A stretch of 64,000 nt of DNA from NCBI GenBank assembly GCA_019235885.1, contig JAFAKB010000018.1, positions 1 through 64,000 on the forward strand, written 5' to 3'. A model generated the notes under the pieces. The model was not told the origin of the DNA. It saw only the letters and a list, made by a program, of their open reading frames with translations, and made no database searches. The stretch is from Candidatus Eremiobacterota bacterium (lineage in GTDB: Bacteria; Vulcanimicrobiota; Vulcanimicrobiia; Vulcanimicrobiales; Vulcanimicrobiaceae). A program made the position numbers and the translations under genes. Below, piece after piece: positions 1 through 64,000 of the stretch. Positions within the stretch are counted from its first letter, which is position 1, and each line of letters starts with the position of its first letter.

Positions 1-365
<365 letters not shown>

Positions 366-482
366 TAAGTACGCCAATAGACAAAGAACGCAATTGCGTT
401 TGGCCCATGGAAGTTCTTCTCTGTGCAGCTTTCGCCCGCGATAGCCTCGAGCTCAGGCTCGGCGTCGCGGTGCGGATCAAGT

Positions 483-599
<117 letters not shown>

Positions 600-609
600 T
601 AATCCGTAA

Positions 610-655
610 CGAAGAGCCCGCCGATCGGACGATCGAGCGGGCTCTTCGCGTTTTG
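610..655 (+). terminator. Rho-independent terminator of the rRNA operon
   Basis: A 12-bp perfect stem (CGAAGAGCCCGC at 610-621 with its complement at 637-648) with a 15-nt loop is followed by a short T run at 651-654, just after the 5S gene. It would end rRNA transcription before the convergent gene at 676. Confidence 0.85.
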
Positions 656-675
656 TCAGTTTCTCGCGCCGGCCC

Positions 676-1299
676 TCAAAACTCGCGGACGATGGACGAG
701 TCGGTAATCTGCGGATTGACGCTGGTCGGTTCAGCCATGGGTTCGGGCTCCGCCGGCGGTTCTGCCGCGTCGACCGTCGCGTCGGTTCCGATCCGTTTGC
801 TCAGCCAGCGATAGCCGAAGTACGCGCCGACGGCAAAGCCGATGAGTGCGGCCGAGCGCAGCCAGCCGGGGCGGCCGCGATCTTCGTCCTCGTCGTCCTC
901 GAGGTGGCCGCGCTCGTCGATCTGGTCGGCGGCGTTCCCGGCGACGGCGAAGGAGTGCGCGTCGTAGCGGTTCAGCTTCACGTTGACGTGCCAGCGTTCG
1001 CTCTCCGGGATCCCCAGCGCCTCGACGAGCACGTCGGTCAGCCGGTTGCGCAGCGCGAACCAGCTCTTCTCGTCGACTTCGGTCGCGCTCAGCTCGAGGT
1101 GCGTGTCCGGGATCGCGCCGTCGGCGACCAGCCGGCCCGCGATCGCGAAGTCGTGCGGCTCGAACGGCGTGAAGTGGACGCTGGTCCACTCCGCTTTCTG
1201 GTCGGCGAGGACGTCGAGGCAGGTCGCGGTGAGTTCGTCGGCCAGGTGGCGTTTCGTCTCCTCGTCGAGCGGGAGCGAGGACAGGCGCAGATACGGCAT
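676..1299 (-). CDS. Tautomerase-like protein with a C-terminal membrane segment
   Basis: A 207-residue product. I chose the ATG at 1299 because the frame upstream is arginine-rich shadow sequence and the protein then starts Met-Pro (MPYLRL), as in the tautomerase superfamily, where the exposed Pro-1 is the catalytic base. Residues about 1-125 look like an alpha/beta tautomerase-type unit. An acidic linker (EDDEDED) and one hydrophobic segment near residues 150-170 follow, then a proline/glutamate-rich tail. It lies 17 bp downstream of the exporter gene on the same strand and may share its transcript. The substrate is unknown and the fold assignment is tentative. Confidence 0.7.
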   Translation of the reverse strand: MPYLRLSSLPLDEETKRHLADELTATCLDVLADQKAEWTSVHFTPFEPHDFAIAGRLVADGAIPDTHLELSATEVDEKSWFALRNRLTDVLVEALGIPESERWHVNVKLNRYDAHSFAVAGNAADQIDERGHLEDDEDEDRGRPGWLRSAALIGFAVGAYFGYRWLSKRIGTDATVDAAEPPAEPEPMAEPTSVNPQITDSSIVREF

Positions 1300-1316
1300 G
1301 CTCGCTTCGTACCCGC

Positions 1317-2534
1317 TCAGCGGACGTTCGCGCGGCGTGGCGGCGGTGCGAGCAGCTGCGAAGTGAGGAACCCGGCGACGATCAGGATCGCGGCCAGCAG
1401 CGCGCGGACCGCGAGCGAGAGCGCGTCGGTGGTGTCGGCTTGGAAAACGTAGAGCAGCGACTCGTACGAGATCGAGCCCGGCACGAGTACCAGCAATCCG
1501 GGGATCAGCACGACGGCTTGTGGGATGCGCAGGTAGCGCGCGGCCAGGTTGGTCGCGAGGCCGATCGCGAACGCGGTGACGAACGGCGTCGCTTGGGTGA
1601 TCCCGAGGGCCGGCAAGAAGCGCGCGAGCGTGGCCGTCGCAAGACACGACGCGACGATCCAGCCGAGGTCGCGCAGCCGTGCGTGCAAGTTCAGCGCGAT
1701 CCCGCCCGCCATCAAGATCGGCGCGAGCGCGGTTGAAACCGCCGTGAGGTGTCCGGGGCTAACCGTCGGGCCGTTGAGAACCGCGTTGCCGGTCAGCCCG
1801 GTGCCGAGCGCGAAGCCGCAGCCGAGCGCGAGCAGCGTCACCAGCACGCCGCCCAGGCGCGCCGTCCCCGAGACGAGGTTGCGGTTCGCGAGCTCGTTCA
1901 GCGCGGTGGTCAGCGAGTAGCCCGGAAGCAATTGCACGACGCCCGCGATCAGTACGACGTAGAGCGAGATCGGCGCGACGAAGTGCTCCCACAGCCCGAC
2001 GATCACGGTGGCGACGAACGCGGCGCTGATCTCGAAGACGCGGTCGACGCGGCGCGAGCGCTCGCCGGCGGCGGCGATCCCGCCGATCGCGACGCCGATC
2101 AGCGCCGAGACCATCACCTCGCCGCTCGCGCCGCCGAGCAGCAGCGCGGTTCCCGTCGAGAGCAGCGCGTACGCCAGCACCGAGCGCAGCGCCGGTGCGG
2201 CCTGCACGGCCGTGTCGATCGCGCGAACGTCGGCCAGCGCTTCGGCGGCGCTGCACCGGCCACGCCGCAACGCGTCGACGACGCCTTCGAGCAGCGCCAG
2301 CTTGCGCAGATGCACTTTCCCCGGCTCGAGGCGCAGAATGATGAGCCGCTGCTCGAAGGCCGGCCCGGTCGCCAGCATGAGGCTGGTCGGAAGCGCGTTG
2401 ACCTGCAGCTCGACCCCGCATGAGTGCGCGACGCTGCTCAGCGTCTCCTCGAGCGCGTCGGTCGTGATTCCCGCCTGGTGCAGCCCGCGGCCGAGCGCCA
2501 GGAGCAGCTCCGTGCGGTCGTCGTGGACGTCCAC
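1317..2534 (-). CDS. Threonine/serine exporter family (ThrE-like) membrane protein
   Basis: A 405-residue protein with two parts. Residues about 1-130 form a soluble N-terminal region (LGRGLHQAG, then LPTSLMLA) typical of the ThrE/DUF1212 half, and the rest carries about ten hydrophobic segments, including motifs such as QLLPGYSLTTALNEL and LVPGSISYESL of the DUF3815-like half. Both halves in one chain match the Corynebacterium ThrE architecture, which exports threonine and serine. The GTG at 2534 (VDVHDDRTELLL) is the best start, because farther upstream the frame runs into the divergent dioxygenase gene. The gap to that gene is 54 bp and must hold both promoters. Export specificity is inferred from the family. 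Confidence 0.85.
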   Translation of the reverse strand: MDVHDDRTELLLALGRGLHQAGITTDALEETLSSVAHSCGVELQVNALPTSLMLATGPAFEQRLIILRLEPGKVHLRKLALLEGVVDALRRGRCSAAEALADVRAIDTAVQAAPALRSVLAYALLSTGTALLLGGASGEVMVSALIGVAIGGIAAAGERSRRVDRVFEISAAFVATVIVGLWEHFVAPISLYVVLIAGVVQLLPGYSLTTALNELANRNLVSGTARLGGVLVTLLALGCGFALGTGLTGNAVLNGPTVSPGHLTAVSTALAPILMAGGIALNLHARLRDLGWIVASCLATATLARFLPALGITQATPFVTAFAIGLATNLAARYLRIPQAVVLIPGLLVLVPGSISYESLLYVFQADTTDALSLAVRALLAAILIVAGFLTSQLLAPPPRRANVR

Positions 2535-2588
2535 GCTCGCCCGCTTTTGCGCCCGGGGTTCGCCGCTCCGCCCGCGGAAGATGCGCGC

Positions 2589-3755
2589 ATGGCCTTCTAC
2601 GTTCGCCAAGGTCGTCTGCCCGAGAAGCGGCACATCCAGTTCCGCGCCCCCGGCGGCGGGTTGTACGCCGAGGAGCTGATGTCGACCAAGGGCTTCGAGA
2701 GCGTCTACTCGCTGGCGTACCACCTGCGCCCGCCGACCGCGACGCTCGACGTGCAGCCCTGGGAGCGCCCGATGGTGCGCTTCCTGCCGAACGATCCGGT
2801 GCGCAACCGCCACTGGTTCACCGGCCGCACGGCGACGACCGGCGACGCGGTCGAAGCGCGCGTCCCGCTGGTCGGCAACGACGACATCGTGCTCTCGACG
2901 GCCGTCGTCACGGAGCCGATGGAGTTTTTTTTCCGCAACGCGAGCGGCGATGAGATGCTGTTCGTGCAGAGCGGTGAGGGCGTGCTGGAAACGCCGTTCG
3001 GCACCATCGAGTACCGCGCGCACGACTACCTCTACGTGCCGATGGGGACGACGTACCGCCTGCAGCCGCGAACGCCGGCGACGCTGCTCGTCGCGGAGTC
3101 GTCGGGCCAGATCACGATCCCGCGCAAGTTTCGCAACGAGTTCGGCCAGCTCGCCGAGCACGCGCCGTACTACGAACGCGACTTCCGCGCGCCGGTGCTG
3201 CAGGATCCGATCGACGCGGTCGGCGAGTTCGACGTGCGCGTCACCGCGAAGGGCCGGCACGCGAAGTACGTCGTCGCGCACCACCCGTTCGACGTCGTCG
3301 GCTGGGACGGCTTCTGCTATCCGTGGGCGTTCAACGCCGACGAGTTCGCGCCGGTGACCGGGAAACTGCACCAGCCGCCGTCCTCGCACCAGATCTGGGA
3401 CGCGCCGGGCGCGGCGTTCATTCTGTTCGCGCCGCGGCTGTTCGACTACCATCCGCTGGCGGTGCCGGCGCCGTACAACCATTCCTCGGTCGACTGCGAC
3501 GAGATCATCTACTACGCGTCGGGAAACTTCATGTCGCGCCGCGGGATCGAAGAGAAGTCCGTGACGCTGCACGCCGCCGGCGCGCCGCACGGCCCGCAGC
3601 CGGGCGCGGTCGAAGCCTCGCTCGGAAAGAAAGCGACCGACGAGCTCGCCGTCGCGATCGACGCGTACGGCCCGCTGCGCGTCGCGGAAACCGCGAGCGG
3701 CGTCGAGGACGCGAGCTACTTCAAGAGCTGGGCCGCGCAGCCGGCAGGCGCGTAG
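2589..3755 (+). CDS. hmgA: Homogentisate 1,2-dioxygenase
   Basis: A 388-residue cupin-type iron dioxygenase that opens the ring of homogentisate to maleylacetoacetate in tyrosine/phenylalanine catabolism. The N-terminal part contains the cupin block GDEMLFVQSGEGVLETPFG; the C-terminal cupin has YNHSSVDCDEIIYYASGNF, HPFDVVGWDG and the GIEEKSVTLHAAGAPHGPQP block that supplies iron ligands in the family. It is shorter than the human enzyme but normal for the bacterial short form. The ATG at 2589 is preceded by GGAAG. No maleylacetoacetate isomerase or fumarylacetoacetase gene is nearby, so the rest of the pathway must be elsewhere. The next gene, a regulator on the same strand, could control it. 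Confidence 0.93.
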   Translation: MAFYVRQGRLPEKRHIQFRAPGGGLYAEELMSTKGFESVYSLAYHLRPPTATLDVQPWERPMVRFLPNDPVRNRHWFTGRTATTGDAVEARVPLVGNDDIVLSTAVVTEPMEFFFRNASGDEMLFVQSGEGVLETPFGTIEYRAHDYLYVPMGTTYRLQPRTPATLLVAESSGQITIPRKFRNEFGQLAEHAPYYERDFRAPVLQDPIDAVGEFDVRVTAKGRHAKYVVAHHPFDVVGWDGFCYPWAFNADEFAPVTGKLHQPPSSHQIWDAPGAAFILFAPRLFDYHPLAVPAPYNHSSVDCDEIIYYASGNFMSRRGIEEKSVTLHAAGAPHGPQPGAVEASLGKKATDELAVAIDAYGPLRVAETASGVEDASYFKSWAAQPAGA

Positions 3756-3783
3756 CGCGCCGCGAAACCCCGGCTTCCGCGGG

Positions 3784-4656
3784 GTGGTACTGGGAACCGT
3801 GGACTCCGTAGCTCAGCATGCCGAGGGCGACGGCGGCGCGCGTTCCCGCGAGCTGCGGCGCTTTCTGCGCTCCCGCCGCGCGGCGCTCTCGCCGTCCGAG
3901 GTCGGGCTGCCCGCCGCGAAAGGCCGCAGAGCGCACGGGCTGCGCCGCGAGGACGTCGCCGAGCTCGCCGAGATCAGCGTCGGCTGGTACGGTCAGTTCG
4001 AGGTCGGGCGCGCGGCGAACGTCTCGCCGCGCACGGTCGAGACGATCGGCCGCGTGCTGCAGCTCGGGACGACGGAGATGGCGTACCTCATGCGGCTCAC
4101 CGGCGTCGAAGATTCTTCCGCGCCGGTCGGCGTCGCCGAGCAAATCGCGATCGGCGCGGCCGAGCACGTGCTGCGCACGTTCACCGGCGGGCCGGCGCAC
4201 GTGATGGACCGCTACTATAACGTCGTGGCCGTGAACGAAATCGCGCGGACGCTGATGACGGTCGAGCCCGGCACCAACATCGCCCGCAAGCTGTTCTACA
4301 ACGAGAACCGCCAGCGGCTCTTCCCCGACTGGGACGTCGTTGCGGCGAGGTTCGTCGCCGGCGCGCGGCTGCGCTATCCGCTGATGGTCGGCGATCCGCA
4401 GTACGAGGCGCTCATTGCCGAGCTGCGCGCGGAGAGCGAGGAGTTCGCGCGCTTGTGGGACGCCGGCGACCTCGGCAGCCCCTACGGCGATATCGTGCGC
4501 GTCGCGCCGGAAGGCGGGCCCATCATCACGCTGACCTGGGCGATCTTTCCGCTGCCGGACACCGAGCACGTCATGGTCCTCTCGCCGGCGGTCGACGCGG
4601 CGAGCCAGGCTCGCATGCAGGCGGCGCTGAGCGCGCTCCGCGCTAATGCACACTGA
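3784..4656 (+). CDS. XRE-family regulator with MmyB-like ligand domain
   Basis: A 290-residue transcription factor. Residues about 18-85 form an XRE helix-turn-helix (LRSRRAALSPSEVGLP, GLRREDVAELAEISVGWYGQ) and the rest matches the MmyB-type ligand-binding domain that follows such HTHs in high-GC bacteria, with the usual DRYYNVVAVNEIAR region near residue 140. The start is uncertain: GTG at 3784 or GTG at 3799 are both in frame, and a small hairpin (3767-3785) overlaps the first. It lies 28 bp after hmgA on the same strand and may regulate it, which is inference from position. Family members usually repress neighbouring oxidoreductase genes; the ligand is unknown. Confidence 0.85.
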   Translation: MVLGTVDSVAQHAEGDGGARSRELRRFLRSRRAALSPSEVGLPAAKGRRAHGLRREDVAELAEISVGWYGQFEVGRAANVSPRTVETIGRVLQLGTTEMAYLMRLTGVEDSSAPVGVAEQIAIGAAEHVLRTFTGGPAHVMDRYYNVVAVNEIARTLMTVEPGTNIARKLFYNENRQRLFPDWDVVAARFVAGARLRYPLMVGDPQYEALIAELRAESEEFARLWDAGDLGSPYGDIVRVAPEGGPIITLTWAIFPLPDTEHVMVLSPAVDAASQARMQAALSALRANAH

Positions 4657-4698
4657 GAGTGTCTTCGTCGCGCAGCCGGCGCGGCGTACGATGCGTGC

Positions 4699-4947
4699 AT
4701 GTTCACCACCGTTCTCCCCACCCTCCTCGCCGCCGCCGCGCTGAGCACGCAGACCGTGAACCCCAGCACCGCCGCGACGACCATCGCTGCCAACGCCCCC
4801 GCCGCCGAAACGACGGCGATCACGACCACCGCGCCGAAGAAGAAGCACGCAGCGCGCATCCCCGGCACGTTCGAGGTCACCGCGGAAAGCGACGTCCTCG
4901 CAGGCGCGCAGGCGCTCTACGTCGTCCGCAGCGGCGACGGCGCGTAG
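4699..4947 (+). CDS. Small secreted protein, unknown
   Basis: An 82-residue product that I do not recognise. The N-terminus (MFTTVLPTLLAAAALSTQTV) is a plausible signal sequence or membrane anchor. A low-complexity Ala/Thr-rich stretch follows, then KKKHAARIPGTFEVTAESDV and a short C-terminus. It lies 42 bp after the XRE regulator and converges with thpR, ending one base before that gene's last base. Base composition matches the neighbours. It may be a short export-tailed protein or a chance open frame; the ATG has no strong ribosome-binding site. Confidence 0.45.
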   Translation: MFTTVLPTLLAAAALSTQTVNPSTAATTIAANAPAAETTAITTTAPKKKHAARIPGTFEVTAESDVLAGAQALYVVRSGDGA

Positions 4948-4948
4948 C

Positions 4949-5581
4949 TCACGCTGAACGGGGTCCGGGCGGCGCGTTCGCACGATCGCCGCTCGGACCG
5001 CTCGCCGGCGCTCCCAGCGCAAACCGCGCCAGCGGTTCGTAGCGCGCGCCGGCGCGTTCCGTGAACGATCGGTAGAGCGCGAGCGATGCGATCGTGACCG
5101 GAGCGATCTTCGGCGCCGGCACGGACGGCAGCGCGGCGCGCCCTTCCGCGCGCGCGAGCGTGACGTGCGCGTCGGTGTGCCGGTCGAAGACGAATCCGAG
5201 GACCGAGAGCGCGCTGCGCACGACGCCGCACAGCGTCGCGAACCGAGGTTGCGGCGCGTGCGATCCGACCCATACGATCCGCACGCGCCGTTCGTTCGGA
5301 AACGCGCCGACCGCGTCGAGCGGAATCTCTAGCGCGCTCGCGCGCGCGACCGCGTCGCGAATCGCCGACGCCACCTCTGGAACGCGCGATTCCTCGACCG
5401 CGCCGACGAACGCGACCGTGAGATGGTAGTTCTCCGGCGGGACCCACTTCGCGGCGAAACCTTTCGCGCGCAAGGCGTCCGCGACGCGCGCGCACGCGGC
5501 CCGCGCCGCATCGTCGATCTCCGCGGCGACGAAGAGCCGCCACCGCGGCGCGCGCGGCGTCTCCGCGCCGTTCACGGCCAT
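4949..5581 (-). CDS. thpR: RNA 2',3'-cyclic phosphodiesterase (2H family)
   Basis: A 210-residue 2H phosphoesterase. The two catalytic His-x-Thr motifs are visible: HLTVAFVG near residue 52 and HVTLARAEG near residue 142. The N-terminal WRLFVAAEID is typical of the LigT/ThpR family. Members hydrolyse 2',3'-cyclic phosphates on RNA ends and can join 2'-5' linkages in vitro. The length is normal for the family apart from a Pro/Gly-rich tail. It converges with the small secreted ORF and diverges from the 37-residue membrane ORF at 5644; a CCCCGG/CCGGGG hairpin (5597-5613) lies between the divergent starts. Confidence 0.92.
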   Translation of the reverse strand: MAVNGAETPRAPRWRLFVAAEIDDAARAACARVADALRAKGFAAKWVPPENYHLTVAFVGAVEESRVPEVASAIRDAVARASALEIPLDAVGAFPNERRVRIVWVGSHAPQPRFATLCGVVRSALSVLGFVFDRHTDAHVTLARAEGRAALPSVPAPKIAPVTIASLALYRSFTERAGARYEPLARFALGAPASGPSGDRANAPPGPRSA

Positions 5582-5643
5582 GACGAGTTCGTTTTACCCC
5601 GGCATCACCGGGGAAACCGGACACGCGGCCAGAAAGGAGCAGC

Positions 5644-5757
5644 ATGCCCTCGTACTACCTGATCCCGATTCTCCTCGTCGTCATGAGCGTCGGCCTCACC
5701 GCGCTGATCTACTGGGGCAGCTTCGTGGAGGAGCGCCGGAACAAGAGCCGCGCCTAG
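5644..5757 (+). CDS. 37-residue single-pass membrane peptide
   Basis: A very short but convincing ORF: AAAGGAG lies 7-13 bp before the ATG. The product starts MPSYYLIPILLVVMSVG, continues with a hydrophobic segment through residue about 26, and ends with a charged tail (EERRNKSRA). That is a one-helix membrane peptide with the basic end probably in the cytoplasm. It overlaps the stop of the convergent gene at 5754 by four bases. No homolog is known to me; membrane microproteins of this form often modulate a larger complex, but no partner is suggested by the neighbours. Confidence 0.6.
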   Translation: MPSYYLIPILLVVMSVGLTALIYWGSFVEERRNKSRA

Positions 5758-6269
5758 CGGCGCTGGATCGCGTCGAGGAGCGTGACGATCCGCCGGTCGG
5801 GCAGCCGGTCGGCGTCGACGCCGTAAAGCAGCATGATGCGCCGGTTCAGCTCTTCCGGCTCCGGAAAGTCGTCAAGCGTGCTTTCATCGGAGATGAAGGC
5901 CCATTCCATCTGAAGGACGCGCGCGACGAAGTCGTCCCGAAGCGCTCCGAACGCCTCGATGCGGTCCGACGCCGCAAACTCAATCGGCTGCCAAGTCCCC
6001 GGACGCGGCAGCGGCTTTTCATTTTGAAACTGCTCGAATCTTGTGCGCAGGTCGGCACGAGCGGCGTCGGCTGTTAGGCCCATACCGACCAAGAACATCC
6101 CTTCGATCCGTGCCGCGTACGGTGGCCGCCACGTGCCGCGTTCATCCGGCGCCGCGGCCCGGTCGCGCTGAGCGTTGATGACGACGGGATAATCGTCGAG
6201 CGTCCACGTTCGGCGAAAGAACGAGCGCACGAAGTACCACAGCATGCGCGGCCGAAATAGCCTCTTCAT
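5754..6269 (-). CDS. Hypothetical protein with HicB-like segment
   Basis: A 171-residue soluble protein that I cannot name. Residues about 51-85 (YAARIEGMFLVGMGLTADAA and the following RFEQFQ) resemble the 'gl.g.g.T.eeA' strand-helix of HicB-type antitoxin folds, but no toxin gene is adjacent. The C-terminal part is rich in acidic residues and ends DRRIVTLLDAIQRR. The ATG start (MKRLFRPRMLWYFVR) gives a basic, aromatic N-terminus. The gene stands alone between the convergent micro-ORF and the sdh terminator. The HicB resemblance is weak. Confidence 0.6.
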   Translation of the reverse strand: MKRLFRPRMLWYFVRSFFRRTWTLDDYPVVINAQRDRAAAPDERGTWRPPYAARIEGMFLVGMGLTADAARADLRTRFEQFQNEKPLPRPGTWQPIEFAASDRIEAFGALRDDFVARVLQMEWAFISDESTLDDFPEPEELNRRIMLLYGVDADRLPDRRIVTLLDAIQRR

Positions 6270-6319
6270 AGACAGCGCTTCGGTACGTTTTGCCTACGAG
6301 ACGCAGTGAAAGAGATACA

Positions 6320-6344
6320 ACAGGCGCCCCCGAAAAGCGCCTGT
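6320..6344 (-). terminator. Terminator after the sdhABE operon
   Basis: Read on the minus strand, ACAGGCGC and GCGCCTGT form an 8-bp perfect stem around a 9-nt loop, 25 bp after the sdhE stop, and a TGTATCTCTTT tract follows. It separates the operon from the hypothetical gene at 5754-6269. Confidence 0.7.
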
Positions 6345-6368
6345 CGTATTACTGATGCTTGCAGATCG

Positions 6369-7319
6369 CTACGCGACGTGCGCCGGGGCGAGCTCGTGAG
6401 CTTGGAGCACCAGACCGGGCGTGATGATGTGCTTGTTCATGCCGAGCGTCGAGGGGTCGATGCCGAGCGCGAGGCCGACGAGCTGCGGGAGGTGGAAGAT
6501 CGGCAGGTCGGTGCGGCCCCAGCGGGCGACCGCGTCGGCCTGGTAGCCGTCGAGCGCGAGATGGCAGAGCGGGCACGGCGTGATCACCGCTTCCGCGCCG
6601 GCGTCCTTCGCCATGCGCATGTTCTGTCCGACCATGTTCGCGGCGATCCCGTCCTTCTCGAGCTGGACGTGGAAGCCGCAGCAGCGCGTGCGGCCGGCGT
6701 AGTCGACCGCTTCGCCGCCGAGCGCGACGATCAGGTCTTCGAGCGAGTGCGGGTTGCGCGAGGACTCCCAGCCGTTCACCGACTCCGGGCGGATGATGTG
6801 GCAACCGTAGAACGCGGCGACCTTCAGGCCGTTGAGCGGGCGGACGACCATCTTTTTCAGCTCGTCCAAGCCGATGTCGTCGATGAGCAGCCACAGCAGG
6901 TGGCGCACCATCACGGTGCCGTCGTACTTCGCGCCGAACTTGCCCAGGATCGCGTTCGCCTGCCCCATGTGGCCTTCGTCTTCGAGCAGCTCTTTGTTCG
7001 CCGCGCGCATGTGACCGGTGCAGGTCGAGCAGATCGTGATGACGTCGTCGAGTCCGAGCGCTTCGGCTTGCGCGTACGTGCGCGCGTTCAGCACGCGGGC
7101 GACGTCGCGGTTCGTGTCGTTCAGCACCGAGGCGCCGCAGCACGATGCGGCGGTCAGCTCGACCAGCTCGATCCCGAGCCGCTCGGCGAGGAGCATCGTC
7201 GAGTTGAACAGCTCCTTGCACGACTCTTTGGCGACGCAGCCGGGGAAGAACCCGTACTTGCGCATCTGCGCCGACTTCGACTTGCCCTTGATGACGGGCT
7301 TGTCCAGCGTGGCAGTCAT
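6369..7319 (-). CDS. sdhE: CCG-domain subunit of non-classical succinate dehydrogenase (SdhE/HdrB-like)
   Basis: A 316-residue protein with two CCG (cysteine-rich) domains like those of heterodisulfide reductase HdrB and of SdhE in archaeal and some bacterial succinate:quinone reductases. Repeat 1 has FFPGC, SCCGA and CSTC; repeat 2 has YGCH, RCCGF and CPLC, so all cluster ligands are visible. In this complex type these subunits, not heme-b anchors, attach the catalytic head to the membrane and pass electrons to quinone. The ATG overlaps the sdhB stop by one base (TAATG), which implies translational coupling. It is the last gene of sdhA-sdhB-sdhE and a terminator follows. Confidence 0.88.
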   Translation of the reverse strand: MTATLDKPVIKGKSKSAQMRKYGFFPGCVAKESCKELFNSTMLLAERLGIELVELTAASCCGASVLNDTNRDVARVLNARTYAQAEALGLDDVITICSTCTGHMRAANKELLEDEGHMGQANAILGKFGAKYDGTVMVRHLLWLLIDDIGLDELKKMVVRPLNGLKVAAFYGCHIIRPESVNGWESSRNPHSLEDLIVALGGEAVDYAGRTRCCGFHVQLEKDGIAANMVGQNMRMAKDAGAEAVITPCPLCHLALDGYQADAVARWGRTDLPIFHLPQLVGLALGIDPSTLGMNKHIITPGLVLQAHELAPAHVA

Positions 7320-8275
7320 TATAGCGTCGGAGCCTCCAGGGTTTCGAAGATGGTCCGAATCTCGTCGACTTTCGGAACGGGCTTCAGGAACAGCGGCGGA
7401 ATCTTGCCGGCGAGCGCGAGGCGGATGCCGAGGGGCGCGACCTTGATCAAGCCGCGGATGTTGAAGCGCCCGACGGTCCCTTGAATGACCTCGGTCTCGT
7501 GCAGCATCCCGGTCGCCTTGACCGTTTTCGCGACGACGAGCGCGTGGCGCGGGCCGGGCGCGTCGGTGAGTCCTTCCTCGATCGTCGCGCGCTTCACCGC
7601 GATGATGTCGTCGTGCGGGTCGACGTGCTTGGGACAGTACGAGCACGCGTAGCAGTGCGCGCACAGCCAGAGATAATCGTCGCTGATCTGCGCGGCGCGC
7701 TCCTTGCGCTTGCTGTCGCGCACGTCCTCGATGAAGCGGTACGCGTACGCGATCGCGGCCGGGCCGGCGAACGCGGGGTCGACCGAGACGACCGGGCACA
7801 GCGCGTAGCAGGTCGCGCACAACACGCAGTTCGCGACGGCGACCAGCTTCTTCATGTCCTCGGGCGAGACGCGCCGCTCGGTCGCGTGCTCTTCGTCCTT
7901 GTCCGCGGGCTGCAAGTACGGTTTGAGCCGCGTGTACTTGTCCCAGAACGGGTCCATGTGGACGACGAGGTCCTTCATGGGCTGGAAGTTCGGCATCGGG
8001 TCGACCGCGATCGAGCGGTCCGACCGGAGCACCGAGCGAACCGGCGTCTTGCACGCCAGGCCCGTCGTGCCGTTGATGTTCATCGAGCACGAGCCGCAGA
8101 TCGCCGAGCGGCACGAGCGCCGGAACGTGATCGAGCCGTCGATCTCGGCCTTCGCGTGCTCGAGCGCGTCGAGCACCGTCACCGTTTCCGGCAGGTCGGT
8201 GATCTCGACCCGGTCGCGGTGCGGAACCTCGTCGGTCGCCTGATCGAAGCGGAAGATGTCGAGCGTGTAGGCCAT
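7319..8275 (-). CDS. sdhB: Succinate dehydrogenase iron-sulfur subunit
   Basis: A 318-residue iron-sulfur protein. The N-terminal plant-type [2Fe-2S] domain shows CRSAICGSC with a further Cys in GLACKTP; the C-terminal half carries CVLCATCYALCP and CAHCYACSYCP, binding the other clusters. It passes electrons from SdhA-bound FAD to the quinone site. It is longer than E. coli SdhB (about 240 residues), with about 70 extra C-terminal residues, as in SdhE-type complexes. The gene starts four bases after the sdhA stop and overlaps sdhE, so the three are one operon in the order A-B-E. Confidence 0.95.
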   Translation of the reverse strand: MAYTLDIFRFDQATDEVPHRDRVEITDLPETVTVLDALEHAKAEIDGSITFRRSCRSAICGSCSMNINGTTGLACKTPVRSVLRSDRSIAVDPMPNFQPMKDLVVHMDPFWDKYTRLKPYLQPADKDEEHATERRVSPEDMKKLVAVANCVLCATCYALCPVVSVDPAFAGPAAIAYAYRFIEDVRDSKRKERAAQISDDYLWLCAHCYACSYCPKHVDPHDDIIAVKRATIEEGLTDAPGPRHALVVAKTVKATGMLHETEVIQGTVGRFNIRGLIKVAPLGIRLALAGKIPPLFLKPVPKVDEIRTIFETLEAPTL

Positions 8276-8278
8276 TGA

Positions 8279-9964
8279 TTAATACGTCCGGACCGTGGGC
8301 TGCCACTTGGTGACGACGACCGCGCGCGAGTAGTCGGGCTCAGGGTCGCTCGTCGGACCTTGGTAGCGCATCAGCGTGTGCTTCATCCAGTTCTCGTCGT
8401 CGCGATCCGGGAAGTCGGTCCGCGCCTGCGCGCCGCGCGACTCCTGGCGGTTGATCGCGCCGAGCATCACCGGCTGCGCGATGTCGGTGAGGAACTCGGT
8501 CTCGAGCGCGCCGACCAGGTCGGTGTTGAATGTCTTCGACTTGTCCTGCACCGTCATCGTCTGCGCCATCGCGCGCGCCTGGCGCAGCTCCTCCATCCCG
8601 GCGCGCAGGTCGGCGTCGTTGCGGAAGATGAAGGCGTGGTCGCTCATCGCGTCGTTGACCGCCTTGCGCACGTGGCTGTGGCGCTCGCCGCCGCTGCGCG
8701 CGAGGATGCCGTCGATGCGGTCCTGCTCGCGCTGCAGCGTCCGGGTGCTCGGCTTCACCTCGCCGACCTTCGCGACGTAGTCCGCCGCATGGCGCGCCGA
8801 GCGCGCGCCGAAGACGATCGTCTCGAGCAGCGAGTTGCCGCCCAAGCGGTTCGCGCCGTGCACCGAGACGCAGGCGCACTCGCCCGCCGCGTACACGCCG
8901 GGGACGCGCGTCGCGCCGAACTTGTCGGTCTCGACCCCGCCCATCGCGTAGTGCATGCCGGGCAGGATCGGGATCGGCGTCTCGATCGCGTCCTTGCCGG
9001 TCGCGTCGAGCGCGAGCTCGCGAATCTGCGGCAGGCGCTCGAGAATTTTCTCGCGCCCGAGATGGCGCAGGTCGAGGAAGACGCAGCCGTCGACGCCGCG
9101 GTCTTCGAGGATCTCAGTCCACTCCGCGCGGCTGACGACGTCGCGCGAGGCGAGCTCGCCTTTGTTCGGCGCGTACTTGAACATGAAGCGCTCGCCATCC
9201 TTATTCAGGAGGTACGCGCCTTCGCCGCGCGCCGCTTCCGAGAGCAGCACGCCGTTCTCTTTGAGCGAGGTCGGGTGGAACTGGACGAACTCCATGTCCA
9301 TCAGCGGGATGCCGGCGCGGTACGCGATCGCCATCCCGTCGGCGGTCGAAGCGTAGCCGTTCGTCGTCTTGCGGTAGACGCGCCCCAGCCCGCCGGTCGC
9401 GAAGATCGTCGCCTTGGCGGTGACCAATTCCAGCTCGCCGTTGCGCATGTTGTACGCGACGATGCCGCTGCCGATGCCGTCCTCGACGCAGAGCGCGGTG
9501 GCGAAATACTCTTCGTACACTTTGACGCCGAAGCGCTCGAGCTGTTCCCAGAGCGTGTGCAGGATGACCAGGCCGGTGACGTCGGCGGAGAAGCAGGTGC
9601 GCGCCGAGCCGGCGCCGCCGAACGGGCGCTGCGCGATCCGGCCGTCGGGCATGCGTGAGAAGATGCAGCCGCGGTGCTCCAGCCAGATGATCTGGCGCGG
9701 CGCGTCCTCGGCCATCGCCTCGATCGCGTCCTGGTCGCCCAGGTAGTCCGAGCCCTTCACGCAGTCGAACGCGTGGTTCTCCGGCGAGTCGTCCTCGCGG
9801 TTTCCGAGGGCTGCGTTGATGCCGCCCTGCGCAGCCCCGGAATGGCTCCGGACCGGATGCATCTTGGAGACGATCGCAACGTCGGCTCCGCGTTCCGCCG
9901 CTTCGACCGCGGCCCGCATCCCTGCCAGCCCGCCGCCGATCACGACGATGTCGTGCTTGATCAC
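8279..9964 (-). CDS. sdhA: Succinate dehydrogenase flavoprotein subunit
   Basis: A 561-residue FAD subunit that oxidises succinate to fumarate in the TCA cycle. The Rossmann motif VIGGGLAGMRAAVEAAERG is at residues 7-25, the His that binds FAD covalently lies in SHSGAAQGG near residue 42, and the dicarboxylate-binding blocks QFHPTSL and HGANRLGGNSLLE follow. The start is GTG at 9964 (VIKHDIVVIG). It is the first gene of the sdhABE operon. The 116 bp to the next gene (9965-10080) must contain its promoter, though I cannot point to a clear one. Succinate dehydrogenase rather than fumarate reductase is inferred from the aerobic setting. Confidence 0.95.
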   Translation of the reverse strand: MIKHDIVVIGGGLAGMRAAVEAAERGADVAIVSKMHPVRSHSGAAQGGINAALGNREDDSPENHAFDCVKGSDYLGDQDAIEAMAEDAPRQIIWLEHRGCIFSRMPDGRIAQRPFGGAGSARTCFSADVTGLVILHTLWEQLERFGVKVYEEYFATALCVEDGIGSGIVAYNMRNGELELVTAKATIFATGGLGRVYRKTTNGYASTADGMAIAYRAGIPLMDMEFVQFHPTSLKENGVLLSEAARGEGAYLLNKDGERFMFKYAPNKGELASRDVVSRAEWTEILEDRGVDGCVFLDLRHLGREKILERLPQIRELALDATGKDAIETPIPILPGMHYAMGGVETDKFGATRVPGVYAAGECACVSVHGANRLGGNSLLETIVFGARSARHAADYVAKVGEVKPSTRTLQREQDRIDGILARSGGERHSHVRKAVNDAMSDHAFIFRNDADLRAGMEELRQARAMAQTMTVQDKSKTFNTDLVGALETEFLTDIAQPVMLGAINRQESRGAQARTDFPDRDDENWMKHTLMRYQGPTSDPEPDYSRAVVVTKWQPTVRTY

Positions 9965-10080
9965 CTGTGGTGTTTGTGCCCCTCTGAGCGAGGTGTATCC
10001 GACCTAGTCTAAGCGGAAATGGTTTCCGCGGCGCACCACCTTCGTCGCACGCCGTCGCCGCCCCGGCGGGACGGTGTGTC

Positions 10081-11172
10081 TTAGGCCGGTTCGGGGGCGA
10101 ACCGGAACCGGTTTTTCCCCGCCTGCTTCGCCTCGTACAGCGCCCGGTCGGCTGCGGCGAAGAGGGTGGTCGCGTCGGCCCCGTGGCGCGGGAAGAGGGC
10201 GACGCCGGCGGAGCAGCACAGCGCCGTGCGCGCGAGCGAGCCGTAGAGCCGGCGCAAGGCCGCCTCCGCGCCGATCCGGTCGCTCTGCGTCATCACCAGG
10301 ACGAACTCGTCGCCGGCGTAGCGGGCCACGATGTCGCCGCGGCGAGCCCCGGAGCCCAGGACGCCGGCGAAGGCCCTGAGCGCCTCGTCGCCGCCGGCGT
10401 GTCCCTGCGAGTCGTTGATCTGCTTGAGGTCGTCGAGATCGAGGATCACGAATGCCAGCGGGGCGCCGTACCGCTCGGCGTTGTGCAGCTCGCGCTCCAG
10501 CAGCTCGGTCAGGGCGCGGCGGTTGGCGAGCCCGGTCAGGGGATCGGTCGAGGCCAGCTGCTGGGTCTCTTCGAGCAGGCGCTTGGTCTCGCTGTAGAGG
10601 CGAGCGTTCTCCATCGCGATCGCAGCCTGGGCGGCGAAATCGAGCAGCATCCGGAGCTGGGTCTCGCCGACCTCGGGCGTGTCCGGCTGGTCGACGTAGA
10701 GGATGCCGCGCACGGTGTTGCGGCTGACCAGCGGGAGCATGCAGAACGTGCCGTTCGCGTCGTGGAGCGGGCTGTCGCCGTCGGCCGGGATGCCGAAGGC
10801 GAACTCGGACGTCCCGGCGACCATCGCCTCGAAGGCCGGCGAGCGGCGCATCGCCTCGGGGTCGGGGCTGGCGATGACCGAGCCGCCGGCGGTCGTCTCC
10901 AGCCGCCGGCTCGGAATCCCGTCGCGGACCTCGAAGAGGACGACGCGGCCGAACCGGAGCGCTTCGTGGACGCCGCGCAGAACCGTGGCCAGGATGTCGT
11001 CGATCTCGAGCGTGGAGTTCATCGTCGAGAAAACTTGCTGCAGGACGAACAGCTCGGCGTTCTGCTGCGCGTACTCGTCGCGCTCCGCCTCCAGCATCGC
11101 CACACGGCGGCGCAGCTCCGCGACTTCTTCGCGGAGGTCCATCAGCTCGTCGTCCGTCCGGTGGTGGAGCAT
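10081..11172 (-). CDS. GAF-GGDEF diguanylate cyclase
   Basis: A 363-residue signalling protein: a coiled coil at about residues 8-45 (EEVAELRRRVAMLEAERDEY), a GAF sensor domain at about 50-190, a short helix, and a GGDEF domain at about 205-363. The catalytic signature is AGDEF (RYAGDEFVLV), a common active variant, and TDPLTGLANRRAL marks the domain start. No I-site RxxD is evident directly before it. It is predicted to make cyclic di-GMP in response to a GAF ligand; no transmembrane segment is seen, so it is cytoplasmic. The ATG at 11172 is chosen because upstream residues look like noise. It diverges from dnaE with a 115-bp gap. Confidence 0.9.
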   Translation of the reverse strand: MLHHRTDDELMDLREEVAELRRRVAMLEAERDEYAQQNAELFVLQQVFSTMNSTLEIDDILATVLRGVHEALRFGRVVLFEVRDGIPSRRLETTAGGSVIASPDPEAMRRSPAFEAMVAGTSEFAFGIPADGDSPLHDANGTFCMLPLVSRNTVRGILYVDQPDTPEVGETQLRMLLDFAAQAAIAMENARLYSETKRLLEETQQLASTDPLTGLANRRALTELLERELHNAERYGAPLAFVILDLDDLKQINDSQGHAGGDEALRAFAGVLGSGARRGDIVARYAGDEFVLVMTQSDRIGAEAALRRLYGSLARTALCCSAGVALFPRHGADATTLFAAADRALYEAKQAGKNRFRFAPEPA

Positions 11173-11287
11173 GGGGGAACTTCCGTGTTCTGGAAACGCT
11201 TGGTCACGTTCGCAGGGTGCCGGTAGACTTCTCAGGTATCTTGTGAGTTTCCCGCGCCCGCCTCGTCCCTCGTAGGTAGACTTTCCG

Positions 11288-14200
11288 TTGAGTTCGTTCG
11301 TCCATCTGCACGTCCACAGCGAGTACTCGCTCTTGGACGGTGCGTGCCGCGTCGAGTCCCTGTGCAAAAAGACGGCGGACGAGGGGGCGCCCGGGATCGC
11401 GCTGACCGACCACGGCGTGATGTTCGGCGCGGTCGAGTTCTACGACACGGCCAAGGACGCCGGCCTGACCCCGATCATCGGCTGCGAGGCCTACATCGCG
11501 CCGCGCGGCCGGTTCGACCGCACGGTCCGGGACGAGGCCCACGTCACGCTGCTCGCCGCCAGCGACGCCGGCTACAAGAACCTCACCACGCTGATCTCCA
11601 AAGGCTTCCTCGAAGGCTACTACTACAAGCCGCGGATCGACCTCGATCTGCTCGCGGAGTGCCACGAGGGGCTCATCGTGCTCTCGGGCTGCATGTCTTC
11701 GCTGGTCTCCGCGCCGCTGCTGAAGAACGACTACGAGACGGCGAAGAAAAACGCCAGAGTCTTCGGCGAGATCTTCGGCGACCGCTTCTACGTGGAGATC
11801 ATGCGCCACGGGATGCCCGAAGAGGACGTCATCAACGAGGGCCTGATCAAGATCGCGCGCGAGCTGAACTATCCGCTGGTCGCGACGAACGACTCGCACT
11901 ACCTGGCGCAGTCGGACGCGCAGGCGCACGACGTGCTGCTCTGCATCGGCACCGGCAAGACGGTCCAGGACACCAGCCGGATGAAGTTCTTCTCCGACCA
12001 GTTCTACGTGAAGTCGGCGGAAGAGATGCGCGAGCTGTTCGCCGACGTCCCGGAGGCGTGCGACAACACGCTCGAGATCGTCAAGCGGATCGACATCAAG
12101 ATCCCCAAGAAGGTCTTCTACCTGCCGGATTATCCGGTGCCGAAGACGCCGGCGGAGGACGTCGCCGGCGTGCTGGCGGCTCGGCAGCCGGCCGCGCCGG
12201 CGGACGTCCCGTCGTTCGGGGCGGCGGGCTTGTTCGACGGCGACGGCTCGCGCTGGGGCGCCGAGGCGGATTCGAACCGCGAGATCGCTCTGTCGGCCGA
12301 GGAGTATCTGCGGCTCGTCTGCGAGCAGGGTTTGGTCGAGCGCTACGGCGCGGAGCGGGCGAAGCACGACGCCGCGCTGCGCGAACGGATGGAGTACGAG
12401 CTCGGCGTCATCAACACGATGGGCTTCGCGTCGTATTTCCTGATCGTGTGGGACTTCATCAAGTACGCGCGCGACCGCGACATCCCGGTCGGCCCCGGGC
12501 GCGGCTCGGCGGTCGGCTCGGTGGTCTCGTACTGCCTGAAGATCACCGATCTTGATCCGCTCAAGTTCGGGCTCATCTTCGAGCGCTTCCTGAACCCCGA
12601 GCGCATCTCGATGCCGGACATCGACACCGACTTCTGCGTCGAGCGGCGCGACGAAGTCATTCGCTACGTCGTCGAGAAGTACGGCAAGGACCGCGTCGCG
12701 CAGATCGTCACGTTCGGAACGATGGCGGCGCGCGCGGCGGTCCGCGACGCGGGCCGGGCGCTCGGCGTGCCGTTGCCCGATGTGGATCGCGTGGCGAAGC
12801 TGATCCCATCGGGGCCGATGGGCCTCTCGATCCCGAAGGCGCTCGAGCAGATTCCGGAGCTCGGGCTGCTGTACCGCAACGACCCGCAGATTCGCAAGCT
12901 GCTCGACACCGCGAAGTCGATCGAAGGGCTGGCCCGTCACGCGTCGACGCACGCGGCCGGTGTCGTGATCTCGAAGAACCCGCTGACCGAGCACGTACCG
13001 CTGGTCCGCATCGGCGACGGCGACGTGAACACGCAGTACGACATGAACATGGTCGAGCGCGTCGGCCTGCTGAAGATGGACTTCCTCGGGCTGCGCAACC
13101 TCACCGTGATGAAGGCCGCGATGGACGAGATCCGCCGCACGGTGAATCCCGAGTTCGACATCGCCACGATCCCCGACGACGACCGCAAGACGTACGACCT
13201 GATCAGCAGCGGCGAGACGCTGGGCATGTTCCAGCTGGAGTCCGAGGGGATGAAGCGGGTCTGCGTCGAGCTCAAGCCCTCGCACATCGGCGACATCATC
13301 GCGCTGGTCGCGCTGTACCGGCCCGGGCCGATGGACTGGATACCGGACTACATCGCCGCCAAGCACGGCCGCAAGACGCCGACGTACATCCATCCGAAGC
13401 TGGAAGCGATTCTTTCGGAGACCTACGGGATTGCCGTATACCAGGATACCGTGATGAAGATCGCACGAGAGCTGGCCGGCTTTTCGATGGGGCAGGCCGA
13501 CGAGCTGCGCAAAGTCGTCGGCAAGAAGCTCAAAGACCAGATCCCGGTGTACCGCAAGAAGTTTCTGGACGGCTGCGCCGCGAACGGCATCGCCAACGAT
13601 GTCGCGGAGCAGATCTTTGCGTTCATCGAACCGTTCGCCGGCTACGGCTTCAACAAGGCCCACGCCGCGGCGTACGGCTGGATCGCGTATCAGACGGCGT
13701 ATCTGAAAGCGAACTATCCGCTGCAGTACTTCGCGGCGCTGATGTCATCGGTGCGCGACAAGACCGACAAGCTCGTCGAGTACATCGACGAGGCCAAGAA
13801 GATGGGGATTCAGGTCCTCCCGCCGGACGTCAACGCCTCGCTGGTCGACTTCGCGGTCGTCGGTGACTCGATTCGGTTCGGGCTGGCGGCGGTGAAGGGC
13901 GTGGGCGAAAGCGCGGTGCGCGCGATCCTCGACGCGCGCGACGCCGGCGGCCCGTTCGGCGATCTGTTCGAGATGGTCGAGCGAGTCGATCTGCGGGCGG
14001 TGAACCGCAAGGTGTACGAGGCGCTGATCAAGTGCGGCGCGCTGGACCCGCTGCCCGGCAACCGCGCGCAGCTGCTCGACGCGCTCGACGCGGCGCTCGA
14101 CGTGGCGGCGCGCGAGGCGCGCGACCGCGAGTCGGGCCAGGCCTCGCTGTTCGGGATGATCGAGGAGCCGCATCCCGCGCTCAAGCCGTCGTTGCGGCCG

Positions 14201-14860
14201 CTGCCCGCGCCAAGCACGATGGAACAGCTCGCCTGGGAGAAGGAGACGCTCGGGATCTTCGTCTCGGGTCACCCGCTCGCCGATGTCGCCGACGCGCTCG
14301 CGCGCACCGGCGCGGTCCCGATCCGCGATCTCCGCAGCTACGAAGACGACAGCCAGGTGAAGATCGCCGGGCTGATCACCGCGGTCCGGCGCACGCTGAC
14401 GAAGGCGCAAGCGCAGATGCTGGTCGCGACCGTCGAAGACATGAGCGGCGCGATCGAGTGCGTCGTCTTTCCGAAGCAGTACGCCGACCTGCAGATGAAG
14501 TTCCACGAGGACGAGATCGTCATCATCACCGGACGCCTGCGCCTGCGCGAGCGCCGCGGCTCGACCCCTGGCGAAGAAGTCCCGCTGGAGCTGAACGTCT
14601 CGGTGAACGATGTGCAGCCGTTCGACCGCAACAGCGTCCGCACCGCGCCGCCGCCTCCGGACGGCTGGCACGTCACGGTGACCTCGCGCGAGCACATCGA
14701 CTCGCTCGCGCTCTTGGTGTCGGAGTGGACTGGCCCCACACCGCTCGTGCTGCACATCAACGGCTCGACCGTGATGCGCCGCGTCGCCGCGGACCGCCGC
14801 GTCCGCGAGCGGCTCGTCTCGATCGTCGGCGAAGCGAACGTGAGCGAAGGCGCGCCGTGA
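11288..14860 (+). CDS. dnaE: DNA polymerase III alpha subunit
   Basis: The 1190-residue replicative polymerase. It starts with a TTG codon and a PHP domain (HVHSEYSLLDGA), then the polymerase core with the catalytic aspartates in MPDIDTDF (near residue 440) and the primer-grip region, then helix-hairpin-helix and an OB-fold (VKIAGLITAVRRT near residue 1025). The length is close to E. coli DnaE. Between YLPDYPVP and SAEEYLRLVCEQGL, about residues 288-335, there is an extra Ala/Pro/Gly-rich stretch of about 45-50 residues absent from the E. coli protein. The gene diverges from the GGDEF gene; hisZ follows 28 bp after its stop on the same strand. Confidence 0.97.
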   Translation: MSSFVHLHVHSEYSLLDGACRVESLCKKTADEGAPGIALTDHGVMFGAVEFYDTAKDAGLTPIIGCEAYIAPRGRFDRTVRDEAHVTLLAASDAGYKNLTTLISKGFLEGYYYKPRIDLDLLAECHEGLIVLSGCMSSLVSAPLLKNDYETAKKNARVFGEIFGDRFYVEIMRHGMPEEDVINEGLIKIARELNYPLVATNDSHYLAQSDAQAHDVLLCIGTGKTVQDTSRMKFFSDQFYVKSAEEMRELFADVPEACDNTLEIVKRIDIKIPKKVFYLPDYPVPKTPAEDVAGVLAARQPAAPADVPSFGAAGLFDGDGSRWGAEADSNREIALSAEEYLRLVCEQGLVERYGAERAKHDAALRERMEYELGVINTMGFASYFLIVWDFIKYARDRDIPVGPGRGSAVGSVVSYCLKITDLDPLKFGLIFERFLNPERISMPDIDTDFCVERRDEVIRYVVEKYGKDRVAQIVTFGTMAARAAVRDAGRALGVPLPDVDRVAKLIPSGPMGLSIPKALEQIPELGLLYRNDPQIRKLLDTAKSIEGLARHASTHAAGVVISKNPLTEHVPLVRIGDGDVNTQYDMNMVERVGLLKMDFLGLRNLTVMKAAMDEIRRTVNPEFDIATIPDDDRKTYDLISSGETLGMFQLESEGMKRVCVELKPSHIGDIIALVALYRPGPMDWIPDYIAAKHGRKTPTYIHPKLEAILSETYGIAVYQDTVMKIARELAGFSMGQADELRKVVGKKLKDQIPVYRKKFLDGCAANGIANDVAEQIFAFIEPFAGYGFNKAHAAAYGWIAYQTAYLKANYPLQYFAALMSSVRDKTDKLVEYIDEAKKMGIQVLPPDVNASLVDFAVVGDSIRFGLAAVKGVGESAVRAILDARDAGGPFGDLFEMVERVDLRAVNRKVYEALIKCGALDPLPGNRAQLLDALDAALDVAAREARDRESGQASLFGMIEEPHPALKPSLRPLPAPSTMEQLAWEKETLGIFVSGHPLADVADALARTGAVPIRDLRSYEDDSQVKIAGLITAVRRTLTKAQAQMLVATVEDMSGAIECVVFPKQYADLQMKFHEDEIVIITGRLRLRERRGSTPGEEVPLELNVSVNDVQPFDRNSVRTAPPPPDGWHVTVTSREHIDSLALLVSEWTGPTPLVLHINGSTVMRRVAADRRVRERLVSIVGEANVSEGAP

Positions 14861-14888
14861 CGACAAGGCCGGGAACGGCCCGGCTGCC

Positions 14889-16097
14889 GTGAGGCTTCCG
14901 GCCGGGGTTCGGGACTGGCTGCCGCACGAGCTGGCGCGCAAGCGCGAGGTCGAGCAGCAGATGCGCGCGGTGTTCGGGCGCTGGGCGTACGAGGAAGTGC
15001 AGACGCCGATCATCGAGCGGTTCGATGTGCTCGAGCGCGGGCTCGGTGAAGAGACGACCGAGCTGCTGTTTCATTTCAACGACCGGCGCTCGACGGCGCT
15101 GGCGCTGCGGCCGGAGATGACGACGCCGGTCGCGCGGCTCGTGTCGACGCGGATGCGCGAGGCGCCGCTGCCGCTGCGGCTGGCGTACGTCGCGCCGGTC
15201 TTCCGGTACTACGAGCAGCCACAGGAAGGCCGGATGCGCGAGCTGACGCAGGCCGGCGCCGAGCTGATCGGCGCGGCCGGGATCGACGCCGACGCGGAGA
15301 CGCTGTTCATGGCGATCGAGGCGCTCGACGAGATCGGGTTGCGCGACGCGCGGTTCGACGTCAACGACGCGCGGGTCGTCGACGGCATCCTCGAGGGCGT
15401 CGGTCTGGACGAGGACGCGGCGCGCGAGGCGAAGGAGCTCATCAAGACGCGCAACCTGGTCGCGCTGCGCAAGTTCGAGCGCTCGGCGCTCGTGGAGTTC
15501 GCGCAGCGGCGCGGCGGACACGAGGCGATCGAAGCCGCGCGCGGGATTTGCCGCACGCCGGCGTCGCGCGCGGCCCTCGACGAGCTGCATGCGTTGCTAG
15601 AGCGCGCCGCGGCGCTGGGATACGGAAAGCGCGTCACGGTCGACTTCGCGCTGCTGCGCGACCTGGACTACTACACCGGCTTTCTCTTCGAAGGCTACGT
15701 CGAAGAGATCGGGTTCTCGCTGTGCGGCGGCGGGCGCTACGACTCGCTGCTGCCGCGGCTCGGGTTCGACGTGCCGGCGGTCGGCTGGACGGCCGGCGTC
15801 GAGCGGCTGCTGATCGCGCTCGAGCGGCGCGGGAAGTACTTGCGGCGGCGCCGGCATCGCATCGACGTGCTCGTCGCGGGCTCGGACGTGGTCGCGGCGC
15901 GCGAGCGTGCGGCCGGAAACGTCGTGCGGTATGCGGGGGCGGACGCGGGCGATGAAGCGCTCGTCGAAGAGGCGCGCGCGCACGACATCCCGCGCGTCGT
16001 CATCGCGGTCGACGGAACGGTGCGCGAGCTGCGGGTCGGGCCGCGCGTCGGCGATTTGCCGGCCCCGCGCACGCCCTCGAACTGGGACGCGCGATGA
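14889..16097 (+). CDS. hisZ: ATP phosphoribosyltransferase regulatory subunit
   Basis: A 402-residue HisRS-like protein that starts with GTG. It has the class II synthetase core (LRPEMTTPVARL motif 2 region, AYVAPVFRYYEQPQEGRMRE), and CGGGRYDSLL resembles motif 3, but it is followed directly by the short-form HisG. HisZ is the regulatory partner that short HisG enzymes need for activity and histidine feedback. The gene overlaps hisG by four bases (ATGA). A true histidyl-tRNA synthetase is the alternative; the hisG neighbour and the degenerate C-terminus argue against it. Confidence 0.85.
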   Translation: MRLPAGVRDWLPHELARKREVEQQMRAVFGRWAYEEVQTPIIERFDVLERGLGEETTELLFHFNDRRSTALALRPEMTTPVARLVSTRMREAPLPLRLAYVAPVFRYYEQPQEGRMRELTQAGAELIGAAGIDADAETLFMAIEALDEIGLRDARFDVNDARVVDGILEGVGLDEDAAREAKELIKTRNLVALRKFERSALVEFAQRRGGHEAIEAARGICRTPASRAALDELHALLERAAALGYGKRVTVDFALLRDLDYYTGFLFEGYVEEIGFSLCGGGRYDSLLPRLGFDVPAVGWTAGVERLLIALERRGKYLRRRRHRIDVLVAGSDVVAARERAAGNVVRYAGADAGDEALVEEARAHDIPRVVIAVDGTVRELRVGPRVGDLPAPRTPSNWDAR

Positions 16098-16753
16098 GTC
16101 GTCCGGCGCGGGCCGTGCGGGACGAGCTGACGGTCGCGCTGCCGAAAGGGACGCTGTACCGCGAGTCGGCGGCGCGGCTGCGCAGCGCGGGAATCGATGT
16201 TCCGGACGATGTCGGGCGCAAGCTGACCGTTCGCACGTCGGACGGCACGACGCTGCTGTTTCTGCGGCCGACCGACGTTCCGGCGTACGTCGAGTTCGGC
16301 TCGGCGGATTGCGGGATCGTCGGCAAGGATGTGCTCTGGGAGACGGACCGCGCCGTCGCCGAGCTCGCCGATCTCGGATTCGGATACTGCCGTTTGGTCG
16401 TCGCCGGGCGGCGGATTGACCGATATCACGACGGCGCGCCATATCCGACGTTTCTGCGCGTCGCGACGAAGTTCACGCGCTCGGCGGAGTCGTTCTTCGC
16501 GGACCGCGATCTACCGGTCGAATTGATTCCGCTGCACGGGTCGGTCGAGCTCGCGCCGCTGGTCGGGCTCGCCGATCTGATCGTCGACCTCGTCGCGACC
16601 GGAACGACGCTGCGCGAACACGACCTCGTCGTCGTCGAAGAGATCGCCGAGAGCACCGCGCGCTTCGTCGTCAACCCGGTCCGCTTCCGCGCGAAGTACG
16701 AAGCGATCACCAGACTCCTCGACCGCCTCACCACCGTCAGCGCGCCGTCGTGA
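16094..16753 (+). CDS. hisG: ATP phosphoribosyltransferase, short form
   Basis: A 219-residue catalytic subunit for the first step of histidine synthesis (ATP plus PRPP). The start VALPKGTLYRES and the substrate block LADLIVDLVATGTTLREHDL are family signatures. The product lacks the C-terminal ACT-like regulatory domain of long HisG, which fits its dependence on HisZ encoded just upstream with an ATGA overlap. It ends SAPS, and its last bases are part of a 29-bp direct repeat that continues to the hisD start. Confidence 0.93.
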   Translation: MSRPARAVRDELTVALPKGTLYRESAARLRSAGIDVPDDVGRKLTVRTSDGTTLLFLRPTDVPAYVEFGSADCGIVGKDVLWETDRAVAELADLGFGYCRLVVAGRRIDRYHDGAPYPTFLRVATKFTRSAESFFADRDLPVELIPLHGSVELAPLVGLADLIVDLVATGTTLREHDLVVVEEIAESTARFVVNPVRFRAKYEAITRLLDRLTTVSAPS

Positions 16754-16798
16754 AGAGCGTCGAGGCGAGCGCGCCGTCGTGAAGATCGTCGACGCGAG
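16741..16798 (+). repeat. 29-bp tandem duplication at the hisG-hisD junction
   Basis: Two adjacent copies (16741-16769 and 16770-16798) differ at two positions. Each copy contains CGCGCCGTCGTGAAGA and so carries both the hisG-type stop (TGA) and the hisD-type GTG start. The first copy holds a ten-codon ORF that begins with the decoy GTG and ends at a TGA in the second copy. Confidence 0.9.
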
Positions 16799-18074
16799 CG
16801 ACGTCGCGGCGCTGCGCGGGTTGTATGCCGGCGGTTGGGATCCGCCGCGCGCAGTCGCCGAGCGCGTTCGGGCGATCATCGACGACGTACGGACGCGCGG
16901 CGACGAGGCGCTGGTCGAGTACACGCGCCGCTGGGACTATGATGGCGCGTCGCTCGCGAAGCTGCGCATCGACGTGCCGTCACGGAAGAACGCGCGCCAC
17001 CTCGTTCCGGAGCAGATCGCTTCGGGCCTAGAGCTGGCGCGCGAGCGCATCGCGGAGTTTCACGCCAGACAGCTCCCGCAGCCGATCGACTACCACGCTC
17101 ACGATCTGACGCACTACGCGTTTCTCGCCCGGCCGCTCGGGGCGATCGGCGCGTACGTCCCCGGCGGCAGCGCGCCGCTGCCCTCGACGGTGCTCATGAC
17201 GGTCGTGCCGGCGAAGGTCGCCGGCGTCGAGCGCGTCGTCGTGACGACGCCGCCGCAGCGCGACGGGCACGTCAACCCCGCGGTGCTCTACGCCTGCGCG
17301 CTCACCGAGGTCGACGAGCTGTACGCGGTCGGCGGCGCGCAGGCGATCGCCGCGCTCGCCTACGGCACGGCGACGATCGCGCCGGTCGACAAGATCGTCG
17401 GCCCCGGCAACGTCTACGTCACCGAGGCAAAGCGCCAAGTCTTCGGCGCCGTCGGAATCGACGGACTTGCCGGTCCCTCGGAAGTCCTGGTCGTCGCGGA
17501 CGCCCGCGCGAAGCCGGACCTCGTCGCCGGCGAGATGGTCGCCCAGGCGGAGCACGATCCGCTCGCGCGCGTCGCGGCAGTCTCGCGCGACCGCAAGCTG
17601 GTCGAGCGCGTCGCCGCGCTGCTCGACGGCGAGTTCGGCCGCCGCAGCGGGCGCGACGCGATCGTCGCGCACGTGCTCGACGCGCGCGCCTGGCTCGTCC
17701 ACGCCGCGGACGACGAGCAGGTGCTCGAGGTGATCGAGCGTTTCGCGCCGGAGCATCTCTCGCTGATGGTCGACGACCCGTACGACTGGGTGCCGAAAAT
17801 CCGCCACGCCGGCGCGATCTTCGTCGGCGACGAGACACCGGTCGCGGCCGGCGATTACATCGCCGGGACGAACCACACGCTGCCGACCTCGGGCGCCGCG
17901 CGGTTCGCGTCGGGACTGCGCACCGCCGACTACCTGCGGACGATGACGCTCGTCGAGAACACCCGCGCCCGCATGGAATTTGACGCCGAACTGCTCGCCG
18001 CGCTGGCCGACTTCGAAGGCCTCCCCGCGCACGCGCGCACCGCGCGCATGCGCGCGAAGGCTGAACGCGGATAA
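16779..18074 (+). CDS. hisD: Histidinol dehydrogenase
   Basis: A 431-residue zinc enzyme for the last two steps of histidine synthesis (histidinol to histidine with two NAD+). Clear signatures are YVPGGSAPLPSTVLM, VGPGNVYVTEAKRQVFG, GPSEVLVVAD, AQAEHDPLARV with the zinc-binding Gln and His, and the C-terminal AGTNHTLPTSGAARFASGL. The start is the GTG at 16779 in the second copy of the 29-bp repeat; the same codon context in the first copy leads to a stop after ten codons. It is the third gene of hisZ-hisG-hisD. No other his genes follow. Confidence 0.95.
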   Translation: MKIVDASDVAALRGLYAGGWDPPRAVAERVRAIIDDVRTRGDEALVEYTRRWDYDGASLAKLRIDVPSRKNARHLVPEQIASGLELARERIAEFHARQLPQPIDYHAHDLTHYAFLARPLGAIGAYVPGGSAPLPSTVLMTVVPAKVAGVERVVVTTPPQRDGHVNPAVLYACALTEVDELYAVGGAQAIAALAYGTATIAPVDKIVGPGNVYVTEAKRQVFGAVGIDGLAGPSEVLVVADARAKPDLVAGEMVAQAEHDPLARVAAVSRDRKLVERVAALLDGEFGRRSGRDAIVAHVLDARAWLVHAADDEQVLEVIERFAPEHLSLMVDDPYDWVPKIRHAGAIFVGDETPVAAGDYIAGTNHTLPTSGAARFASGLRTADYLRTMTLVENTRARMEFDAELLAALADFEGLPAHARTARMRAKAERG

Positions 18075-18113
18075 TCTCGCTATATCGGGGACCGCGGTGC
18101 AGAGCGGACGGCT

Positions 18114-19106
18114 TCAGCTGGCAGTCGGCGCCCTCGGCACCGAGCCACCGGCGCTCGTCGCGATGAGAATCGCACTGGCGATAAAAATCGCAGCGGAAAT
18201 GAGGTCCGGGACGAGATAGCGGCCGTGCTCACCGAAGTGAATGGGCCAAAACGGATTCTTCAGAATGGCGATGACGAGCAGAACGATCGCAAAACGTCCC
18301 GTATATCCCGACCGCACACGAAGGATTGTCGCCACGGCCAGCAACGAGCTGAAGAACGCGAACCATCGTATGAAGAAGTACGGTATCCAAGTCAAATCTA
18401 GGAAGGCACCGATCATAAGCGAAATGGCGACAACGACGAGCAGCACAACGATCGAAACAAGCATCCCCCGCTGTACCGCGACCGGGATGTCGGGTACTGG
18501 TGGTTCCGATGCTCCTGGTGTCGAGTCATCCGGTGTCACTGCTGCTAAGAAGTAAAGAGCTATCGCGAACGTGGTCGCTGTGCCGCCGACGACGAGGAGG
18601 GATGCTACCGACCAGACGAGCGCCTCCGGCTGGTCATATCTCTTCGTCCACTCGAAAAGCGTCGATGTTGCAACGCCCGCCGCAACCATCACCGCGAGTG
18701 CGATCACGGCACCCGAATACCCGACCTGCAAACGATCACGCCGATAAACGGCACTCAGTAAATGCTCAGCCGATGTTCGGAACGCGCGTCGATTCGCAAA
18801 GATGAGTAACGGAGCAATGTAGGTTAACGTGCCGAGAAATTGGAGAAAGTCGGTGAGATACCGGTCGGGATGGTCCGCGTGGAACGGGGTCAAACCGATC
18901 ACCGAGCCGACCATAGCGTTGAATTCGATTGCAGCGACAACGAGTGCTCCGAAGAGAAGCTCGGCTCGATAACCGGAAAGCCGATCTGCGATCCACTGCG
19001 CGACCACGAGACACGCGATGAAGAACGCGCCCGAGATCGTTGCGATCATCTCAAAGAATCGTTCGTATTCGTCCCACTGCGAGGCTGCTTGCGGCAACAC
19101 CGGCAT
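18114..19106 (-). CDS. Multi-pass membrane protein, unknown
   Basis: A 330-residue integral membrane protein with about nine hydrophobic segments. I place the start at the ATG at 19106 (MPVLPQAASQWDEYER), because GGAGGA lies 8-13 bp upstream; a GTG 15 bp earlier overlaps that ribosome-binding site. The last third (about residues 260-310, with RFAIVLLVIAILKNPFWPI) recalls small integral membrane proteins of the DUF6804 type, but this is a weak match made by eye. G+C is visibly lower than in hisD and ftsQ, so transfer is possible. It has its own promoter and no operon partner. Confidence 0.7.
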   Translation of the reverse strand: MPVLPQAASQWDEYERFFEMIATISGAFFIACLVVAQWIADRLSGYRAELLFGALVVAAIEFNAMVGSVIGLTPFHADHPDRYLTDFLQFLGTLTYIAPLLIFANRRAFRTSAEHLLSAVYRRDRLQVGYSGAVIALAVMVAAGVATSTLFEWTKRYDQPEALVWSVASLLVVGGTATTFAIALYFLAAVTPDDSTPGASEPPVPDIPVAVQRGMLVSIVVLLVVVAISLMIGAFLDLTWIPYFFIRWFAFFSSLLAVATILRVRSGYTGRFAIVLLVIAILKNPFWPIHFGEHGRYLVPDLISAAIFIASAILIATSAGGSVPRAPTAS

Positions 19107-19126
19107 GTGCGAGTCCTCCACGCCGT

Positions 19127-19155
19127 AGTATAGACTGCTCAGCCCAGCACTTCAA
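19127..19155 (-). promoter_or_regulatory. Sigma70-type promoter for the membrane protein gene
   Basis: On the minus strand TTGAAG (19150-19155) and TATACT (19127-19132) are separated by 17 bp. The predicted start of transcription is a few bases before the Shine-Dalgarno sequence of the gene that begins at 19106. Confidence 0.6.
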
Positions 19156-19209
19156 GCATCCTTCGTCAGCAGGCTGCGGTTCGGTGTTAAGGAGGTACCG
19201 GAGGCCCGG

Positions 19210-19353
19210 ATGGCGCGGATCGGAGCAGCGAGCGAGACGAAGGTGCTGAACCCAGCCGCTGGGGACGTTCGGCGTCTACCAAACGTCGTTTTCGCTGACA
19301 TAAAGCACCCGCCGGAATTCCGCGAGGACGTGTCGAACACCGGGTTCCGATGA
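19210..19353 (+). CDS. 47-residue ORF coupled to the HAD phosphatase
   Basis: A short ORF with a near-perfect ribosome-binding site (TAAGGAGGT at 19188-19196, 13 bp before the ATG). It ends with TGA overlapping the HAD start by four bases, the same ATGA coupling used elsewhere here. The product is polar, begins MARIGAASETKVLNP and has no signal or membrane segment. It resembles nothing I know. It may be a real microprotein or a leader ORF that feeds ribosomes to the phosphatase. The Shine-Dalgarno spacing is long, which lowers confidence. Confidence 0.4.
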   Translation: MARIGAASETKVLNPAAGDVRRLPNVVFADIKHPPEFREDVSNTGFR

Positions 19354-20162
19354 TCTCATCGGTCCGCATCCGTCTCGTCGCGCTCGACCTCGATGGGACG
19401 CTGATCGGCGAAGATCTCGTACTGCGCCCGCGCGTGCGCGAGGCGATCGCCGCGGCGCAGGCGCAGGGCGTTGCGGTGACGATCGTCACCGGCCGGATGT
19501 TCGCGGCCGCGAAGCCGTTCGCGCAGGCGCTCGGCGTGCGCGGGCCGATCGTGTGCTACCAGGGCGCCGCGATCTTCGACGCGGCGAGCGGCGCGACGCT
19601 GCGCCAGACCCCCGTCCGGCCCGACGTCACCCGCGAGGTCCTGGACTGGGCGCATTCGCGAGGCGTGCACGTGCAGTGCTACGCCGACGACACGCTCTAC
19701 GTCGAGGAGATCAACCGCTTCTCCAGACGCTACACGGAGCTCGCGCGCGTCGAGCCGGTGGTCGTGCCGTCGCTGCGAACCGCGTTCGCCGAGCGGCCGA
19801 CGATCAAGATCGTGCTGGTCGACGATCCCGAGCGCGCCGACGAGATCCTCGCCGCGCTGCGGGCGCTGCTCGGCGCGCGCGCGTACCTCACCCGCAGCCA
19901 CGTCGACTTCGTCGAGGTCATCGATCCGGCGGTGAACAAAGGTGAAGCGCTCGCCTTCGTCGCGCAGCGCTGCGACGTCCCGCTCGACGCGACGCTCGCC
20001 GTGGGCGATGCGTGGAACGACGTGCCGCTGCTCGAGGCGGCGGCGGTCGGCGTCGCGATGGGATCCGGTCCGCCGGAATTGCTCGCGCACGCCGATCACG
20101 TCGTCGCCGACGTCGCGCACGATGGCGTCGCCGAAGCGATCGAACGGTACGTGCTCGGATGA
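19350..20162 (+). CDS. Cof-type HAD-IIB hydrolase
   Basis: A 270-residue phosphatase. Motif I is LDLDGTLIGED (nucleophile Asp near residue 14), motif II is VTIVTGR, the conserved Lys lies in NKGEAL, and motif IV is GDAWNDVPLLEAA. The cap between motifs II and III is the type IIB kind. Such proteins dephosphorylate sugar phosphates or flavin precursors; the substrate cannot be read from sequence. It overlaps ftsQ by four bases, so it is transcribed with the division genes, perhaps only by position. Confidence 0.88.
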   Translation: MISSVRIRLVALDLDGTLIGEDLVLRPRVREAIAAAQAQGVAVTIVTGRMFAAAKPFAQALGVRGPIVCYQGAAIFDAASGATLRQTPVRPDVTREVLDWAHSRGVHVQCYADDTLYVEEINRFSRRYTELARVEPVVVPSLRTAFAERPTIKIVLVDDPERADEILAALRALLGARAYLTRSHVDFVEVIDPAVNKGEALAFVAQRCDVPLDATLAVGDAWNDVPLLEAAAVGVAMGSGPPELLAHADHVVADVAHDGVAEAIERYVLG

Positions 20163-20935
20163 AGAGCAGCGCATCCGCCGGTGGGCGCGCGCTGCCGAAG
20201 CGGCGCAAGGCCTCGCTCGCGGCGCGCGTCATGCCGTACTGGATCCTACTGGTCGCGCTCGTCGCATTGCTTGCGTGGGGCGCGACGTGGCTCGCGCGCT
20301 CCTCGTGGTTCACGGTGACGCGCGTCGAGGTTGAGGTCCCGCTCGGCTCTCCGGTTTCGCAGCGCGACGTCCGCGCCGCCGCGGCGATCGGCCGCGACGC
20401 GAACGTTTGGCTGCTCAACACGCATGCGATCGCGCGCCGCATCGAAGCGATTCCGTACGTCGACCGCGCGAGCGTTCACCGCGGGCAGTTTCCGCAGCCG
20501 TTCGTCGAGCTGGCCGTCACGGTGCGCCGCCCCACCGCGTGCCTGCGCGCCGCCGGCCGCGAGGTGACGATCGACGCGAGCAGCCGGGTTGTCCAAAACG
20601 GCTGCGCGGCGCCGGCACTCGCGTGGATCGACGCGGGGCGCGCGAAAATCCCCGCCCCCGGTGGAACGGTCGGCGATCCGGACGTCGCACGGCTGCTGGC
20701 GGACGCGAAGATGCTCGGCGACGCGAGCCTGGCCGTGCGGAGCCTCGGGCGCGACCGCTGGGGCGGCCTGGTCGCGGTCGACGCCATCGGGGTGACGCTG
20801 CGCTTCGGCGAGGACGGGGACCTGGCGAAGAAGGCCGCCCTGGTTGGTCCGGTTCGAGCCGGGATCGGGACGAGGCGGCCGCTCAAGGCGATCGACCTGC
20901 GGGCGCCCGGGACGCCGATCGTCGAGTTCCGCTGA
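20159..20935 (+). CDS. ftsQ: Cell division protein FtsQ/DivIB
   Basis: A 258-residue bitopic protein: a short basic cytoplasmic N-terminus (KRRKAS), one membrane segment (MPYWILLVALVALLAWG, about residues 24-45), and a periplasmic POTRA domain beginning SSWFTVTRVEVEVPLGSPVS, then the beta domain. It bridges the early FtsZ/FtsA ring and late divisome proteins. The ATG overlaps the HAD stop (ATGA). Identity rests on domain order and on position before ftsA and ftsZ, since FtsQ sequences diverge strongly. No mur genes lie upstream, so the dcw cluster is broken up in this genome. Confidence 0.85.
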   Translation: MKSSASAGGRALPKRRKASLAARVMPYWILLVALVALLAWGATWLARSSWFTVTRVEVEVPLGSPVSQRDVRAAAAIGRDANVWLLNTHAIARRIEAIPYVDRASVHRGQFPQPFVELAVTVRRPTACLRAAGREVTIDASSRVVQNGCAAPALAWIDAGRAKIPAPGGTVGDPDVARLLADAKMLGDASLAVRSLGRDRWGGLVAVDAIGVTLRFGEDGDLAKKAALVGPVRAGIGTRRPLKAIDLRAPGTPIVEFR

Positions 20936-21007
20936 GTTGTCCGCAGGCGCTGTGGATGGAATCGGTGGGGCGAATGTGGATGATGTGGTAGGTGATCGCT
21001 TGCCGAA

Positions 21008-21025
21008 CCACAATATATCGTGGTG
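21008..21025 (+). promoter_or_regulatory. Imperfect palindrome upstream of ftsA, shared with 28005-28021
   Basis: CCACAATATATCGTGG lies in the 109-bp ftsQ-ftsA gap, 22 bp before the ftsA ATG. Its core matches 15 of 17 positions with a site upstream of the SRPBCC gene at 28005-28021. It resembles a NrdR box (acaCwATATATwGtgt) or another A/T-centred operator. TGTGGATG-type sequences (20951, 20976) resembling DnaA boxes lie just upstream. The binding protein is unknown. Confidence 0.5.
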
Positions 21026-21044
21026 CAAGTGAAGGCGAGCGGCG

Positions 21045-22265
21045 ATGGCTAGAGGCGAGACGATCGCCGGCCTCGACATCGGCACGACGAAGACGTGTGC
21101 CGTCGTCGCCGCGTCGGGTCCCGAGGGGCTGGAGATCATCGGGGTCGGCGAAGTGCCCTCGACCGGGATGCGCAAAGGGGTCGTCACCGACCTCGAAGCG
21201 ACCGTTCACGCCATCGAGGCGGCCACGGAGAAGGCCGAGCGGATGGCCGGGGTCCACGTTTCGCACGTCTACGTCGGCGTCACCGGCGAGCACATGCAGT
21301 CGACGAACAACCGCGGCGTCGTCGCGGTCACGGGCGAGGACCGCGAGGTGATCACCAACGACGTGAAGCGCGTCGTCGACGCTTCGAAGATCATCAACCT
21401 CGCGGCCGACCGCCAGATCATCCACTCGCTTCCGCGGCACTACACGATCGACGGCCAGGACGGCGTCACCGATCCCGTCGGGATGAGCGGCGGCCGGCTG
21501 GAAGTCGACACGCACATCGTCACCGGCGGCTCGACGTTCATCTCGAACGTGCTCAAGTGCGTGCACCGTGCCGGTCTCGAACCTGCCGGAATCGTGTTCG
21601 AGCCGCTCGCCTCGTCCGCCTCGACGCTGCTGCCGGAAGAGAAGCAGGTCGGCGTCGTGCTGCTCGACATCGGCGGCGGAACGACCGACATCGCGGTGTT
21701 CGCCGACGGCGGCGTCGTGCACTCCGCGACGATTCCCGTCGGCGGCAACATCCTCACGAACGACATCGCGCTCGGGCTCAAGACGACGTTCGCGGAAGCC
21801 GAGAACGTCAAGCGCATCTACGGCTCCGGGCTGGTTCGTTCCGACGAAGCCGATCAGGTCTTTCAGGTGAAGTCGCTCGACGGCCGCAGTACGCGCGAGG
21901 TGACGTCCTCGCAGCTGCGCGGAATCGTCGTCCCGCGCGTGCTCGAGATCTTCCGGCTTGCGAAGGCGAACATCGTCGAGCGCATCCCGCGCGATCAGGT
22001 GCTCAGCGAGGTCGTGCTCACCGGCGGCGGCGCGCACCTGCGCGGGATCGAGGTCACCGCCGCCGAGGTGTTCGGGCTTCCGGTTCGAATCGGCGTCCCG
22101 TCCACGGTGGCGGGCCTGACCGACGCGGTGAAGCAGCCGGAGTACGCGACCGCGGTCGGTCTCGTTCTTTTCGGCCCTCGCGGCGAGACGGCGCCGCATC
22201 TCAACGGGCACGGCGGCGGGGCGCTGGCAAAGCTGTGGACCTGGTGGTCCGGTCTCTGGAATTGA
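21045..22265 (+). CDS. ftsA: Cell division protein FtsA
   Basis: A 406-residue actin-like ATPase that tethers FtsZ to the membrane. The phosphate-1 motif GLDIGTTKTCAVVA is at residues 8-21, phosphate-2 is LLDIGGGTTDIAVF near 206, and the adenosine motif is VVLTGGGAHLRGI near 325. The C-terminal end (ALAKLWTWWSGLWN) is a typical amphipathic membrane-targeting helix. GAAGGCGAG precedes the ATG. It lies between ftsQ and ftsZ with 39 bp to the ftsZ ATG. A shared palindrome lies in its leader. Confidence 0.95.
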   Translation: MARGETIAGLDIGTTKTCAVVAASGPEGLEIIGVGEVPSTGMRKGVVTDLEATVHAIEAATEKAERMAGVHVSHVYVGVTGEHMQSTNNRGVVAVTGEDREVITNDVKRVVDASKIINLAADRQIIHSLPRHYTIDGQDGVTDPVGMSGGRLEVDTHIVTGGSTFISNVLKCVHRAGLEPAGIVFEPLASSASTLLPEEKQVGVVLLDIGGGTTDIAVFADGGVVHSATIPVGGNILTNDIALGLKTTFAEAENVKRIYGSGLVRSDEADQVFQVKSLDGRSTREVTSSQLRGIVVPRVLEIFRLAKANIVERIPRDQVLSEVVLTGGGAHLRGIEVTAAEVFGLPVRIGVPSTVAGLTDAVKQPEYATAVGLVLFGPRGETAPHLNGHGGGALAKLWTWWSGLWN

Positions 22266-22304
22266 TCGTTGCTCCCACTCTTCCCGGAAGAGGAAACTGC
22301 AGAC

Positions 22305-23375
22305 ATGGCTGATGCGAAACGGTTCGTGCCCGAGCACGCGGCGGCGATCAAGGTGATCGGGCTCGGCGGCGGCGGCTGCAACGCGGTGAACCGCATGATC
22401 GACGCGGGCTTGACGGGCGTCGACTTCTTCGCGGTCAACACCGACGTCCAAGCGCTGAGAAATTCGAAGACGAACAACACGGTGCAGATCGGCAGCGGGC
22501 TCACCCGCGGGCTCGGCGCCGGCGCGAACCCGAACATCGGGCGCGAAGCGGCCGACGAGTCGCGCGAAGACCTCGCGATGGTGCTCGACGGCTCGGACCT
22601 CGTCTTCATCACCGCCGGGATGGGCGGCGGGACCGGAACCGGCGCGGCGCCGGTGATCGCCGAGCTCGCGCGCGAGTCGGGCGCGCTGACGATCGCGGTC
22701 GTTACGAAGCCGTTCGCGTTCGAAGGCCGTAAGCGGATGCAAGCGGCCGAGCGCGGGATCGCGGATCTCGAGACGAAGGTCGACACGCTGATCACGATCC
22801 CGAACGAGCGCATCCTGCAGATCATCGAGAAGCGCACGCCGCTCAACGAAGCGTTCGCGTACGCCGACGACGTGCTGCGCCAGGGAATTCAGGGAATCAG
22901 CGACTTGATCACGCAGCCCGGCCTCATCAACCTCGACTTCGCCGACATCAAGACGATCATGACCGACGCCGGCTCGGCGATGATGGGGATCGGCGAAGGC
23001 TCGGGCGAGCACCGCGCCGCCGACGCCGCGCAGAAGGCGATCGCCTCGCCGCTGCTCGAGACGACGATCGAAGGCGCGCGCGGCGTGATCTTCAACATCA
23101 CCGGCGGGCTCGATCTCTCGATGTACGAGGTGAACGAAGCCGCCGAGATGATCTCGCGTGCCGTCGACAGCGAGGCGCAGATCATCTTCGGCGCCTCGAT
23201 CGACCCGAACCTCAACGGCAAGGTCCGCGTCACCGTCCTCGCCGCCGGCTTCGGCGCTGCCCGCCAGCGCCCCACGACCGCCGGCGCCTTCAGCCAGCCG
23301 GTGGAGTTCGACAAAGTCGCCCCCGTCAACATGGACGACATCGAAGTCCCGGCGTTCCTGCGCTACAGAAGCTAG
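22305..23375 (+). CDS. ftsZ: Cell division GTPase FtsZ
   Basis: A 356-residue tubulin homolog. The GTP-binding motif [10 protein letters not shown] is at residues about 107-116, the T7 loop with the catalytic Asp is in [13 protein letters not shown], and the C-terminal conserved peptide ([10 protein letters not shown]) that binds FtsA follows after only a short linker. I chose the ATG at 22305 with GGAAGAGG upstream over a TTG at 22269. A terminator follows, so ftsZ ends the operon. Confidence 0.97.
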
Positions 23376-23395
23376 CCGGCTAAAGACGATGGCAA

Positions 23396-23424
23396 ACGGG
23401 CGCCGCTCATGCGGCGCCCGTCTT
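23396..23424 (+). terminator. Terminator after ftsZ
   Basis: ACGGGCGCCGC (23396-23406) and its exact complement (23411-23421) form an 11-bp stem with a TCAT loop, followed by CTTG. It lies 21 bp after the ftsZ stop, and its symmetry could also stop transcription entering from the minus strand. Confidence 0.8.
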
Positions 23425-23460
23425 GATTCCGTTCGCAAAGCTTTAGCAGCGATGCAATCT

Positions 23461-23733
23461 CTACGACTGAATCGCCTTCGGCTTGAGGGTGATCTCCATT
23501 CCGAATTGTTGCAGCACCGCCCGTTGGAGCTCCGCGACTCGGCGGCCCACGAGCTCCAGTTCGTCGACGCGAACCTCAAGGAAGTAGTCGTATTCGTCGT
23601 CTCCTTCCTTTAAGCAGCTTAGATCGACGATGTCGCCGAGCTTTTGTAAAAAGAAGATACTCGCCCGAACCAAGGTACGTCCGAACTGGATGAGCGCCGG
23701 CTCAAGCTCAGGCTTGATGCGGTAAGTAGTCAT
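23461..23733 (-). CDS. 90-residue protein, paralog of the next gene
   Basis: A small soluble protein of unknown function. It aligns along its length with the product of 23746-24018, with shared features VDLxC, EGDxExDYFxEV and a C-terminal helix rich in Arg/Leu. The pair arose by tandem duplication and has diverged strongly. The central acidic DDEYDYFLEV block is the most conserved part. It starts 12 bp after its paralog's stop and ends facing the ftsZ terminator. The local base composition is clearly less GC-rich than in the neighbouring genes, consistent with an acquired cassette. Confidence 0.7.
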   Translation of the reverse strand: MTTYRIKPELEPALIQFGRTLVRASIFFLQKLGDIVDLSCLKEGDDEYDYFLEVRVDELELVGRRVAELQRAVLQQFGMEITLKPKAIQS

Positions 23734-23745
23734 GTCACACCGGTT

Positions 23746-24018
23746 CTACGTGGGAATCCACATGAGGCCGAGGTCGACGTCGAATCGGTCGGCTGCGATG
23801 CGTTTTAGCTGTATGAGTCTATTGCTGACTTCCGGCAGTCGGCTACATGGCACCTCGATGAAGTAATCGTCTTCGAAGTCCCCCTCGCGCACGCATCTCA
23901 AGTCGACGAGCGCTGACAGATTTGCAAGAACGTACGCGTTCGCCCGGCGAAGTGCACGGCTTGCGGAGTCGAAATCGAGTTCCGCGTCAGAGTCCGATTG
24001 CGTGCGGTTTGCGATCAT
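23746..24018 (-). CDS. 90-residue protein, paralog of the previous gene
   Basis: A second copy of the same unknown family (RALRRANAYVLANLSALVDL, then EGDFEDDYFIEV). The ATG overlaps the stop of the upstream HEPN-like remnant by four bases, so the three reading frames look like one translationally coupled unit. It is predicted soluble with an N-terminal acidic segment (DSDAELDFDS). A pair of small paralogs after an HEPN-like fragment could be remnants of a toxin-antitoxin or defence cassette, but nothing in the sequences proves this. Confidence 0.7.
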   Translation of the reverse strand: MIANRTQSDSDAELDFDSASRALRRANAYVLANLSALVDLRCVREGDFEDDYFIEVPCSRLPEVSNRLIQLKRIAADRFDVDLGLMWIPT

Positions 24019-24224
24019 AACAATGTCTTCAAGTCCGTGATGAGATGGTTTGCATGAACTAGTCGCTCATCGACTTCGGCCGGCCCGTACGGCTCAATTT
24101 GCGGTGTGAACCCGTAATCTGCCAACTTGCGGTCATTCTGCAAGGACGCAGCATAAGTCAATGCTGCGGCATCTGTCAATCGCCCAGCTCGGGTCACGCC
24201 TAGGCCCGCCTCCGAACACCGCAT
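24015..24224 (-). pseudogene. HEPN-like C-terminal remnant
   Basis: A 69-codon reading frame whose second half (LTDAAALTYAASLQNDRKLA and then EVDERLVHANHLITDLKTLL) resembles the last two helices of HEPN-domain proteins, including the 'DRKLADYG' block common there. The expected N-terminal helices are missing; upstream the sequence joins the broken merR. It may still be translated, as it ends in an ATGA overlap with the next gene. The HEPN assignment is by eye and tentative. The likely history is a deletion that fused the 3' end of an HEPN gene to a truncated merR. Confidence 0.45.
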
Positions 24225-24249
24225 TGCAGTTCTGGCCCGAGTACAACGC

Positions 24250-24543
24250 TTGAACAACGTCCGGCAACGCCTTGATGCGTGAGACGTCGATTCTGATCGC
24301 GCAGCGCGGCGAGCGCGTCCTGCGGGCTCGCGTCCAGCAGCGCGGCGATCTCGCGGAGCGGGATCCCGCGCGGTCAGGGTCACGATGCGGCGCAGGCGCA
24401 CGACGTCTCGCGCCGTAGCGGCGGTGGCCCAACGCGGTGCGCTCGCTCGGCACGAGCAGTCCTACCTGCTCGTAGTGATGGAGCGTCCTGACGGTCACCG
24501 CCGTGCGGCGGGCGATCTCGCCCACGGTGAAAGTGGTGTTCAT
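24250..24543 (-). pseudogene. Frameshifted MerR-family regulator
   Basis: The first 46 codons from the ATG at 24543 give a normal MerR HTH (TFTVGEIARRTAVTVRTLHH, then LVPSERTALGHRRY). The frame is then lost: VVRLRRIVTLTA continues in a second frame, and GIPLREIAALLDASPQDALA in a third. Two indels are therefore needed, near 24406 and near 24370. The C-terminal effector domain is absent, replaced by the HEPN-like remnant. Its operator and promoter at 24560-24590 are intact. Sequencing error cannot be excluded, but the missing C-terminus supports real decay. Confidence 0.8.
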
Positions 24544-24559
24544 GTCGGCCGACGTCGCC

Positions 24560-24590
24560 ATCGTACAACCTGACGTTACGTCAGGTGCAA
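24560..24590 (-). promoter_or_regulatory. MerR-type promoter with operator palindrome
   Basis: A 19-bp perfect palindrome, ACCTGACGT-T-ACGTCAGGT, occupies 24568-24586. On the minus strand it sits in a 19-bp spacer between TTGCAC (24585-24590) and TACGAT (24560-24565). The over-long spacer with a dyad is the hallmark of MerR-regulated promoters. It drives the broken merR, and gltX diverges 35 bp away. Confidence 0.8.
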
Positions 24591-24624
24591 GAGGGTTCCG
24601 GCGCGACGGCGTACACCGCGGCAG

Positions 24625-26259
24625 ATGCCGTTCTCCGACTCGATGACGCTCCCCGACTTCGAAGCTCACTTTCCGCCGCGCACGGACCTGCCGGCGGGCG
24701 CCGAGGTCGTCCGCGTCGCACCGAGCCCGACCGGCCTCCCGCACCTCGGTACCGCGCTGCAGGCGGTGATCGACCGCGCCCTCGCGGACAAGACCGGCGG
24801 GCGCTTTCTGCTTCGCATCGAGGACACCGACCGCGCGCGCACGGAAGCCGGCTCGATCGAGGCGATCTTCGAAGGGCTGCGGTGGCTCGATCTCATGCCC
24901 GACGAGGGGCCCGAGCTCGGCGGCGCATACGGGCCGTACACGCAGAGCGAACGGCTGCCGGTCTACAAGGTGGCGGCGCGCTGGCTGGTCGAGCACGGTC
25001 ACGCGTTCCACTGCATCTGCACGCCGGAGCGGCTCGACCAGCTCCGGCGCGGGCAGACCGAGGCCGGGCTGCCGCCGCGCTACGACGGCCTGTGCCGGAC
25101 GCGGCCGATCGCCGAAGTGGAGGCGCACCTGGCGGCCGGATCGCCGAGCGTGATCCGGATGCGCATTCCGCCGAACGAGACGGTTCGCGTCGCCGACGCC
25201 GTGCGCGGTGAGCTGTCGTTCGAGTCGAACACGGTCGACGAGCAGGTGCTGCTGAAGTCGGACGGATTCCCGACCTACCACCTCGCCGCAGTCGTCGACG
25301 ATCACTTCATGCGGATCACGACGGTCGTGCGGGGCGAAGAGTGGATCTCCTCGGCGCCCAAGCACGTGCTGCTGTACCGCTATTTCGGCTGGGCGCTGCC
25401 GAAGTTTCTGCACACGGTGCTGCTGCGCGACGCGCAGAAGCGCAAGCTCTCCAAGCGCAGCGGCGACACGTCGATCCGCTGGTACCGGCTGCAAGGATAT
25501 CTGCCGGAGGCGTTCCGCAACTTCCTCACCCGCATCATCTGGTCGCACCCGGAGGGCAAGGACGTCTATCCGTACTCCGACTTCGTCGCGAACCTCGTGC
25601 CGGACGAGCTGCCGAAGACGGGACCCGTCGCCGACTACCAGCTTCTCTCGTTCATCAACGGCAAGTACATCGGTGCGCTGCTGCCGCCCGAGTTGTACCG
25701 AACGCTGGTCGAGTACCTCGACTACGTCCTCGCGCACGGCGAGAACTTGCAGATCATGCTCGTCGAGACGCCCGGCCAGGAGCTCAAGGAGTACTCGCTC
25801 GCGGAACTGCGCGCGTTCCGCGGCGCGCTGGTCGCCGACCGGGAGTACTCCGAGCGAATCCTCGCGCTCGAGCCCGGGCGCTTTCGCCGGCTCGCCGACG
25901 TCGTCGGCTACACCTCGTACCTGTTTCCCGACCTGTTCAGCGCGCCGCCGGTCGAGGCGCTCGCGCAGTTCGTCCCCGAGCTGCCCGCGCTCGCGCGCGT
26001 CCTCGAAGGCCTCGCGCTCGACCCGCACCGTGAGCTGCACCACGACGAGTGGGAGCGCTCGGTTCGCGAGCTTGCCGATCGCACCGGCATCGCGGCAAAG
26101 AAAGTCTTCATGCTGCTGCGCGTGGTGCTGACCGGCTCGCAGAAGACGCCGCCGCTCTACGAGATCATCGAAGTCCTCGGCGTCACGGAGACGAACCGCC
26201 GCATTCGCGATGCGGAGCAGCGCGCGCTCGACGCCGGCGGGGCCGCGTCCCCGCGATGA
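24625..26259 (+). CDS. gltX: Glutamyl-tRNA synthetase
   Basis: A 544-residue class I synthetase that charges tRNA-Glu. The HIGH-type motif is PSPTGLPHLGTAL near residue 37 and the KMSKS-type motif is KRKLSKRSGD near residue 275. The C-terminal anticodon-binding half ends with the ALTGSQKTPPL-like block (VVLTGSQKTPPLYEI). It is longer than the roughly 470-residue E. coli enzyme. The Glu versus Glu/Gln specificity cannot be told from sequence. The ATG overlaps no gene; the next gene starts with ATGA overlap. A MerR-type operator lies just upstream, on the opposite strand. Confidence 0.95.
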   Translation: MPFSDSMTLPDFEAHFPPRTDLPAGAEVVRVAPSPTGLPHLGTALQAVIDRALADKTGGRFLLRIEDTDRARTEAGSIEAIFEGLRWLDLMPDEGPELGGAYGPYTQSERLPVYKVAARWLVEHGHAFHCICTPERLDQLRRGQTEAGLPPRYDGLCRTRPIAEVEAHLAAGSPSVIRMRIPPNETVRVADAVRGELSFESNTVDEQVLLKSDGFPTYHLAAVVDDHFMRITTVVRGEEWISSAPKHVLLYRYFGWALPKFLHTVLLRDAQKRKLSKRSGDTSIRWYRLQGYLPEAFRNFLTRIIWSHPEGKDVYPYSDFVANLVPDELPKTGPVADYQLLSFINGKYIGALLPPELYRTLVEYLDYVLAHGENLQIMLVETPGQELKEYSLAELRAFRGALVADREYSERILALEPGRFRRLADVVGYTSYLFPDLFSAPPVEALAQFVPELPALARVLEGLALDPHRELHHDEWERSVRELADRTGIAAKKVFMLLRVVLTGSQKTPPLYEIIEVLGVTETNRRIRDAEQRALDAGGAASPR

Positions 26260-26756
26260 AGAGACTCACCTTCACACGCGCGTGCGCGGTCGCGCTCCTG
26301 CTCGCGTCTGCGCTGCAGTGGACGCCGGCCGCGACCGCGGGTGCCCGCAAACCGGGGAATGCCGACGGTGCGCAGGTTTCGCAAGTGATCGCAGCGTTCG
26401 TTGCGGCGGCGAACAAAGGTGACGAGCACGCCGTCGCCGCCGCGTTCGCCGAGCACGCGGCGATCGTCTACAACGTGCCGCCGTACCGCTGGATCGGGGC
26501 CGGCGAGATCAAGCGTTTCACTGCGGACCTCGCGCGCGGCCGCGCGCAACAGGCCGCGACCGACGTCGTCCTCACCGTCAACCCGAACAAGGCGATGTTT
26601 CTCGGCGGCTCGCACGCATACGTCTCCGTTCCCGCGACGTACGCCTACAAGCAGCAAGGCCGTCCCGTCACGGAGGACGGCGTGCTGGTGTTCGTGCTCG
26701 ACAAGATCGCCGGCGCCTGGAAAATCACTTCGCTCACCTGGGGGATGGTGCGATGA
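26256..26756 (+). CDS. Secreted NTF2-like (SnoaL/DUF4440-type) protein
   Basis: A 166-residue product with a signal peptide (basic MKRLTFTR, hydrophobic core, ATAGA near residue 29) and an NTF2-like domain with the typical opening IAAFVAAANKGDEHAVAAAF and closing VLDKIAGAWKITSLTWGMVR. Such cone-shaped domains bind or convert small molecules; no catalytic set can be assigned. It overlaps gltX and the M20 peptidase by four bases on each side, so all three are coupled. The function remains open. Confidence 0.75.
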   Translation: MKRLTFTRACAVALLLASALQWTPAATAGARKPGNADGAQVSQVIAAFVAAANKGDEHAVAAAFAEHAAIVYNVPPYRWIGAGEIKRFTADLARGRAQQAATDVVLTVNPNKAMFLGGSHAYVSVPATYAYKQQGRPVTEDGVLVFVLDKIAGAWKITSLTWGMVR

Positions 26757-27940
26757 CCGGCACGCTGCCCGCGGAAACCGTCGAACGCGCCGTCGCGATC
26801 CGGCGCGAGATTCACCGGCATCCCGAGCTCGGTTTCGAGGAGCACAACACGCAGGCGATCGTCGAGCGCGAGCTCGACGCGCTCGGGATCGAGCACCGGC
26901 GCTGCGCGGGGACCGGCGTCGTCGGCGTGATCCGCGGCGCGCTGCCGGGCCGCGTCGCCGGAATGCGCGCCGACATGGACGCGCTGCCAATCACCGAGGA
27001 CTCCGGCGAACCGTGCGCCTCGGAGATCAAAGGGAAGATGCACGCCTGCGGGCACGACTCGCACACCGCGATGCTGCTCGGCGCGGCGCGCGAGCTGCAG
27101 CAGTCGCGCGCGACGCTGCACGGATCCGTCGTGCTGTTGTTCCAGCCGGCGGAAGAAGGGCCGGGCGGCGCGCTCCCGATGATCGACGAGGGCGCGCTCG
27201 AGAACCCGCGCGTCGACGCGGTCACGATGCTGCACGTCGATCCGCGCCTGCCGACCGGAACGATCGGCGTTACGCCTGGTCCGGTCAACGCCGCCGCCGA
27301 CCAGTTTCATCTCACCATTCGCGGCAAAGGCGGACACGGCGCGTATCCGCACAAGGCGGTCGACGTGATCCCGTGCGCGGCCGCGACGATTCTCGCGCTG
27401 CAGAACGTCGTCGCGCGCGAGACCGATCCGCTCGCCTCGATGGTCGTCACCGTCGGCACGATCGAAAGCGGCTACCGCAACAACGTCATCGCCGACAAAG
27501 CGTTCATGACCGGCACGGTGCGCACGCACGATCCTGCGATCCGTGAAACCGCCGAAGGCAAGCTGCGCCGCATCGTCGAGGGCGTCGCCGAAGCGTACGG
27601 CGCCCGCGCGCAGCTCGACATGATCTACGGCTATCCGCCGGTGGTGAACGATGGCGCGCTGGCGGAGTCGTTCGCGGAGCACATGCGCGGTGCCGGCGTC
27701 CCGGTCGAACGCCCCGCGCCCACGATGGGCGGCGAAGACTTCGCCTACTTCGCGCAGCGCGTCCCCGGCGTGATGGTCCGGCTCGGGATATACAACGAAG
27801 AGCTCGGCAGCATCCACTCCGGCCACAGCCCGCAGTTCCGGCTCGACGAGGGCGCGATCCCGACCGGGATCAAGACGCTCGTCGCCTTCGCGCGCGGCGT
27901 CGGCGACGGTTCAGTTTCCGTCCCCGAGCGCCGGCCGTAG
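26753..27940 (+). CDS. M20D amidohydrolase (hippurate/IAA-amino acid hydrolase type)
   Basis: A 395-residue zinc or manganese peptidase. The metal-binding blocks RADMDALPI, HACGHDSHTAMLLG and PAEEGPGGA are intact, the dimerisation domain starts near residue 185 (GKGGHGAYPHKAVD), and the C-terminal metal His lies in GIYNEELGSIHSGHSPQF. Members cleave N-acyl or N-aminoacyl amides such as hippurate, indole-acetyl-amino acids or diaminopimelate precursors; the exact substrate is not predictable. It is cytoplasmic, with no signal peptide. It is the last of gltX-NTF2-M20, joined by ATGA overlaps. Confidence 0.9.
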   Translation: MTGTLPAETVERAVAIRREIHRHPELGFEEHNTQAIVERELDALGIEHRRCAGTGVVGVIRGALPGRVAGMRADMDALPITEDSGEPCASEIKGKMHACGHDSHTAMLLGAARELQQSRATLHGSVVLLFQPAEEGPGGALPMIDEGALENPRVDAVTMLHVDPRLPTGTIGVTPGPVNAAADQFHLTIRGKGGHGAYPHKAVDVIPCAAATILALQNVVARETDPLASMVVTVGTIESGYRNNVIADKAFMTGTVRTHDPAIRETAEGKLRRIVEGVAEAYGARAQLDMIYGYPPVVNDGALAESFAEHMRGAGVPVERPAPTMGGEDFAYFAQRVPGVMVRLGIYNEELGSIHSGHSPQFRLDEGAIPTGIKTLVAFARGVGDGSVSVPERRP

Positions 27941-28004
27941 CGCCTTCCCTCCACCGCATCCCCCGGCTCGTCCACAAGGTGTAGTGCAGAATGTGGAGGG
28001 CGTG

Positions 28005-28021
28005 CACAATATCTTGTGGTG
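28005..28021 (+). promoter_or_regulatory. Second copy of the palindromic site found upstream of ftsA
   Basis: CACAATATCTTGTGGTG matches 15 of 17 bases with 21009-21025. It lies in the 113-bp gap between the M20 peptidase gene and the SRPBCC gene, 33 bp before the latter's first ATG. A TCGTCCACA DnaA-box-like sequence (27968) is nearby. Two such sites in front of unrelated genes suggest a shared regulator. Confidence 0.5.
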
Positions 28022-28053
28022 GACCGGAAGGTTCGTGCCGATAACGGCGCCGA

Positions 28054-28575
28054 ATGGGTCGGCTCATGGCAATGCCGTCCGTGTCTTTGGACCGGCCGTC
28101 AGCGCGGGCCCTCCACCGCAGCCAAGACGTCGCGTCGCCCGCGCGCACGGCCTTCGACCTCGTCTGCGAGGTCGAGAAGTGGCCGGTGTGGTTGTCGTTC
28201 GTGCGCAGCGCACGACGGCTTGAACCGGCCGAGCAGATCGCGCTGGGAAGCGAGATCGCGGTCCGCTCCAACCTGATCCCCGGCGAGGACGAAGAGCTCT
28301 TCGAAGTCGACCGGTACATCCCGGGGCACCAGCTCTCGCTGGTCGGCGCGTTCTCGGTCCGGCGCCGCATCGACATCCGGATCGAGCAAAAGTCCGAGCG
28401 CTCGAAGCTCGTCGTCCGGGTCGACTACCCGACCTACGGCGGCATGCTCGGCGCCCTCGTCGACCGGCTGACCAGGCGCCGCAAGCTCGACATCGCGCTC
28501 AACGACTCGCTCATCCACTTCAAGGGGCTGTGCGAGTTCGACCACTCGCCCGACGCGATTCTCGACGACTTCTAG
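28054..28575 (+). CDS. SRPBCC (START/Bet v1-like) protein
   Basis: A 173-residue protein with a helix-grip lipid/polyketide-binding fold: AFDLVCEVEKWPVWLSFVRS at the N-terminus is the standard 'polyketide cyclase/COQ10' opening, then FEVDRYIPGHQLSLVGAF and a C-terminal long helix. Three in-frame ATGs (28054, 28066, 28072) compete for start and none has a strong ribosome-binding site. Ligand and role are unknown; COQ10-like quinone chaperones and polyketide cyclases share this fold. It begins a short run of small genes (FmdB, membrane protein). Confidence 0.8.
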   Translation: MGRLMAMPSVSLDRPSARALHRSQDVASPARTAFDLVCEVEKWPVWLSFVRSARRLEPAEQIALGSEIAVRSNLIPGEDEELFEVDRYIPGHQLSLVGAFSVRRRIDIRIEQKSERSKLVVRVDYPTYGGMLGALVDRLTRRRKLDIALNDSLIHFKGLCEFDHSPDAILDDF

Positions 28576-28629
28576 CCGCCGGCCTAGCACTCGTTGACCG
28601 AGTTTGCTAAAGCGGGTAGACTGTAGGGG

Positions 28630-28974
28630 ATGCCCCTCTACGACTACCGCTGCCGCGCTTGTTCGAAGGTGACCGAGGTCCGTCACGCCTTCCGCGAGGC
28701 GTACCAGGGCACGTGCCCGGCCTGCGGGAGCGACCAGCTCGCGCGCGTCTTCAATCCCGCCGGAATCGTCTTCAAGGGCTCCGGATTCTACTTGACCGAC
28801 TCGCGCAAGCAGGCCGAGGCGAAAGCGTCCGCCGGGAAATCGTCCGACGGGAAATCGGCCGAGGCGAAGTCGTCCGACGCGAAATCGTCCGAGGGCTCGA
28901 CCGCCACGTCGCCGGCGCCGGCCGCGACGCCGAGCGACGCCGGGTCGAAGAAGAGCGACGCGAGCGCGGCGTAG
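28630..28974 (+). CDS. FmdB-family zinc ribbon protein
   Basis: A 114-residue protein. Residues 1-57 are the FmdB-type zinc ribbon (MPLYDYRCRAC and CPACGS supply the four Cys; VFNPAGIVFKGSGFYLTDS is the family's conserved end). Residues 58-114 are a low-complexity Ser/Ala/Lys tail with degenerate repeats of the form KSSDGKS and AKSSDAKS, encoded by imperfect direct repeats near 28830-28905. FmdB was named as a putative regulator of formamidase and acetamidase genes, but in most bacteria the role is unknown. The next gene starts two bases after its stop. Confidence 0.88.
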   Translation: MPLYDYRCRACSKVTEVRHAFREAYQGTCPACGSDQLARVFNPAGIVFKGSGFYLTDSRKQAEAKASAGKSSDGKSAEAKSSDAKSSEGSTATSPAPAATPSDAGSKKSDASAA

Positions 28975-28976
28975 GC

Positions 28977-29318
28977 GTGTCGCCGGACCGGATCGTCTGG
29001 TGGGTGACCATCGTCGCCCTGGTCGTAATCCTCGCCTTCGCCGGGCTGCAGCTGATGCGCGCGGTCCGCGAGCTCAAGCGGTTCACCACCCGGCTCGATG
29101 AGCTCGCCGACCTGCCGGTGCTGAAGGCGCTCGAACGTACTCAGCGCCGCCTGGCGGCGCTCGAGCCGGCCTTCGCGCAGCTTGCACCGCTAGTCGGCCG
29201 CGCGACGGTCGCGCTCGCGATTATCCGCAAAGGCCCGATCCCGCCCGAGATGATCGCGGCGGTCCTGCGCATTCGCAGCGAGCTCGCGGAGTTCCGGCGC
29301 TTCGCGCCGCGCCGTTAG
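28977..29318 (+). CDS. Small membrane-anchored helical protein
   Basis: A 113-residue product from a GTG start. One N-terminal membrane segment (IVWWVTIVALVVILAFAGL, about residues 6-24) is followed by a long helical region (LMRAVRELKRFTTRLDELAD) and an Ala/Leu-rich C-terminus. The layout resembles DUF948-like anchored coiled-coil proteins. It overlaps the convergent methyltransferase by four bases and probably shares the fmdB transcript. Function unknown. Confidence 0.65.
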   Translation: MSPDRIVWWVTIVALVVILAFAGLQLMRAVRELKRFTTRLDELADLPVLKALERTQRRLAALEPAFAQLAPLVGRATVALAIIRKGPIPPEMIAAVLRIRSELAEFRRFAPRR

Positions 29319-30442
29319 CCCCCGGGCGGCGGCTCCTCCTCGGGCGGTTCCCACGACCAGCCGAAGCCGGTCTTCTCGCCCTCGCCTGCACCGCCGAAGG
29401 GCGGTTCTTCCTCGCCCTCGTCCGGCAGCGCGAACGGCGCGCCGAACGGCGGCGCCGTCGCGCGCTCCGGCGGCGGAGCGGCGGGCGGCGGCGCATTCCG
29501 CGGCGGCGGAGGAGACGTCGGAGACGATAGGGCTCGGGCCGGCTGGGGCGCCGGCGCCGAGGGCGGCTCCTCCGATGCGAAGCCGAAGCTGGGCGGCGGC
29601 GGTGGGGGTTGCTGCGGCGGCGGCACGGGTGGCGAGGGGGGAGCCGGCGCCCGGACCGGCGCGGCTGCGGCCGGGCGATGCGCGGCGGGCGCGGGGCCAG
29701 CGTAGGGCCGGAACGGCTCGCCGCTGCCTTGCGGGAGCGCTTCCCCGGCCGCGGTGCCGACGAGCACGATGCGCGAGAGCGGCAGCAGTTGCGCGTCGGG
29801 CCGGGCAGCGAGCTCGCGCAGCTCGTCGAGGTACGCCTTCGGCATCTCCTCGATCGCCATCGCTTCGAGGATGAGCGAGACGGTTTCGGCGACGGCGTGC
29901 TTCGGCGGGACGCGGGTGAAGGTGAAGAGGTTCTGCCACACGTCGGCCTTCACGATCGCGAGCAGCTTGCGCCAGTAGTCGATCGGCTGATAGCCTTCGA
30001 ATTGTCCGGCCTCGCGTTTCGCGCGCCCGTACAGCGCGGCGATCCGCTTGCCGAGCGCGTCGGCGGGCGGCGAGGGCTCGACGATCGCGACGCGCTTGCC
30101 GACGCGAGCCAGCTCCGAGACGACCTGCGCGTGGAAGCCCGGATCGATCTCGTGCAGGTAATGCATCGCGACCGCGACGTCGTACGCACCTTCGGTCGCG
30201 GGAATCATCGTCGCGCTGCCGCGCATGACGGCGGCGCCGGTCTGTTCGATCCGCTCCGCGGCGGCGTCCCCGAGGCCGAGCACCGTGACGTCGGCGCCGA
30301 TCTCGACCGCGCGCCGGATCCACGCGCCGTCGTTCGCGAGGCCGAGGAAGAGCGCGCGCTCGCCGGAGCGCAGCGCCAGCGCATCCCAGATCTGCTCGTC
30401 GATGCGGTACGACTCGCGCTGAAACTCGGCGACGTCAGTCAC
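29315..30442 (-). CDS. SAM-dependent methyltransferase-like protein with proline-rich tail
   Basis: A 375-residue product. Residues about 30-165 resemble a class I methyltransferase core (GERALFLGLANDGAWIRR as motif I region, AYDVAVAMHYLHEI as motif IV region), although the GxGxG loop is degenerate (FLGLAND). From about residue 240 the chain becomes an unusual proline-rich tail of about 130 residues (PPPQQPPPPPPS and similar) ending in acidic EEEPPFGG and EEEPPPGG. The tail looks disordered and may bind partners or the cell surface. It converges with the membrane ORF and is followed upstream by tRNA-Leu. Catalytic activity is uncertain. Confidence 0.7.
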   Translation of the reverse strand: MTDVAEFQRESYRIDEQIWDALALRSGERALFLGLANDGAWIRRAVEIGADVTVLGLGDAAAERIEQTGAAVMRGSATMIPATEGAYDVAVAMHYLHEIDPGFHAQVVSELARVGKRVAIVEPSPPADALGKRIAALYGRAKREAGQFEGYQPIDYWRKLLAIVKADVWQNLFTFTRVPPKHAVAETVSLILEAMAIEEMPKAYLDELRELAARPDAQLLPLSRIVLVGTAAGEALPQGSGEPFRPYAGPAPAAHRPAAAAPVRAPAPPSPPVPPPQQPPPPPPSFGFASEEPPSAPAPQPARALSSPTSPPPPRNAPPPAAPPPERATAPPFGAPFALPDEGEEEPPFGGAGEGEKTGFGWSWEPPEEEPPPGG

Positions 30443-30526
30443 GTGGGTTCACCTTCGGTGAACCCTTCGCGTTCGGGCTTCGCCCGATCCGCCCGCCGTC
30501 GTCTGCCGGACAAGCCCGGCAGACTC

Positions 30527-33500
30527 CTAGGGAAGGTGGGACTCGAACCCACATGAGCTCTCACTCGGTCGCTTTTGAGGCGACTGCGTATACCGTTTCG
30601 CCACTTCCCCGTCTTGCTCGCTGGACGGAGGTCGATTCGCGGCGACCCAGGCCCGCTCCGCCTCGGCGAACGCCGCCGCCCCGGACGCATTTCCGAACGC
30701 GCTCGACGCGAAGGTGAGCCGCCGCCAGCCGCCTGGCGCAAGCACGAGGCGCAGCGTGCCATTGCTCCGCGCGGGGGTCCAGGAGACGGACTCGACGTCT
30801 TCGGGGCGCCACGCGACGGAGAAGACGCGGATCCCGCGCACGGGCCGCGTTCCGATCCTCCAGAACGTCATCGCACGACTGAAGGCGACGCCGCCGCCGC
30901 GCGGATCGAGGGTGGCCGGGCGATTCGAGGGATAGCGGCCGGTACCGTCGTCCAGCGACGTGCCGCGCTCGGCGATCGCCGAGTAGGAGACGAGCCGCTG
31001 CGCGGGCGCGTCTCCGCGGGGGGTGAGCCGCAGATCGGCGACGAGCCGGTCCGCGCGCCCGAGCGCGAGGACGCGCTCCAACCGCGCTCCGTCCGGCACG
31101 ACGTCCGGCGCGTCGTACGCAAGATACGCGCCCGCGGCACTCGCGCTCCCTGCGCGCGCGAATGTGCAGACGGAATACGGGCGGTTGAACATCCCGGCCG
31201 GGTACGTGTGCGTGTATTTCGCGATGCGGTCGGTCGCCGACGGCGGCGGTTGGATCAGTACGTCGTCGCGCAGCGCGCCCGTCGCGTCGAACGCGTTCTC
31301 CGCGCGAGCATCGACGTCGTCGTCCGTGAACCGCGGACCGAACGAGACGACGCGCGCGCCGCCGTTCGGAACAGCGATCACGCGCACGCGCCCGTTCTCG
31401 AGGACAACCGCCGGCATCCCGTCACGGAACACGTCGGCGACTCGGGCCGTCGCGCCGGTACCCCGCTTTTGCTCTTGGAAAACTTTGTACGCGGAGGCAA
31501 CCGTATCCGGCGCGAGGCGTATGTCGTCGATCGCAAGAGGCTCGCGGGCATAGTCGACGATGCCGACGCGAACGAGCTCCGCCGGCTTTCCGCCGAGCGG
31601 CGCGATCTGCGCGCCGCTCAGCGTGACATGCCGAGGGACGCCGCGAAGGTCCGTGACGATCTCGCAACGCGGCGCGGCACCCGCGCGCGGCGGCCTCGCG
31701 ACATGTGCGGCACCGAGCTTCTCCGGTTGCGGATACCCGGCGATGAACACGGGGACGCCGTGCTCGTCGCGTCCGTCGAACGCGCACGTCGTGGAGAGCT
31801 GGTCGCCGGCGCGATACCGGGGATCGGCCGCATGCAGATCGAGCTGCGCGACGACGATGCGCGCGTCGCGCGGCGGCAGCATGAACGGCCGCAGACCGCG
31901 AAACGTCGGCCCGAACGCGCGCGGGTCGGCGGCGAGCGATCGTGCGCTCCAGTTCTCGACGACCGCGAAGCTTCCGCGCGGTCCCGCCAGGACGGTGGCG
32001 TTCGGCGTGCGCGCGACGTCACGCGCGTCGTCCACCGAGGGGATCGTGCGGACGTGCAGCCGTCGCGCGCGGCGCACGAGCACGCTCGGCGTTGCGGGCG
32101 GCGCGACGAGGTAACGGAACGCGCGCAGCCGCGCATCGCTTACGGCAAACGGATCGATGACGTCGCAGCCTACACCGCTCGCGCGGCAAGCGGCGAGCTG
32201 TGCTTTCAGGGCGGTTGCCGCCGCGAACGCCTTCGTGCGGCCGTCGTACGGCAGCGCGATCGGCGCAATGCGGCGTGCTTCTTCGAGCGCCGGGCCGTAG
32301 AGTGCGAGCGCGCCGAAGAGACGGCGCGTCGTGTACAGCCGGTCGATGCGGTCGTTTGAGACCGGCCTCTCGGGCGGCTCCTCGTCATCGAGCGGAAAGG
32401 CGGCGTCCCAACGGTAGAGCGCGTTCGAGAACGGCGCTTCCCAACCGAACGGTGCGAGCGTGTCGTGAAGCGGGAAGACGATCAGTCCCTTCAGTCCGAA
32501 CGCGGTCAGCTCGCCGAGCGCGAGCGACGTGTTCGTCGGATCCGCCGGCCGCGGCTGCGGGTCTTCGGGGCCGGCGAGCCAGCCGGCTTGAAACTCGCTA
32601 GATGCCAGCGGTCCGCGCTCCTGCGTGCGCAGCGTCGCGGTGGCGAAGGCGAGCTCGGCGCGGTCGTGCTCGCCGATCGCGTACGCGTCGCTCTGGTACC
32701 AGTTTCCCATCGCCCATACCGGCGACGACGACGGAACCTTCATCTCGAAGGTGTTGATGAACACCGGCGTGCGCCGCCCGACGACCTGGCGCGCTTGCGC
32801 TTCGAGCCAGCGCAGGTACGCGTGCAAGTGCGGAGCGCGGTAGGTGTCGTTGTCGAGATACGCGCCTTGATCGTCGTCGAGCTGCACCGCGAGCACGCGG
32901 TCCGCGACCGGTTTGAACTCTTGCAGCGCGCGGTGCAGCCAGCGGGACGCGTAGCGCAGGTGCGTCGCGTTTCGCATCCACTCCGACGCGGCGTCGTCGC
33001 TGCGCGCGTTCTGCAGCGTCGCGGTTGCGGGGTAACGCCCTTCGAGCACGTCGTGCAGCGGCATCCCGTATTCGCGGCGCTGCAGCAGCCAGGCCGGATA
33101 GCCGCCGTTGCGCCACTCGTTCCGAATCACCGGCCCCGGCCGCACGACGAACGCGAAGCCGAGCTCCTTGCCGAGCCGCAACACCTCGCGCAGATCGCGG
33201 CGGGGGCTCGTGCGCCCGGTGAAGTCGAAGTCGCCGTCGGCCAGCTCGTGCCAGTTCCACGGCACGTACAGGTCCAGCGTGTTCGCGCCAAGCTCGCGCA
33301 TGCGCAGCATCGCCTCGCGCCAGCGCGAGCGCGGGATGCGCTCGTAGAAGAACGCGCCGCCGAGAAAGAAGAACGGCTTGCCGTCGAGCGTCAGCACCGG
33401 CTCGCCGTGCTCGCGGACGACGACCGCGTGTCCGAACGAAGGCTGCGCGCTCGCCGTGCTTCCCTGCGCGAGCGCCGGCACGCACGCGACCACGCACAGA

Positions 33501-33553
33501 ACCGCCGCGGCGACGAACGAGCAGGTCCGGCGAAGGGCCTCGCCTCGGATCAT
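30527..33553 (-). CDS. Secreted GH35 beta-galactosidase-like hydrolase
   Basis: A protein of about 980-1008 residues with a signal peptide (MIRGEALRRTCSFVAAAVLC, cut near ALAQG). The GH35 barrel occupies about residues 50-400: PFFFLGGAFFYERIPRSRW, RPGPVIRNEWRNGGYPAWLL with the acid/base Glu, and SSEFQAGWLAGP with the nucleophile Glu. The C-terminal half is beta-rich. The reading frame has no stop before tRNA-Leu: the last 28 codons are the tRNA gene itself, and the TAG uses its final bases. The true protein probably ends near DGEV or has lost its stop. It diverges from the esterase gene by 21 bp. Galactosidase specificity is inferred from the family. Confidence 0.85.
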   Translation of the reverse strand: MIRGEALRRTCSFVAAAVLCVVACVPALAQGSTASAQPSFGHAVVVREHGEPVLTLDGKPFFFLGGAFFYERIPRSRWREAMLRMRELGANTLDLYVPWNWHELADGDFDFTGRTSPRRDLREVLRLGKELGFAFVVRPGPVIRNEWRNGGYPAWLLQRREYGMPLHDVLEGRYPATATLQNARSDDAASEWMRNATHLRYASRWLHRALQEFKPVADRVLAVQLDDDQGAYLDNDTYRAPHLHAYLRWLEAQARQVVGRRTPVFINTFEMKVPSSSPVWAMGNWYQSDAYAIGEHDRAELAFATATLRTQERGPLASSEFQAGWLAGPEDPQPRPADPTNTSLALGELTAFGLKGLIVFPLHDTLAPFGWEAPFSNALYRWDAAFPLDDEEPPERPVSNDRIDRLYTTRRLFGALALYGPALEEARRIAPIALPYDGRTKAFAAATALKAQLAACRASGVGCDVIDPFAVSDARLRAFRYLVAPPATPSVLVRRARRLHVRTIPSVDDARDVARTPNATVLAGPRGSFAVVENWSARSLAADPRAFGPTFRGLRPFMLPPRDARIVVAQLDLHAADPRYRAGDQLSTTCAFDGRDEHGVPVFIAGYPQPEKLGAAHVARPPRAGAAPRCEIVTDLRGVPRHVTLSGAQIAPLGGKPAELVRVGIVDYAREPLAIDDIRLAPDTVASAYKVFQEQKRGTGATARVADVFRDGMPAVVLENGRVRVIAVPNGGARVVSFGPRFTDDDVDARAENAFDATGALRDDVLIQPPPSATDRIAKYTHTYPAGMFNRPYSVCTFARAGSASAAGAYLAYDAPDVVPDGARLERVLALGRADRLVADLRLTPRGDAPAQRLVSYSAIAERGTSLDDGTGRYPSNRPATLDPRGGGVAFSRAMTFWRIGTRPVRGIRVFSVAWRPEDVESVSWTPARSNGTLRLVLAPGGWRRLTFASSAFGNASGAAAFAEAERAWVAANRPPSSEQDGEVAKRYTQSPQKRPSESSCGFESHLP
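30528..30610 (-). tRNA. tRNA-Leu(CAA)
   Basis: An 83-nt class II tRNA on the minus strand: acceptor GGGGAAG pairs with CTTCCCT (one G-U), the anticodon loop is CTCAAAA inside GTCGC/GCGAC, giving anticodon CAA, there is a long variable arm, and the T-arm is GTGGGTTCGAGTCCCAC. CCA is not encoded. The whole gene lies inside the 3' part of the GH35 reading frame. Confidence 0.93.
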
Positions 33554-33574
33554 ACGAACGCCCTTCGCCGTCCC

Positions 33575-34603
33575 GTGAACGAACTCTCGCTCCTCCTCCA
33601 CCTGCGCGGCACGCTGCGCATCGACGTGATCGACAGCGCGGCGCTGCGCGGCAACCCGCTCGGCGATCCCTCGGCGCGTCCGCTCGCGGTCTACACCCCG
33701 CCCGGCTACGATCCCGAAGGTTCGCGCCGCTATCCGGTGCTGTACTGCCTGCACGGCTACACCGGCGACGTCGCCGCGCTCGTCTCCGCGCGCGCCTGGG
33801 AGACGAACGTCGTGCAGTGGGCCGACCGCCTGACCACGTCGGGCCGGATGCCGCCCGCGATCCTGGCGATCGTCGACGGGTTCACGCGATTGGGCGGCTC
33901 GCAGTACGTCGACTCGGTTCACAACGGCGACTACGCGACCTACACCGTGCGCGACGTGATCGGTCACGTCGACGCCCACTACCGCACGATCGCAAGCGAA
34001 GGCGGCCGCGCGGTGTTCGGCAAGTCGTCGGGCGGGTTCGGCGCGCTGCACCTCTCGCTCGCGTATCCGGGCACCTTCGCCGCGTTCGCCTCGCACAGCG
34101 GCGACACGTACTTCCGCTACGCGCAGATGCCTTCGTTCGCGACCTGCCAGCGCACGCTCGAAGGGTTCGCTTCACTCGAGGCGTTCGTCGAAGAGTTCGA
34201 GCGCCGCCCGAAGCGGCCGCAGCACTACTACACGACGATCGAGCAGCTCGGCTACGCGGCGGCGTACTCGCCGCGCGAGGCGAAGGCGCTCGCGCTCGAC
34301 CTGCCCTGGGACGAGGAGACCGGCGAGCTGCGCGAGGACGTCTTCGCGCGCTGGCTCGCGTTCGACCCCTGCGAGCGCGTCGCATCGGGACGTGCGACGC
34401 TTGAGCGCTTGCGACTGCGCTATCTCGACTGCGGCCGCAAGGACGAGTACGCGCTCGACGTCGGCGCACGCGTCTTCACCAAGCGCTGCCGCGAGCTGGG
34501 CCTGGAGGTGCGGCACGAAGAGTTCGACGACGACCACCGCAACGTCGGCTACCGCTACGAGATCTCGCTCCCCGCAATGGCCGAAGTCCTCGACCGCGCA
34601 TAG
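33575..34603 (+). CDS. Esterase of the EstD/Fes (alpha/beta hydrolase) family
   Basis: A 342-residue hydrolase from a GTG start (MNELSLLLHLRGTLRIDVID). The putative-esterase signatures YPVLYCLHGYTGD and VFGKSSGGFGALHLSLAYP are present, the latter with the nucleophile Ser in GKSSGG near residue 151. A C-terminal DDDHRNVGYRYE holds the likely catalytic His. No signal peptide is seen. The gene diverges from the secreted GH35 enzyme, so a joint role in handling acylated sugars is possible, though only position suggests it. A strong hairpin overlaps its 3' end. Confidence 0.8.
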   Translation: MNELSLLLHLRGTLRIDVIDSAALRGNPLGDPSARPLAVYTPPGYDPEGSRRYPVLYCLHGYTGDVAALVSARAWETNVVQWADRLTTSGRMPPAILAIVDGFTRLGGSQYVDSVHNGDYATYTVRDVIGHVDAHYRTIASEGGRAVFGKSSGGFGALHLSLAYPGTFAAFASHSGDTYFRYAQMPSFATCQRTLEGFASLEAFVEEFERRPKRPQHYYTTIEQLGYAAAYSPREAKALALDLPWDEETGELREDVFARWLAFDPCERVASGRATLERLRLRYLDCGRKDEYALDVGARVFTKRCRELGLEVRHEEFDDDHRNVGYRYEISLPAMAEVLDRA

Positions 34604-34618
34604 CGGACGAGGACTTCG
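34582..34618. terminator. Bidirectional terminator-like hairpin
   Basis: CGAAGTCCTCG (34582-34592) and its exact complement (34608-34618) form an 11-bp stem that can extend inward by CCGC/GCGG. It covers the esterase stop codon and faces the convergent lipoprotein gene, so it can serve both directions. No T run follows. Confidence 0.55.
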
Positions 34619-34637
34619 AGGATTGCAGTACCGGGAG

Positions 34638-35183
34638 TTAGTGCGGCTGCTGCGTGCCTTGCGGCTGTTGCGCGTGGCGCAGTTCGCGCATCTTCTCGGG
34701 CGTCACGCCGAGCTGGAGCAGGAAGCGGCCGGCGGTCTGCGCGCGGTGTCCGCCCCACGCGCCGTGGGGACGTTCGCCGTTCGGAGCGGCCCCGTTGGGA
34801 GGTGCGCCGTTCGGGCCCGGGCCCATGTTGTTGTCGGGACGCGCCGGCATGTTGGCGCGGATTGCCGCCATCATCTTGTCGCGTTCGCCCAGGACTGCCT
34901 TCGACTCGGCAGGCGTGAGCGCCGCGTCGATCTGCTGCGCCGCGGCGCGCAGATCGGTGAGCTGACCGTTGTTGACTTGATCGATGATTGCTTGGACCTT
35001 CGCGCGGTCCGTAGGGGTGAGGTCGTTGAACGCGGCCGTCTTGGCGTTGTCGCGGGCGGCTTGCATCTGCGCGCGGATCGCGGGCGGGGGGCCGTTCTCT
35101 GCCGCGTTGCTCTGCTGTGCGCATGCGGCGAGGGGCAACCCGGCCGCCAAAGCGAGCGCGAGCACCGGTAGAGTGTGTTTCAT
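34638..35183 (-). CDS. Predicted lipoprotein, Pro/Asn-rich
   Basis: A 181-residue secreted lipoprotein: MKHTLPVLALALAAGLPLAA ends in the lipobox LAAC with lipidated Cys at residue 21. The middle (residues 35-115) is helical and recalls Spy/CpxP-type periplasmic LTxxQ proteins (LTPTDRAKVQAIIDQVNNG, LTPAESKAVLGERDKMM), then a Pro/Asn/Gly-rich linker (GPGPNGAPPNG) and a short end. A periplasmic chaperone or metal-sensing role is a guess from that resemblance. It stands alone between the esterase and the trans-sulfuration genes. Confidence 0.7.
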   Translation of the reverse strand: MKHTLPVLALALAAGLPLAACAQQSNAAENGPPPAIRAQMQAARDNAKTAAFNDLTPTDRAKVQAIIDQVNNGQLTDLRAAAQQIDAALTPAESKAVLGERDKMMAAIRANMPARPDNNMGPGPNGAPPNGAAPNGERPHGAWGGHRAQTAGRFLLQLGVTPEKMRELRHAQQPQGTQQPH

Positions 35184-35288
35184 GACGCTACCCTAACGTG
35201 GCCCCGCGGTGGAAAAGCTGGGAAAGCCGTGAGCGGACGATGAGAGTTTCCGCCCACCGCGCTTTACCGTACGGCGGCGAGCGAGGGC

Positions 35289-36530
35289 TCAGTACGTCGG
35301 CGCGCCCTCGGACTGCGTCTCCGGAACGCGGTCGGGATCCGGCGGATCGCCGACGTCGGTGTCGCGACGGGTGTTCACGCCCGCGAGGTCGATCGTTCCG
35401 TCGAGCGCCTGCCGCAGGTCGGCGATCAAATCGTGCGCGCTCTCGATGCCGACCGAGAGGCGAAGAAGTCCGTCGGTGATCCCGCGCCGGTCGCGTTCTT
35501 CTTTCGGAATCGAGCCGTGCGTCATCCGCGCCGGATGGTTGATCAGCGATTCGACACCGCCCAAACTTTCGGCGAGCGAGAAGAGCTTCGTGCGCTTGGC
35601 GACCTCGAGCGCGCGCGACTCCGGGCCGCGCAGCGTCACGGAGATGATGCCGCTGAAGCCGCGCATCTGCCGGCGCGCCAGCTCGTGCTGCGGGTGGTCG
35701 GGCAGGCCGGGATAGTAGACCTGCGCGACGTCCTCGCGCTCGGCGAGGAAGTGCGCGATCGACATCGCGTTGTGCTCGTGCTCGCGCATCCGCACCTGCA
35801 GCGTCTTGGCCCCGCGCGAGATCAGAAACGCGTCGAACGGGCTCAGGTTCGCACCGAGCGTCTTCTGGAGAAAGCGCAGGTTCTCGGCGAGCGCGTCGTC
35901 GTTCGTCATCGCGGCGCCGCCGATGACGTCGCTGTGCCCGCCGATGTACTTCGTTGCCGAGTGGACGACCACGTCGGCGCCGAGCGCGAGCGGCGACTGG
36001 AAGTACGGCGTGCAGAAGGTGTTGTCGACGACGACCAGCTGCCCGGAGGTCTTCAGCGCCGCCATCGCAGCGATGTCGATCACCCGCATCATCGGGTTGG
36101 TCGGCGTCTCGATCCAGAACATCTTCGTGCTCGGCCGAACCGCCGCGCGCACCGCGGCGAGGTCGGTCATGTCGACGAACGTCGAGGCGAGCCCGAACCG
36201 CTCGAGCACCCGGGTGAAGAGGCGATACGTCCCGCCGTAGGTGTCGTCGCTGACGACGACGTGGTCCCCGGCGTTCAGCAGCCCGGTGATCGCGTTCTCC
36301 GCCCCTAGTCCCGAGGCGAAGGCGACGCAGTGCTTCGCCTCTTCGAGCGCCGCAAGCTGAACTTCGAGCGCGTTGCGGGTCGGGTTGGCGACGCGCGAGT
36401 AGTCATAGCCTTTGTGCTCGCCGACCGCGTTCTGCGTGTACGTCGACGTGGCGTAGATCGGCACGATCGTCGCCCCGGTCGCCGGGTCCGCGTCCTGCCC
36501 GGCGTGAATGGCGCGCGTCGCGAAGTCCAT
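35289..36530 (-). CDS. metB: Cystathionine gamma-synthase/lyase (PLP)
   Basis: A 413-residue PLP enzyme of the Cys/Met metabolism family. The PLP-lysine lies in VVHSATKYIGGHSDVIGG near residue 205; SGLGAENAI, YGGTYRLF and WIETPTNP mark the substrate site, and SLGGVESLINHPARMTHGSI is the C-terminal signature. It either makes cystathionine from an activated homoserine or cleaves it to cysteine. With the cystathionine beta-synthase gene eight bases upstream, reverse trans-sulfuration (lyase activity) is more likely, but the sequence does not decide between metB and mccB. A 25-residue acidic/proline-rich tail is unusual. Confidence 0.9.
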   Translation of the reverse strand: MDFATRAIHAGQDADPATGATIVPIYATSTYTQNAVGEHKGYDYSRVANPTRNALEVQLAALEEAKHCVAFASGLGAENAITGLLNAGDHVVVSDDTYGGTYRLFTRVLERFGLASTFVDMTDLAAVRAAVRPSTKMFWIETPTNPMMRVIDIAAMAALKTSGQLVVVDNTFCTPYFQSPLALGADVVVHSATKYIGGHSDVIGGAAMTNDDALAENLRFLQKTLGANLSPFDAFLISRGAKTLQVRMREHEHNAMSIAHFLAEREDVAQVYYPGLPDHPQHELARRQMRGFSGIISVTLRGPESRALEVAKRTKLFSLAESLGGVESLINHPARMTHGSIPKEERDRRGITDGLLRLSVGIESAHDLIADLRQALDGTIDLAGVNTRRDTDVGDPPDPDRVPETQSEGAPTY

Positions 36531-36538
36531 CGGAATCC

Positions 36539-37924
36539 TCAGGTCTGCGTCGAGAGGAACGAGATGATGTCTTGGCGCGTCACGACGCCGATCGGCTTCT
36601 CGCGCTCGGTGACGACGATCGCGGAGTTCGCCATCGTCAGCAGCTTGTAGGCACGCTCCACCTCGATGTCGTGCTCGAGCATCGGGAAGGGCCGGCCCAT
36701 CACCTCGCCGACCGGCTTGTGGACGATGTCGGCGTGGTCGAAGACTTGCTGCATCACCGCGACGTCGTTGATCGAGCCGATCACCTCGTTGCCGCGAATC
36801 ACCGGGAGCTGCGAGATCTCGAAGCTGCGCAGCAAATCGAGCGCGACCTTCACCGTCTGGTCCTCGGTGACGGTGATCATCGGCGGGAGCGGCTGCTTCG
36901 TGCGCAGCACGTCGCCGACGGTCTCTTTGCGCCGCTCGTCTTCCAAAAAGCCGTTCGCGTGCATCCACTCGTCGTTGAAGATCTTCGACATGTAGCCGCG
37001 CCCGGAGTCCGGCATCACGACCACCATGATCGCTTCCGGCGGCAATTCTTGCGCGACGCGCGCGGCCGCGGCGACCGCGGTGCCGGACGATCCGCCGACC
37101 AGCAGCCCTTCCTCGCGCGTGATGCGGCGCGCCATCAGGAAGCTCTCTTTGTCGGTGATGCGCATGATGCGGTCGATCACCCGCATGTCGACGGTCTGCG
37201 GAAGATAGCTCATCCCGATCCCTTCGACCTTGTACGACTTCGGCGTGTCGCCGCTGTAGATCGAGCCTTCCGGGTCGGCGCCGACGACGACGATGTTCGG
37301 GTTTCTTTCTTTGAGATAGCGCGCGGTGCCGGAGATCGTTCCGCCGGTTCCCATGCCGCTGACGAAGTGCGTGACCTTGCCGGCGGTCTGCTCCCAGATC
37401 TCCGGGCCGGTGGTCTTGTAGTGCGCGCCGGGATTCTGCGCGTTGTGCCACTGGTCGGGCTGGATCGCGCCGGGGATCTCGGTCGTCAGCCGGTTCGCGA
37501 CGCCGTAGTACGATTCGGGCGAGTCGTTCGGCACGTTGGTCGGCGTGATGACGACCTCGGCGCCGTACGCCTTGAGCAGGTCCGTCTTTTCCTTCGACAT
37601 CTTGTCGGGCATCACGAGGATGCAGCGGTAGCCGCGAATCGCGGCCGCCATCGCCAGCCCCGTCCCGGTGTTCCCGGAGGTCGCTTCGATGATCGTCGCG
37701 CCGGGCCGCAGGATGCCGCGCTCCTCGGCGTCCTCGATCATCGCCACCGCCGGGCGGTCCTTCACCGAGCCGCCGGGGTTGACGTACTCCACCTTTGCGA
37801 GCACGAGGCATTTCGCGTCGTCGATCACGCGATTCAGCTTGATCAGCGGGGTATGACCGACAGCATCGAGGGCGTTTTGGTAGTACGTCATCCCGCTCGC
37901 GGGACGCGGTTCGGCGAGGGCCAT
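36539..37924 (-). CDS. cbs: Cystathionine beta-synthase with CBS-domain pair
   Basis: A 461-residue protein. The PLP fold spans about residues 10-320, with the Schiff-base Lys in YVNPGGSVKDRPA, the phosphate loop SGNTGTGLA and GTGGTISGTARYLKE. Two CBS motifs follow (about 335-461), ending VVTREREKPIGVVTRQDIIS-like sequence, as in the human enzyme that responds to S-adenosylmethionine, but without its N-terminal heme domain. It condenses serine and homocysteine. ATG at 37924 is used; an ATG twelve codons later (MTYYQNAL) is an alternative. It forms an operon with the downstream gamma-lyase/synthase. The 79-bp gap to the divergent DUF5069 gene holds its promoter. Confidence 0.93.
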   Translation of the reverse strand: MALAEPRPASGMTYYQNALDAVGHTPLIKLNRVIDDAKCLVLAKVEYVNPGGSVKDRPAVAMIEDAEERGILRPGATIIEATSGNTGTGLAMAAAIRGYRCILVMPDKMSKEKTDLLKAYGAEVVITPTNVPNDSPESYYGVANRLTTEIPGAIQPDQWHNAQNPGAHYKTTGPEIWEQTAGKVTHFVSGMGTGGTISGTARYLKERNPNIVVVGADPEGSIYSGDTPKSYKVEGIGMSYLPQTVDMRVIDRIMRITDKESFLMARRITREEGLLVGGSSGTAVAAAARVAQELPPEAIMVVVMPDSGRGYMSKIFNDEWMHANGFLEDERRKETVGDVLRTKQPLPPMITVTEDQTVKVALDLLRSFEISQLPVIRGNEVIGSINDVAVMQQVFDHADIVHKPVGEVMGRPFPMLEHDIEVERAYKLLTMANSAIVVTEREKPIGVVTRQDIISFLSTQT

Positions 37925-38003
37925 GTGGTGCTCGCGTTCCGCAACCCCGGGAGGGCAGCCTGCGTCCAAGGAGTGCCACGGATCGCTAAGACAGGGGAGT
38001 TCG

Positions 38004-38354
38004 ATGCCCACCGATTTTCGCAACGGTGATTTTCCGCGCCGGGGCCGCGAGGCGCTCGACGGCTTCCTGTGGCTCGCCCGCGTGTTCGACAAGGCGCGCG
38101 CCGCTCGCGACGAGACGATCTACGACTACATCTATCCGTGCCCGATGGACCGCGGCGTCTTCGACCGCTGGGGAATCACCTCGCGGATGTTCGACGCGGC
38201 GCTCACCACCTGCCAGACCGACGGTGAGATCCTGACCTGGCTCAAGGCCCGGGTCCCGGACGCGCGGCGCGAGGACGCCAATCGCTGGCTGATCGAGGAG
38301 AAGAGCGCCAACCTCGACCGCCAAGACGCGGAAGAAGGCGTCGTCCCGGCTTAG
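38004..38354 (+). CDS. DUF5069-family protein
   Basis: A 116-residue soluble protein with the DUF5069 pattern: R-x-x-L-x-G-x-x-x-LARVFDKARA, then YIYPCPMDRGVFDRWGI and a C-terminal helical DQ/NRW segment. The function of the family is unknown. A good ribosome-binding site (AGGGGAG) lies 7 bp before the ATG, which excludes the longer frame. It diverges from the cystathionine beta-synthase gene. Length is normal for the family. Confidence 0.75.
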   Translation: MPTDFRNGDFPRRGREALDGFLWLARVFDKARAARDETIYDYIYPCPMDRGVFDRWGITSRMFDAALTTCQTDGEILTWLKARVPDARREDANRWLIEEKSANLDRQDAEEGVVPA

Positions 38355-38390
38355 CGGGGCGCCGATTCGGCAAGCGCGAACGCCGCGGGC

Positions 38391-38735
38391 GTGACCCGCG
38401 CGCGCTTCGCAGTCCTGGTCCTCGCTACGTCGCTGCTCGCCGCGTGCGGCGGGCCGGCGGTGCCGCCGGCGATGAACTACGCCACGATCCGCGGCAGGGC
38501 GTACGACAGCGCGACGAACGCGCCGGTCGCGGGCGTGCAGGTCGTCGTGGACACGATCCTGACGGCGACGACGGGGTCCGACGGGACGTACCGCATCGCC
38601 AACGTCCCGATCGGCCAGTACTCGCTCGTGGTCCAGCCCCCGCAGGGCTACGGCGCGCCGAGTCAGCCCGCGTACAACGGCAGCGTCAGCTCCGGCGAGA
38701 CCGTCTCGATCGATATCCCGCTGACCAAACAATAG
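38391..38735 (+). CDS. Lipoprotein with carboxypeptidase-regulatory-like domain
   Basis: A 114-residue lipoprotein: GTG start, signal RFAVLVLATSLL and lipobox LAAC (Cys-19). The rest is one beta-sandwich of the carboxypeptidase-D regulatory type (IRGRAYDSATNAPVAGVQVV, then DGTYRIANVPIGQYSLVVQP), a fold that binds sugars or proteins at the surface. No catalytic residues. It is 36 bp after DUF5069 and 22 bp before glycerate kinase. Confidence 0.78.
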   Translation: MTRARFAVLVLATSLLAACGGPAVPPAMNYATIRGRAYDSATNAPVAGVQVVVDTILTATTGSDGTYRIANVPIGQYSLVVQPPQGYGAPSQPAYNGSVSSGETVSIDIPLTKQ

Positions 38736-38757
38736 TGGGTTCACGGTAGCCGGCGGA

Positions 38758-39924
38758 TTGCGCGTCGTCGTCGCCCCGGACAAGTTCAAGGGCAGCCTGG
38801 ACGCGGCCGGCGTCGCGGGAGCCCTCGCCGCCGGCGTGCGCGACGTGCTGCCGAACGCGGAGTGCGCGCTGATCCCGATGGCCGACGGCGGCGACGGGAC
38901 CGTCGATGCGTTCCTTGCGACCGGCGCCGAGCCGCGACGCATGCGGGTGAGCGGGCCGCTCGGCGACCCGGTCGAGGCGACGTACGCGCGGGACGGCGCC
39001 ACCGCGATCGTCGAGATGGCGGCCGCGTCGGGGCTGGCGCTGCTCGGCCGGCCCCCGAGCCGGATCGATGCCCGGCGGGCGACGACGCGCGGGACCGGCG
39101 AGCTGCTGCGCGACGCGCTCGATGGCGGCGCGCGGCGGATCCTCCTCGGGATCGGCGGGAGCGCGACGACCGACGGCGGCGCGGGCGCCCTCGCGGCGCT
39201 CGGCGCCCGCTTCTACGACGGTGAGGGCGATGAGCTGGAGCCGACGCCGGAACGGCTGGCGGCGCTGACCCGGATCGACTTGAGCGGCCTGGAGCCGCGG
39301 CTGCGGCCGTCGCAGCAGACGGGCGAGCCCGAGGTCCGGATCGCGGTCGCCTGCGACGTCGACAGCCCACTGCTCGGGCCGCTCGGCGCGGCGGCGGTGT
39401 TCGGTCCGCAGAAGGGCGCCACCGCCGGCGACGTGGCGTACCTCGAGCGCGTCCTCGCGCGGCTCGCCGGCGCGATGAGCGCGGCAACCGGACGCGATCT
39501 GCGCGATATCCCGGGCGCCGGCGCCGCGGGCGGGCTGGGCTGGGCGCTTGCGAGCGCTTGCGGCGCGACGCTCGAGCGCGGCGTTGCGCTCGTCGCAGCG
39601 GTGCGCGGGTTGGCGGACGCGCTGCGCGGCGCGGACTGGTGCTTCACCGCCGAAGGCCGGATCGACGACCAGACGCTGCGCGGGAAAGTGGTCGCCGGCG
39701 TCGCGCAGCTCGCACGCTCCGCGAACGTGCCGGTGGTCGCGTTCGGCGGCAGCGTTGAGGGCGATGCCGAGATAGCGCTGCGCCCGCTCGGTGTGACGTG
39801 TGTACCGATTCTCACGAAACCGTCGTCGCTCGAAGTCGCGATGCACGATTCGCGTGCGAATCTGCGCTTGGCGGCGGCGCGCACCGTATCGCTGATAGCG
39901 CCACGCGAACGCGAGCACCATTAG
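38758..39924 (+). CDS. glxK: Glycerate kinase (GlxK/GarK type)
   Basis: A 388-residue glycerate 2-kinase from a TTG start. The family opening VVVAPDKFKGSLDAAGVAGA, the PMADGGDGTVDAFL block and GIGGSATTDGGAGALAALGA are all present, and GPQKGATAGDVAYLE lies near residue 220. It phosphorylates glycerate for entry into glycolysis after glyoxylate or glucarate degradation. Length is typical. No glyoxylate pathway neighbours are seen. The lanthipeptide locus begins 99 bp after its stop. Confidence 0.9.
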   Translation: MRVVVAPDKFKGSLDAAGVAGALAAGVRDVLPNAECALIPMADGGDGTVDAFLATGAEPRRMRVSGPLGDPVEATYARDGATAIVEMAAASGLALLGRPPSRIDARRATTRGTGELLRDALDGGARRILLGIGGSATTDGGAGALAALGARFYDGEGDELEPTPERLAALTRIDLSGLEPRLRPSQQTGEPEVRIAVACDVDSPLLGPLGAAAVFGPQKGATAGDVAYLERVLARLAGAMSAATGRDLRDIPGAGAAGGLGWALASACGATLERGVALVAAVRGLADALRGADWCFTAEGRIDDQTLRGKVVAGVAQLARSANVPVVAFGGSVEGDAEIALRPLGVTCVPILTKPSSLEVAMHDSRANLRLAAARTVSLIAPREREHH

Positions 39925-39980
39925 TACGCTAGCGGGCTTTGCTCGGTGGGGAATCGGAATATGCTCGCGAACGTCGCGCG

Positions 39981-39995
39981 GTCTGCATTGCAGAC
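39981..39995 (+). promoter_or_regulatory. Operator-like palindrome before the lanthipeptide precursor
   Basis: GTCTGCA-T-TGCAGAC is a perfect inverted repeat with a one-base centre, 29 bp before the precursor ATG. A weak -10-like TATGCT (39960-39965) with TTTGCT 16 bp upstream lies just before it, so a repressor bound here could block the transcript. No regulator gene is adjacent. Confidence 0.5.
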
Positions 39996-40023
39996 GTGCA
40001 CAGATCTACAACGGGAGTGACGT

Positions 40024-40191
40024 ATGCCAACCGAATATCGCTTCGACGACCTCGATCTTCGCGAGCAGCCTTCGCAGACCAGCGCGCGAGGACCAATGGC
40101 CGCTTTTTCGCAGCGCCCTACCTGCCAAAGTACGGACTGCAGCTTGACGGCTGCCTGCACGGACAGCTGCTGCACGGACGCTTGTTACTGA
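40024..40191 (+). CDS. Candidate lanthipeptide precursor (LanA-like)
   Basis: A 55-residue peptide preceded by CGGGAGTG. The leader (MPTEYRFDDLDLREQ) carries FDDLDLRE, close to the class I FNLD/FDLD motif that LanB and LanC recognise. The core from about residue 32 is Cys/Ser/Thr-rich: Cys at 34, 39, 45, 49, 50 and 54, with four [S/T]xxC motifs (STDC, TAAC, TDSC, TDAC), the spacing of small lanthionine rings. A LanC-like cyclase gene follows directly after a perfect hairpin. The core resembles no peptide I know, and the cleavage site is unclear. Identity is inferred from composition, leader motif and neighbour. Confidence 0.78.
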   Translation: MPTEYRFDDLDLREQPSQTSARGPMAAFSQRPTCQSTDCSLTAACTDSCCTDACY

Positions 40192-40201
40192 TCGACCGCG
40201 C

Positions 40202-41374
40202 TTGCGCGACGCACGCGTAGCGCAGCGCAACGGCGACCGGCGCCCGCTTCTGGCGGGCGCCGGTGCGCATCAGGCCCTCACGGCGGCGACGAGAATCTTC
40301 GCTTCCGGTCTGCCGTTCGTGCACGATTCGAATCGCGGCGCGTATCCCGGATCGGTCGACGGAGCGTGTGGCGCCATGTTGCTAGCGGACGCTCTCGTGC
40401 GCGCCGGGCGCGAGAACGCGAGCACCGTGCACGCGCTCATGCGCCGTGCACTGGTGTTCAGCGCCGACCGGCCGGGGCTTTACGACGGTGCCGCCGGACT
40501 GCTCGTCGCCATCGATGCCGTCGATCCGAGACGAACCTCGCTGGCGCAGGCGCGCGGCCAGCTGCGCGCACTTCTCGCGGCAGCGATCCGCAACGCGCCG
40601 CCGCCCGACGCCGGCGACCCAGATACGTACGATTTGCTCTACGGCGTCGCGGGCTGCGCGCTCGCGCTTCGCGACGACGAACCGGACGCGCTGAACGCGT
40701 TCCTCGCGTACGCGGAGCGCTTGGCCGACGTTGTCGACGAACGCATGGCGGCGCCCTCACGCTACCGCGCGGTGAACCTAGGCGTCGCGCACGGAATTCC
40801 TGGCGTGCTGGCGGCGCTCAACGCCGTATGTCCGCGACCGCATCCGCTGGCGCGCCGCTACACCGATGCAATCCTCGCGATGTCGCATGAAGTCGGCGGC
40901 GCGCGTCGCTGGGGCTCGTTGTGGGAGCCGCGTGCGGTGCCGTCCGCACGGCGCGCATGGTGCTATCAGACCGTCGGCGTCGCGGCCGTTCTCTACGACC
41001 GCGCGGTGCTCGACGGCGACGACGCGCTGCGCGCCCTCACCGTCCGCGCGGTGGACGCCCTGCTGCACGGTGAAAAGGATGGGCTCGGGCGGTTCGGGCC
41101 TTCGCTGTGTCACGGCCGCGCCGGCCTTGCGACGATCGCCTGGCACCTGGCGCCCGAAGGCGAGCGGTTCGTCCGCACGGCCCGAGCGCTGGCGGAGGCG
41201 GTGCTCGGCGAATACGACGAACACCGCGCGCTCGGGTTTCGCAGCGACTCCGCCGACGGGCTGGAGCGCATCGATTTCCTCGACGGCTCGTTCGGGATTG
41301 CGCTGTTCCTCGCCGATGCCGCGACCGGCGGCGCGCGCGGCTGGCTTCCGCTGCTCGGACTTCTGCCCGACTAG
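40202..41374 (+). CDS. LanC-like lanthionine cyclase
   Basis: Up to 390 residues. All seven GxxG-type LanC repeats are recognisable: SVDGACGAML, GLYDGAAGLL, DLLYGVAGCA, VAHGIPGVLA, WCYQTVGVAA, SLCHGRAGLA and FLDGSFGIAL. The zinc ligands are Cys-254 in WCYQ and Cys-303/His-304 in LCHG (numbered from the TTG). The usual WCYG is WCYQ here. LanC enzymes add Cys thiols to dehydrated Ser/Thr to make lanthionine rings. The start is uncertain: TTG at 40202, or GTG at 40319 after the hairpin. No LanB, LanM or LanT gene lies within 20 kb on either side, so dehydration must occur elsewhere or by a new enzyme. Confidence 0.85.
   Translation: MRDARVAQRNGDRRPLLAGAGAHQALTAATRIFASGLPFVHDSNRGAYPGSVDGACGAMLLADALVRAGRENASTVHALMRRALVFSADRPGLYDGAAGLLVAIDAVDPRRTSLAQARGQLRALLAAAIRNAPPPDAGDPDTYDLLYGVAGCALALRDDEPDALNAFLAYAERLADVVDERMAAPSRYRAVNLGVAHGIPGVLAALNAVCPRPHPLARRYTDAILAMSHEVGGARRWGSLWEPRAVPSARRAWCYQTVGVAAVLYDRAVLDGDDALRALTVRAVDALLHGEKDGLGRFGPSLCHGRAGLATIAWHLAPEGERFVRTARALAEAVLGEYDEHRALGFRSDSADGLERIDFLDGSFGIALFLADAATGGARGWLPLLGLLPD
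40237..40263 (+). promoter_or_regulatory. 11-bp perfect hairpin between precursor and cyclase
   Basis: CCGGCGCCCGC (40237-40247), loop TTCTG, then the exact complement (40253-40263). No T run follows, so it is more likely an attenuating or mRNA-stabilising stem than a full terminator. Such stems are common after lanthipeptide precursor genes, giving more precursor than enzyme. It lies inside the longest LanC frame, which argues for a later LanC start. Confidence 0.75.
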
Positions 41375-41416
41375 GCGGGCCCTCGCGGTGCCGCGTCGTA
41401 GCAACCGCGCAGGAGA

Positions 41417-42172
41417 ATGGTTCTGCTCGCACCGCTCGTCGCCGCGTTCCTCGGCGCGTCCCAGCTCGACGCGCCGCACGCCGCGCTGTACGACGTCCTG
41501 GCGCAAGGGACCGATGCCGGCGGCTGCGACGCCGCGCAACTGCGCAAGGCGGCCGCGAACGCGCCGATCCGCCCCCTCGGCAGCGCCGGCGGCGACCGCG
41601 TCGTGCTCGCCGAAGTGTTCGAGCCGTGCATCTGCGGCGCGCAGAACTGTCCGTACTACGTGCTGCGCCTCGGCGCCGGGAAGCCGCGGGTGCTGGTCTC
41701 CGGCTATGCGATCTCGGTCAAGACCAAGCCGGCGCCGCAGCTGCCGACGATCGTCGCGCGCATGCACGACAGCGCGATGGTCGTCGACGAATCGACCTAC
41801 ACCTATCGCAACGGCGCGTACGCGCTGACCGATTCCGCGCGCGTTCGCGGCGACACCGAAGCGCGCAAGCCGAACGACGCGCCGGTGCATTTCGCCGCGG
41901 GCGCGTCGTCGGCGAGCCTGCACGGCAGCATCTCGACCGGCTGGTACGACTCGTACGCCTTCGATGCGGCGCGCGGTCAGACGCTGTTGATCGACGGCGT
42001 GCGTTCAGGCGCCAAGCTCGTGCTGCACCTGAGCGTCCCGGACGGCGACCGGTTCACCGACGTGCGGCCCGGGACTCCTTTCACGCTTCCGAAGACGGGC
42101 ACGTATCACTTGATCGTGGACACCGACAGCGTGACGGACGTCCCGTACGCGCTGACGCTCGCCATTCGCTGA
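41417..42172 (+). CDS. Secreted beta-sandwich protein, unknown
   Basis: A 251-residue product with a hydrophobic N-terminus (MVLLAPLVAAFLGASQL). The middle holds a Cys-rich segment (EPCICGAQNCPYY) near residue 70. The last 110 residues (SASLHGSISTGWYDSYAFDA and LPKTGTYHLIVDTDSVTD) look like a bacterial pre-peptidase C-type jelly roll found at the ends of exported proteins. It follows lanC by 42 bp on the same strand and may be co-transcribed. A link to the lanthipeptide is possible but unproven. Confidence 0.65.
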   Translation: MVLLAPLVAAFLGASQLDAPHAALYDVLAQGTDAGGCDAAQLRKAAANAPIRPLGSAGGDRVVLAEVFEPCICGAQNCPYYVLRLGAGKPRVLVSGYAISVKTKPAPQLPTIVARMHDSAMVVDESTYTYRNGAYALTDSARVRGDTEARKPNDAPVHFAAGASSASLHGSISTGWYDSYAFDAARGQTLLIDGVRSGAKLVLHLSVPDGDRFTDVRPGTPFTLPKTGTYHLIVDTDSVTDVPYALTLAIR

Positions 42173-42175
42173 CGC

Positions 42176-43528
42176 TTACGCGGTGCTCGTGGCGCCGGCG
42201 CCGGTGCTGGCGCGCGGGCGGACGTACGAGGCGCGCGCGGCGACCGCTTCGTCGATGATCTTGTCGACGACCGCGGCGAGCCGGTCGCTGTCGTGGCGGA
42301 CGGTGTCGGTCTCGCTGATCACGTTAGCGCGCACGATCCGCACGCCGAGCGCCTTGAGCTCCTCGTCGTCGACCTTCACCGGCAGCTGGCCTTCTTCGGC
42401 GTACGCCTCGCGCAGCTTGCGCGGCAGTTCGTCGTTGACGATCGCGACGTCGCAAACGTTCGCGCCGGCGCCCCGCAGCAGCGCGCGCACGTGCGCCGAC
42501 GCGGTGTAGCCGTCGGTCTCGCCGGGCTGCGTCATGACGTTGCAGACGTAGATCTTCACCCCGCTCGCCGCTTCGATCTCGCGCCCGATGCGGTCGACCA
42601 GCAGGTTCGGCATGATCGAGGTGTAGAGCGAGCCCGGGCCGAGCACGATCGCGTCGGCTTCGCGAATCGCCGCGATGACCTCGTCGAGCGGCGCGGCGAA
42701 CGGCGGATCGAGAAAGACCTCTTGGATCACGCCGCGCGCGCCGGTGATGTTCGACTCGCCTTCGACGGTGCGCCCGTCGACCAGCTTCGCGCACAGCCGC
42801 GCGACGGCGAGCGTCGACGGCAGCACGCGGCCTTTGACGTTGAGCACGCGGCTCGCCGCCTTGATCGCCTGGTCGAAGTTCCCGGTGATCCCCGTCATCG
42901 CGGCGAGGAAGAGGTTTCCGAACGAATGGCCGCTCAGCCCCTCGCCTTCTTCGAAGCGGTAGCGAAACAACGCCGTGACGAGCGCTTCGTCGTCGGCGAG
43001 CGCGACGAGACAGTTGCGGATGTCGCCGGGCGGCAGCACGCCGAGCTCTTTCTGCAAGCGGCCCGACGAGCCGCCGTCGTCGCTGACGGTGACGACCGCG
43101 GTGAGCTTCGAGGTAATCTTCTTGAGCCCGCGCAGCATCGTGGAGAGCCCGGTGCCGCCGCCGACGACGACGATGCGGTAGCCGCGGTCGAGCTGGCGCT
43201 CGCGAATCTTTTCGAGGAAGTTTCCGGTTCCCGCCGGGGCGACGGCGGTCACGATCGCGTTGAGCCAGCGCCAGATCCCGAGCGCGACCAGCGCTGCGCC
43301 GAGGATCATGAAGATCCACGGCAGATATCCCGGCGAGAGAAACTCCGCCACCAGCGAGTCGACCAGCTCGTTGATGCGCAGCGTCATCCCTTCGTCGGTC
43401 AGATAGCGCGAGACGCCGTTGACGAACAGCGCCGCGCCGAGCACCGCGAGCAGCAGCCAGCGCTTCACCCCGAGTCCCGGCACCAGCCAGCGGGCGAGGT
43501 TCAGCGAGCGGCGCATGCGATTGCTCAT
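42176..43528 (-). CDS. yvcK: YvcK/CofD-like gluconeogenesis factor, membrane-anchored
   Basis: A 450-residue protein. Two N-terminal membrane segments (WLLLAVLGAALFVNG and LPWIFMILGAALVALGI, about residues 20-90) precede the CofD-like Rossmann domain (about 115-430): VVVGGGTGLSTMLRGLKK, VTVSDDGGSSGRL, LPPGDIRNCLVAL and LGPGSLYTSIMPNLLV. B. subtilis YvcK binds UDP-sugars and controls carbon flux and cell shape; that protein lacks the membrane part. The start is the ATG at 43528, overlapping rapZ by four bases, so the pair rapZ-yvcK is an operon. whiA, the usual third member, is not next to it. Confidence 0.92.
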   Translation of the reverse strand: MSNRMRRSLNLARWLVPGLGVKRWLLLAVLGAALFVNGVSRYLTDEGMTLRINELVDSLVAEFLSPGYLPWIFMILGAALVALGIWRWLNAIVTAVAPAGTGNFLEKIRERQLDRGYRIVVVGGGTGLSTMLRGLKKITSKLTAVVTVSDDGGSSGRLQKELGVLPPGDIRNCLVALADDEALVTALFRYRFEEGEGLSGHSFGNLFLAAMTGITGNFDQAIKAASRVLNVKGRVLPSTLAVARLCAKLVDGRTVEGESNITGARGVIQEVFLDPPFAAPLDEVIAAIREADAIVLGPGSLYTSIMPNLLVDRIGREIEAASGVKIYVCNVMTQPGETDGYTASAHVRALLRGAGANVCDVAIVNDELPRKLREAYAEEGQLPVKVDDEELKALGVRIVRANVISETDTVRHDSDRLAAVVDKIIDEAVAARASYVRPRASTGAGATSTA

Positions 43529-44379
43529 CGGTTCACGTCTCTGGCGTCGAACGTCACCGCTGCGCTCGTCGTCTCGGTCAGGTGCTGCTGCAGCCGCCGC
43601 CCGAGATACACGCTGCGATGGCGTCCGCCGGTGCATCCGATTGCGATGGTGAGCTGCGATTTTCCCTCGCGCTCGTAGCGCGGGATCAGAAAGTCGAGCA
43701 GCGAGATCGCGCGCGCGAGAAACGCCTCCGTGTCGGGGACCGCCTCCAGGTACGCGGCGACGGGTTCGTCCGCGCCGGTGAGCTCGCGCAAACCCTCGAC
43801 GTAGTTCGGGTTCGGCAGGAAGCGCACGTCGAAGACGAGGTCGGCGTCGAGCGGGAGGCCGTACTTGAAGCCGAACGCCACGAGCGCGACCCGCAGCCGG
43901 CGCGCGTCGGCTCCCGCGAACGTCGTCGCGATGCGGTCCTTGAGCTGGCCCAGGGTGAGCTGCGAGGTGTCCCACACCACGTTCGCGCGATCGCGCAGCG
44001 TCGCCAGCGAGGCGCGCTCGGCCGCGATCGCCTCGGCCAGGCCGAGCCCGTTCTCACCGAACGGGTGCCGCCGGCGCGTCTCGCTGTAGCGGCGGATCAG
44101 CGTCTCGTCCTCGGCGTCGAGGAAGAGCACCTCGGGGGAGGTTCCGTTCGCGGCCAGCTCGTCGAGCGCGGCGACCGCGTCGCCGAACGGGCCCAGGGTC
44201 CGCACGTCGAGCGCGAGCGCGGCGTTCGTGTAGCCGGCGGCTTCGCCGAGCTCGACGAAACGCCGTGCGAGGACGGGCGGAGCGTTGTCGAGGCAGGCGA
44301 ACCCGAAGTCCTCGAACGATTTCATCGCCTGGCTCTTGCCCGCGCCCGAGAGCCCCGTTACGATGACGAGACGGCGCAT
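43525..44379 (-). CDS. rapZ: RNase adapter protein RapZ/YvcJ family
   Basis: A 284-residue P-loop protein. The Walker A motif GLSGAGKSQA is at residues 8-17, LFLDAEDETLIRRYSETRRRHP is the family's central block, and IGCTGGRHRSV near residue 255 is the C-terminal signature. In E. coli RapZ binds GlmZ/GlmY RNAs; in Gram-positives YvcJ hydrolyses GTP and affects competence. ATG at 44379 is two bases from the divergent DUF2203 start; a TTG at 44409 is the only upstream alternative. Its mRNA is probably leaderless or starts inside the neighbouring gene. Confidence 0.92.
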   Translation of the reverse strand: MRRLVIVTGLSGAGKSQAMKSFEDFGFACLDNAPPVLARRFVELGEAAGYTNAALALDVRTLGPFGDAVAALDELAANGTSPEVLFLDAEDETLIRRYSETRRRHPFGENGLGLAEAIAAERASLATLRDRANVVWDTSQLTLGQLKDRIATTFAGADARRLRVALVAFGFKYGLPLDADLVFDVRFLPNPNYVEGLRELTGADEPVAAYLEAVPDTEAFLARAISLLDFLIPRYEREGKSQLTIAIGCTGGRHRSVYLGRRLQQHLTETTSAAVTFDARDVNR

Positions 44380-44381
44380 AT

Positions 44382-44759
44382 ATGAAGCTGTTTTCGGCCG
44401 AGAAGGCAAACGCCCTCATCCCGGTGCTGGAACCCATGCTCGAAGAGCTCTGGGCGAAGCGCCGCGACCTGGCGATCAAGCTGCTCGAGACCGACCCCGC
44501 GCTGCGCGCCGCCCGGCCCGACGCCGTGCGCGATCGCCGGCGCTCCCGCGCCTTCACCGAGCTCAAGGCCGAGATCGTCCGGCTCATCAACCGGATCGAG
44601 GCGCACGGGTGCGTCGTCAAGGACATCGACCTCGGGCTGCTCGACTTCCCGTCGATGCGCGAGGGCCGCCCCGTCTACCTGTGCTGGAAAGCCGGTGAGC
44701 CCGAGCTCACCCACTGGCACGGCACCGACGAAAGCTTCGTCGACCGAAAGATGCTCTGA
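44382..44759 (+). CDS. DUF2203 family protein
   Basis: A 125-residue soluble helical protein of the DUF2203 family: FSAEKANALIPVLEPMLEEL at the start, GCVVKDIDLGLLDFPSMREG, then VYLCWKAGEPELTHWHGTDE and a short basic end. Length and motifs are normal for the family, whose function is unknown. The ATG faces the rapZ ATG two bases away (CAT-AT-ATG), so no conventional ribosome-binding site fits between them. Confidence 0.85.
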   Translation: MKLFSAEKANALIPVLEPMLEELWAKRRDLAIKLLETDPALRAARPDAVRDRRRSRAFTELKAEIVRLINRIEAHGCVVKDIDLGLLDFPSMREGRPVYLCWKAGEPELTHWHGTDESFVDRKML

Positions 44760-44774
44760 GGCGCTCCGCGGCGC

Positions 44775-45182
44775 TTAAGCAGGAACGGTCGCGGGGTCGA
44801 CCTTGACGAAGTCCTCGGCCAGCCCTTGGAGGCGCACCTCGCCGAAGACGACCGTGTAGGCGCCCGCGGCCAGATCGGTGACCTTGCCGAACTCAGGGAC
44901 GCTCGCGAGCTGCGGGATCTTGGCGCGGATCTCGTCGGGGAGGCGGACGGTGTCGCCGACGTTGAGCGCCGGCTGCTCGAAGAGCTTCTCGAGGTCCGCC
45001 ATCAGGAGGTTCAGCGGGATGCCGTAGCCCTCGCTGACCTGTTCGATCGTCTCGGTCTCGCTGATGGAACAGTGCGAGCAGCCGCCCAGGTGGAAGCGGG
45101 CGAAGACGCGCTTCGCGCCGGCGTGCGTCTTGAACGCTTGCTCGACGGTTTGATCTTTGGAGAAGTGGGCCACGGTCGACAT
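44775..45182 (-). CDS. DUF1858-type Cys-motif protein
   Basis: A 135-residue protein. The N-terminal half has the DUF1858 pattern: a DQTVEQAF start, then GGCSHCSISETETIEQVSEG with the CxxC pair, and a helix ending LEKLFEQ. The C-terminal half (residues 75-135) is a separate small beta domain. Family members are linked to hybrid-cluster or nitrite/nitric-oxide metabolism, and the Cys pair may bind a metal; neither is shown here. Its ATG overlaps the stop of the membrane GAF gene (TAATG), so it is translated with it. Confidence 0.75.
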   Translation of the reverse strand: MSTVAHFSKDQTVEQAFKTHAGAKRVFARFHLGGCSHCSISETETIEQVSEGYGIPLNLLMADLEKLFEQPALNVGDTVRLPDEIRAKIPQLASVPEFGKVTDLAAGAYTVVFGEVRLQGLAEDFVKVDPATVPA

Positions 45183-46969
45183 TATTCTTCCAGACCGCGA
45201 AGCGGCCCCGCCGGTTGCGGCACAACGCCGCGTGCCCACGCTGCGGCGTCGACCGTGCGCCGCAGCGTCTCCAGCGGCGCACCGTCGAGGAGCACCCGCG
45301 CGACCTCCGCTTTGAGCGCCGCGGTCTGCAAAGCGTCGAGCGCGTTGCCCAGCGCCAGCGCGACCGTCTCGAGCGTCGCCAGCTCGTCGGGTGCGAATGC
45401 TTCGCCGTTCGACTTCGCGCCGAGCACGACCGCGCCGGTCACCACGTCGCGCACGCACATCGGGAAGGCCCACTCGCCGCCGAACGCCGTTTTGAGGCGA
45501 CCGAGCTCACACGGTGAGCGCGAGGCGCGCATGCGAACAAGCGCCGGATCGTCGATTCCGGCTGTTTCCGGGCCGGAATTCTCGGCCGGATCGACGCGCA
45601 GCGCGCGGACACCGTCGACCACGTAGATCGCGACCGAGGACGCGCCGCTGCGCGCGAGCAGCTCACCCTGCGCGCGTTCGACCGCGACGCGCGGGTCGGT
45701 GACGTATGCGAGCTCCCAAGCGGCGATGCGGAGTGCACGCTCGGCTTCGTGGCGCTCGCGGAAGAAGAGGTCGTCGACGATGCGGTCGACGCGTTTGTGA
45801 ATCGAGCGCAGCGAGAAGCCGAGGACGAGCGCGAGCGCCAGCTCGAGCGAGGTCGACGTGATGTGCGAGACGCGCACGAAGACGTTCGAGAGCAGCCATT
45901 CCAAGCTGCCGAACGTCACGACGACGACCGCCGACACGCCGCCGAACACCAGCGCACGGTTGATGACGAAACCGATGTCGACGACGCGATGGCGCAAGAT
46001 CGCATAGCCGAGCCCGAACGGGATCGCGAGCAGCGTCAACAGGGTCCACTGGTATATGGGACCGAGCGGGACGTGCAGCAACAGCATCGCCGTGGCGGCG
46101 AGCGTCCCGGAGAAGCCGGCCGCGAGCGTCCACGCGACCCACTGGACGCGTTTGCCGTCCGCGCGGCACGCACCGCGTCCGCCGATGACGAATGCGATCG
46201 TGATCGCGATGAAATACAGCACGGTCTCGGCGATGCCGAACCCTTGCAGCGCGGGGTGCGGCTGCTTCCCGAGCACGAGCGCGACGAACACCGAGGCCGA
46301 GACCGTCACCAGGCAGACGATCGCGTACGGCAGGTTCGCGAGCTCAAGCCACCGGCGCACGCCGCGCGCGCTGCGCTGCGGAAAGATGGTCGCGATGGCG
46401 AGCGCCGCCCACCCGACGTAGACTTGGCAGAAGAACATGATGACGAGGATTGCGCCGACCAGCCAGAGCGGGTAGAACGGCCCGCCGCCGCCGAGCAGCG
46501 CGGCAACGCCGAAGAAGAGGCCTACCAGAACACGGGCCACCTCGTCGTTCGGGCGCCGAACCGCGACGGCCAGCCCCACCAGCACTGCCGCAAGCTGCAG
46601 CAACTCGAAGACCCAGAAGATCGGCGGCGCCGGACCGGCCGGCGTCATCGTGGCGGTGAACCGCGTCGGCGCGCCGCGCGCCGTCGTTCCGGTGAACGCG
46701 AACCGGTCGCCGGGCCGCTGGCGCACGAGGCGCAGCTGGTTCGCCGCCGAGCGGTCGACAAGGGCCACCCGGTCGCCAACGGCGAGCGGGCCGTCGATCC
46801 CCGAGCGGTCGGTGATCGTCTGGACGACGACCGAGCCGTCGGGGTAAAACGGTCCTTGGAAGCCGAGCTTGGCCCTGGCGGTGACGGCGGCGACCGCATC
46901 CACGGCGACCGAGCCGAGCAGCACGAGGGCGATCGTCACCGCGACGGCTCGCCAGAGGCGCGGTTGCAT
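45182..46969 (-). CDS. Membrane sensor with PDZ-like and GAF domains, no kinase
   Basis: A 595-residue protein. A signal-anchor (residues 7-28) leads to an extracytoplasmic PDZ-like segment (DGSVVVQTITDRSGIDGPLA, then VGDRVALVD), about eight membrane helices (150-385), a coiled linker with RIVDDLFFRERHEAERAL, and a cytoplasmic GAF-like domain (430-585). This is the front half of a histidine kinase with no catalytic ATPase domain after it, so it may pass a signal to a partner or be a truncated kinase. The start is the ATG at 46969; the upstream frame enters rnpB. DUF1858 follows and is coupled. Confidence 0.8.
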   Translation of the reverse strand: MQPRLWRAVAVTIALVLLGSVAVDAVAAVTARAKLGFQGPFYPDGSVVVQTITDRSGIDGPLAVGDRVALVDRSAANQLRLVRQRPGDRFAFTGTTARGAPTRFTATMTPAGPAPPIFWVFELLQLAAVLVGLAVAVRRPNDEVARVLVGLFFGVAALLGGGGPFYPLWLVGAILVIMFFCQVYVGWAALAIATIFPQRSARGVRRWLELANLPYAIVCLVTVSASVFVALVLGKQPHPALQGFGIAETVLYFIAITIAFVIGGRGACRADGKRVQWVAWTLAAGFSGTLAATAMLLLHVPLGPIYQWTLLTLLAIPFGLGYAILRHRVVDIGFVINRALVFGGVSAVVVVTFGSLEWLLSNVFVRVSHITSTSLELALALVLGFSLRSIHKRVDRIVDDLFFRERHEAERALRIAAWELAYVTDPRVAVERAQGELLARSGASSVAIYVVDGVRALRVDPAENSGPETAGIDDPALVRMRASRSPCELGRLKTAFGGEWAFPMCVRDVVTGAVVLGAKSNGEAFAPDELATLETVALALGNALDALQTAALKAEVARVLLDGAPLETLRRTVDAAAWARGVVPQPAGPLRGLEE

Positions 46970-46991
46970 CGCCGGCTTGCTTCGCGGGAAG

Positions 46992-47385
46992 GCGCGGAGG
47001 ACGCCTGTACGCCGGATTCTGTCGAAGCCTCCGAAGAGGCCGTGGCCGTCATCTCTCTGGGGCATGCATTGCTGCATACCTCGGTGCGACGTTGCTCGTT
47101 CCGCCGGGCAGGCGGCCCCGAGCCGAAGCTCAGGGATGTCGAGCGGTCTTGCTCCAGGTGGGGTTTACCCGCGTCCGCGTCACCGCGGAGCGCCGTGCGC
47201 TCTTACCGCACGATTTCACCCTTACCGATCGAAAATCTCAGTCATCCTGAGCTTGTCGAGGGCGGTATGTTTCTGTGGCACTTTCCTTCGAGTTGCCCCG
47301 ACAGGACGTTATCCTGCACCCTGCCCGATGGAGCCCGGACGTTCCTCGACGCTCTCGCGCCGCGACGGCCCAGCGCCCTCCGCGT
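46992..47385 (-). ncRNA. rnpB: RNase P RNA
   Basis: The catalytic RNA of RNase P, about 394 nt. On the minus strand the universal blocks appear in order: GGAACGTCCGGGCTCCAT, GGATAACGTCCTG, GGTAAGGGTGAAATCG, GGTAAACCCCACCTGGAGCA and GACAGAATCCGG. The ends GCGGAGGGCGC (47373-47383) and GCGTCCTCCGC (46994-47004) pair as helix P1, which sets the limits within a few bases. It begins only about seven bases after the CCA end of tRNA-Ala, so both are probably one transcript. A genome-wide repeat occupies its P12 region. Confidence 0.95.
47241..47259 (-). repeat. Interspersed repeat fragment inside rnpB (P12)
   Basis: GTCATCCTGAGCTTGTCGA on the plus strand is one half of the short dispersed palindrome GTCATCC-(TTCGACAAGCTCA)-GGATGAC; the other half is at 59229-59247. 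In rnpB it fills the variable P12 hairpin between CCGCC and GGTAAGGGTG, where length variation is tolerated. Confidence 0.7.
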
Positions 47386-47391
47386 CGTCGA

Positions 47392-47467
47392 TGGTGGAGG
47401 ATAGGAGACTCGAACTCCTGACCCCTTGCATGCCATGCAAGTGCTCTACCAACTGAGCTAATCCCCC
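47392..47467 (-). tRNA. tRNA-Ala(GGC)
   Basis: A 76-nt tRNA on the minus strand with encoded CCA. The acceptor GGGGGAT pairs with ATCCTCC, the D-arm is GCTCAGTTGGTAGAGC, the anticodon loop ATGGCAT gives GGC, and the T-arm is GGAGTTCGAGTCTCC. The stop codon of the upstream acetyltransferase lies inside its first ten bases. rnpB follows within about seven bases. Confidence 0.96.
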
Positions 47468-48006
47468 GCCGGATCGACCGACGTGCATTCCGGACCCGCC
47501 GGTGCGTGTCCTGGTTTCGTGGCGGCGCGCGGCTCGAACGCCATGATGAGCGACGGACCGTCAGGATGGTCCGGAGCGTCGCGCTCCCGCCGGAAGCCGG
47601 CTTTTTCGAACGCGCGAATCGCGCGCGCATTCGACGCCAGCGGGTCGACGGTAATTTCCGTCCAGCGAAGGCGGTCGCGAAGGTAGAGCGCCAGCGCGCG
47701 CACCGCGTCGGAACCGTAGCCGCGGTCACGCGCGTGGGGGACGAGGACGAGGTCGATCCCGCCGATCAGCGGCTCGTCGCTCCAGCCTTGAATGTAGCCG
47801 ATCGGTTCACCGTCGCGTTCCACGACGAACGACAGCACGATCTCATCGCCGTTTTCGATCCCGAGGTACTCGGCGGCAACCTGTTCGCGCGATTTCGGCA
47901 GACCGCCCCAGTATTCAAAGATTTGCGGATCCGTGAACCAGCGCTCGAGCAGCGGCAGATCGGTTTGCGAAACCAGCCGGAGCGCCGTGAGCTCGCCGCG
48001 GATCAC
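47458..48006 (-). CDS. GNAT acetyltransferase
   Basis: A 182-residue N-acetyltransferase from a GTG start (MIRGELTALRLVSQTDLPLL). The GNAT motif A region is PHARDRGYGSDAVRALALYL near residue 95, followed by VDPLASNARAIRAFEKAGF. It looks like an aminoglycoside 6'-type acetyltransferase, a group that also contains many housekeeping enzymes; the substrate is unknown. Its last codons (PAGD, then TAG) use the first ten bases of tRNA-Ala, so the transcript must be cut or the CDS overlap tolerated. It overlaps the next acetyltransferase by four bases. Confidence 0.88.
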   Translation of the reverse strand: MIRGELTALRLVSQTDLPLLERWFTDPQIFEYWGGLPKSREQVAAEYLGIENGDEIVLSFVVERDGEPIGYIQGWSDEPLIGGIDLVLVPHARDRGYGSDAVRALALYLRDRLRWTEITVDPLASNARAIRAFEKAGFRRERDAPDHPDGPSLIMAFEPRAATKPGHAPAGPECTSVDPAGD

Positions 48007-48494
48007 GCCGACGGTTCGGCGGAGAGATCGATGCGCCAAACGACGAGCTCGCCGTCGACCGGATCGGTGCGCGTTCCGCTGCGCCGGAATCCGTTCTTCA
48101 CGAGCACGCGCTGCGAGGCGACGTTGTCGACGGCCGTATCGGCGAGTACCGTGCGGACGTCCGGATCGGTCCGTGCCGCGTCGAGCAGCGCCGCGACGGC
48201 CTCCGTCGCATGTCCCCGCCGCCGGCGGGTCGCTGCGATCCCGTAACCGATCTCGACCCGTCCGTCGGGGGTCGGCGCGTCTTTGTAGCTGCACAGCCCG
48301 ACGACCTCATCGCCGGCGACGATCATCCACAGCGGGATGCCGTCGGAGCGCAAACGCCGCGCGACGCCGCGCAGCATCTCGAGATGCGGAACTTCGTCGA
48401 CGCCGCCGGGCGGCAAGGCGAGGCCGTGCTCCGATGTACCGTCACCGCGAATCATCCAAGCGAAATCCGCATCGCTCGCGGCGACGAGCTTCAC
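48003..48494 (-). CDS. GNAT acetyltransferase
   Basis: A 163-residue N-acetyltransferase. The acetyl-CoA loop is ATRRRRGHATEAVAALLDAA near residue 85 and the ending TAVDNVASQRVLVKNGFRR is a RimJ/RimL-like feature. The start is GTG at 48494. It overlaps the next GNAT gene (GTGA), and the phosphatase gene ends 33 bp upstream. The two GNATs are different subfamilies, not recent duplicates. The substrate is unknown. Confidence 0.88.
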   Translation of the reverse strand: MKLVAASDADFAWMIRGDGTSEHGLALPPGGVDEVPHLEMLRGVARRLRSDGIPLWMIVAGDEVVGLCSYKDAPTPDGRVEIGYGIAATRRRRGHATEAVAALLDAARTDPDVRTVLADTAVDNVASQRVLVKNGFRRSGTRTDPVDGELVVWRIDLSAEPSA

Positions 48495-48527
48495 GCCGGC
48501 GTCACCCGCTCCGGCGGCCCAAAGCGA

Positions 48528-48941
48528 TCAGCTTCGGAAATATCTGTCGATGAAGTCGCCGTATGGCGTTCCGGCGACGTCGAAGCCCGCTTCCGTGACC
48601 GCTCGCAGAGCGCCGGACGCGCCCGTTCCCTGTTGCTCGGCAGCGATGATCCCCGCCGCGACCGCGGCGCGCGTCCCGCCGGCTCAATGGACGAGGACCG
48701 AACCCTCACGCCCGGCAACCGCGTCGCGAATCCGGTGAATGTCTTCCTTCGTCACCGTGTCGATTGTCCACGGCACGGACGTGTAGTCGACGTCCGTCCC
48801 GGCGAGCGCTGCGGCGGTGTCGTTCCCCTCTTCCGCGTCGCCGCGAATGTTGACGACCGTCCGGAAGCGGCCCGACGTCAGCTCGTCCGCCGACGGCTGC
48901 CCGCCGACCACGATTCCCCCGATTGTAGCAGCGTTCTTCAT
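48528..48941 (-). CDS. DUF442 phosphatase with in-frame TGA at the catalytic Cys (candidate selenoprotein)
   Basis: A 137-residue frame if TGA at 48684-48686 (codon 86) is read through. The first 85 residues are a DUF442/Blh-type phosphatase (TIGGIVVGGQPSADELTSGR; VVNIRGDAEE) ending SVLVH, and the frame resumes at once with AGGTRAAVAAGIIAAEQQ and then VTEAGFD up to a normal stop. Family members have HCxxGTR here, so the TGA replaces exactly the nucleophile Cys. Twenty bases after the TGA a 6-bp stem closes a GGTC loop, as in E. coli fdhF SECIS. Either this is a Sec-containing phosphatase or a TGC/TGT-to-TGA mutation killed the gene. No sel genes are in the window. Confidence 0.75.
48654..48669 (-). 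promoter_or_regulatory. SECIS-like hairpin after the in-frame TGA
   Basis: On the minus strand CGCCGC-GGTC-GCGGCG forms a perfect six-pair stem with a GGTC tetraloop, starting 14 nt after the TGA, with the loop 20 nt after it. Bacterial SECIS elements recognised by SelB sit at this distance, and the E. coli fdhF loop is also GGTC. GC-rich sequence makes chance hairpins common, so this is suggestive only. Confidence 0.5.
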
Positions 48942-49046
48942 ACCGTTTCCCTTCGGAGCGCGTCCCCGTAGATTGCCGATAGGCCTCGGCGCTGGATTGG
49001 TCCTGCCAGGCCGCGTTGCATGCATGGGATCAGATCGTCCTCAACG

Positions 49047-49712
49047 CTATAATGGCACAGACCGAACGATCTCGTAGCGATCGATACGCGCCCCGTCCCA
49101 GACGAAGGCGAGCTGCTCGGAGATATCGTCCACGCGCGTCACCGCCGCCGGCCGGAAAATCCCATAACAGGTTCCGCCAGGAGCCCGCACGCTGTCGTAC
49201 CAGACGCCGTCCGCGCCGCGCTGCCGAAGCTCGTGACCGAGGCGCTGCGCGGCACCGTACTTCAACGGGTCGGGATTGTAGATGGCCATCGCGCCACCGC
49301 TCGCCCGACGTACGTCAGTGATATTTCGATCGTCGAGTCGGAGTGTCAGCGCGACGCGCGGAATGCGGCCCGCAGGAGCGGCGCTTGCAGACAAGTATCG
49401 CGCCGCGTGGTAGGCTGATTCGCGCACAGCGACGTCGAGCGAGTCCCCTGCGTACAAGACGCCGAATGTGCCCGGAGAAAATCGACTTGGACCGGGGCGA
49501 AGAAACGGCCCCATAACGATCGCCGCGTGTGGGCCGCCGTAGCGATCGCTCACCGGGATGATTCGTAGCGCTCCGGCCGCATCCCGCGCGAGAGGATCGA
49601 TTCGTGCACGAATCTCAAGGAGCGTGTCCAGGTCCGCCGGATCGTCGACTAGCTCGGCAAGCGCGGCCAACGGCGGCCGAGGATCGGCGACGACGCGCCG
49701 GAGATCTACCAA
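49047..49712 (-). CDS. RES-domain toxin
   Basis: A 221-residue RES toxin from a TTG start (MVDLRRVVADPRPPLAALAE). The RES signature is GTFGVLYAGDSLDVAVRESA near residue 85, and ALTLRLDDRNITDVRR plus AQRLGHELRQRGADGVWYDS follow. RES toxins act on NAD+ (hydrolysis or phosphorolysis), as shown for MbcT and others. The gene overlaps the Xre antitoxin by seven bases in the usual antitoxin-first order. Length is at the long end for the family. Confidence 0.92.
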   Translation of the reverse strand: MVDLRRVVADPRPPLAALAELVDDPADLDTLLEIRARIDPLARDAAGALRIIPVSDRYGGPHAAIVMGPFLRPGPSRFSPGTFGVLYAGDSLDVAVRESAYHAARYLSASAAPAGRIPRVALTLRLDDRNITDVRRASGGAMAIYNPDPLKYGAAQRLGHELRQRGADGVWYDSVRAPGGTCYGIFRPAAVTRVDDISEQLAFVWDGARIDRYEIVRSVPL

Positions 49713-50077
49713 CCTTGGCGCGCGAGGTCGAGATACCGTCGCACGTCGATAAGGTCGCCCATAAGGCCCGACGTCATCCGGTTCAACGGTGGTTCATCGC
49801 CGAAGTCGCGGTTCGGCCGCCGCACCCATTCATCGGCGATCGGACCACGGCCGAACAGAGCGGCGAGGTTTTCCCAGATGGCGATGAGATTCGCGACTCG
49901 CTCGCTCACGTCCGGCGATATCTCCCGGTCTGGAGAACCGGACATCCGACGCAGCGTGCGCTGATGGACACCCAGCAGTCGCGACGTCTCCGCAGCGGTG
50001 AGCCGCCAGTGCTCGGCGATCCGCAGTACTGCGCCGAGGGCGACCGTCGCGGTAGAATGCGGTGCAGTTGTGGACAT
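49706..50077 (-). CDS. Xre/MbcA/ParS-type antitoxin
   Basis: A 123-residue antitoxin. Residues about 12-55 form an HTH (HWRLTAAETSRLLGVHQRTL) and the C-terminal domain (EPPLNRMTSGLMGDLIDVRR) is the DUF2384 toxin-binding part, ending at YLDLARQGW. I chose the ATG at 50077 over 50107 because the sigma70 promoter at 50086-50114 would start transcription at about 50079, making the mRNA leaderless and leaving 50107 upstream of it. It neutralises the RES toxin and probably represses the promoter; ATGTCC half sites flank the start. Confidence 0.9.
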   Translation of the reverse strand: MSTTAPHSTATVALGAVLRIAEHWRLTAAETSRLLGVHQRTLRRMSGSPDREISPDVSERVANLIAIWENLAALFGRGPIADEWVRRPNRDFGDEPPLNRMTSGLMGDLIDVRRYLDLARQGW

Positions 50078-50085
50078 CTGACCTA

Positions 50086-50114
50086 ATAATGCGACGATAA
50101 CGGACATTTGTCAA
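50086..50114 (-). promoter_or_regulatory. Promoter of the RES-Xre module
   Basis: On the minus strand a perfect TTGACA (50109-50114) is separated by 17 bp from CATTAT (50086-50091). Two GNCARATGTCC-like direct repeats (around 50102-50112 and 50073-50082) overlap the -35 and the start, likely antitoxin sites. Confidence 0.75.
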
Positions 50115-50200
50115 CCCGGCGTGGCTAGCAAGTAACCTGGCGCCTCCAAGGAAGAGGGGCCCTCGTCAAGGTTCATAGCGATACCACTCCCTATTGCGAG

Positions 50201-50223
50201 CGCGGTCCTCGAACGGGACCGCG
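50201..50223. other. 8-bp hairpin in the gap before the decayed gene
   Basis: CGCGGTCC-TCGAACG-GGACCGCG is a perfect inverted repeat between the toxin-antitoxin promoter and the decayed gene at 50263. No T run follows on either strand. It may be a weak terminator or a protein site. Nothing else is evident in 50115-50262. Confidence 0.4.
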
Positions 50224-50262
50224 AATGCTTCTATAAAGTCGCGAAAGTGCCAGGTGACGAAA

Positions 50263-50729
50263 ATGTCGAAGAATCGCCCCGTTTTCGATGCGACGCTAAA
50301 GCTCGTTTTGCGCTTTATTCCATTCTTCCCAGCACCGGACTATATGAATTAATTCGCTCGGTTCGTCGTAGAGAGAGGCGCACCTCGATGACCAGATCCG
50401 CGAAGCTTTCGAGTCGCTTGAGAAGTCGTCTCATTTAATCGAAGACCTTAGCGGCATCCTAAAGGAACGCGAGCAAAATTACTCGAACTGAGAGCGGAGT
50501 ACGAGCGCGTTTCCAAGCTCGCGACCCTTACCAGCGCGCAGGCAGAAGCCGTTGCGGCTTCTCTCGAAAAAACGACAAACAAAGCGGCTCCGCGCGAACG
50601 TCTCATCGCGTTCGTCATCAATATATAGCCGCCGGGCTCATCATTTTTGTATTAGGCGTATTTGCGGCTGACTGGGTGAAGGCCCTCTTTTCCGCGCGCC
50701 CATTCTTAGCTGTTGTGCCGGCCGAATAA
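50263..50729 (+). pseudogene. Decayed gene for a coiled-coil membrane protein
   Basis: No single frame is open, but pieces join into one protein: SKNRPVFDATLKLVLRFIPF from the ATG at 50263, then a stop, DDQIREAFESLEKSSHLIED in another frame, LRAEYERVSKLATLTSAQAE after a further shift, and AAGLIIFVLGVFAADWVKAL up to a TAA at 50727. The product would have been a cytoplasmic coiled coil with one C-terminal membrane helix. At least three frameshifts and two stops show clear decay. I do not know the family. G+C is lower than in the surrounding chromosome, so it was probably acquired. Confidence 0.7.
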
Positions 50730-51159
50730 AGCCCGCGAACGTTGGGACGCAGTTGCTCTGGACGGACGACGACTGACCTGTTGCACTCGGTGCACGGAGT
50801 TCGTGTCGTAACCCTTCTTGTCAACCGAACGTCACCAGAGCGCGAACGGGCTCGGGATCAAGGCTCAGCACGCGACGCGCGGAGTCTGCTCGCGTGGTGC
50901 TTCCGTAATGGCGAAGGAGTACGTCGAGGTCAATCGAGCCGCGGCTGCTGCTGCACATCCTCTCGGCGGTCGCAGAAGCACTACACGCCGTTGACCGCGA
51001 TGAAGGTCGCGCGCATTCTCCAGGGCGCCGCCTCAGCGTACCCGTAGACCCTCAGTGGACGGGTCGCAATGGGACCTTTTTCGTTCTCCGTCGTGCCACC
51101 CTAGCACAATTGTGCTCTACACCATTGAAAATCCGAGACGGTACGCGGTTTTCCGAATA
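50730..51159. other. Gene-free stretch before tRNA-Ala(TGC)
   Basis: About 430 bp with no convincing gene. Short open frames on both strands have no ribosome-binding site and no family features. A 14-bp perfect palindrome AGCACAATTGTGCT is at 51103-51116, downstream of the minus-strand tRNA, and might help end its transcript. With the decayed gene to the left, this looks like degraded accessory DNA. Confidence 0.6.
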
Positions 51160-51232
51160 TGGAGACGAGGGGACTCGAACCCCTGACATCCTGCTTGCAA
51201 AGCAGGCGCTCTACCAGCTGAGCTACGTCCCC
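51160..51232 (-). tRNA. tRNA-Ala(TGC)
   Basis: A 73-nt tRNA on the minus strand: acceptor GGGGACG with CGTCTCC, D-arm GCTCAGCTGGTAGAGC, anticodon loop TTTGCAA giving TGC, T-arm CAGGGGTTCGAGTCCCCT. CCA is not encoded. It marks the right end of the accessory stretch that begins at the other tRNA-Ala. Confidence 0.96.
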
Positions 51233-51292
51233 GGACGGGGGAGTGCGTTCGCCGGGGAGGTGGGGGACGGCCTCCGGCTCGCATTAAGGCGG

Positions 51293-53377
51293 ATGCCCCC
51301 GGCCGCGACCGTGCCCCTGCCGTATCCCGAGACCCCGCGGGTGGACCAGATCGACGACTACTTCGGGACGCGGGTCGCCGACCCGTACCGCTGGCTCGAG
51401 GACGTCGACTCGGCGCAGACCCGGCGCTGGATCGACGAACAGAACGAGCTCACCGAGTCGTTCTTGGCCACCGTGCCGCAGCGCGAGGCGATTCGCGCGC
51501 GCCTGACCGAGGTGTGGAACTACGAGCGGCGCTCGGTGCCGGAGAAGGTCGGCGAGCTGTACGCGTACTTCCGCAACACCGGGCTGCAGAACCAAGCCGT
51601 GCTCTACGTCGCGCGCGATCTGGCCGAACCGGGACGCGTGCTGCTCGACCCCAACACGCTCTCCCCGGACGGCACGGTCGCACTGACCGGCGCTTCGTTC
51701 AGCGACGACGGCGCGCGGCTCGCGTACAGCGTCTCGTCTTCGGGTTCGGACTGGCAGGAGTGGCACGTGCGCGACGTCGCGACCGGCAAAGATCTTTCCG
51801 ACGTCGTGCGCTGGTCGAAGTTCTCCGGCGCCTCGTGGAAGCGCGACGGGAGCGGGTTCTACTACAGCCGCTACGACGAGCCGTCGACCGACAACAAGTT
51901 CAAGGAGACGAACTACTTCCACAAAGTCTACTTCCACCGGCTCGGAACGCCGCAGTCGACCGACCTGCTCGTCTACGAACGCCCCGACCACAAGGACTGG
52001 AACTTCGGCGCGATCACGACCGAGGACGCGCGCTACCTCGTCATCGACGTCAGCCACGGAACCGCGCCCGAGAACGCGATCTTCGTCAAAGACCTGGCCG
52101 GCGACGGCGCGGTGATCGAGCTGCTGCCGGACGAGGACGCGCGCTACGCGTACCTGGCGAACGACGCGACGGCGTTCTACTTCCTGACTACCAAAGACGC
52201 CCCGCGCGCGCGCGTGATCGCGATCGAGCTGCACGACCGCACCGTGCGCGAGATCGTCCCGCAGAGCACCGACCTGCTTGACGACGCCCGGTTCTTCGGC
52301 GACCGTATCGTCGCTGCGTACCTGCACGACGCGCTCGCGCGCGTGGTCGTCTACGCGCTCGACGGGAGCGTCGTGAGCGGCGTCGCGCTGCCCGGGCTCG
52401 GCAGCGTCGCCGGCTTCAGCGGCAAGCGCCGCGCGCAGGAGACGTTCTACAGCTACACCAGCTACACCGAGCCGACGTCGATCTATCGCTACGACATCGC
52501 GAGCGCGCGCTCCGAGCGCGTCTTCACGCCGCCGATTCGCATGGACGCGAGCGCGTTCGAGAGCGAGCAGGTGTTCTACACCTCGAAGGACGGCACGCGC
52601 GTTCCGATGATGGTGACGTACAAGAAAGGTGTCGCGCGCGACGGCAGCGCGCCGGCGATTTTGTACGGTTACGGCGGGTTCGACATCTCGCTCACGCCGG
52701 CGTTCTCGTCGGCGGTGCTGGTGTGGCTCGAGATGGGCGGGATCTACGCGGTCGCGAACCTGCGCGGCGGCGGCGAGTACGGCGAGTCGTGGCACCAGGA
52801 CGGCATCAAGGCGCGCAAGCAGAACGTCTTCGACGACTTCATCGCGGCGGCCGAGTACCTCATCGCCGAGAAGTGGACCTCGACGCCGAATTTGGCGATC
52901 CACGGCGGCTCGAACGGCGGGCTGCTGGTCGGGGCGTGCATGACGCAGCGGCCGGAGCTGTTCGGCGCGGCGCTGCCGACCGTCGGCGTGCTCGACATGC
53001 TGCGCTTTCAGCACTTCACCATCGGCTGGGCTTGGGCGTCGGACTACGGTTCGTCCGACGATCCCGACGAGGTGCGCGCGCTGCTCGCGTACTCGCCGTA
53101 TCACAACGTGCGGCCAGGCACGCGCTATCCGGCGACGCTGATCACCACCGGCGACCACGACGACCGCGTGTTTCCGGCGCACTCGTTCAAGTTCGCCGCG
53201 GCGCTGCAGCACGCGCAGGCCGGCGACGCGCCGATCCTGCTCAGCGTCGAGACGAAAGCCGGCCACGGCGCCGGAAAGCCGACCGCGAAGCAGCTCGACG
53301 AAGTGGTGGAGCGCTACGCGTTCCTCGTCAAAGTGATGAAGCTGACGGAGACGGCGCCGGCGAAGGCGGTTCTTTGA
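51293..53377 (+). CDS. Prolyl oligopeptidase (S9A)
   Basis: A 694-residue serine peptidase. The N-terminal opening [20 protein letters not shown] and DPYRWLED are standard. The beta-propeller spans about residues 75-420, and the alpha/beta hydrolase domain has the Ser in [16 protein letters not shown], Asp in [15 protein letters not shown] and His in [11 protein letters not shown]. Members cut after Pro in short peptides. No signal peptide is seen from the ATG at 51293. The 3' end overlaps the convergent secreted-protein gene by 50 bp. Confidence 0.95.
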
Positions 53378-53978
53378 TCTCGGGGATCGGGGGCGGCGGC
53401 GCAGGGGTGAGCCCGGGGCGCTGACGCTGGCGGCGCGAGAACAGCTTTTGCATCTCGTAGCTCGCCGCGGCGCGAATGTCGAGCGCGGCCGGACGGTAGA
53501 TCGACCGGCCGAGGTCCGTGTTGCGACCGTTCAGCGTGACGGAGCTGGGCTGCCATTCCGCGACCAGCTCGGCGAGCTTGTCGCTTTGGCGAAAAACGCG
53601 CAACGCCGCGGCGGTGTCGCCGAGCAAGCCGTAGCAGCGTCCTTCGACGATCAGGTACTGCGCCTGCCGTGCGACCAGATAGTTCGCGCCGGGCTCGTCG
53701 GCTTGCGCGGTGCCGTGCGCGGTGCCCAAGCGCCAGTCCAGCTCGCACAGGTGGTATGCGTTGACGACGCGGTCCGCCGCGGCCGCGATCTTGCGGAAAT
53801 CGTTCGTCTCCGCCGCGGCGTTGAAGTCGGCGATGCGCGCCGGCGCCCGCGAGCACACTTTGTCGACCGGCGCCGGCGTGTGCAGCGGCTCCGGCGTCGG
53901 CTCGCCCAGAGCCAACGCCGATCCGGCGCAGCAGAAGAGCAAGAAAAAAGCGGCAAAGGCAAACCCGCGTCTTTGCAT
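53328..53978 (-). CDS. Secreted TPR-like protein
   Basis: A 216-residue exported protein (signal MQRRGFAFAAFFLLFCCAGS). The mature part is helical with a region RIADFNAAAETNDFRKIAAA, followed by ARQAQYLIVEGRCYGLLGDT and a closing RPAALDIRAAASYEMQKLFS, then a Pro-rich tail. It aligns with the product of 53990-54598 (KLAAFNDAKASNDMAKIAVA, RAAQYLVVEGRALAAGGNTA, VEIRAAADMELKKLE), so the two are paralogs. They look like TPR-type scaffolds for an envelope function. Its 3' end overlaps the peptidase gene by 50 bp. Confidence 0.75.
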   Translation of the reverse strand: MQRRGFAFAAFFLLFCCAGSALALGEPTPEPLHTPAPVDKVCSRAPARIADFNAAAETNDFRKIAAAADRVVNAYHLCELDWRLGTAHGTAQADEPGANYLVARQAQYLIVEGRCYGLLGDTAAALRVFRQSDKLAELVAEWQPSSVTLNGRNTDLGRSIYRPAALDIRAAASYEMQKLFSRRQRQRPGLTPAPPPPIPEIKEPPSPAPSPSASSL

Positions 53979-53989
53979 CTCCGACTCCG

Positions 53990-54598
53990 TCAGTGTGCCG
54001 CCGGCGGCTCCAGCTTCTTGAGCTCCATATCGGCGGCGGCGCGGATCTCTACGGCCGCGTCTTTGTAGCGGGATCCGCCGCGATCGGTATTACGGTGCGC
54101 TTCGTTGCCGCCGCCGGCGCTTGCCGGTGGCGCCCCAGGCGCCGCCGCGCCGGAGTCCGGGCCGGGACCGCCGGTCGTCGCCGAGGCGTGCCACGCTTGC
54201 GATTCTGGCTGCCAGATGGCGACGTCGTCCGCGAGATGTCGCGCTTTCTTCAGCGCCGCGATCGCGTCGGCCGTGTTGCCGCCGGCCGCGAGCGCGCGAC
54301 CCTCCACGACGAGGTATTGCGCGGCGCGCGTCTTGTCGTAGTTCACGGTCGGCTCGACGGCGACGCCTTTGGTAACTTGCGCCTCGGAAGCGCACAGCTC
54401 GTAGGCGTCGGCGATAGCGCGCACCGCGACGGCAATCTTCGCCATGTCGTTGGATGCCTTGGCGTCGTTGAAGGCCGCAAGCTTGGGGACGGCGCGCGGG
54501 CACAGCGCATCGGCCGGTGAGCCTTGCGCAGCGGCGGGGCCACCTTGGGCGAGCGCGACCAGCGCGACCGCCACACACGACACAATTTGCAGGCGCAT
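53990..54598 (-). CDS. Secreted TPR-like protein, paralog of the preceding gene product
   Basis: A 202-residue exported protein with signal peptide (MRLQIVSCVAVALVALAQGG, cut near AAAQG). It shares the helical pattern of its 216-residue neighbour, but has a Gly/Pro/Ala-rich insertion (TTGGPGPDSGAAAPGAPPAS) before the C-terminal helix. The two genes are 11 bp apart, so a single transcript is likely. Function unknown. Confidence 0.75.
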   Translation of the reverse strand: MRLQIVSCVAVALVALAQGGPAAAQGSPADALCPRAVPKLAAFNDAKASNDMAKIAVAVRAIADAYELCASEAQVTKGVAVEPTVNYDKTRAAQYLVVEGRALAAGGNTADAIAALKKARHLADDVAIWQPESQAWHASATTGGPGPDSGAAAPGAPPASAGGGNEAHRNTDRGGSRYKDAAVEIRAAADMELKKLEPPAAH

Positions 54599-54662
54599 GG
54601 CACTAAAATTGCACTGCTCCCGCCGGACTCGCCTGCCGGGCGAGGCAGAATTTGCGCTTGCG

Positions 54663-54974
54663 TTACGGTCGCGGTGACGGTGAGGTGTCGAGCCGCTCGA
54701 ACGTCTCGGGCGTCGGCTGCGCGAGCGGCCGGCGGCGGCCGGGAAGCACGGAGCGCGGGTGCGGCGTCGCGCGGTGCTTCGGCGTGCGCTTGTGCGTGGG
54801 CCGCGGGCTCGGGGAGAGGTACTGCCGCGGGTCGACGATGATCAGCGGCTTCCACGGGCGCGATCCGGGCGTGGCGGCGGCCGGCGGTGCGGTTTGCGCG
54901 GCGGACGGCGGGGCGAGACCGAGGGCGAGCGCCAGCACGGCGAGCGGGGCGGCGAGCGGCTTCACGTTCCTCAT
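54663..54974 (-). CDS. Short secreted, proline/arginine-rich protein
   Basis: A 103-residue product from the ATG at 54974. MRNVKPLAAPLAVLALALGL is a clear signal peptide with cleavage near SAAQT. The mature part is low-complexity and rich in Pro, Arg, His and Thr (SPSPRPTHKRTPKHRATPHP), without recognisable domains. Basic charge suggests binding to polyanions in the envelope, a guess only. It lies 64 bp upstream of the TPR-like pair and may belong to the same transcript. Confidence 0.55.
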   Translation of the reverse strand: MRNVKPLAAPLAVLALALGLAPPSAAQTAPPAAATPGSRPWKPLIIVDPRQYLSPSPRPTHKRTPKHRATPHPRSVLPGRRRPLAQPTPETFERLDTSPSPRP

Positions 54975-54985
54975 CCTACCGCAGA

Positions 54986-55015
54986 AACGAAAAGCGCCTC
55001 GCAAAAAGCGAGGCG
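54986..55015 (-). terminator. Terminator of tRNA-Ile
   Basis: On the minus strand CGCCTCGC-TTTTT-GCGAGGCG (54995-55015) is followed by CTTTTCGTTT. It starts four bases after the CCA end of tRNA-Ile and is a standard intrinsic terminator. Confidence 0.85.
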
Positions 55016-55018
55016 ATC

Positions 55019-55095
55019 TGGTGGGCCATCATGGATTCGAACCATGGACCTCATGCTTATCAAGCATGCGCTCTAACCAACTGAGCTAATGGCCC
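55019..55095 (-). tRNA. tRNA-Ile(GAT)
   Basis: A 77-nt tRNA on the minus strand with encoded CCA. The acceptor GGGCCAT pairs with ATGGCCC, the D-arm is GCTCAGTTGGTTAGAGC, the anticodon loop TTGATAA gives GAT, and the T-arm is CATGGTTCGAATCCATG. It has its own promoter and terminator. Confidence 0.96.
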
Positions 55096-55111
55096 CGGGG
55101 CGTCGGCGCTT

Positions 55112-55140
55112 AGTCTAGGGCAGCGCCGGGCCCTTGTCAA
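55112..55140 (-). promoter_or_regulatory. Promoter of tRNA-Ile
   Basis: On the minus strand perfect TTGACA (55135-55140), 17-bp spacer, then TAGACT (55112-55117). The predicted start is about ten bases before the tRNA 5' end. Confidence 0.8.
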
Positions 55141-55169
55141 CGAGCGCCGAGCCGTCGGGCGCCGCGCGC

Positions 55170-55463
55170 TCAGATCAGCTTGATCCAGGCGTTCATCGCT
55201 TGGTCGTCGCTCTTGACCTGCTGCAGCGCCATGTTGCGGAGCGCGTTGAACTCGCGCTGCTCTTCGGCTTGCATCGCCGCGATCTGGTCGAACCGGCTTT
55301 GCTGCGCCAGCATGGCGAGATTGGCCGCCGCCTCCTCTGCCGTGACGGGCTGCGCCGCAGCCGGGTGCGCCGCGGCGTGTGCGGGCCGCTTCCCCGCGCC
55401 CGCCGCCGGCGCGCGGGCCGGCGGGCGGTGCGGGGTGGCGGGTTTGATCGGCAGCGCGTCCAT
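55170..55463 (-). CDS. Small helical protein, paralog of the next gene product
   Basis: A 97-residue product: a Pro/Ala-rich N-terminus (KPATPHRPPARAPAAGAGKR) and a helical C-terminus (EQREFNALRNMALQQVKSDD, ending MNAWIKLI). The C-terminal 25 residues align with the end of the upstream product (TNTLRDVAMQQRKADNNIVK). The ATG shares its A with the last base of the upstream stop (TGATG). The pattern of a helix ending in a hydrophobic tip resembles short export-apparatus or virion filament subunits, but no known family fits clearly. It is the third gene after the lytic transglycosylase. Confidence 0.65.
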   Translation of the reverse strand: MDALPIKPATPHRPPARAPAAGAGKRPAHAAAHPAAAQPVTAEEAAANLAMLAQQSRFDQIAAMQAEEQREFNALRNMALQQVKSDDQAMNAWIKLI

Positions 55464-55831
55464 CAGCCGATCGACCGGATGAACTCTTTGACGATGTTGT
55501 TGTCGGCTTTGCGCTGCTGCATGGCGACGTCGCGCAAGGTGTTCGTCTCGCGCAGCAGCTCGGAGCGCTCGGACGACATCTCGTCGAACTGCTGCGACTG
55601 CGCCTGGAGCTGGAGCTGAAAGACCATTTGCTGCGCGTTGAGCGCCTCGGTCGCGGCCAGGTAGCCGCCGTTGAGCATGTTCTGCGCGCCGTTGCTGAAG
55701 CCGCCGACGGTCGACGCTCCGGATCCGCCGAAGCCGCCAGCCAGCGCGCCGGCTCCGATCGACAGCGGGTTCGCGCCCATCGCGGCGCCCTGCGCGGCGC
55801 CGGCGACCGCGCTCAAGAGGTTGAAGCCCAT
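55463..55831 (-). CDS. Gly-rich/helical small protein
   Basis: A 122-residue product. The first 55 residues are Gly/Ala-rich and membrane-active looking (GAAQGAAMGANPLSIGAGAL, GGFGGSGAS), the rest is a long coiled helix (QMVFQLQLQAQSQQFDEMSS, then SELLRETNTLRD) ending FIRSIG. Similar layouts occur in phage internal virion proteins and in translocator-type secretion proteins that enter membranes. It lies 15 bp after the lytic transglycosylase gene and abuts its paralog. The function is not known. Confidence 0.65.
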   Translation of the reverse strand: MGFNLLSAVAGAAQGAAMGANPLSIGAGALAGGFGGSGASTVGGFSNGAQNMLNGGYLAATEALNAQQMVFQLQLQAQSQQFDEMSSERSELLRETNTLRDVAMQQRKADNNIVKEFIRSIG

Positions 55832-55846
55832 CTCGTTCGTCCTTTG

Positions 55847-56506
55847 TCAGTCGAGCGCGTCGGCGTAGTCGCCGGTCGCGGGAGCGAGGTCGCGTTGCGT
55901 GGCGTCGGGCTGCGCGAGCGGCCGGTACGCCGGGAGGTTCAGCGGCATCGCGCCGACCGGACAGTACTGCGCGCCGGCGGCGCCCTGGCCGAGGTCGCCG
56001 GCCAGCCCGCGCAACGCGTCGATCTCCGCGGTCGAGTCGCGCGGATCGGACGCGCCGGCGAGGGCGCCCGGCGAACCGCCCGCGCCGCCGAAGCCGCCGA
56101 GTTGTGCGTAGTGACGGAACACCGAGTCGGCGTAGCCGACCGGCTGGCCGTCGCCCCAGTCGGTGCGCGTTCCGGTCGCGTTCGGCGAGCCGGCGTTGTA
56201 GGCAGAGAGCGCCGAGCGCACGTCGCCGTACCGGGTCAGGTTCGACTCGAGCAGGCCGGCAGCGTAGTCGGCGTTCTGGGCCGGGTCCATCGCGGCGGGG
56301 GTGCGGGCGAAGGCGTGCCAGCGGTCGTCGATCTGGAAGAGGCCGTAGCCGTGGCCGCCGTCGCCGACGACGTTGCGGCCGGAGTTGCTGCCGGGACCGC
56401 CGGTCTCCTGGGCGGCGACGGCGGCCAGCAAGCGGGGGTCGAGGTGGTGGCGGGTCGCCGCGGCCGCGATCTCGGGGCCGTAGGCGACGTTGGAAGTGAT
56501 AGTCAT
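55847..56506 (-). CDS. Lytic transglycosylase (SLT domain)
   Basis: A 219-residue product. The SLT lysozyme-like domain is at residues about 8-125: DPRLLAAVAAQETGGPGSNS with the catalytic Glu in QETGG, GDGGHGYGLFQIDDRWHAF and YGDVRSALSAYNAG. The C-terminal 90 residues are Gly/Ala/Pro-rich and unordered. No signal peptide is visible, unlike chromosomal Slt enzymes, which fits an enzyme carried by a secretion apparatus or phage-like particle. It is first in a three-gene unit with two small helical proteins. Confidence 0.85.
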   Translation of the reverse strand: MTITSNVAYGPEIAAAATRHHLDPRLLAAVAAQETGGPGSNSGRNVVGDGGHGYGLFQIDDRWHAFARTPAAMDPAQNADYAAGLLESNLTRYGDVRSALSAYNAGSPNATGTRTDWGDGQPVGYADSVFRHYAQLGGFGGAGGSPGALAGASDPRDSTAEIDALRGLAGDLGQGAAGAQYCPVGAMPLNLPAYRPLAQPDATQRDLAPATGDYADALD

Positions 56507-56536
56507 GGTGCCGGTCGATCACGCCGACCGAGCGCG

Positions 56537-56565
56537 TTGACAAGCCCCCCGGGGTCGTCTACCAT
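56537..56565 (+). promoter_or_regulatory. Promoter of the yceD-rpmF-fab operon
   Basis: TTGACA (56537-56542), 17-bp spacer, TACCAT (56560-56565), about 45 bp before the yceD ATG. It faces away from the lytic transglycosylase gene and likely drives yceD through at least acpP or ffh. Confidence 0.75.
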
Positions 56566-56610
56566 AGGTCAGTTGCATGGGGTCTCCTCGCGGGGACCTC
56601 GTTCTATGGT

Positions 56611-57078
56611 ATGGGCTCTTCACTGGTCATCGACGTCGGCTCGGTCCTGTCCGCGGGGCGGCCGATCTCTCTCGACGAACGGGTCGAGGTTCCGCCGTTC
56701 TCCTCCGTCACGTTCCCGCAGCCGGCGCACGTCCGGCTCGATCTACGGCGCGTCGGGCGGGGACTGGAGGTCGACGGAACCATCGAGGCGGCCGCCGCGG
56801 GGCCGTGCGACCGGTGCCTTGAGGACGCCGTCGTCCCGCTGACGGTCGATGTCGACGAACGGTTCGACCCGCCAAGCGGAACGAGCGATCCTTTCGGCGA
56901 GAACAACGTCCTGAGCGGCACGTCGCTGGACGTGGGCGACCTGGTCAGGCAACTGGTGACCAGCGCGCTTCCGATGACCCTGACGTGCCCGGGCGGCTGC
57001 GCCCGCCCTCCCGAGTTGTTGATGGAAAGCGATCATGGCGAATCTCAAGTGGAAGACCCCTCGATCCAAGACGCGTAG
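56611..57078 (+). CDS. yceD: YceD/DUF177 family protein
   Basis: A 155-residue DUF177 protein. The family Cys motif is GPCDRCLEDAVVPLTVDVDE near residue 65, with a second pair, LTCPGGC, near residue 125. It precedes rpmF and the fab genes as in most bacteria. Members bind or help 23S rRNA maturation in plants and are needed for ribosome homeostasis in bacteria; the exact role here is not known. The last 44 bp overlap rpmF in another frame, unusually long for this pair. Confidence 0.85.
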   Translation: MGSSLVIDVGSVLSAGRPISLDERVEVPPFSSVTFPQPAHVRLDLRRVGRGLEVDGTIEAAAAGPCDRCLEDAVVPLTVDVDERFDPPSGTSDPFGENNVLSGTSLDVGDLVRQLVTSALPMTLTCPGGCARPPELLMESDHGESQVEDPSIQDA

Positions 57079-57238
57079 CCGGCGCGCTGCGAACTGGAAG
57101 CTCAACCCGGTGACGACGGTCGAGTGCCCGCAGTGCCACCAGCCGAAGCGGCCGCATTTCGTGTGCGATTTCTGCGGGACGTACGACGGCCGGCAAGTCG
57201 TGGCGAAAGACGAGCCTACGGGCCATCAGCACGGTTAG
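57035..57238 (+). CDS. rpmF: Ribosomal protein L32
   Basis: A 67-residue large-subunit protein: PRSKTRSRRAANWKL at the N-terminus, then the zinc-binding pairs CPQC and CDFC (a C+ form), and a C-terminus ending GHQHG. It starts inside yceD and ends immediately before fabH (no gap), so the three are tightly coupled. Length and motifs are normal. Confidence 0.96.
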   Translation: MANLKWKTPRSKTRSRRAANWKLNPVTTVECPQCHQPKRPHFVCDFCGTYDGRQVVAKDEPTGHQHG

Positions 57239-58261
57239 TTGAATCAGACTGGGGTCCGCATCGCGGGCGTCGGGCACTACGTGCCCAGCAAGGTGCTCAC
57301 CAACGCCGACCTCGAGAAGCTGCTCGACACGTCGGACGAGTGGATCACCACGCGCACCGGGATGAAGGAGCGGCACATCGCCGCCCTCGACGAGCCGACC
57401 AGCGAGATCGCGCTCGCCGCGGCGCGCCACGCGCTCGACAACGCCGGCCTCACCGCGAAAGAGCTCGACTGCGTCATCGTCGCGACCGTCACGCCGGACT
57501 ACGCGTTTCCGGCGACCGCCTGCATCGTCGGCGCGAAGCTCGGCGTGCCGGGCGTCCCCGCGTTCGACATGGAGATCGCGTGCAGCGGCTTCATCTACGG
57601 GCTCACCGTCGCTGCGAGCATGGTGCGCACCGGGGTTTTCAAGCGCGTCCTGCTGGTCGGCGCCGAGGAGCTCTCGCGCCTGGTGAACTACGAAGACCGC
57701 GGGACCGCGGTGCTCTTCGGCGACGGCGCGGGCGCGGTCGTCCTCGAAGCGAGCGAGACCGACTCGTTCTTGGGCTGCGAACTGGGCGCCGACGGTTCCG
57801 ATCCGAACGCGCTGAAGCTCCCGATCAGCGGGACGGCCGATCCGCCGATCACCGCGGAGGACCTCGCCTGCAAGCGCAACACGATCTCGATGGACGGCAA
57901 GGAAGTCTTCCGCTTCGCCGTCACCAAGATGATCGAAGCCACGAACGTCGCGCTCGATAAGGCGAACATCCACTCGCACGACGTCTCGTGGGTGATTCCG
58001 CACCAGGCGAACATCCGCATCATCGAAGCCGCCGCGAAGCGGCTGGCGATCCCCGACGACCGCGTGGTCGTCAACATCGACCGCTACGGGAACACCAGCG
58101 CGGCGTCGATCCCGATCGCGCTCTCCGAGACCGTTGCCGCGGGCAAGCTCAAAGACGGCGACGTGCTGCTCTTCGTCGGCTTCGGCGGCGGCTTGAGCTG
58201 GGGCGCGGTGACCTGGCGCTGGAACACGCAGCGCACCTACGCCAACGGCAAAGCCGGCTAG
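57239..58261 (+). CDS. fabH: 3-oxoacyl-ACP synthase III
   Basis: A 340-residue KAS III that starts fatty acid chains from acyl-CoA and malonyl-ACP. The catalytic Cys lies in FDMEIACSGFIYGL near residue 115, the His in VIPHQANIRIIEAAAKRL and Asn in DRYGNTSAASIPIAL. TTG is the start, right after the rpmF stop. Length is normal. It begins fabH-fabD-fabG-acpP. Confidence 0.96.
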   Translation: MNQTGVRIAGVGHYVPSKVLTNADLEKLLDTSDEWITTRTGMKERHIAALDEPTSEIALAAARHALDNAGLTAKELDCVIVATVTPDYAFPATACIVGAKLGVPGVPAFDMEIACSGFIYGLTVAASMVRTGVFKRVLLVGAEELSRLVNYEDRGTAVLFGDGAGAVVLEASETDSFLGCELGADGSDPNALKLPISGTADPPITAEDLACKRNTISMDGKEVFRFAVTKMIEATNVALDKANIHSHDVSWVIPHQANIRIIEAAAKRLAIPDDRVVVNIDRYGNTSAASIPIALSETVAAGKLKDGDVLLFVGFGGGLSWGAVTWRWNTQRTYANGKAG

Positions 58262-58280
58262 TGCTCGGCCAAGACAACTA

Positions 58281-59246
58281 ATGCGCGTCGGCGTCATCTT
58301 CCCCGGACAAGGCTCGCAAGTCGTCGGCATGGGCGTCGACGTCGCGCGCGCGTACCCGCAAGCGATGGCGTGCTTCGCGGCCGCGAAGACCCTGCTCGGC
58401 TACGACGTGTTGAACCTCTGCGAGCACGGCCCGCAAGAGCGGCTCACCGAGACGCGCTACGCGCAGCCGGCGATCTTCGTCGCGAACGTCGCGCTGGCGA
58501 AAGCGGTCGGCGAGGGGTTGCGGCCGGTCGTCAGCGCCGGGCACTCGTTCGGCGAGTACTGCTCGCTCACGCTCGCCGGCGCGCTGACGTTCGAGACGGC
58601 GCTCACGCTGGTGAACGAGCGCGGGCTCGCGATGAACCGCGCCGCCGCGCAGGCGAACGGCGCGATGGCGGCCGTGCTCGGGCTCGCACCGGACGCGCTG
58701 CGCGCGGCGGTCGCGCAGGCGGTCGAGCGCGGCGCCGGGCGCGTGCAGCTGGCGAACTTCAACGCGCCGGGCCAGATCGTGATCAGCGGCGACGCCGAGG
58801 GCGTGCGCTTCGCGGGCGAGCTCGCGATGGAAGCCGGCGCGAAGCGCGTCGTGCCGCTGAACGTCAGCGGCGCGTGGCACAGCGTGCTGATGGACCCCGC
58901 GCGCGCGGAGTTCGCGCCGCACGTCGCCGCGGCTACTTTCTTTCCGCCGGCGTTCAGCGTGATCTCGAACGTCGACGCGCAGCCGTACGGCGACGACGTC
59001 GAGCGCATCAAAGCGAACCTGGTGCGGTCCGTCACCGACGAAGTGCTCTGGCACGACACCGCGCTCGCGATGGTCGCGATGCAGCTCGACCTCATCGTCG
59101 AGTTCGGCGCCTCCGCGGTGCTCGCGCCGATGTTCAAGCGGATCGAAGGCGCGCCGAAGGCGATCACCGTCTCCGACGCCGCCGCCGTCGAGAAATTGCG
59201 CGCGCAGCTGACCGAGTCGCAGCCACCGGAGCTTGTCGAAGGATGA
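58281..59246 (+). CDS. fabD: Malonyl-CoA:ACP transacylase
   Basis: A 321-residue acyltransferase. Opening VIFPGQGSQVVGMG, nucleophile Ser in SAGHSFGEYCSL near residue 94, and the His in VSGAWHSVLMDPA near residue 200. The C-terminus (TESQPPELVEG) is encoded by a dispersed repeat (59229-59247) that also gives the stop; the native end was probably a few residues earlier. It overlaps fabG by four bases (ATGA). Confidence 0.95.
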   Translation: MRVGVIFPGQGSQVVGMGVDVARAYPQAMACFAAAKTLLGYDVLNLCEHGPQERLTETRYAQPAIFVANVALAKAVGEGLRPVVSAGHSFGEYCSLTLAGALTFETALTLVNERGLAMNRAAAQANGAMAAVLGLAPDALRAAVAQAVERGAGRVQLANFNAPGQIVISGDAEGVRFAGELAMEAGAKRVVPLNVSGAWHSVLMDPARAEFAPHVAAATFFPPAFSVISNVDAQPYGDDVERIKANLVRSVTDEVLWHDTALAMVAMQLDLIVEFGASAVLAPMFKRIEGAPKAITVSDAAAVEKLRAQLTESQPPELVEG

Positions 59247-59247
59247 C
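59229..59247 (+). repeat. Interspersed repeat fragment at the fabD-fabG junction
   Basis: GAGCTTGTCGAAGGATGAC is the complementary half of the palindrome whose other half is inside rnpB at 47241-47259 (shared core GAGCTTGTCGA). It encodes the ELVEG end of FabD and supplies the fabG start ATG. Confidence 0.7.
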
Positions 59248-59983
59248 CGGGAAAGTCGCCGTCGTCACCGGGGCCAGCCGCGGGATCGGGCGCGCGATCG
59301 CGGTCGACCTCGTGCGCGCCGGCGCGGACGCCGCGCTGTTCGGCCGCGACACCGCGGCGCTCGCCGAGACGGAGCTCGCCTGCCGCGAAGCGCGCGCCGG
59401 CGCGAAGGTCGCGGTGCGCGCGGTCGACGTCGCGGCCGAGGACGAGGTCAACGCCGCGATCGGAGCAGTGCTTGCGGAGTTCGGGCGCATCGACGTCGCG
59501 GTCGCCAACGCCGGGCAGGCCAAGGACGGCTTGATCTTGCGCTTCAAACACGACGACCTCGACCGGCTGCTCGACGCGAACCTCAAGTCCGCGTTCTACC
59601 TGAGCGCCGCCGTCGCCAAGCCGATGATGAAGCAGCGCGAGGGCGCGATCGTCTTCGTGTCGTCGATCGTCGGGATTGCGGGTAATGCCGGACAGAGCGC
59701 CTACGCGGCGACGAAAGCGGGCGTCCTGGGGCTCGCCAAGTCGCTCGCGAAGGAGCTCGGCTCGCGCAACATCCGCGTCAACGCGGTCGCGCCCGGTCTC
59801 ATCGAGACCGCGATGACCGCCGAGATGCCGGCTGCGGCGCGCGAGCACTATCTCGCCTCGATCGCCCTCGGCCGCGCGGGCACGCCGCAAGACGTCGCCC
59901 CCGTCGTCACCTTTCTCGCCTCCGACGCCGCCCGTTACGTCACCGGTCAAACCCTGGTGGTCGACGGCGGTTATCTGATGTAG
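59243..59983 (+). CDS. fabG: 3-oxoacyl-ACP reductase
   Basis: A 246-residue short-chain dehydrogenase that reduces 3-oxoacyl-ACP with NADPH. The cofactor motif is TGASRGIG at residues 10-17; NAGQAKDG, Ser in VFVSSIVGIAGN, and the YxxxK pair in SAYAATKAGVLGLAK complete the active site. It is between fabD and acpP, which confirms the fatty acid role. Length and C-terminus are normal. Confidence 0.95.
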   Translation: MTGKVAVVTGASRGIGRAIAVDLVRAGADAALFGRDTAALAETELACREARAGAKVAVRAVDVAAEDEVNAAIGAVLAEFGRIDVAVANAGQAKDGLILRFKHDDLDRLLDANLKSAFYLSAAVAKPMMKQREGAIVFVSSIVGIAGNAGQSAYAATKAGVLGLAKSLAKELGSRNIRVNAVAPGLIETAMTAEMPAAAREHYLASIALGRAGTPQDVAPVVTFLASDAARYVTGQTLVVDGGYLM

Positions 59984-60019
59984 CCCCACCCACTCGCACG
60001 TAGGAGACTGAACGAAACC

Positions 60020-60268
60020 ATGGCTTCCGACACTTTGGACCGCGTCAAGAAGATCATCGTCGAGCAGCTCGGCGTCGAGGCGAACGAGGTCACGCCCGAA
60101 GCGTCGATCACCGACGATCTCGGCGCGGACTCGCTCGACCAAGTCGAGCTCGTGATGGCGTTCGAGACCGAGTTCGGGATCGACATCCCGGACGAAGAAG
60201 CCGAGAAGATCAAGACGGTCGGCGACGCGGTCCAGAAGATCGACGCCGTCGCCGCCGCCAAGGAATAA
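60020..60268 (+). CDS. acpP: Acyl carrier protein
   Basis: An 82-residue acidic carrier. The phosphopantetheine Ser is in [17 protein letters not shown] near residue 38, flanked by the usual helices (ITDDLGAD before, [18 protein letters not shown] after). It follows fabG by 36 bp; ffh starts three bases after its stop. The fabF gene that usually follows is absent. Confidence 0.97.
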
Positions 60269-60271
60269 CGT

Positions 60272-61600
60272 TTGCTCGAAGCCCTCAGCGAGCGCTTAGG
60301 CGCCATCTTCGATCGGTTGTCGAACCGCGGCCGGCTCTCCGAGTCGGACGTCGCTGAGGTATTGCGCGAGGTTCGCGTCGCGCTGCTCGAAGCCGACGTC
60401 GCGCTGCCGGTCGCCAAAGAGTTCGTCAACCGCATCAAGGACAAGGCCGTCGGCTCCGACGTCCTGACCTCGCTGACGCCGGCGCAGACCGTCATCAAGC
60501 TCGTGCACGACGAGCTCGTCGAGCTGATGGGCGGCGCGGTGGCGCGGCTGCAGTACAGCGACGCGCCGCCGACCGTGTACCTGATGGTCGGGCTGCAGGG
60601 CTCGGGCAAGACCACGCACGCGGGGAAGCTCGCGCTGCGCTTGAAAGAGCAGGGCCGGCGCTCGCTGCTGGTCGCGGCCGACGTGTACCGCCCCGCCGCG
60701 ATCGATCAGCTCAAGACGCTCGGAAAACAGATCGACCTGCCCGTCTTCGACGAAGGACAGGGCGATCCGGTGAAGATCGCGCGCGACGGCGTCGCCGAAG
60801 CGCGGCGGCTCGGCATCCCGACCGTCATCGTCGACACGGCGGGACGGTTGCAGATCGACGAGCGGCTCATGGAGGAGCTCGAGCGGATCAAGGCGGCGGT
60901 GAAGCCGACCGAGATCTTGTTCGTCGCCGACGCGATGACCGGGCAAGAAGCGGTGAACGTCGCGAAGACGTTCAACGAGCGGCTGGCGATCACGGGCGTG
61001 ATCCTGACCAAGATGGACGGCGACGCGCGCGGCGGCGCAGCGCTCTCGATCCACCGCATGACCGGCGCGCCGATCAAGTTCGTCGGGACCGGCGAGAAGG
61101 TCACCGCGCTCGAGCCGTTCCATCCCGACCGGCTCGCCTCGCGCATCCTCGGGATGGGCGACGTCCTCACGCTGATCGAGAAGACGCAGTCGGTCTACAC
61201 CGAGCAGCAGGCCGAAGAACTCGCGGCCAAGCTGCGCAAGTCGCAGTTCACGCTCGACGACTTCTTGGCGCAATTGCGGCAGGTGCGCAAGATGGGGTCG
61301 ATGACCGACATCATGAAGATGATCCCGGGGCTTTCGAAGGCGCTGCCGAAAGTGGAGATCGACGAGAAAGACGTCTCGAAGATCGAGGCGATCATCTGCT
61401 CGATGACACGGCGGGAGCGGGAACGGCCGGAGATCCTCAACGGGTCGCGGCGCAAACGGATCGCGCTGGGGAGCGGGACGCAGGTCGCGGACGTCAACCG
61501 GCTGGTCAAACAGTTCGAGCAGTCTCGGCAGATGATGAAGCAGCTTGGGGGGATGAAGAAGGGGCGGTTTCCTCGGTTGCCCGTGGGATTGGGGCGGTGA
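60272..61600 (+). CDS. ffh: Signal recognition particle protein Ffh
   Basis: A 442-residue SRP GTPase. N-domain helices (LSERLGAIFDRLSNRGRLSE), G1 VGLQGSGKTTHAGKLAL near residue 110, G3 VDTAGRLQIDERL, G4 TKMDGDARGG, and the C-terminal M domain with SMTRRERERPEILNGSRRKR. The start is TTG. The very end (MKKGRFPRLPVGLGR) is odd, and its stop codon lies in the left arm of the inverted-repeat element at 61597-61747, so the tail may have been remodelled by that insertion. Confidence 0.95.
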   Translation: MLEALSERLGAIFDRLSNRGRLSESDVAEVLREVRVALLEADVALPVAKEFVNRIKDKAVGSDVLTSLTPAQTVIKLVHDELVELMGGAVARLQYSDAPPTVYLMVGLQGSGKTTHAGKLALRLKEQGRRSLLVAADVYRPAAIDQLKTLGKQIDLPVFDEGQGDPVKIARDGVAEARRLGIPTVIVDTAGRLQIDERLMEELERIKAAVKPTEILFVADAMTGQEAVNVAKTFNERLAITGVILTKMDGDARGGAALSIHRMTGAPIKFVGTGEKVTALEPFHPDRLASRILGMGDVLTLIEKTQSVYTEQQAEELAAKLRKSQFTLDDFLAQLRQVRKMGSMTDIMKMIPGLSKALPKVEIDEKDVSKIEAIICSMTRRERERPEILNGSRRKRIALGSGTQVADVNRLVKQFEQSRQMMKQLGGMKKGRFPRLPVGLGR

Positions 61601-61747
61601 CGGCGGCCCGGTATGTCGTTTCGGCGGGGACGTGCCGCTGTTCGCATCGTGCGAACAACGGCACTCGGGTTGCTCCGTCGCTCCCGCCATCCTGGCTCCG
61701 CTCCTCCGCAAACGCCCCGCCGAAACGACATACCGGGCCGCCGTCAC
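61597..61747 (+). repeat. 151-bp inverted-repeat element (MITE-like)
   Basis: Two perfect 33-bp arms (61597-61629 and 61715-61747) are exact reverse complements. The 85-bp interior holds a second hairpin, GTGCCG-C-TGTTCGCA / TGCGAACA-A-CGGCAC (61632-61664), and GC-rich degenerate repeats. The left arm carries the ffh stop codon. There is no transposase inside. It may be a non-autonomous mobile element, a REP-like palindrome unit, or a strong bidirectional terminator. Confidence 0.85.
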
Positions 61748-61832
61748 GGCACGATGTTTGCTAAGGCACTTCCCTCTTAGATTTTTCCAACCGCCCGCGG
61801 AGAAAGTTAGCGGGATTTCCTAGAAAGTCGAC

Positions 61833-62123
61833 ATGGTTAAGATCAGATTGCGGCGCATGGGCGCCAAGAAACAACCGACGTACCGATTCGTGGTGGCTGA
61901 TGCTCGGTCGCCTCGGGATGGGCGTTTTCTTGAGATTCTCGGACACTACAATCCGCGGACGGAACCGAAGACACTGGTCGTCGATCAGGAGAAGGCGAAG
62001 CAGTGGCTCGACAAAGGGGCTCAGCCTTCCGATCCGGTGCGGCGTTTGTTCGCCGAGTTGGGGCTTGTGGAGCGCGGAGCGATTCCGGAAAACAAGCGGC
62101 CGCCGAAGGGCAAGAAGAGCTAA
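61833..62123 (+). CDS. rpsP: Ribosomal protein S16
   Basis: A 96-residue small-subunit protein: [20 protein letters not shown] and the conserved [17 protein letters not shown] block. It starts the rpsP-khpA-rimM cluster, with khpA beginning three bases after its stop. GGAGAAAG lies too far upstream (about 35 bp) to be the ribosome-binding site; TAGAAAG is nearer. Its transcription probably starts between the inverted-repeat element and the gene. Confidence 0.97.
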
Positions 62124-62126
62124 GCG

Positions 62127-62708
62127 ATGAGCGCGTTCGACGACGAGTTCGGACTCTTCGGCGACGACGACGAGAAGGCTGGCGACGAAGAGCGGAAGTC
62201 GACGCTCGGCGCCCGGCGAATCGCTTCGGACGAAGCCGCGCACGACGACATCGAGCCGGAAGAAGAACGGCCGCGGCGCGGGACGCGCGACCGGCGCGAG
62301 CGCACCGGCGGCGCAGCCGCGCCGTCGGGCGAAGGACGGCGCCCGCGGCGCGAGTACGGCGGCGAGCGCGGGGCGCGCAAGACCGAGGATCCGGCGGTCG
62401 CGCAGAAGCGCGCGCTCGATCTGCTCGCGTTCTTGGCGCGCAAGCTCGTCTCGAAGCCCGACGTCGTGCTGGTCGAAGAGGTCGAGACCGACAAAGGACC
62501 GGTCGTCGAGCTCGTCGTCGAGCACGAAGATCTCGGCAAGGTGATCGGGCGGAGCGGGCGCGTCGCGCAAGCGCTGCGCACGCTCGTGCGCGCGAGCGCG
62601 GAGACGCGGATCAGCATCGACATCATCTCCTTCGAAGACGAAGTCGCCGAAGGCGAAGCGGAGCACGCGAGCGCCGAAGACGACGCCGAGGCAAACGACG
62701 CCGAATGA
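62127..62708 (+). CDS. khpA: KH-domain RNA-binding protein KhpA, extended
   Basis: A 193-residue protein. The C-terminal part (about 88-170) is the KhpA/YlqC KH domain with the RNA-binding loop GKVIGRSGRVAQALR. The N-terminal 85 residues are an added acidic-then-basic disordered extension (DEERKSTLGA, RPRRGTRDRRERTGG) not found in the typical 75-80-residue KhpA. An acidic tail follows the domain. Position between rpsP and rimM is the usual one. The extension may add RNA or protein contacts. Confidence 0.88.
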   Translation: MSAFDDEFGLFGDDDEKAGDEERKSTLGARRIASDEAAHDDIEPEEERPRRGTRDRRERTGGAAAPSGEGRRPRREYGGERGARKTEDPAVAQKRALDLLAFLARKLVSKPDVVLVEEVETDKGPVVELVVEHEDLGKVIGRSGRVAQALRTLVRASAETRISIDIISFEDEVAEGEAEHASAEDDAEANDAE

Positions 62709-62724
62709 GGCGAACGCCGGCCGG

Positions 62725-63234
62725 GTGGTCGGCGTGTTCGGCTTGCGCGGCGAGCTGAAAATCGCCGCCAGCCGCGTCGGCGAGGACGCGCTCGCGCCGG
62801 GACTCTTGCTGCGCGCGACGCTTGCCGACGGCAGCTCGCGCGCACTGCGCGTGCGCGCGATGCGCTTGCACAAAGGACGGCCGCTGCTCGCGTTCGACGG
62901 CGTCGAGGACGCAAACGCTGCGGAGACGCTCGTCGGCGCGACGCTGGCGGTCGACCGCGCTGCAGTTTCTTTGGACGAAGGCGAGTATTTCGACGACGAT
63001 TTGGCCGGCTGCGTGCTCGTGGATGCGGACGGCGTCGAGCTCGCCGAGGTCCTTGCCGTCGAGCATTATCCGGCGCAGGACGTGCTGATCGTCGAGCCGC
63101 GCGGGGCGCGCGGAAAACGGGCGATCGTGCCGCTCGTGCGCGCGTTCGTCAAAGCGGTCGACGTCCGCGCGAAACGGATCGGCGTCGAGCTGCCGGCCGG
63201 GCTGCTCGATGCGGGCGAGGCGGAAGAGGCTTAG
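62725..63234 (+). CDS. rimM: Ribosome maturation factor RimM
   Basis: A 169-residue protein from a GTG start. The N-terminal barrel begins VVGVFGLRGELKIAASR and the PRC-barrel half is EYFDDDLAGCVLVDADGVEL, then PRGARGKRAIVPLVRAFVKA. It helps assemble the 30S head by binding S19. No trmD follows in the usual place; the next gene is on the other strand. The start loses a few residues found in relatives (AGRVVG), but no better codon is in frame. Confidence 0.9.
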   Translation: MVGVFGLRGELKIAASRVGEDALAPGLLLRATLADGSSRALRVRAMRLHKGRPLLAFDGVEDANAAETLVGATLAVDRAAVSLDEGEYFDDDLAGCVLVDADGVELAEVLAVEHYPAQDVLIVEPRGARGKRAIVPLVRAFVKAVDVRAKRIGVELPAGLLDAGEAEEA

Positions 63235-63244
63235 CCGGCGAGCT

Positions 63245-64000
63245 TTAGCGGCGGCGGCGGCGCGGCGGGTTCAAGTACGCGCCGATCGCGGCTTCGACGG
63301 CGCGTTCGGTGGCGAGCTGCGCGCCTTGCGCTCCGCCGGCGTCGTTGCTGTGCGTTTGGTGCCAGAGCAATTTGCCGGCGCAGTCGTGCGCGCTCAGATC
63401 GAACGTTGCGCCGGCGCCGCCGAACTGCGCGTCGGGGCGGGTGGTCAGCGTGCCGGTCAGCACCGCTTTGACGGGATGCGCGGCGCAGGCGGCGGCTGCC
63501 GAAGCGGCGCGTTCGCCGCTGGTGCGGGCGAGGAGGTGCTGCGTCGCGATCTCGCGCAGCGCGGCGTCCGCAGGGCCTTCGACCGGAACGACCGCGATGG
63601 TCTCTGCGGTTGCGGGCGCGGCGGCGACGGTGCGCGGCGCGTTCGACGGAACGGCCGTCGGGCCTGGGGCGGGGACCGAGGTCGGCGTCACGCGGGCGAC
63701 CGAAGCCGCGGCCGACGACGCCTTCGGGGCGGGGCTCGCTTTCGGCGCCGGCGTCTGTTTCTTGCGGCGGCTGAAGAGCTTGTTGAGGTTCGCTTCGGGG
63801 CCGCCGGTGGCGGAGGGGGTCGGGCTGGCGCGCGGGGGCGCGGTGGGGATCGCGGCAAGGCCGCGGTTCGCGTGGCGGGAGATGAACGTTGCCAGGTCGT
63901 CGCCTTGGCCGGCGGCCTCGTTGTAGGTGTTGATCTGGCCGCTCTGGCTGAACAGCACGATCCCGGTCGTCGTGCTGACGACCTGCTCGACCAGCGAGAC
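63245..64000 (-). CDS. Exported or membrane-linked protein, partial (5' end beyond window)
   Basis: At least 251 codons; the reading frame is open to the window edge, so the start lies outside. The visible N-terminal part (VSLVEQVVSTTTGIVLFSQS) is followed by a Pro/Ala/Ser-rich linker of about 90 residues (QTPAPKASPAPKASSAAAS) and then a domain near residues 140-240 (ETIAVVPVEGPADAALREIA; AVLTGTLTTRPDAQFGGAGA) that resembles proteins estimating activities such as curli or secretin-associated lipoproteins. It ends in PPRRRRR. I cannot name a family. It converges with rimM. Confidence 0.65.
   Translation of the reverse strand, partial: VSLVEQVVSTTTGIVLFSQSGQINTYNEAAGQGDDLATFISRHANRGLAAIPTAPPRASPTPSATGGPEANLNKLFSRRKKQTPAPKASPAPKASSAAASVARVTPTSVPAPGPTAVPSNAPRTVAAAPATAETIAVVPVEGPADAALREIATQHLLARTSGERAASAAAACAAHPVKAVLTGTLTTRPDAQFGGAGATFDLSAHDCAGKLLWHQTHSNDAGGAQGAQLATERAVEAAIGAYLNPPRRRRR

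Follow-up and report, generated by a model that had tools for sequence, protein, structure and literature searches.

The FDDLDL-leader peptide gene and the adjoining LanC cyclase gene described here most probably belong, as a satellite, to a class I lanthipeptide system that has a single dehydratase gene, located on a different contig; this LanB would act in trans. The window, that is, the whole stretch of 64,000 nucleotides analysed, comprises bases 1-64000 of contig C18 in a 4.5 Mb genome (G000; 105 contigs, 95.5% complete) from the uncultivated lineage Candidatus Eremiobacterota. The sequences are best read as a class I lanthipeptide locus in which the precursors are dispersed and one cyclase is a satellite, rather than as evidence of new dehydration chemistry. 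LanB enzymes dehydrate the precursor and LanC enzymes close the rings. We propose that the only LanB of the genome, on contig C96, would recognise the FDDLDLREEP-type leader of the window precursor and, by analogy with known LanBs, would dehydrate Ser/Thr residues of the core through glutamyl-tRNA. Either the adjacent LanC or one of two LanCs encoded beside the LanB (the hub) would then close thioether rings onto the six Cys. For this locus we infer that LanB acts in trans, that rings form and that the adjacent LanC prefers its neighbouring precursor.

The precursor and cyclase genes in the window

The features of the locus are as follows:

38758..39924, + strand: upstream neighbour, glycerate kinase (PF02595), a conserved flank
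39925..41416, no strand: segment that all 5 relatives examined lack at this site (flank comparison)
40024..40191, + strand: LanA-type precursor peptide, 55 aa, ATG start (held-out HMM and 19-member alignment)
40042..40071, + strand: leader recognition motif, FDDLDLREQP in the window precursor, whose consensus form is kept in 19 of 19 family members
40114..40188, + strand: Cys/Thr-rich core RPTCQSTDCSLTAACTDSCCTDACY, 6 Cys and 4 [S/T]xxC motifs, from a predicted core start
40202..41374, + strand: LanC cyclase, 390 aa, TTG start (PF05147, 78.4 bits; 46-48% identity to the hub LanCs)
40237..40263, + strand: 11-bp perfect hairpin in the LanC reading frame (pattern scan and fold score), function putative
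40961..41113, + strand: stretch with the zinc ligand codons, Cys254 at 40961-40963, Cys303 at 41108-41110 and His304 at 41111-41113
41417..42172, + strand: downstream neighbour, 251-aa protein with no Pfam match, a conserved flank

The initial annotation of this DNA had described a 55-residue ORF with a class I-type leader, six Cys and four [S/T]xxC motifs, and our analysis recovered the same ORF, motifs and counts. Its N-terminus reads MPTEYR, followed by FDDLDLREQP and the Cys/Thr-rich core; the total is exactly six Cys, and the [S/T]xxC motifs are at residues 36, 42, 46 and 51. The leader box is related to the FNLD-type box of class I, but is not FNLD letter for letter; the accessible parts of one source name the FNLD motif (PMC10352776). 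A profile built from the 18 other precursors of the family, with the window ORF omitted, was searched against 1129 six-frame segments of the window and matched this ORF at E=2e-17, with the runner-up at 0.42. Among the 172 window ORFs of 40-80 aa, it alone has at least six Cys in its last 24 residues. A chance ORF was ruled out by the profile match and this unique Cys content. The codon-usage gene caller skipped the precursor and placed the LanC start at 40376, so the ORF is backed by conservation, not by codon usage alone.

The LanC reading frame begins 10 bases after the end of the precursor, and its PF05147 score lies well above the cut-off of 23.2 bits. The residues D144, H197, C254, Y255, C303 and H304 are all present and align with those of the paralogues or of solved LanC-like proteins, and the three zinc ligands among them (Cys-254, Cys-303 and His-304) are those that had been assigned from the sequence alone. 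As in class I systems, this LanC is stand-alone and its Cys/Cys-His ligands are intact. By eye, the TTG start lacks a clear ribosome site, which counts against our best reading. The predicted structure is of low confidence (pLDDT 62, pTM 0.70), with LanCL2 and GCR2 as its sole matches at E<1e-3, and it contributes little past the fold.

A scan of the pair for promoters and terminators matched no sigma-70-type promoter and no terminator, which also counts against the preferred reading, and an Rfam search of 39800-41600 gave no match. The 11-bp perfect hairpin that the initial annotation had placed between the two genes does exist (the window has two places with perfect hairpins of such a length, and the region 40185-40290 has a fold z-score of -3.63), but it falls inside the LanC frame if LanC starts at 40202, the start to which the residue numbers of that annotation point. 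We rejected an intergenic terminator at this position, given its place in the LanC frame, the lack of a T-run and the absence of terminators from the scan. By eye, a perfect 7-bp inverted repeat, GTCTGCA/TGCAGAC, lies at 39981-39995, about 30 bp 5' of the precursor start, and is a possible operator.

The pair is absent from the corresponding site in related genomes. We compared the five relatives with near-complete matches at this site (G090, G091, G092, G093 and G096; the partial or weak matches in G088 and G094 were omitted), and in all five the flanking genes are spaced by 1-42 bp, compared with 1,492 bp in the window, where the pair intervenes. At the compared site the G092 glycerate kinase is cut by a contig end, and the downstream gene is duplicated in G093; the gene at 41417 is matched in 8 of the 11 genus genomes, G000 included. 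Repeats at the ends of the insert are GC-rich and of low identity, and none stands out at the boundaries. Absence in all five relatives, the missing promoter and an ORF skipped by the gene caller would also fit a former LanB cluster of which a decaying or unexpressed part is left. We regard such a remnant as unlikely, since both frames are open, the leader and the catalytic residues are intact, and other places in three genomes also carry lone family members that are intact.

The LanB hub and other dehydratase loci of the genome

The absence of a LanB gene from the window had been explained in two ways: by a dehydratase encoded at a distance, or by a different enzyme that makes Dha/Dhb and might define a new lanthipeptide type. 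A LanB search of the whole genome, as the initial annotation had advised, agrees with the absence and favours the first explanation over the second. PF04738 and PF14028 each gave a single match, both in one 994-aa protein on C96 (365.5 and 124.5 bits, respectively), a full two-domain LanB and the sole one in the genome. Its best solved relative is 5ehk (3.9e-51), an entry titled lantibiotic dehydratase that we take to be MibB. Two LanC genes flank the LanB (C96:4228-5400 and C96:8834-9949), and around it are six precursors that have the same leader as the window precursor (C96:8619, 9974, 10144, 10321, 10500 and 10681). These six precursors have LanB in their own gene cluster; the window pair does not.

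Several observations at this level count against our preferred reading. The assembly consists of 105 contigs, and the pair (C18) and the LanB (C96) do not share one. The hub has no evident transporter, and no C39 peptidase-transporter was found genome-wide in a search to which 8 of 14 controls responded.

The window LanC aligns with the two hub LanCs at 46% and 48% identity (47.5% and 46.0% by BLASTP), and the hub LanCs are 48% identical to each other. At these identities the window LanC is an old paralogue, not a recent copy. As the three enzymes stand at much the same distance from each other, a dedicated role for the window LanC is hypothetical, and this too counts against our preferred reading.

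Because a LanB was found on C96, we dropped new dehydration chemistry as the default reading. An unknown enzyme that makes Dha/Dhb at the locus, and with it a new lanthipeptide type, would be in keeping with a window that holds no dehydratase in a genome rich in lanthipeptide enzymes. We judge it very unlikely, because this genome has a cognate LanB with same-leader precursors and its other dehydratase loci accompany other peptides. Two class III LanKCs, with scores of 761.5 and 716.9 bits (cut-off 575), are encoded on C79 and C25, and neither these nor a LanL lies beside the window precursor; the peptides that accompany them have ILSLQ-type leaders. The class III loci extend over L010:6372-9265 and L011:4773-9598; the latter encodes three peptides that resemble one another and, downstream, a putative transporter. 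The LanM-type domain PF13575 (DUF4135) had no match in G000, but no control genome matched it either.

A search for class V enzymes, likewise advised earlier, did reveal a class V-like operon on C18, but one that stands beside an unrelated repetitive protein. Located at 70.3-72.2 kb, about 30 kb from the pair and 6-9 kb past the end of the window, it consists of adjacent genes for an APH-like kinase (68.3 bits with the LxmK model, cut-off 315), a HopA1-like protein (116.8 bits) and a LanC (LanC_like, 147.8 bits). Directly upstream of it is a 398-aa repetitive Cys/Thr-rich protein with repeats around TCPRNICTETI and QPTPTATFFHTCG. Protein and operon together lie at L009:5100-9457 (C18:69100-73457), 5-9 kb past the window end, and may form a class V-like system whose precursor is a giant one with many cores. 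As these genes adjoin one another on the contig that also carries the pair, their kinase and HopA1-like lyase could be imagined to dehydrate the window precursor, with a LanC closing the rings. This seems quite unlikely to us: the operon comes after that other ORF and not beside the window precursor, whose leader and LanC have their counterparts at the LanB hub, and G092 (83% complete) has a hub-type LanC as its sole LANC_like match despite three lone precursors. None of the LanKC and class V-like loci of G000 adjoins an FDDLDL peptide.

The precursor family and its dispersal

The precursor belongs to a family that we found by profile searches in 3 of 99 family genomes; across 149 phylum genomes, the same three genomes hold 19 precursors. 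All 19 fall within the genus of the window, in which 11 genomes were searched: eight in G000, seven in G092 and four in G090. Those in G000 are the six at the C96 hub, the one in the window and one alone on C23, and several family members likewise stand alone among unrelated genes. Because precursors with the same leader but different cores occur both at the LanB hub and alone elsewhere, one dehydratase would serve dispersed cores.

The leader is conserved at the amino-acid level, and all 19 members fit the consensus F[DE][DE]LD[LV]R[EV][EQ]P. Its ten codons vary mostly at base 3 (nine codons, against two at base 1 and one at base 2), and 556 of 678 pairwise leader codon differences (82%) are synonymous, compared with 21% for random substitutions; as the sequence pairs are not independent, this figure is a description and not a p-value test. 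The leader end has no Gly-Gly that is conserved among the 19 members. The 19 cores (661 residues) contain 12.9% Cys, compared with 0.9% in window proteins of more than 100 aa. So high a Cys content might also mark a metal-binding or disulfide-rich peptide that lies near LanC incidentally. That reading is, in our view, extremely unlikely, with two to six Cys per core under a fixed leader and a family that adjoins LanC or LanB in two genomes. The initial annotation had allowed for a precursor that is not conserved beside LanC homologues, or whose Cys form the zinc-binding pattern of a known protein family. We found the opposite on the first point, as the family adjoins LanC homologues in two genomes, and on the second the window peptide matched no family in Pfam or NCBIfam.

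In G092, a LanC and three precursors lie at a contig end (C38), and another precursor lies upstream of the start of a LanB on C236. This LanB, which is truncated where the contig ends, matches that of the G000 hub at 64%. The neighbours that both contigs have in common with G000 suggest that they are two sides of one hub. The three further precursors of G092 are alone, on C45, C179 and C352. Two lone precursors of this genome (L039:5740-5892 and L040:9224-9376), both near contig ends, share 461 bp at 91% identity, which would reflect either a recent duplication or a strain variant.

The four precursors of G090 (one each on C155 and C301, two on C455) are not near any LanB, and we detected neither a LanB nor a stand-alone LanC in this genome, which counts against our preferred reading, though the assembly, in 460 contigs, is just 74% complete. 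Its sole LANC_like protein is kinase-fused and class III/IV-like. One core type occurs in all three genomes (C96:10681, L037:9660 and C155). A single intergenic site carries precursors in opposite orientation and with unrelated cores in G092 (C352, L041:4440-4592) and G090 (C301, L043:5045-5179), and has no precursor in G000. In a nucleotide comparison, the satellite loci had little in common except the precursor genes, C45/C179 (G092), the C301/C352 flank and the LanC/hub genes. Downstream of the proton-pumping pyrophosphatase, G090 alone has precursors; in the other genomes looked at, this site is very different. A different LanB-like C-terminal fragment, with 30% identity to the hub LanB, occurs in L035 (G095:C114), in a genome that has no FDDLDL precursors.

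Relation to known lanthipeptide systems

The likeness to class I (LanB and LanC) systems lies in the two-domain full-length LanB, the stand-alone zinc LanC, the acidic/Leu leader box and the Ser/Thr/Cys core. In contrast to these systems, precursors and one LanC are located away from the LanB here, three LanCs accompany one LanB, and neither LanT nor LanP was seen at the hub. Class V (LxmK/LxmY type) resembles our genome in its kinase/HopA1/LanC operon of similar kind, but that operon adjoins an unrelated candidate precursor, and the window leader does not match.

Scattered precursors that depend on one promiscuous synthetase are described for the class II prochlorosins in the accessible portions of three sources (PMC10783134, PMC11251773, PMC7268733). 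Going by two of these partial texts, prochlorosins and cyanotins (ProcM, SyncM) share with our family the single synthetase, the conserved leader, the highly variable cores and the scattered precursor genes (PMC10783134, PMC7268733). They differ in that the present system has a LanB, separate cyclases, no conserved GG in the leader and a smaller number of precursors per genome (8, 7 and 4); it would operate in a similar way without belonging to the prochlorosins. On balance, we lean slightly towards a prochlorosin-like strategy in class I, in which a single LanB hub acts on genus-specific precursor cassettes that enter intergenic sites alone or together with a dedicated LanC. If so, new cores, and even core-specific cyclases, could be gained without moving the dehydratase.

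Full-text literature searches, which covered their sources in part, yielded no description of scattered class I precursors, and this is not proof of absence. In the portions available of one large survey, the range extended to at most 7 genes from LanC, and loci without a known dehydratase were discarded as unclassified (PMC7268733); under these limits, a locus of the present kind would be lost there. Any survey confined to the LanC neighbourhood would overlook scattered precursors. If the LanB acts in trans, class I systems too can be combinatorial and have separable cyclases, which would allow one to ask whether the cyclase or the core sets the ring pattern. LanC loci without an adjacent LanB are also described from Bacteroidales, where, as far as the excerpts of that study extend, no screened genome had a LanB (PMC10352776); the genome analysed here differs from these in having a LanB with cognate precursors.

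Follow-up and report, generated by a model that had tools for sequence, protein, structure and literature searches.

The question raised by this locus is whether an in-frame TGA codon in a DUF442 gene is decoded as selenocysteine (Sec), or whether it merely interrupts a damaged gene. The gene lies within the first 64,000 nucleotides of contig JAFAKB010000018.1 (assembly GCA_019235885.1, Candidatus Eremiobacterota bacterium); this whole stretch of DNA is called the window below. In annotation, a selenoprotein gene is easily mistaken for a truncated one. A preliminary description, made from the sequence alone, had presented the gene as a candidate new selenoprotein of a phosphatase family, and had named a point mutation from TGC or TGT as the alternative. 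The features of the locus are listed in Table 1.

Table 1. Features of the DUF442 locus (positions are those of the window)
Feature	Position	Strand	Remarks
DUF442/BLH_phosphatase gene, inferred selenoprotein	48528..48941	(-)	137 codons + stop; ATG start at 48941
In-frame TGA, codon 86, very probably read as selenocysteine	48684..48686	(-)	Nucleophile position of H-U-A-G-G-T-R (CX4R loop)
SECIS-like stem-loop (GGTC loop on a stem of six pairs)	48654..48669	(-)	
GGTC apical loop	48660..48663	(-)	
Terminal stop TGA of the DUF442 gene	48530-48528	(-)	

An in-frame TGA at the nucleophile codon

Retranslation of the gene agrees with the preliminary description: codon 86 is the sole internal stop, SVLVH precedes it, AGGTRAAV follows it, and 51 sense codons then lead to the terminal TGA. 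The MKNE-like N-terminus is the common start of the homologues, which supports the gene start. When the TGA was read as Cys, the product matched PF04273 (BLH_phosphatase) above the cut-off (32.8 against 26.1 bits, E 9e-8). The TGA occupies the column of the family's nucleophile Cys, which five orthologues have there. Directly upstream of the gene, a Xre/MbcA/ParS-type antitoxin gene, then a RES-domain toxin gene, occupy positions 49047-50107 (-) of the window; they are likely a Xre-RES toxin-antitoxin pair.

Among five members of the genus, pN/pS was 0.352 for the codons before the TGA and 0.335 for those after it, and the two wrong frames downstream gave values of 1.5-1.9. Purifying selection is as strong after the TGA as before it. 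This equal constraint on the 51 downstream codons, one of which encodes the active loop's invariant Arg, argues against a programmed truncation, in which the UGA would terminate translation and the downstream part would be a minor product or would function as RNA. Sec insertion in bacteria generally competes with termination; nothing specific supports the programmed truncation, however, and it is regarded as very improbable.

Conservation of the TGA and of a downstream stem-loop

Homologues were searched for first in 60 relatives, and then in all 149 genomes of the phylum that were available for comparison. The source organisms belong to the little-studied candidate division WPS-2 (Eremiobacterota), and G004, a genome of the same genus, is the MAG CALEOJ01. 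Close homologues were found in 21 genomes. At the codon aligned to codon 86, 16 of them have TGA and no other internal stop (G000, G004, G007, G008, G010, G013, G015, G017, G032, G037, G038, G039, G040, G102, G129 and G130); whereas the other five have TGC or TGT for Cys (G023, G024, G025, G030 and G090). The preliminary description had proposed this comparison of TGA with TGC/TGT, and it came out on the side of a conserved TGA. The 16 TGA genomes are independent assemblies that represent two families and many genera.

Alignment of the Sec and Cys forms showed that every homologue contains the motif H-[U/C]-x-[GA]-[GA]-T-R, and that the invariant positions are E20, L21, R33, E37, R72, H85, residue 86 and R91. 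A common genomic neighbourhood surrounds Sec forms (G013 and G130) and Cys forms (G023, G025, G030 and G090), and therefore the two forms are orthologues. At least two switches between Sec and Cys are placed on the tree. One Cys form (L014) is nested among Sec forms with a tree support of 82/88; it keeps most of the stem described below, and has lost the GGTC loop. This pattern is the one expected after a reversion from Sec to Cys. Outside these genomes, the plasmid search returned distant Cys homologues only, and no homologue was found on viral contigs. A wider contig scan recovered only the already known WPS-2 relative; its patterns were derived from one sequence, and it says little outside the phylum.

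A second copy of the gene is present in the same-genus genome (L028, G004:C164:9462-9839), and contains extra stops of both TAG and TGA. This copy is a true pseudogene, a decaying paralogue, which shows how decay looks in the DUF442 family.

The six-pair stem with a GGTC loop that had been reported 20 nt past the TGA was found as stated. The GGTC sequence is located at the stem tip, with the same 20 nt between it and the TGA, in all 16 TGA genes; six pairs are formed, except in L046 and L049 (5/6). Among the 16 distinct sequences, 97.9% of the stem cells are paired, and two-sided changes occur in four of the six pairs. Not one of 500 shuffles came up to the real stem in paired share or in covariation score, the signal was destroyed by sliding the partners 1-3 columns, and RNAalifold recovered the same helix unaided. 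The Cys genes have GACC, AGTC, AGTC, GGTG and CACC at the four loop positions, so GGTC occurs in 0/5 of them. A Fisher exact test of GGTC against the Sec/Cys state gave p = 5e-5, with relatedness not corrected for. With its covariation and invariant loop, the stem is SECIS-like.

In E. coli fdhF, a GGTC-apex stem lies a short distance after the UGA. The DUF442 stem resembles this element, and also the SECIS of the SelD gene in the same genome, in having a GGTC apex shortly after the UGA; however, its sequence differs from both, and the stem is short (six pairs). With the T of the TGA as nt 1, the loop of the DUF442 gene begins at nt 24; in fdhF it begins about two nt earlier.

These data also bear on the possibility that a point mutation or a sequencing error changed TGC or TGT to TGA in one genome, leaving a pseudogene. 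The degraded copy L028 indicates that paralogue decay does occur in this family; however, the TGA has been kept in 16 independently assembled genomes, the downstream region is under purifying selection, and the stem covaries. The spread of the TGA across two families and many genera, together with the stem covariation, excludes this explanation, and practically no credence is left to it.

Probable selenocysteine insertion and novelty of the family

The preliminary description had proposed a search for the Sec machinery, and all four components were found in the same genome. These include tRNA-Sec (75.2 bits; ARAGORN concurs, anticodon TCA), SelB (275.6 bits, contig C25), SelA (498 bits, adjoining SelB on C25), and SelD (369 bits, contig C80). 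SelA or SelB was over the cut-off in every genome with a Sec form. In the Cys-form genome G090, SelA had no match, and neither SelB nor tRNA-Sec was found over the cut-off. Among the Sec-form drafts, tRNA-Sec was not found in G013 and G039, only a weak tRNA-like match was obtained in G129 and G130, and a whole SelB was not found in G004 and G017. The missing components in these drafts are likely due to contig breaks, although this is not proven. The contig of G039, for example, ends just 3' of the gene, and its sister genomes have tRNA-Sec a few kilobases beyond.

The SelD gene of the window's genome (L059, G000:C80:145540-146463) likewise has a TGA in frame (NCAGUASK), and a stem tipped by GGTC comes after it. 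SelD is, by prediction, a second selenoprotein of this genome, and one of a known kind.

The UGA might also be read as Cys or Trp, through a general recoding or a UGA suppressor, and Cys is indeed the aligned residue in the homologues. However, UGA is the normal stop in the neighbouring genes and at the 3' end of the DUF442 gene itself, the GGTC stem accompanies the UGA, and the Sec machinery is complete. General recoding is rejected on the use of UGA as a stop in these genes, and a reading as Cys or Trp is considered highly implausible.

The conserved UGA, the covarying GGTC stem, the Sec machinery and the continued purifying selection indicate that Sec is very probably inserted at the catalytic position, codon 86; no peptide or Se-labelling data support this. 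From the conserved anatomy of the gene and the machinery of the genome, it is inferred that, during translation, SelB would bind the GGUC stem-loop that closely follows UGA-86 and deliver Sec-tRNA(Sec), and UGA-86 would then be translated as selenocysteine instead of causing termination. The predicted product is small, has a single domain and belongs to the DUF442 branch of the PTP fold, and Sec would be the nucleophile in its H-U-x3-T-R (CX4R) anion-binding loop.

Known selenoproteins are mostly thioredoxin-like redox proteins, whereas Sec would here be the nucleophile of a DUF442/PTP-fold protein. Natural Sec and Cys orthologues at one locus provide a clean comparison of what Sec contributes to a CX4R anion-binding loop, and might help to decide between a phosphatase and a sulfurtransferase function for DUF442 proteins. 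The inventory in a review of 2026 (PMC13188914) runs to 119 families and subfamilies of prokaryotic selenoproteins, and neither DUF442, BLH nor a phosphatase is among them by name or domain identifier. No DUF442 phosphatase was found in the available parts of the 2022 list, the GOS paper and the deep-Sep paper. The full-text literature, with subscription papers, preprints and supplementary tables outside the scope, gave nothing relevant on a DUF442 selenoprotein, and no relevant paper on selenocysteine or selenoproteins in WPS-2/Eremiobacterota. None of the Sec-specific NCBIfam models matched the window protein. The Sec form of DUF442 looks like a real and previously unlisted selenoprotein family, as had been proposed, although a prior mention cannot be ruled out.

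Fold, active site and putative reaction

The AlphaFold2 model (pLDDT 96.1, pTM 0.91) has a PTP/dual-specificity phosphatase fold. The nearest solved structures are the DUF442 proteins 3gxg (Z 17.0; 2.5 A over 133 residues) and 3gxh (Z 16.6). Further matches include archaeal and human dual-specificity phosphatases, and NMA1982 (PDB 2f46, Z 14.9). The active loop H-U-AGGT-R is of the CX4R type, one residue short of the classical PTP signature CX5R. NMA1982, also a DUF442 protein with a CX4R loop, was shown to be a true phosphatase that uses Asp71 as its general acid (PMC10716126). NMA1982 and the putative phosphatases 3gxg and 3gxh share the fold with the window protein, but have Cys as the nucleophile. 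In the sequence alignment, without superposition, the near-invariant Thr62 takes the place of the catalytic Asp71 of NMA1982. The adjacent Asp61 is present only in the genus and in a few others.

The second characterized type is Blh, the bifunctional sulfur transferase/dioxygenase (DUF442-ETHE1; NF040641, TIGR01244), whose DUF442 domain is a demonstrated sulfurtransferase with rhodanese activity (PMC5823870). Blh has a CX4R loop (H-C-K-[ST]-G-T-R in rhizobial examples) and a Thr at the PTP general-acid position. Most members of the selenoprotein family contain the segment P-[WFYI]-T-x-x-T-[VLMI]-[ST]; the Blh proteins of rhizobial plasmids have PVTADTITEAD or PVTASTITEAD at the corresponding position. 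The pattern P-x-T-x-x-T-[IVL]-[TS] is common to the Blh DUF442 domain and the selenoprotein family. In contrast to Blh, the window protein has Sec for Cys, consists of a single domain without an ETHE1-like dioxygenase fusion in its 137 codons, and has no adjoining BigR. It remained below the cut-offs of TIGR01244 (42.1 against 85.85 bits) and NF040641 (41.2 against 625 bits).

Sec in an anion-binding loop that is expected to carry sulfane sulfur is also a property of the rhodanese-like selenoproteins (PF00581, forms 1-5; PMC13188914). These belong to another Pfam family; the window protein matched PF04273 only, with no match to PF00581 at E <= 0.001, and its model resembles the PTPs.

Two reactions could be considered for the Sec-containing protein. 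In a PTP-like reaction, Sec would attack a phosphate ester, and the selenophosphoryl-enzyme would be hydrolysed by water. This would be consistent with the fold (Z 17.0 to 3gxg and 14.9 to 2f46) and with the activity of NMA1982, whose loop has equal length (PMC10716126). Moreover, the invariant R91 corresponds to the P-loop Arg, and E37, also invariant, may correspond to the E-loop Glu. However, Asp71 of NMA1982 aligns with Thr62, the residue of the Blh sulfurtransferases, and Asp61 is narrowly distributed. Sec at a phosphatase nucleophile would also be easily oxidised, with no obvious gain. The PTP-like reaction is possible, but rather unlikely.

The reaction that seems likeliest is a rhodanese-like transfer of sulfane sulfur, possibly of selenium, through a Sec-bound persulfide-like intermediate, as in the Blh DUF442 domain. 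Provided that Sec is inserted, we lean modestly towards this sulfur- or selenium-transferase reaction; it is an inference from alignment, and the reaction is untested at the bench. The sub-threshold matches to the sulfurtransferase profiles, the phosphatase activity of NMA1982 and the lack of a conserved sulfur-metabolism neighbour speak against it. It is favoured over the hydrolysis of a phosphate ester because of the Blh-like Thr62 and P-x-T segment, and because Sec-containing rhodanese-like forms are known (PMC13188914). The term phosphatase in the preliminary description holds for the fold and the Pfam name; whereas the function is uncertain, and the general-acid region is closer to the Blh-type DUF442 sulfurtransferases. 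The protein might be a natural selenoenzyme on the PTP fold, and in the boldest proposals Sec-bound selenium would be passed to SelD, or a selenophosphoryl intermediate would make it a true seleno-phosphatase; these are doubtful, and are offered only tentatively. The handover of selenium to SelD is hinted at by the position of the gene beside selA-selB in family f2.

The all-against-all comparison of ORFs in the 21 neighbourhoods revealed no functional neighbour that accompanies the family throughout, and no conserved sulfur-metabolism neighbour; only synteny within subsets and the vicinity of selAB in family f2 were observed. In the latter (G037, G038 and G039), the gene is about 2.2 kb downstream of selA-selB. 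One block of this family (L037 2600-16008, G037:C71) comprises the gene with selA, selB, an ABC-transporter ATP-binding protein and an RNase D-like gene. The ATP-binding protein is molybdate-transporter-like by eye, and tRNA-Sec is found about 7 kb further on.
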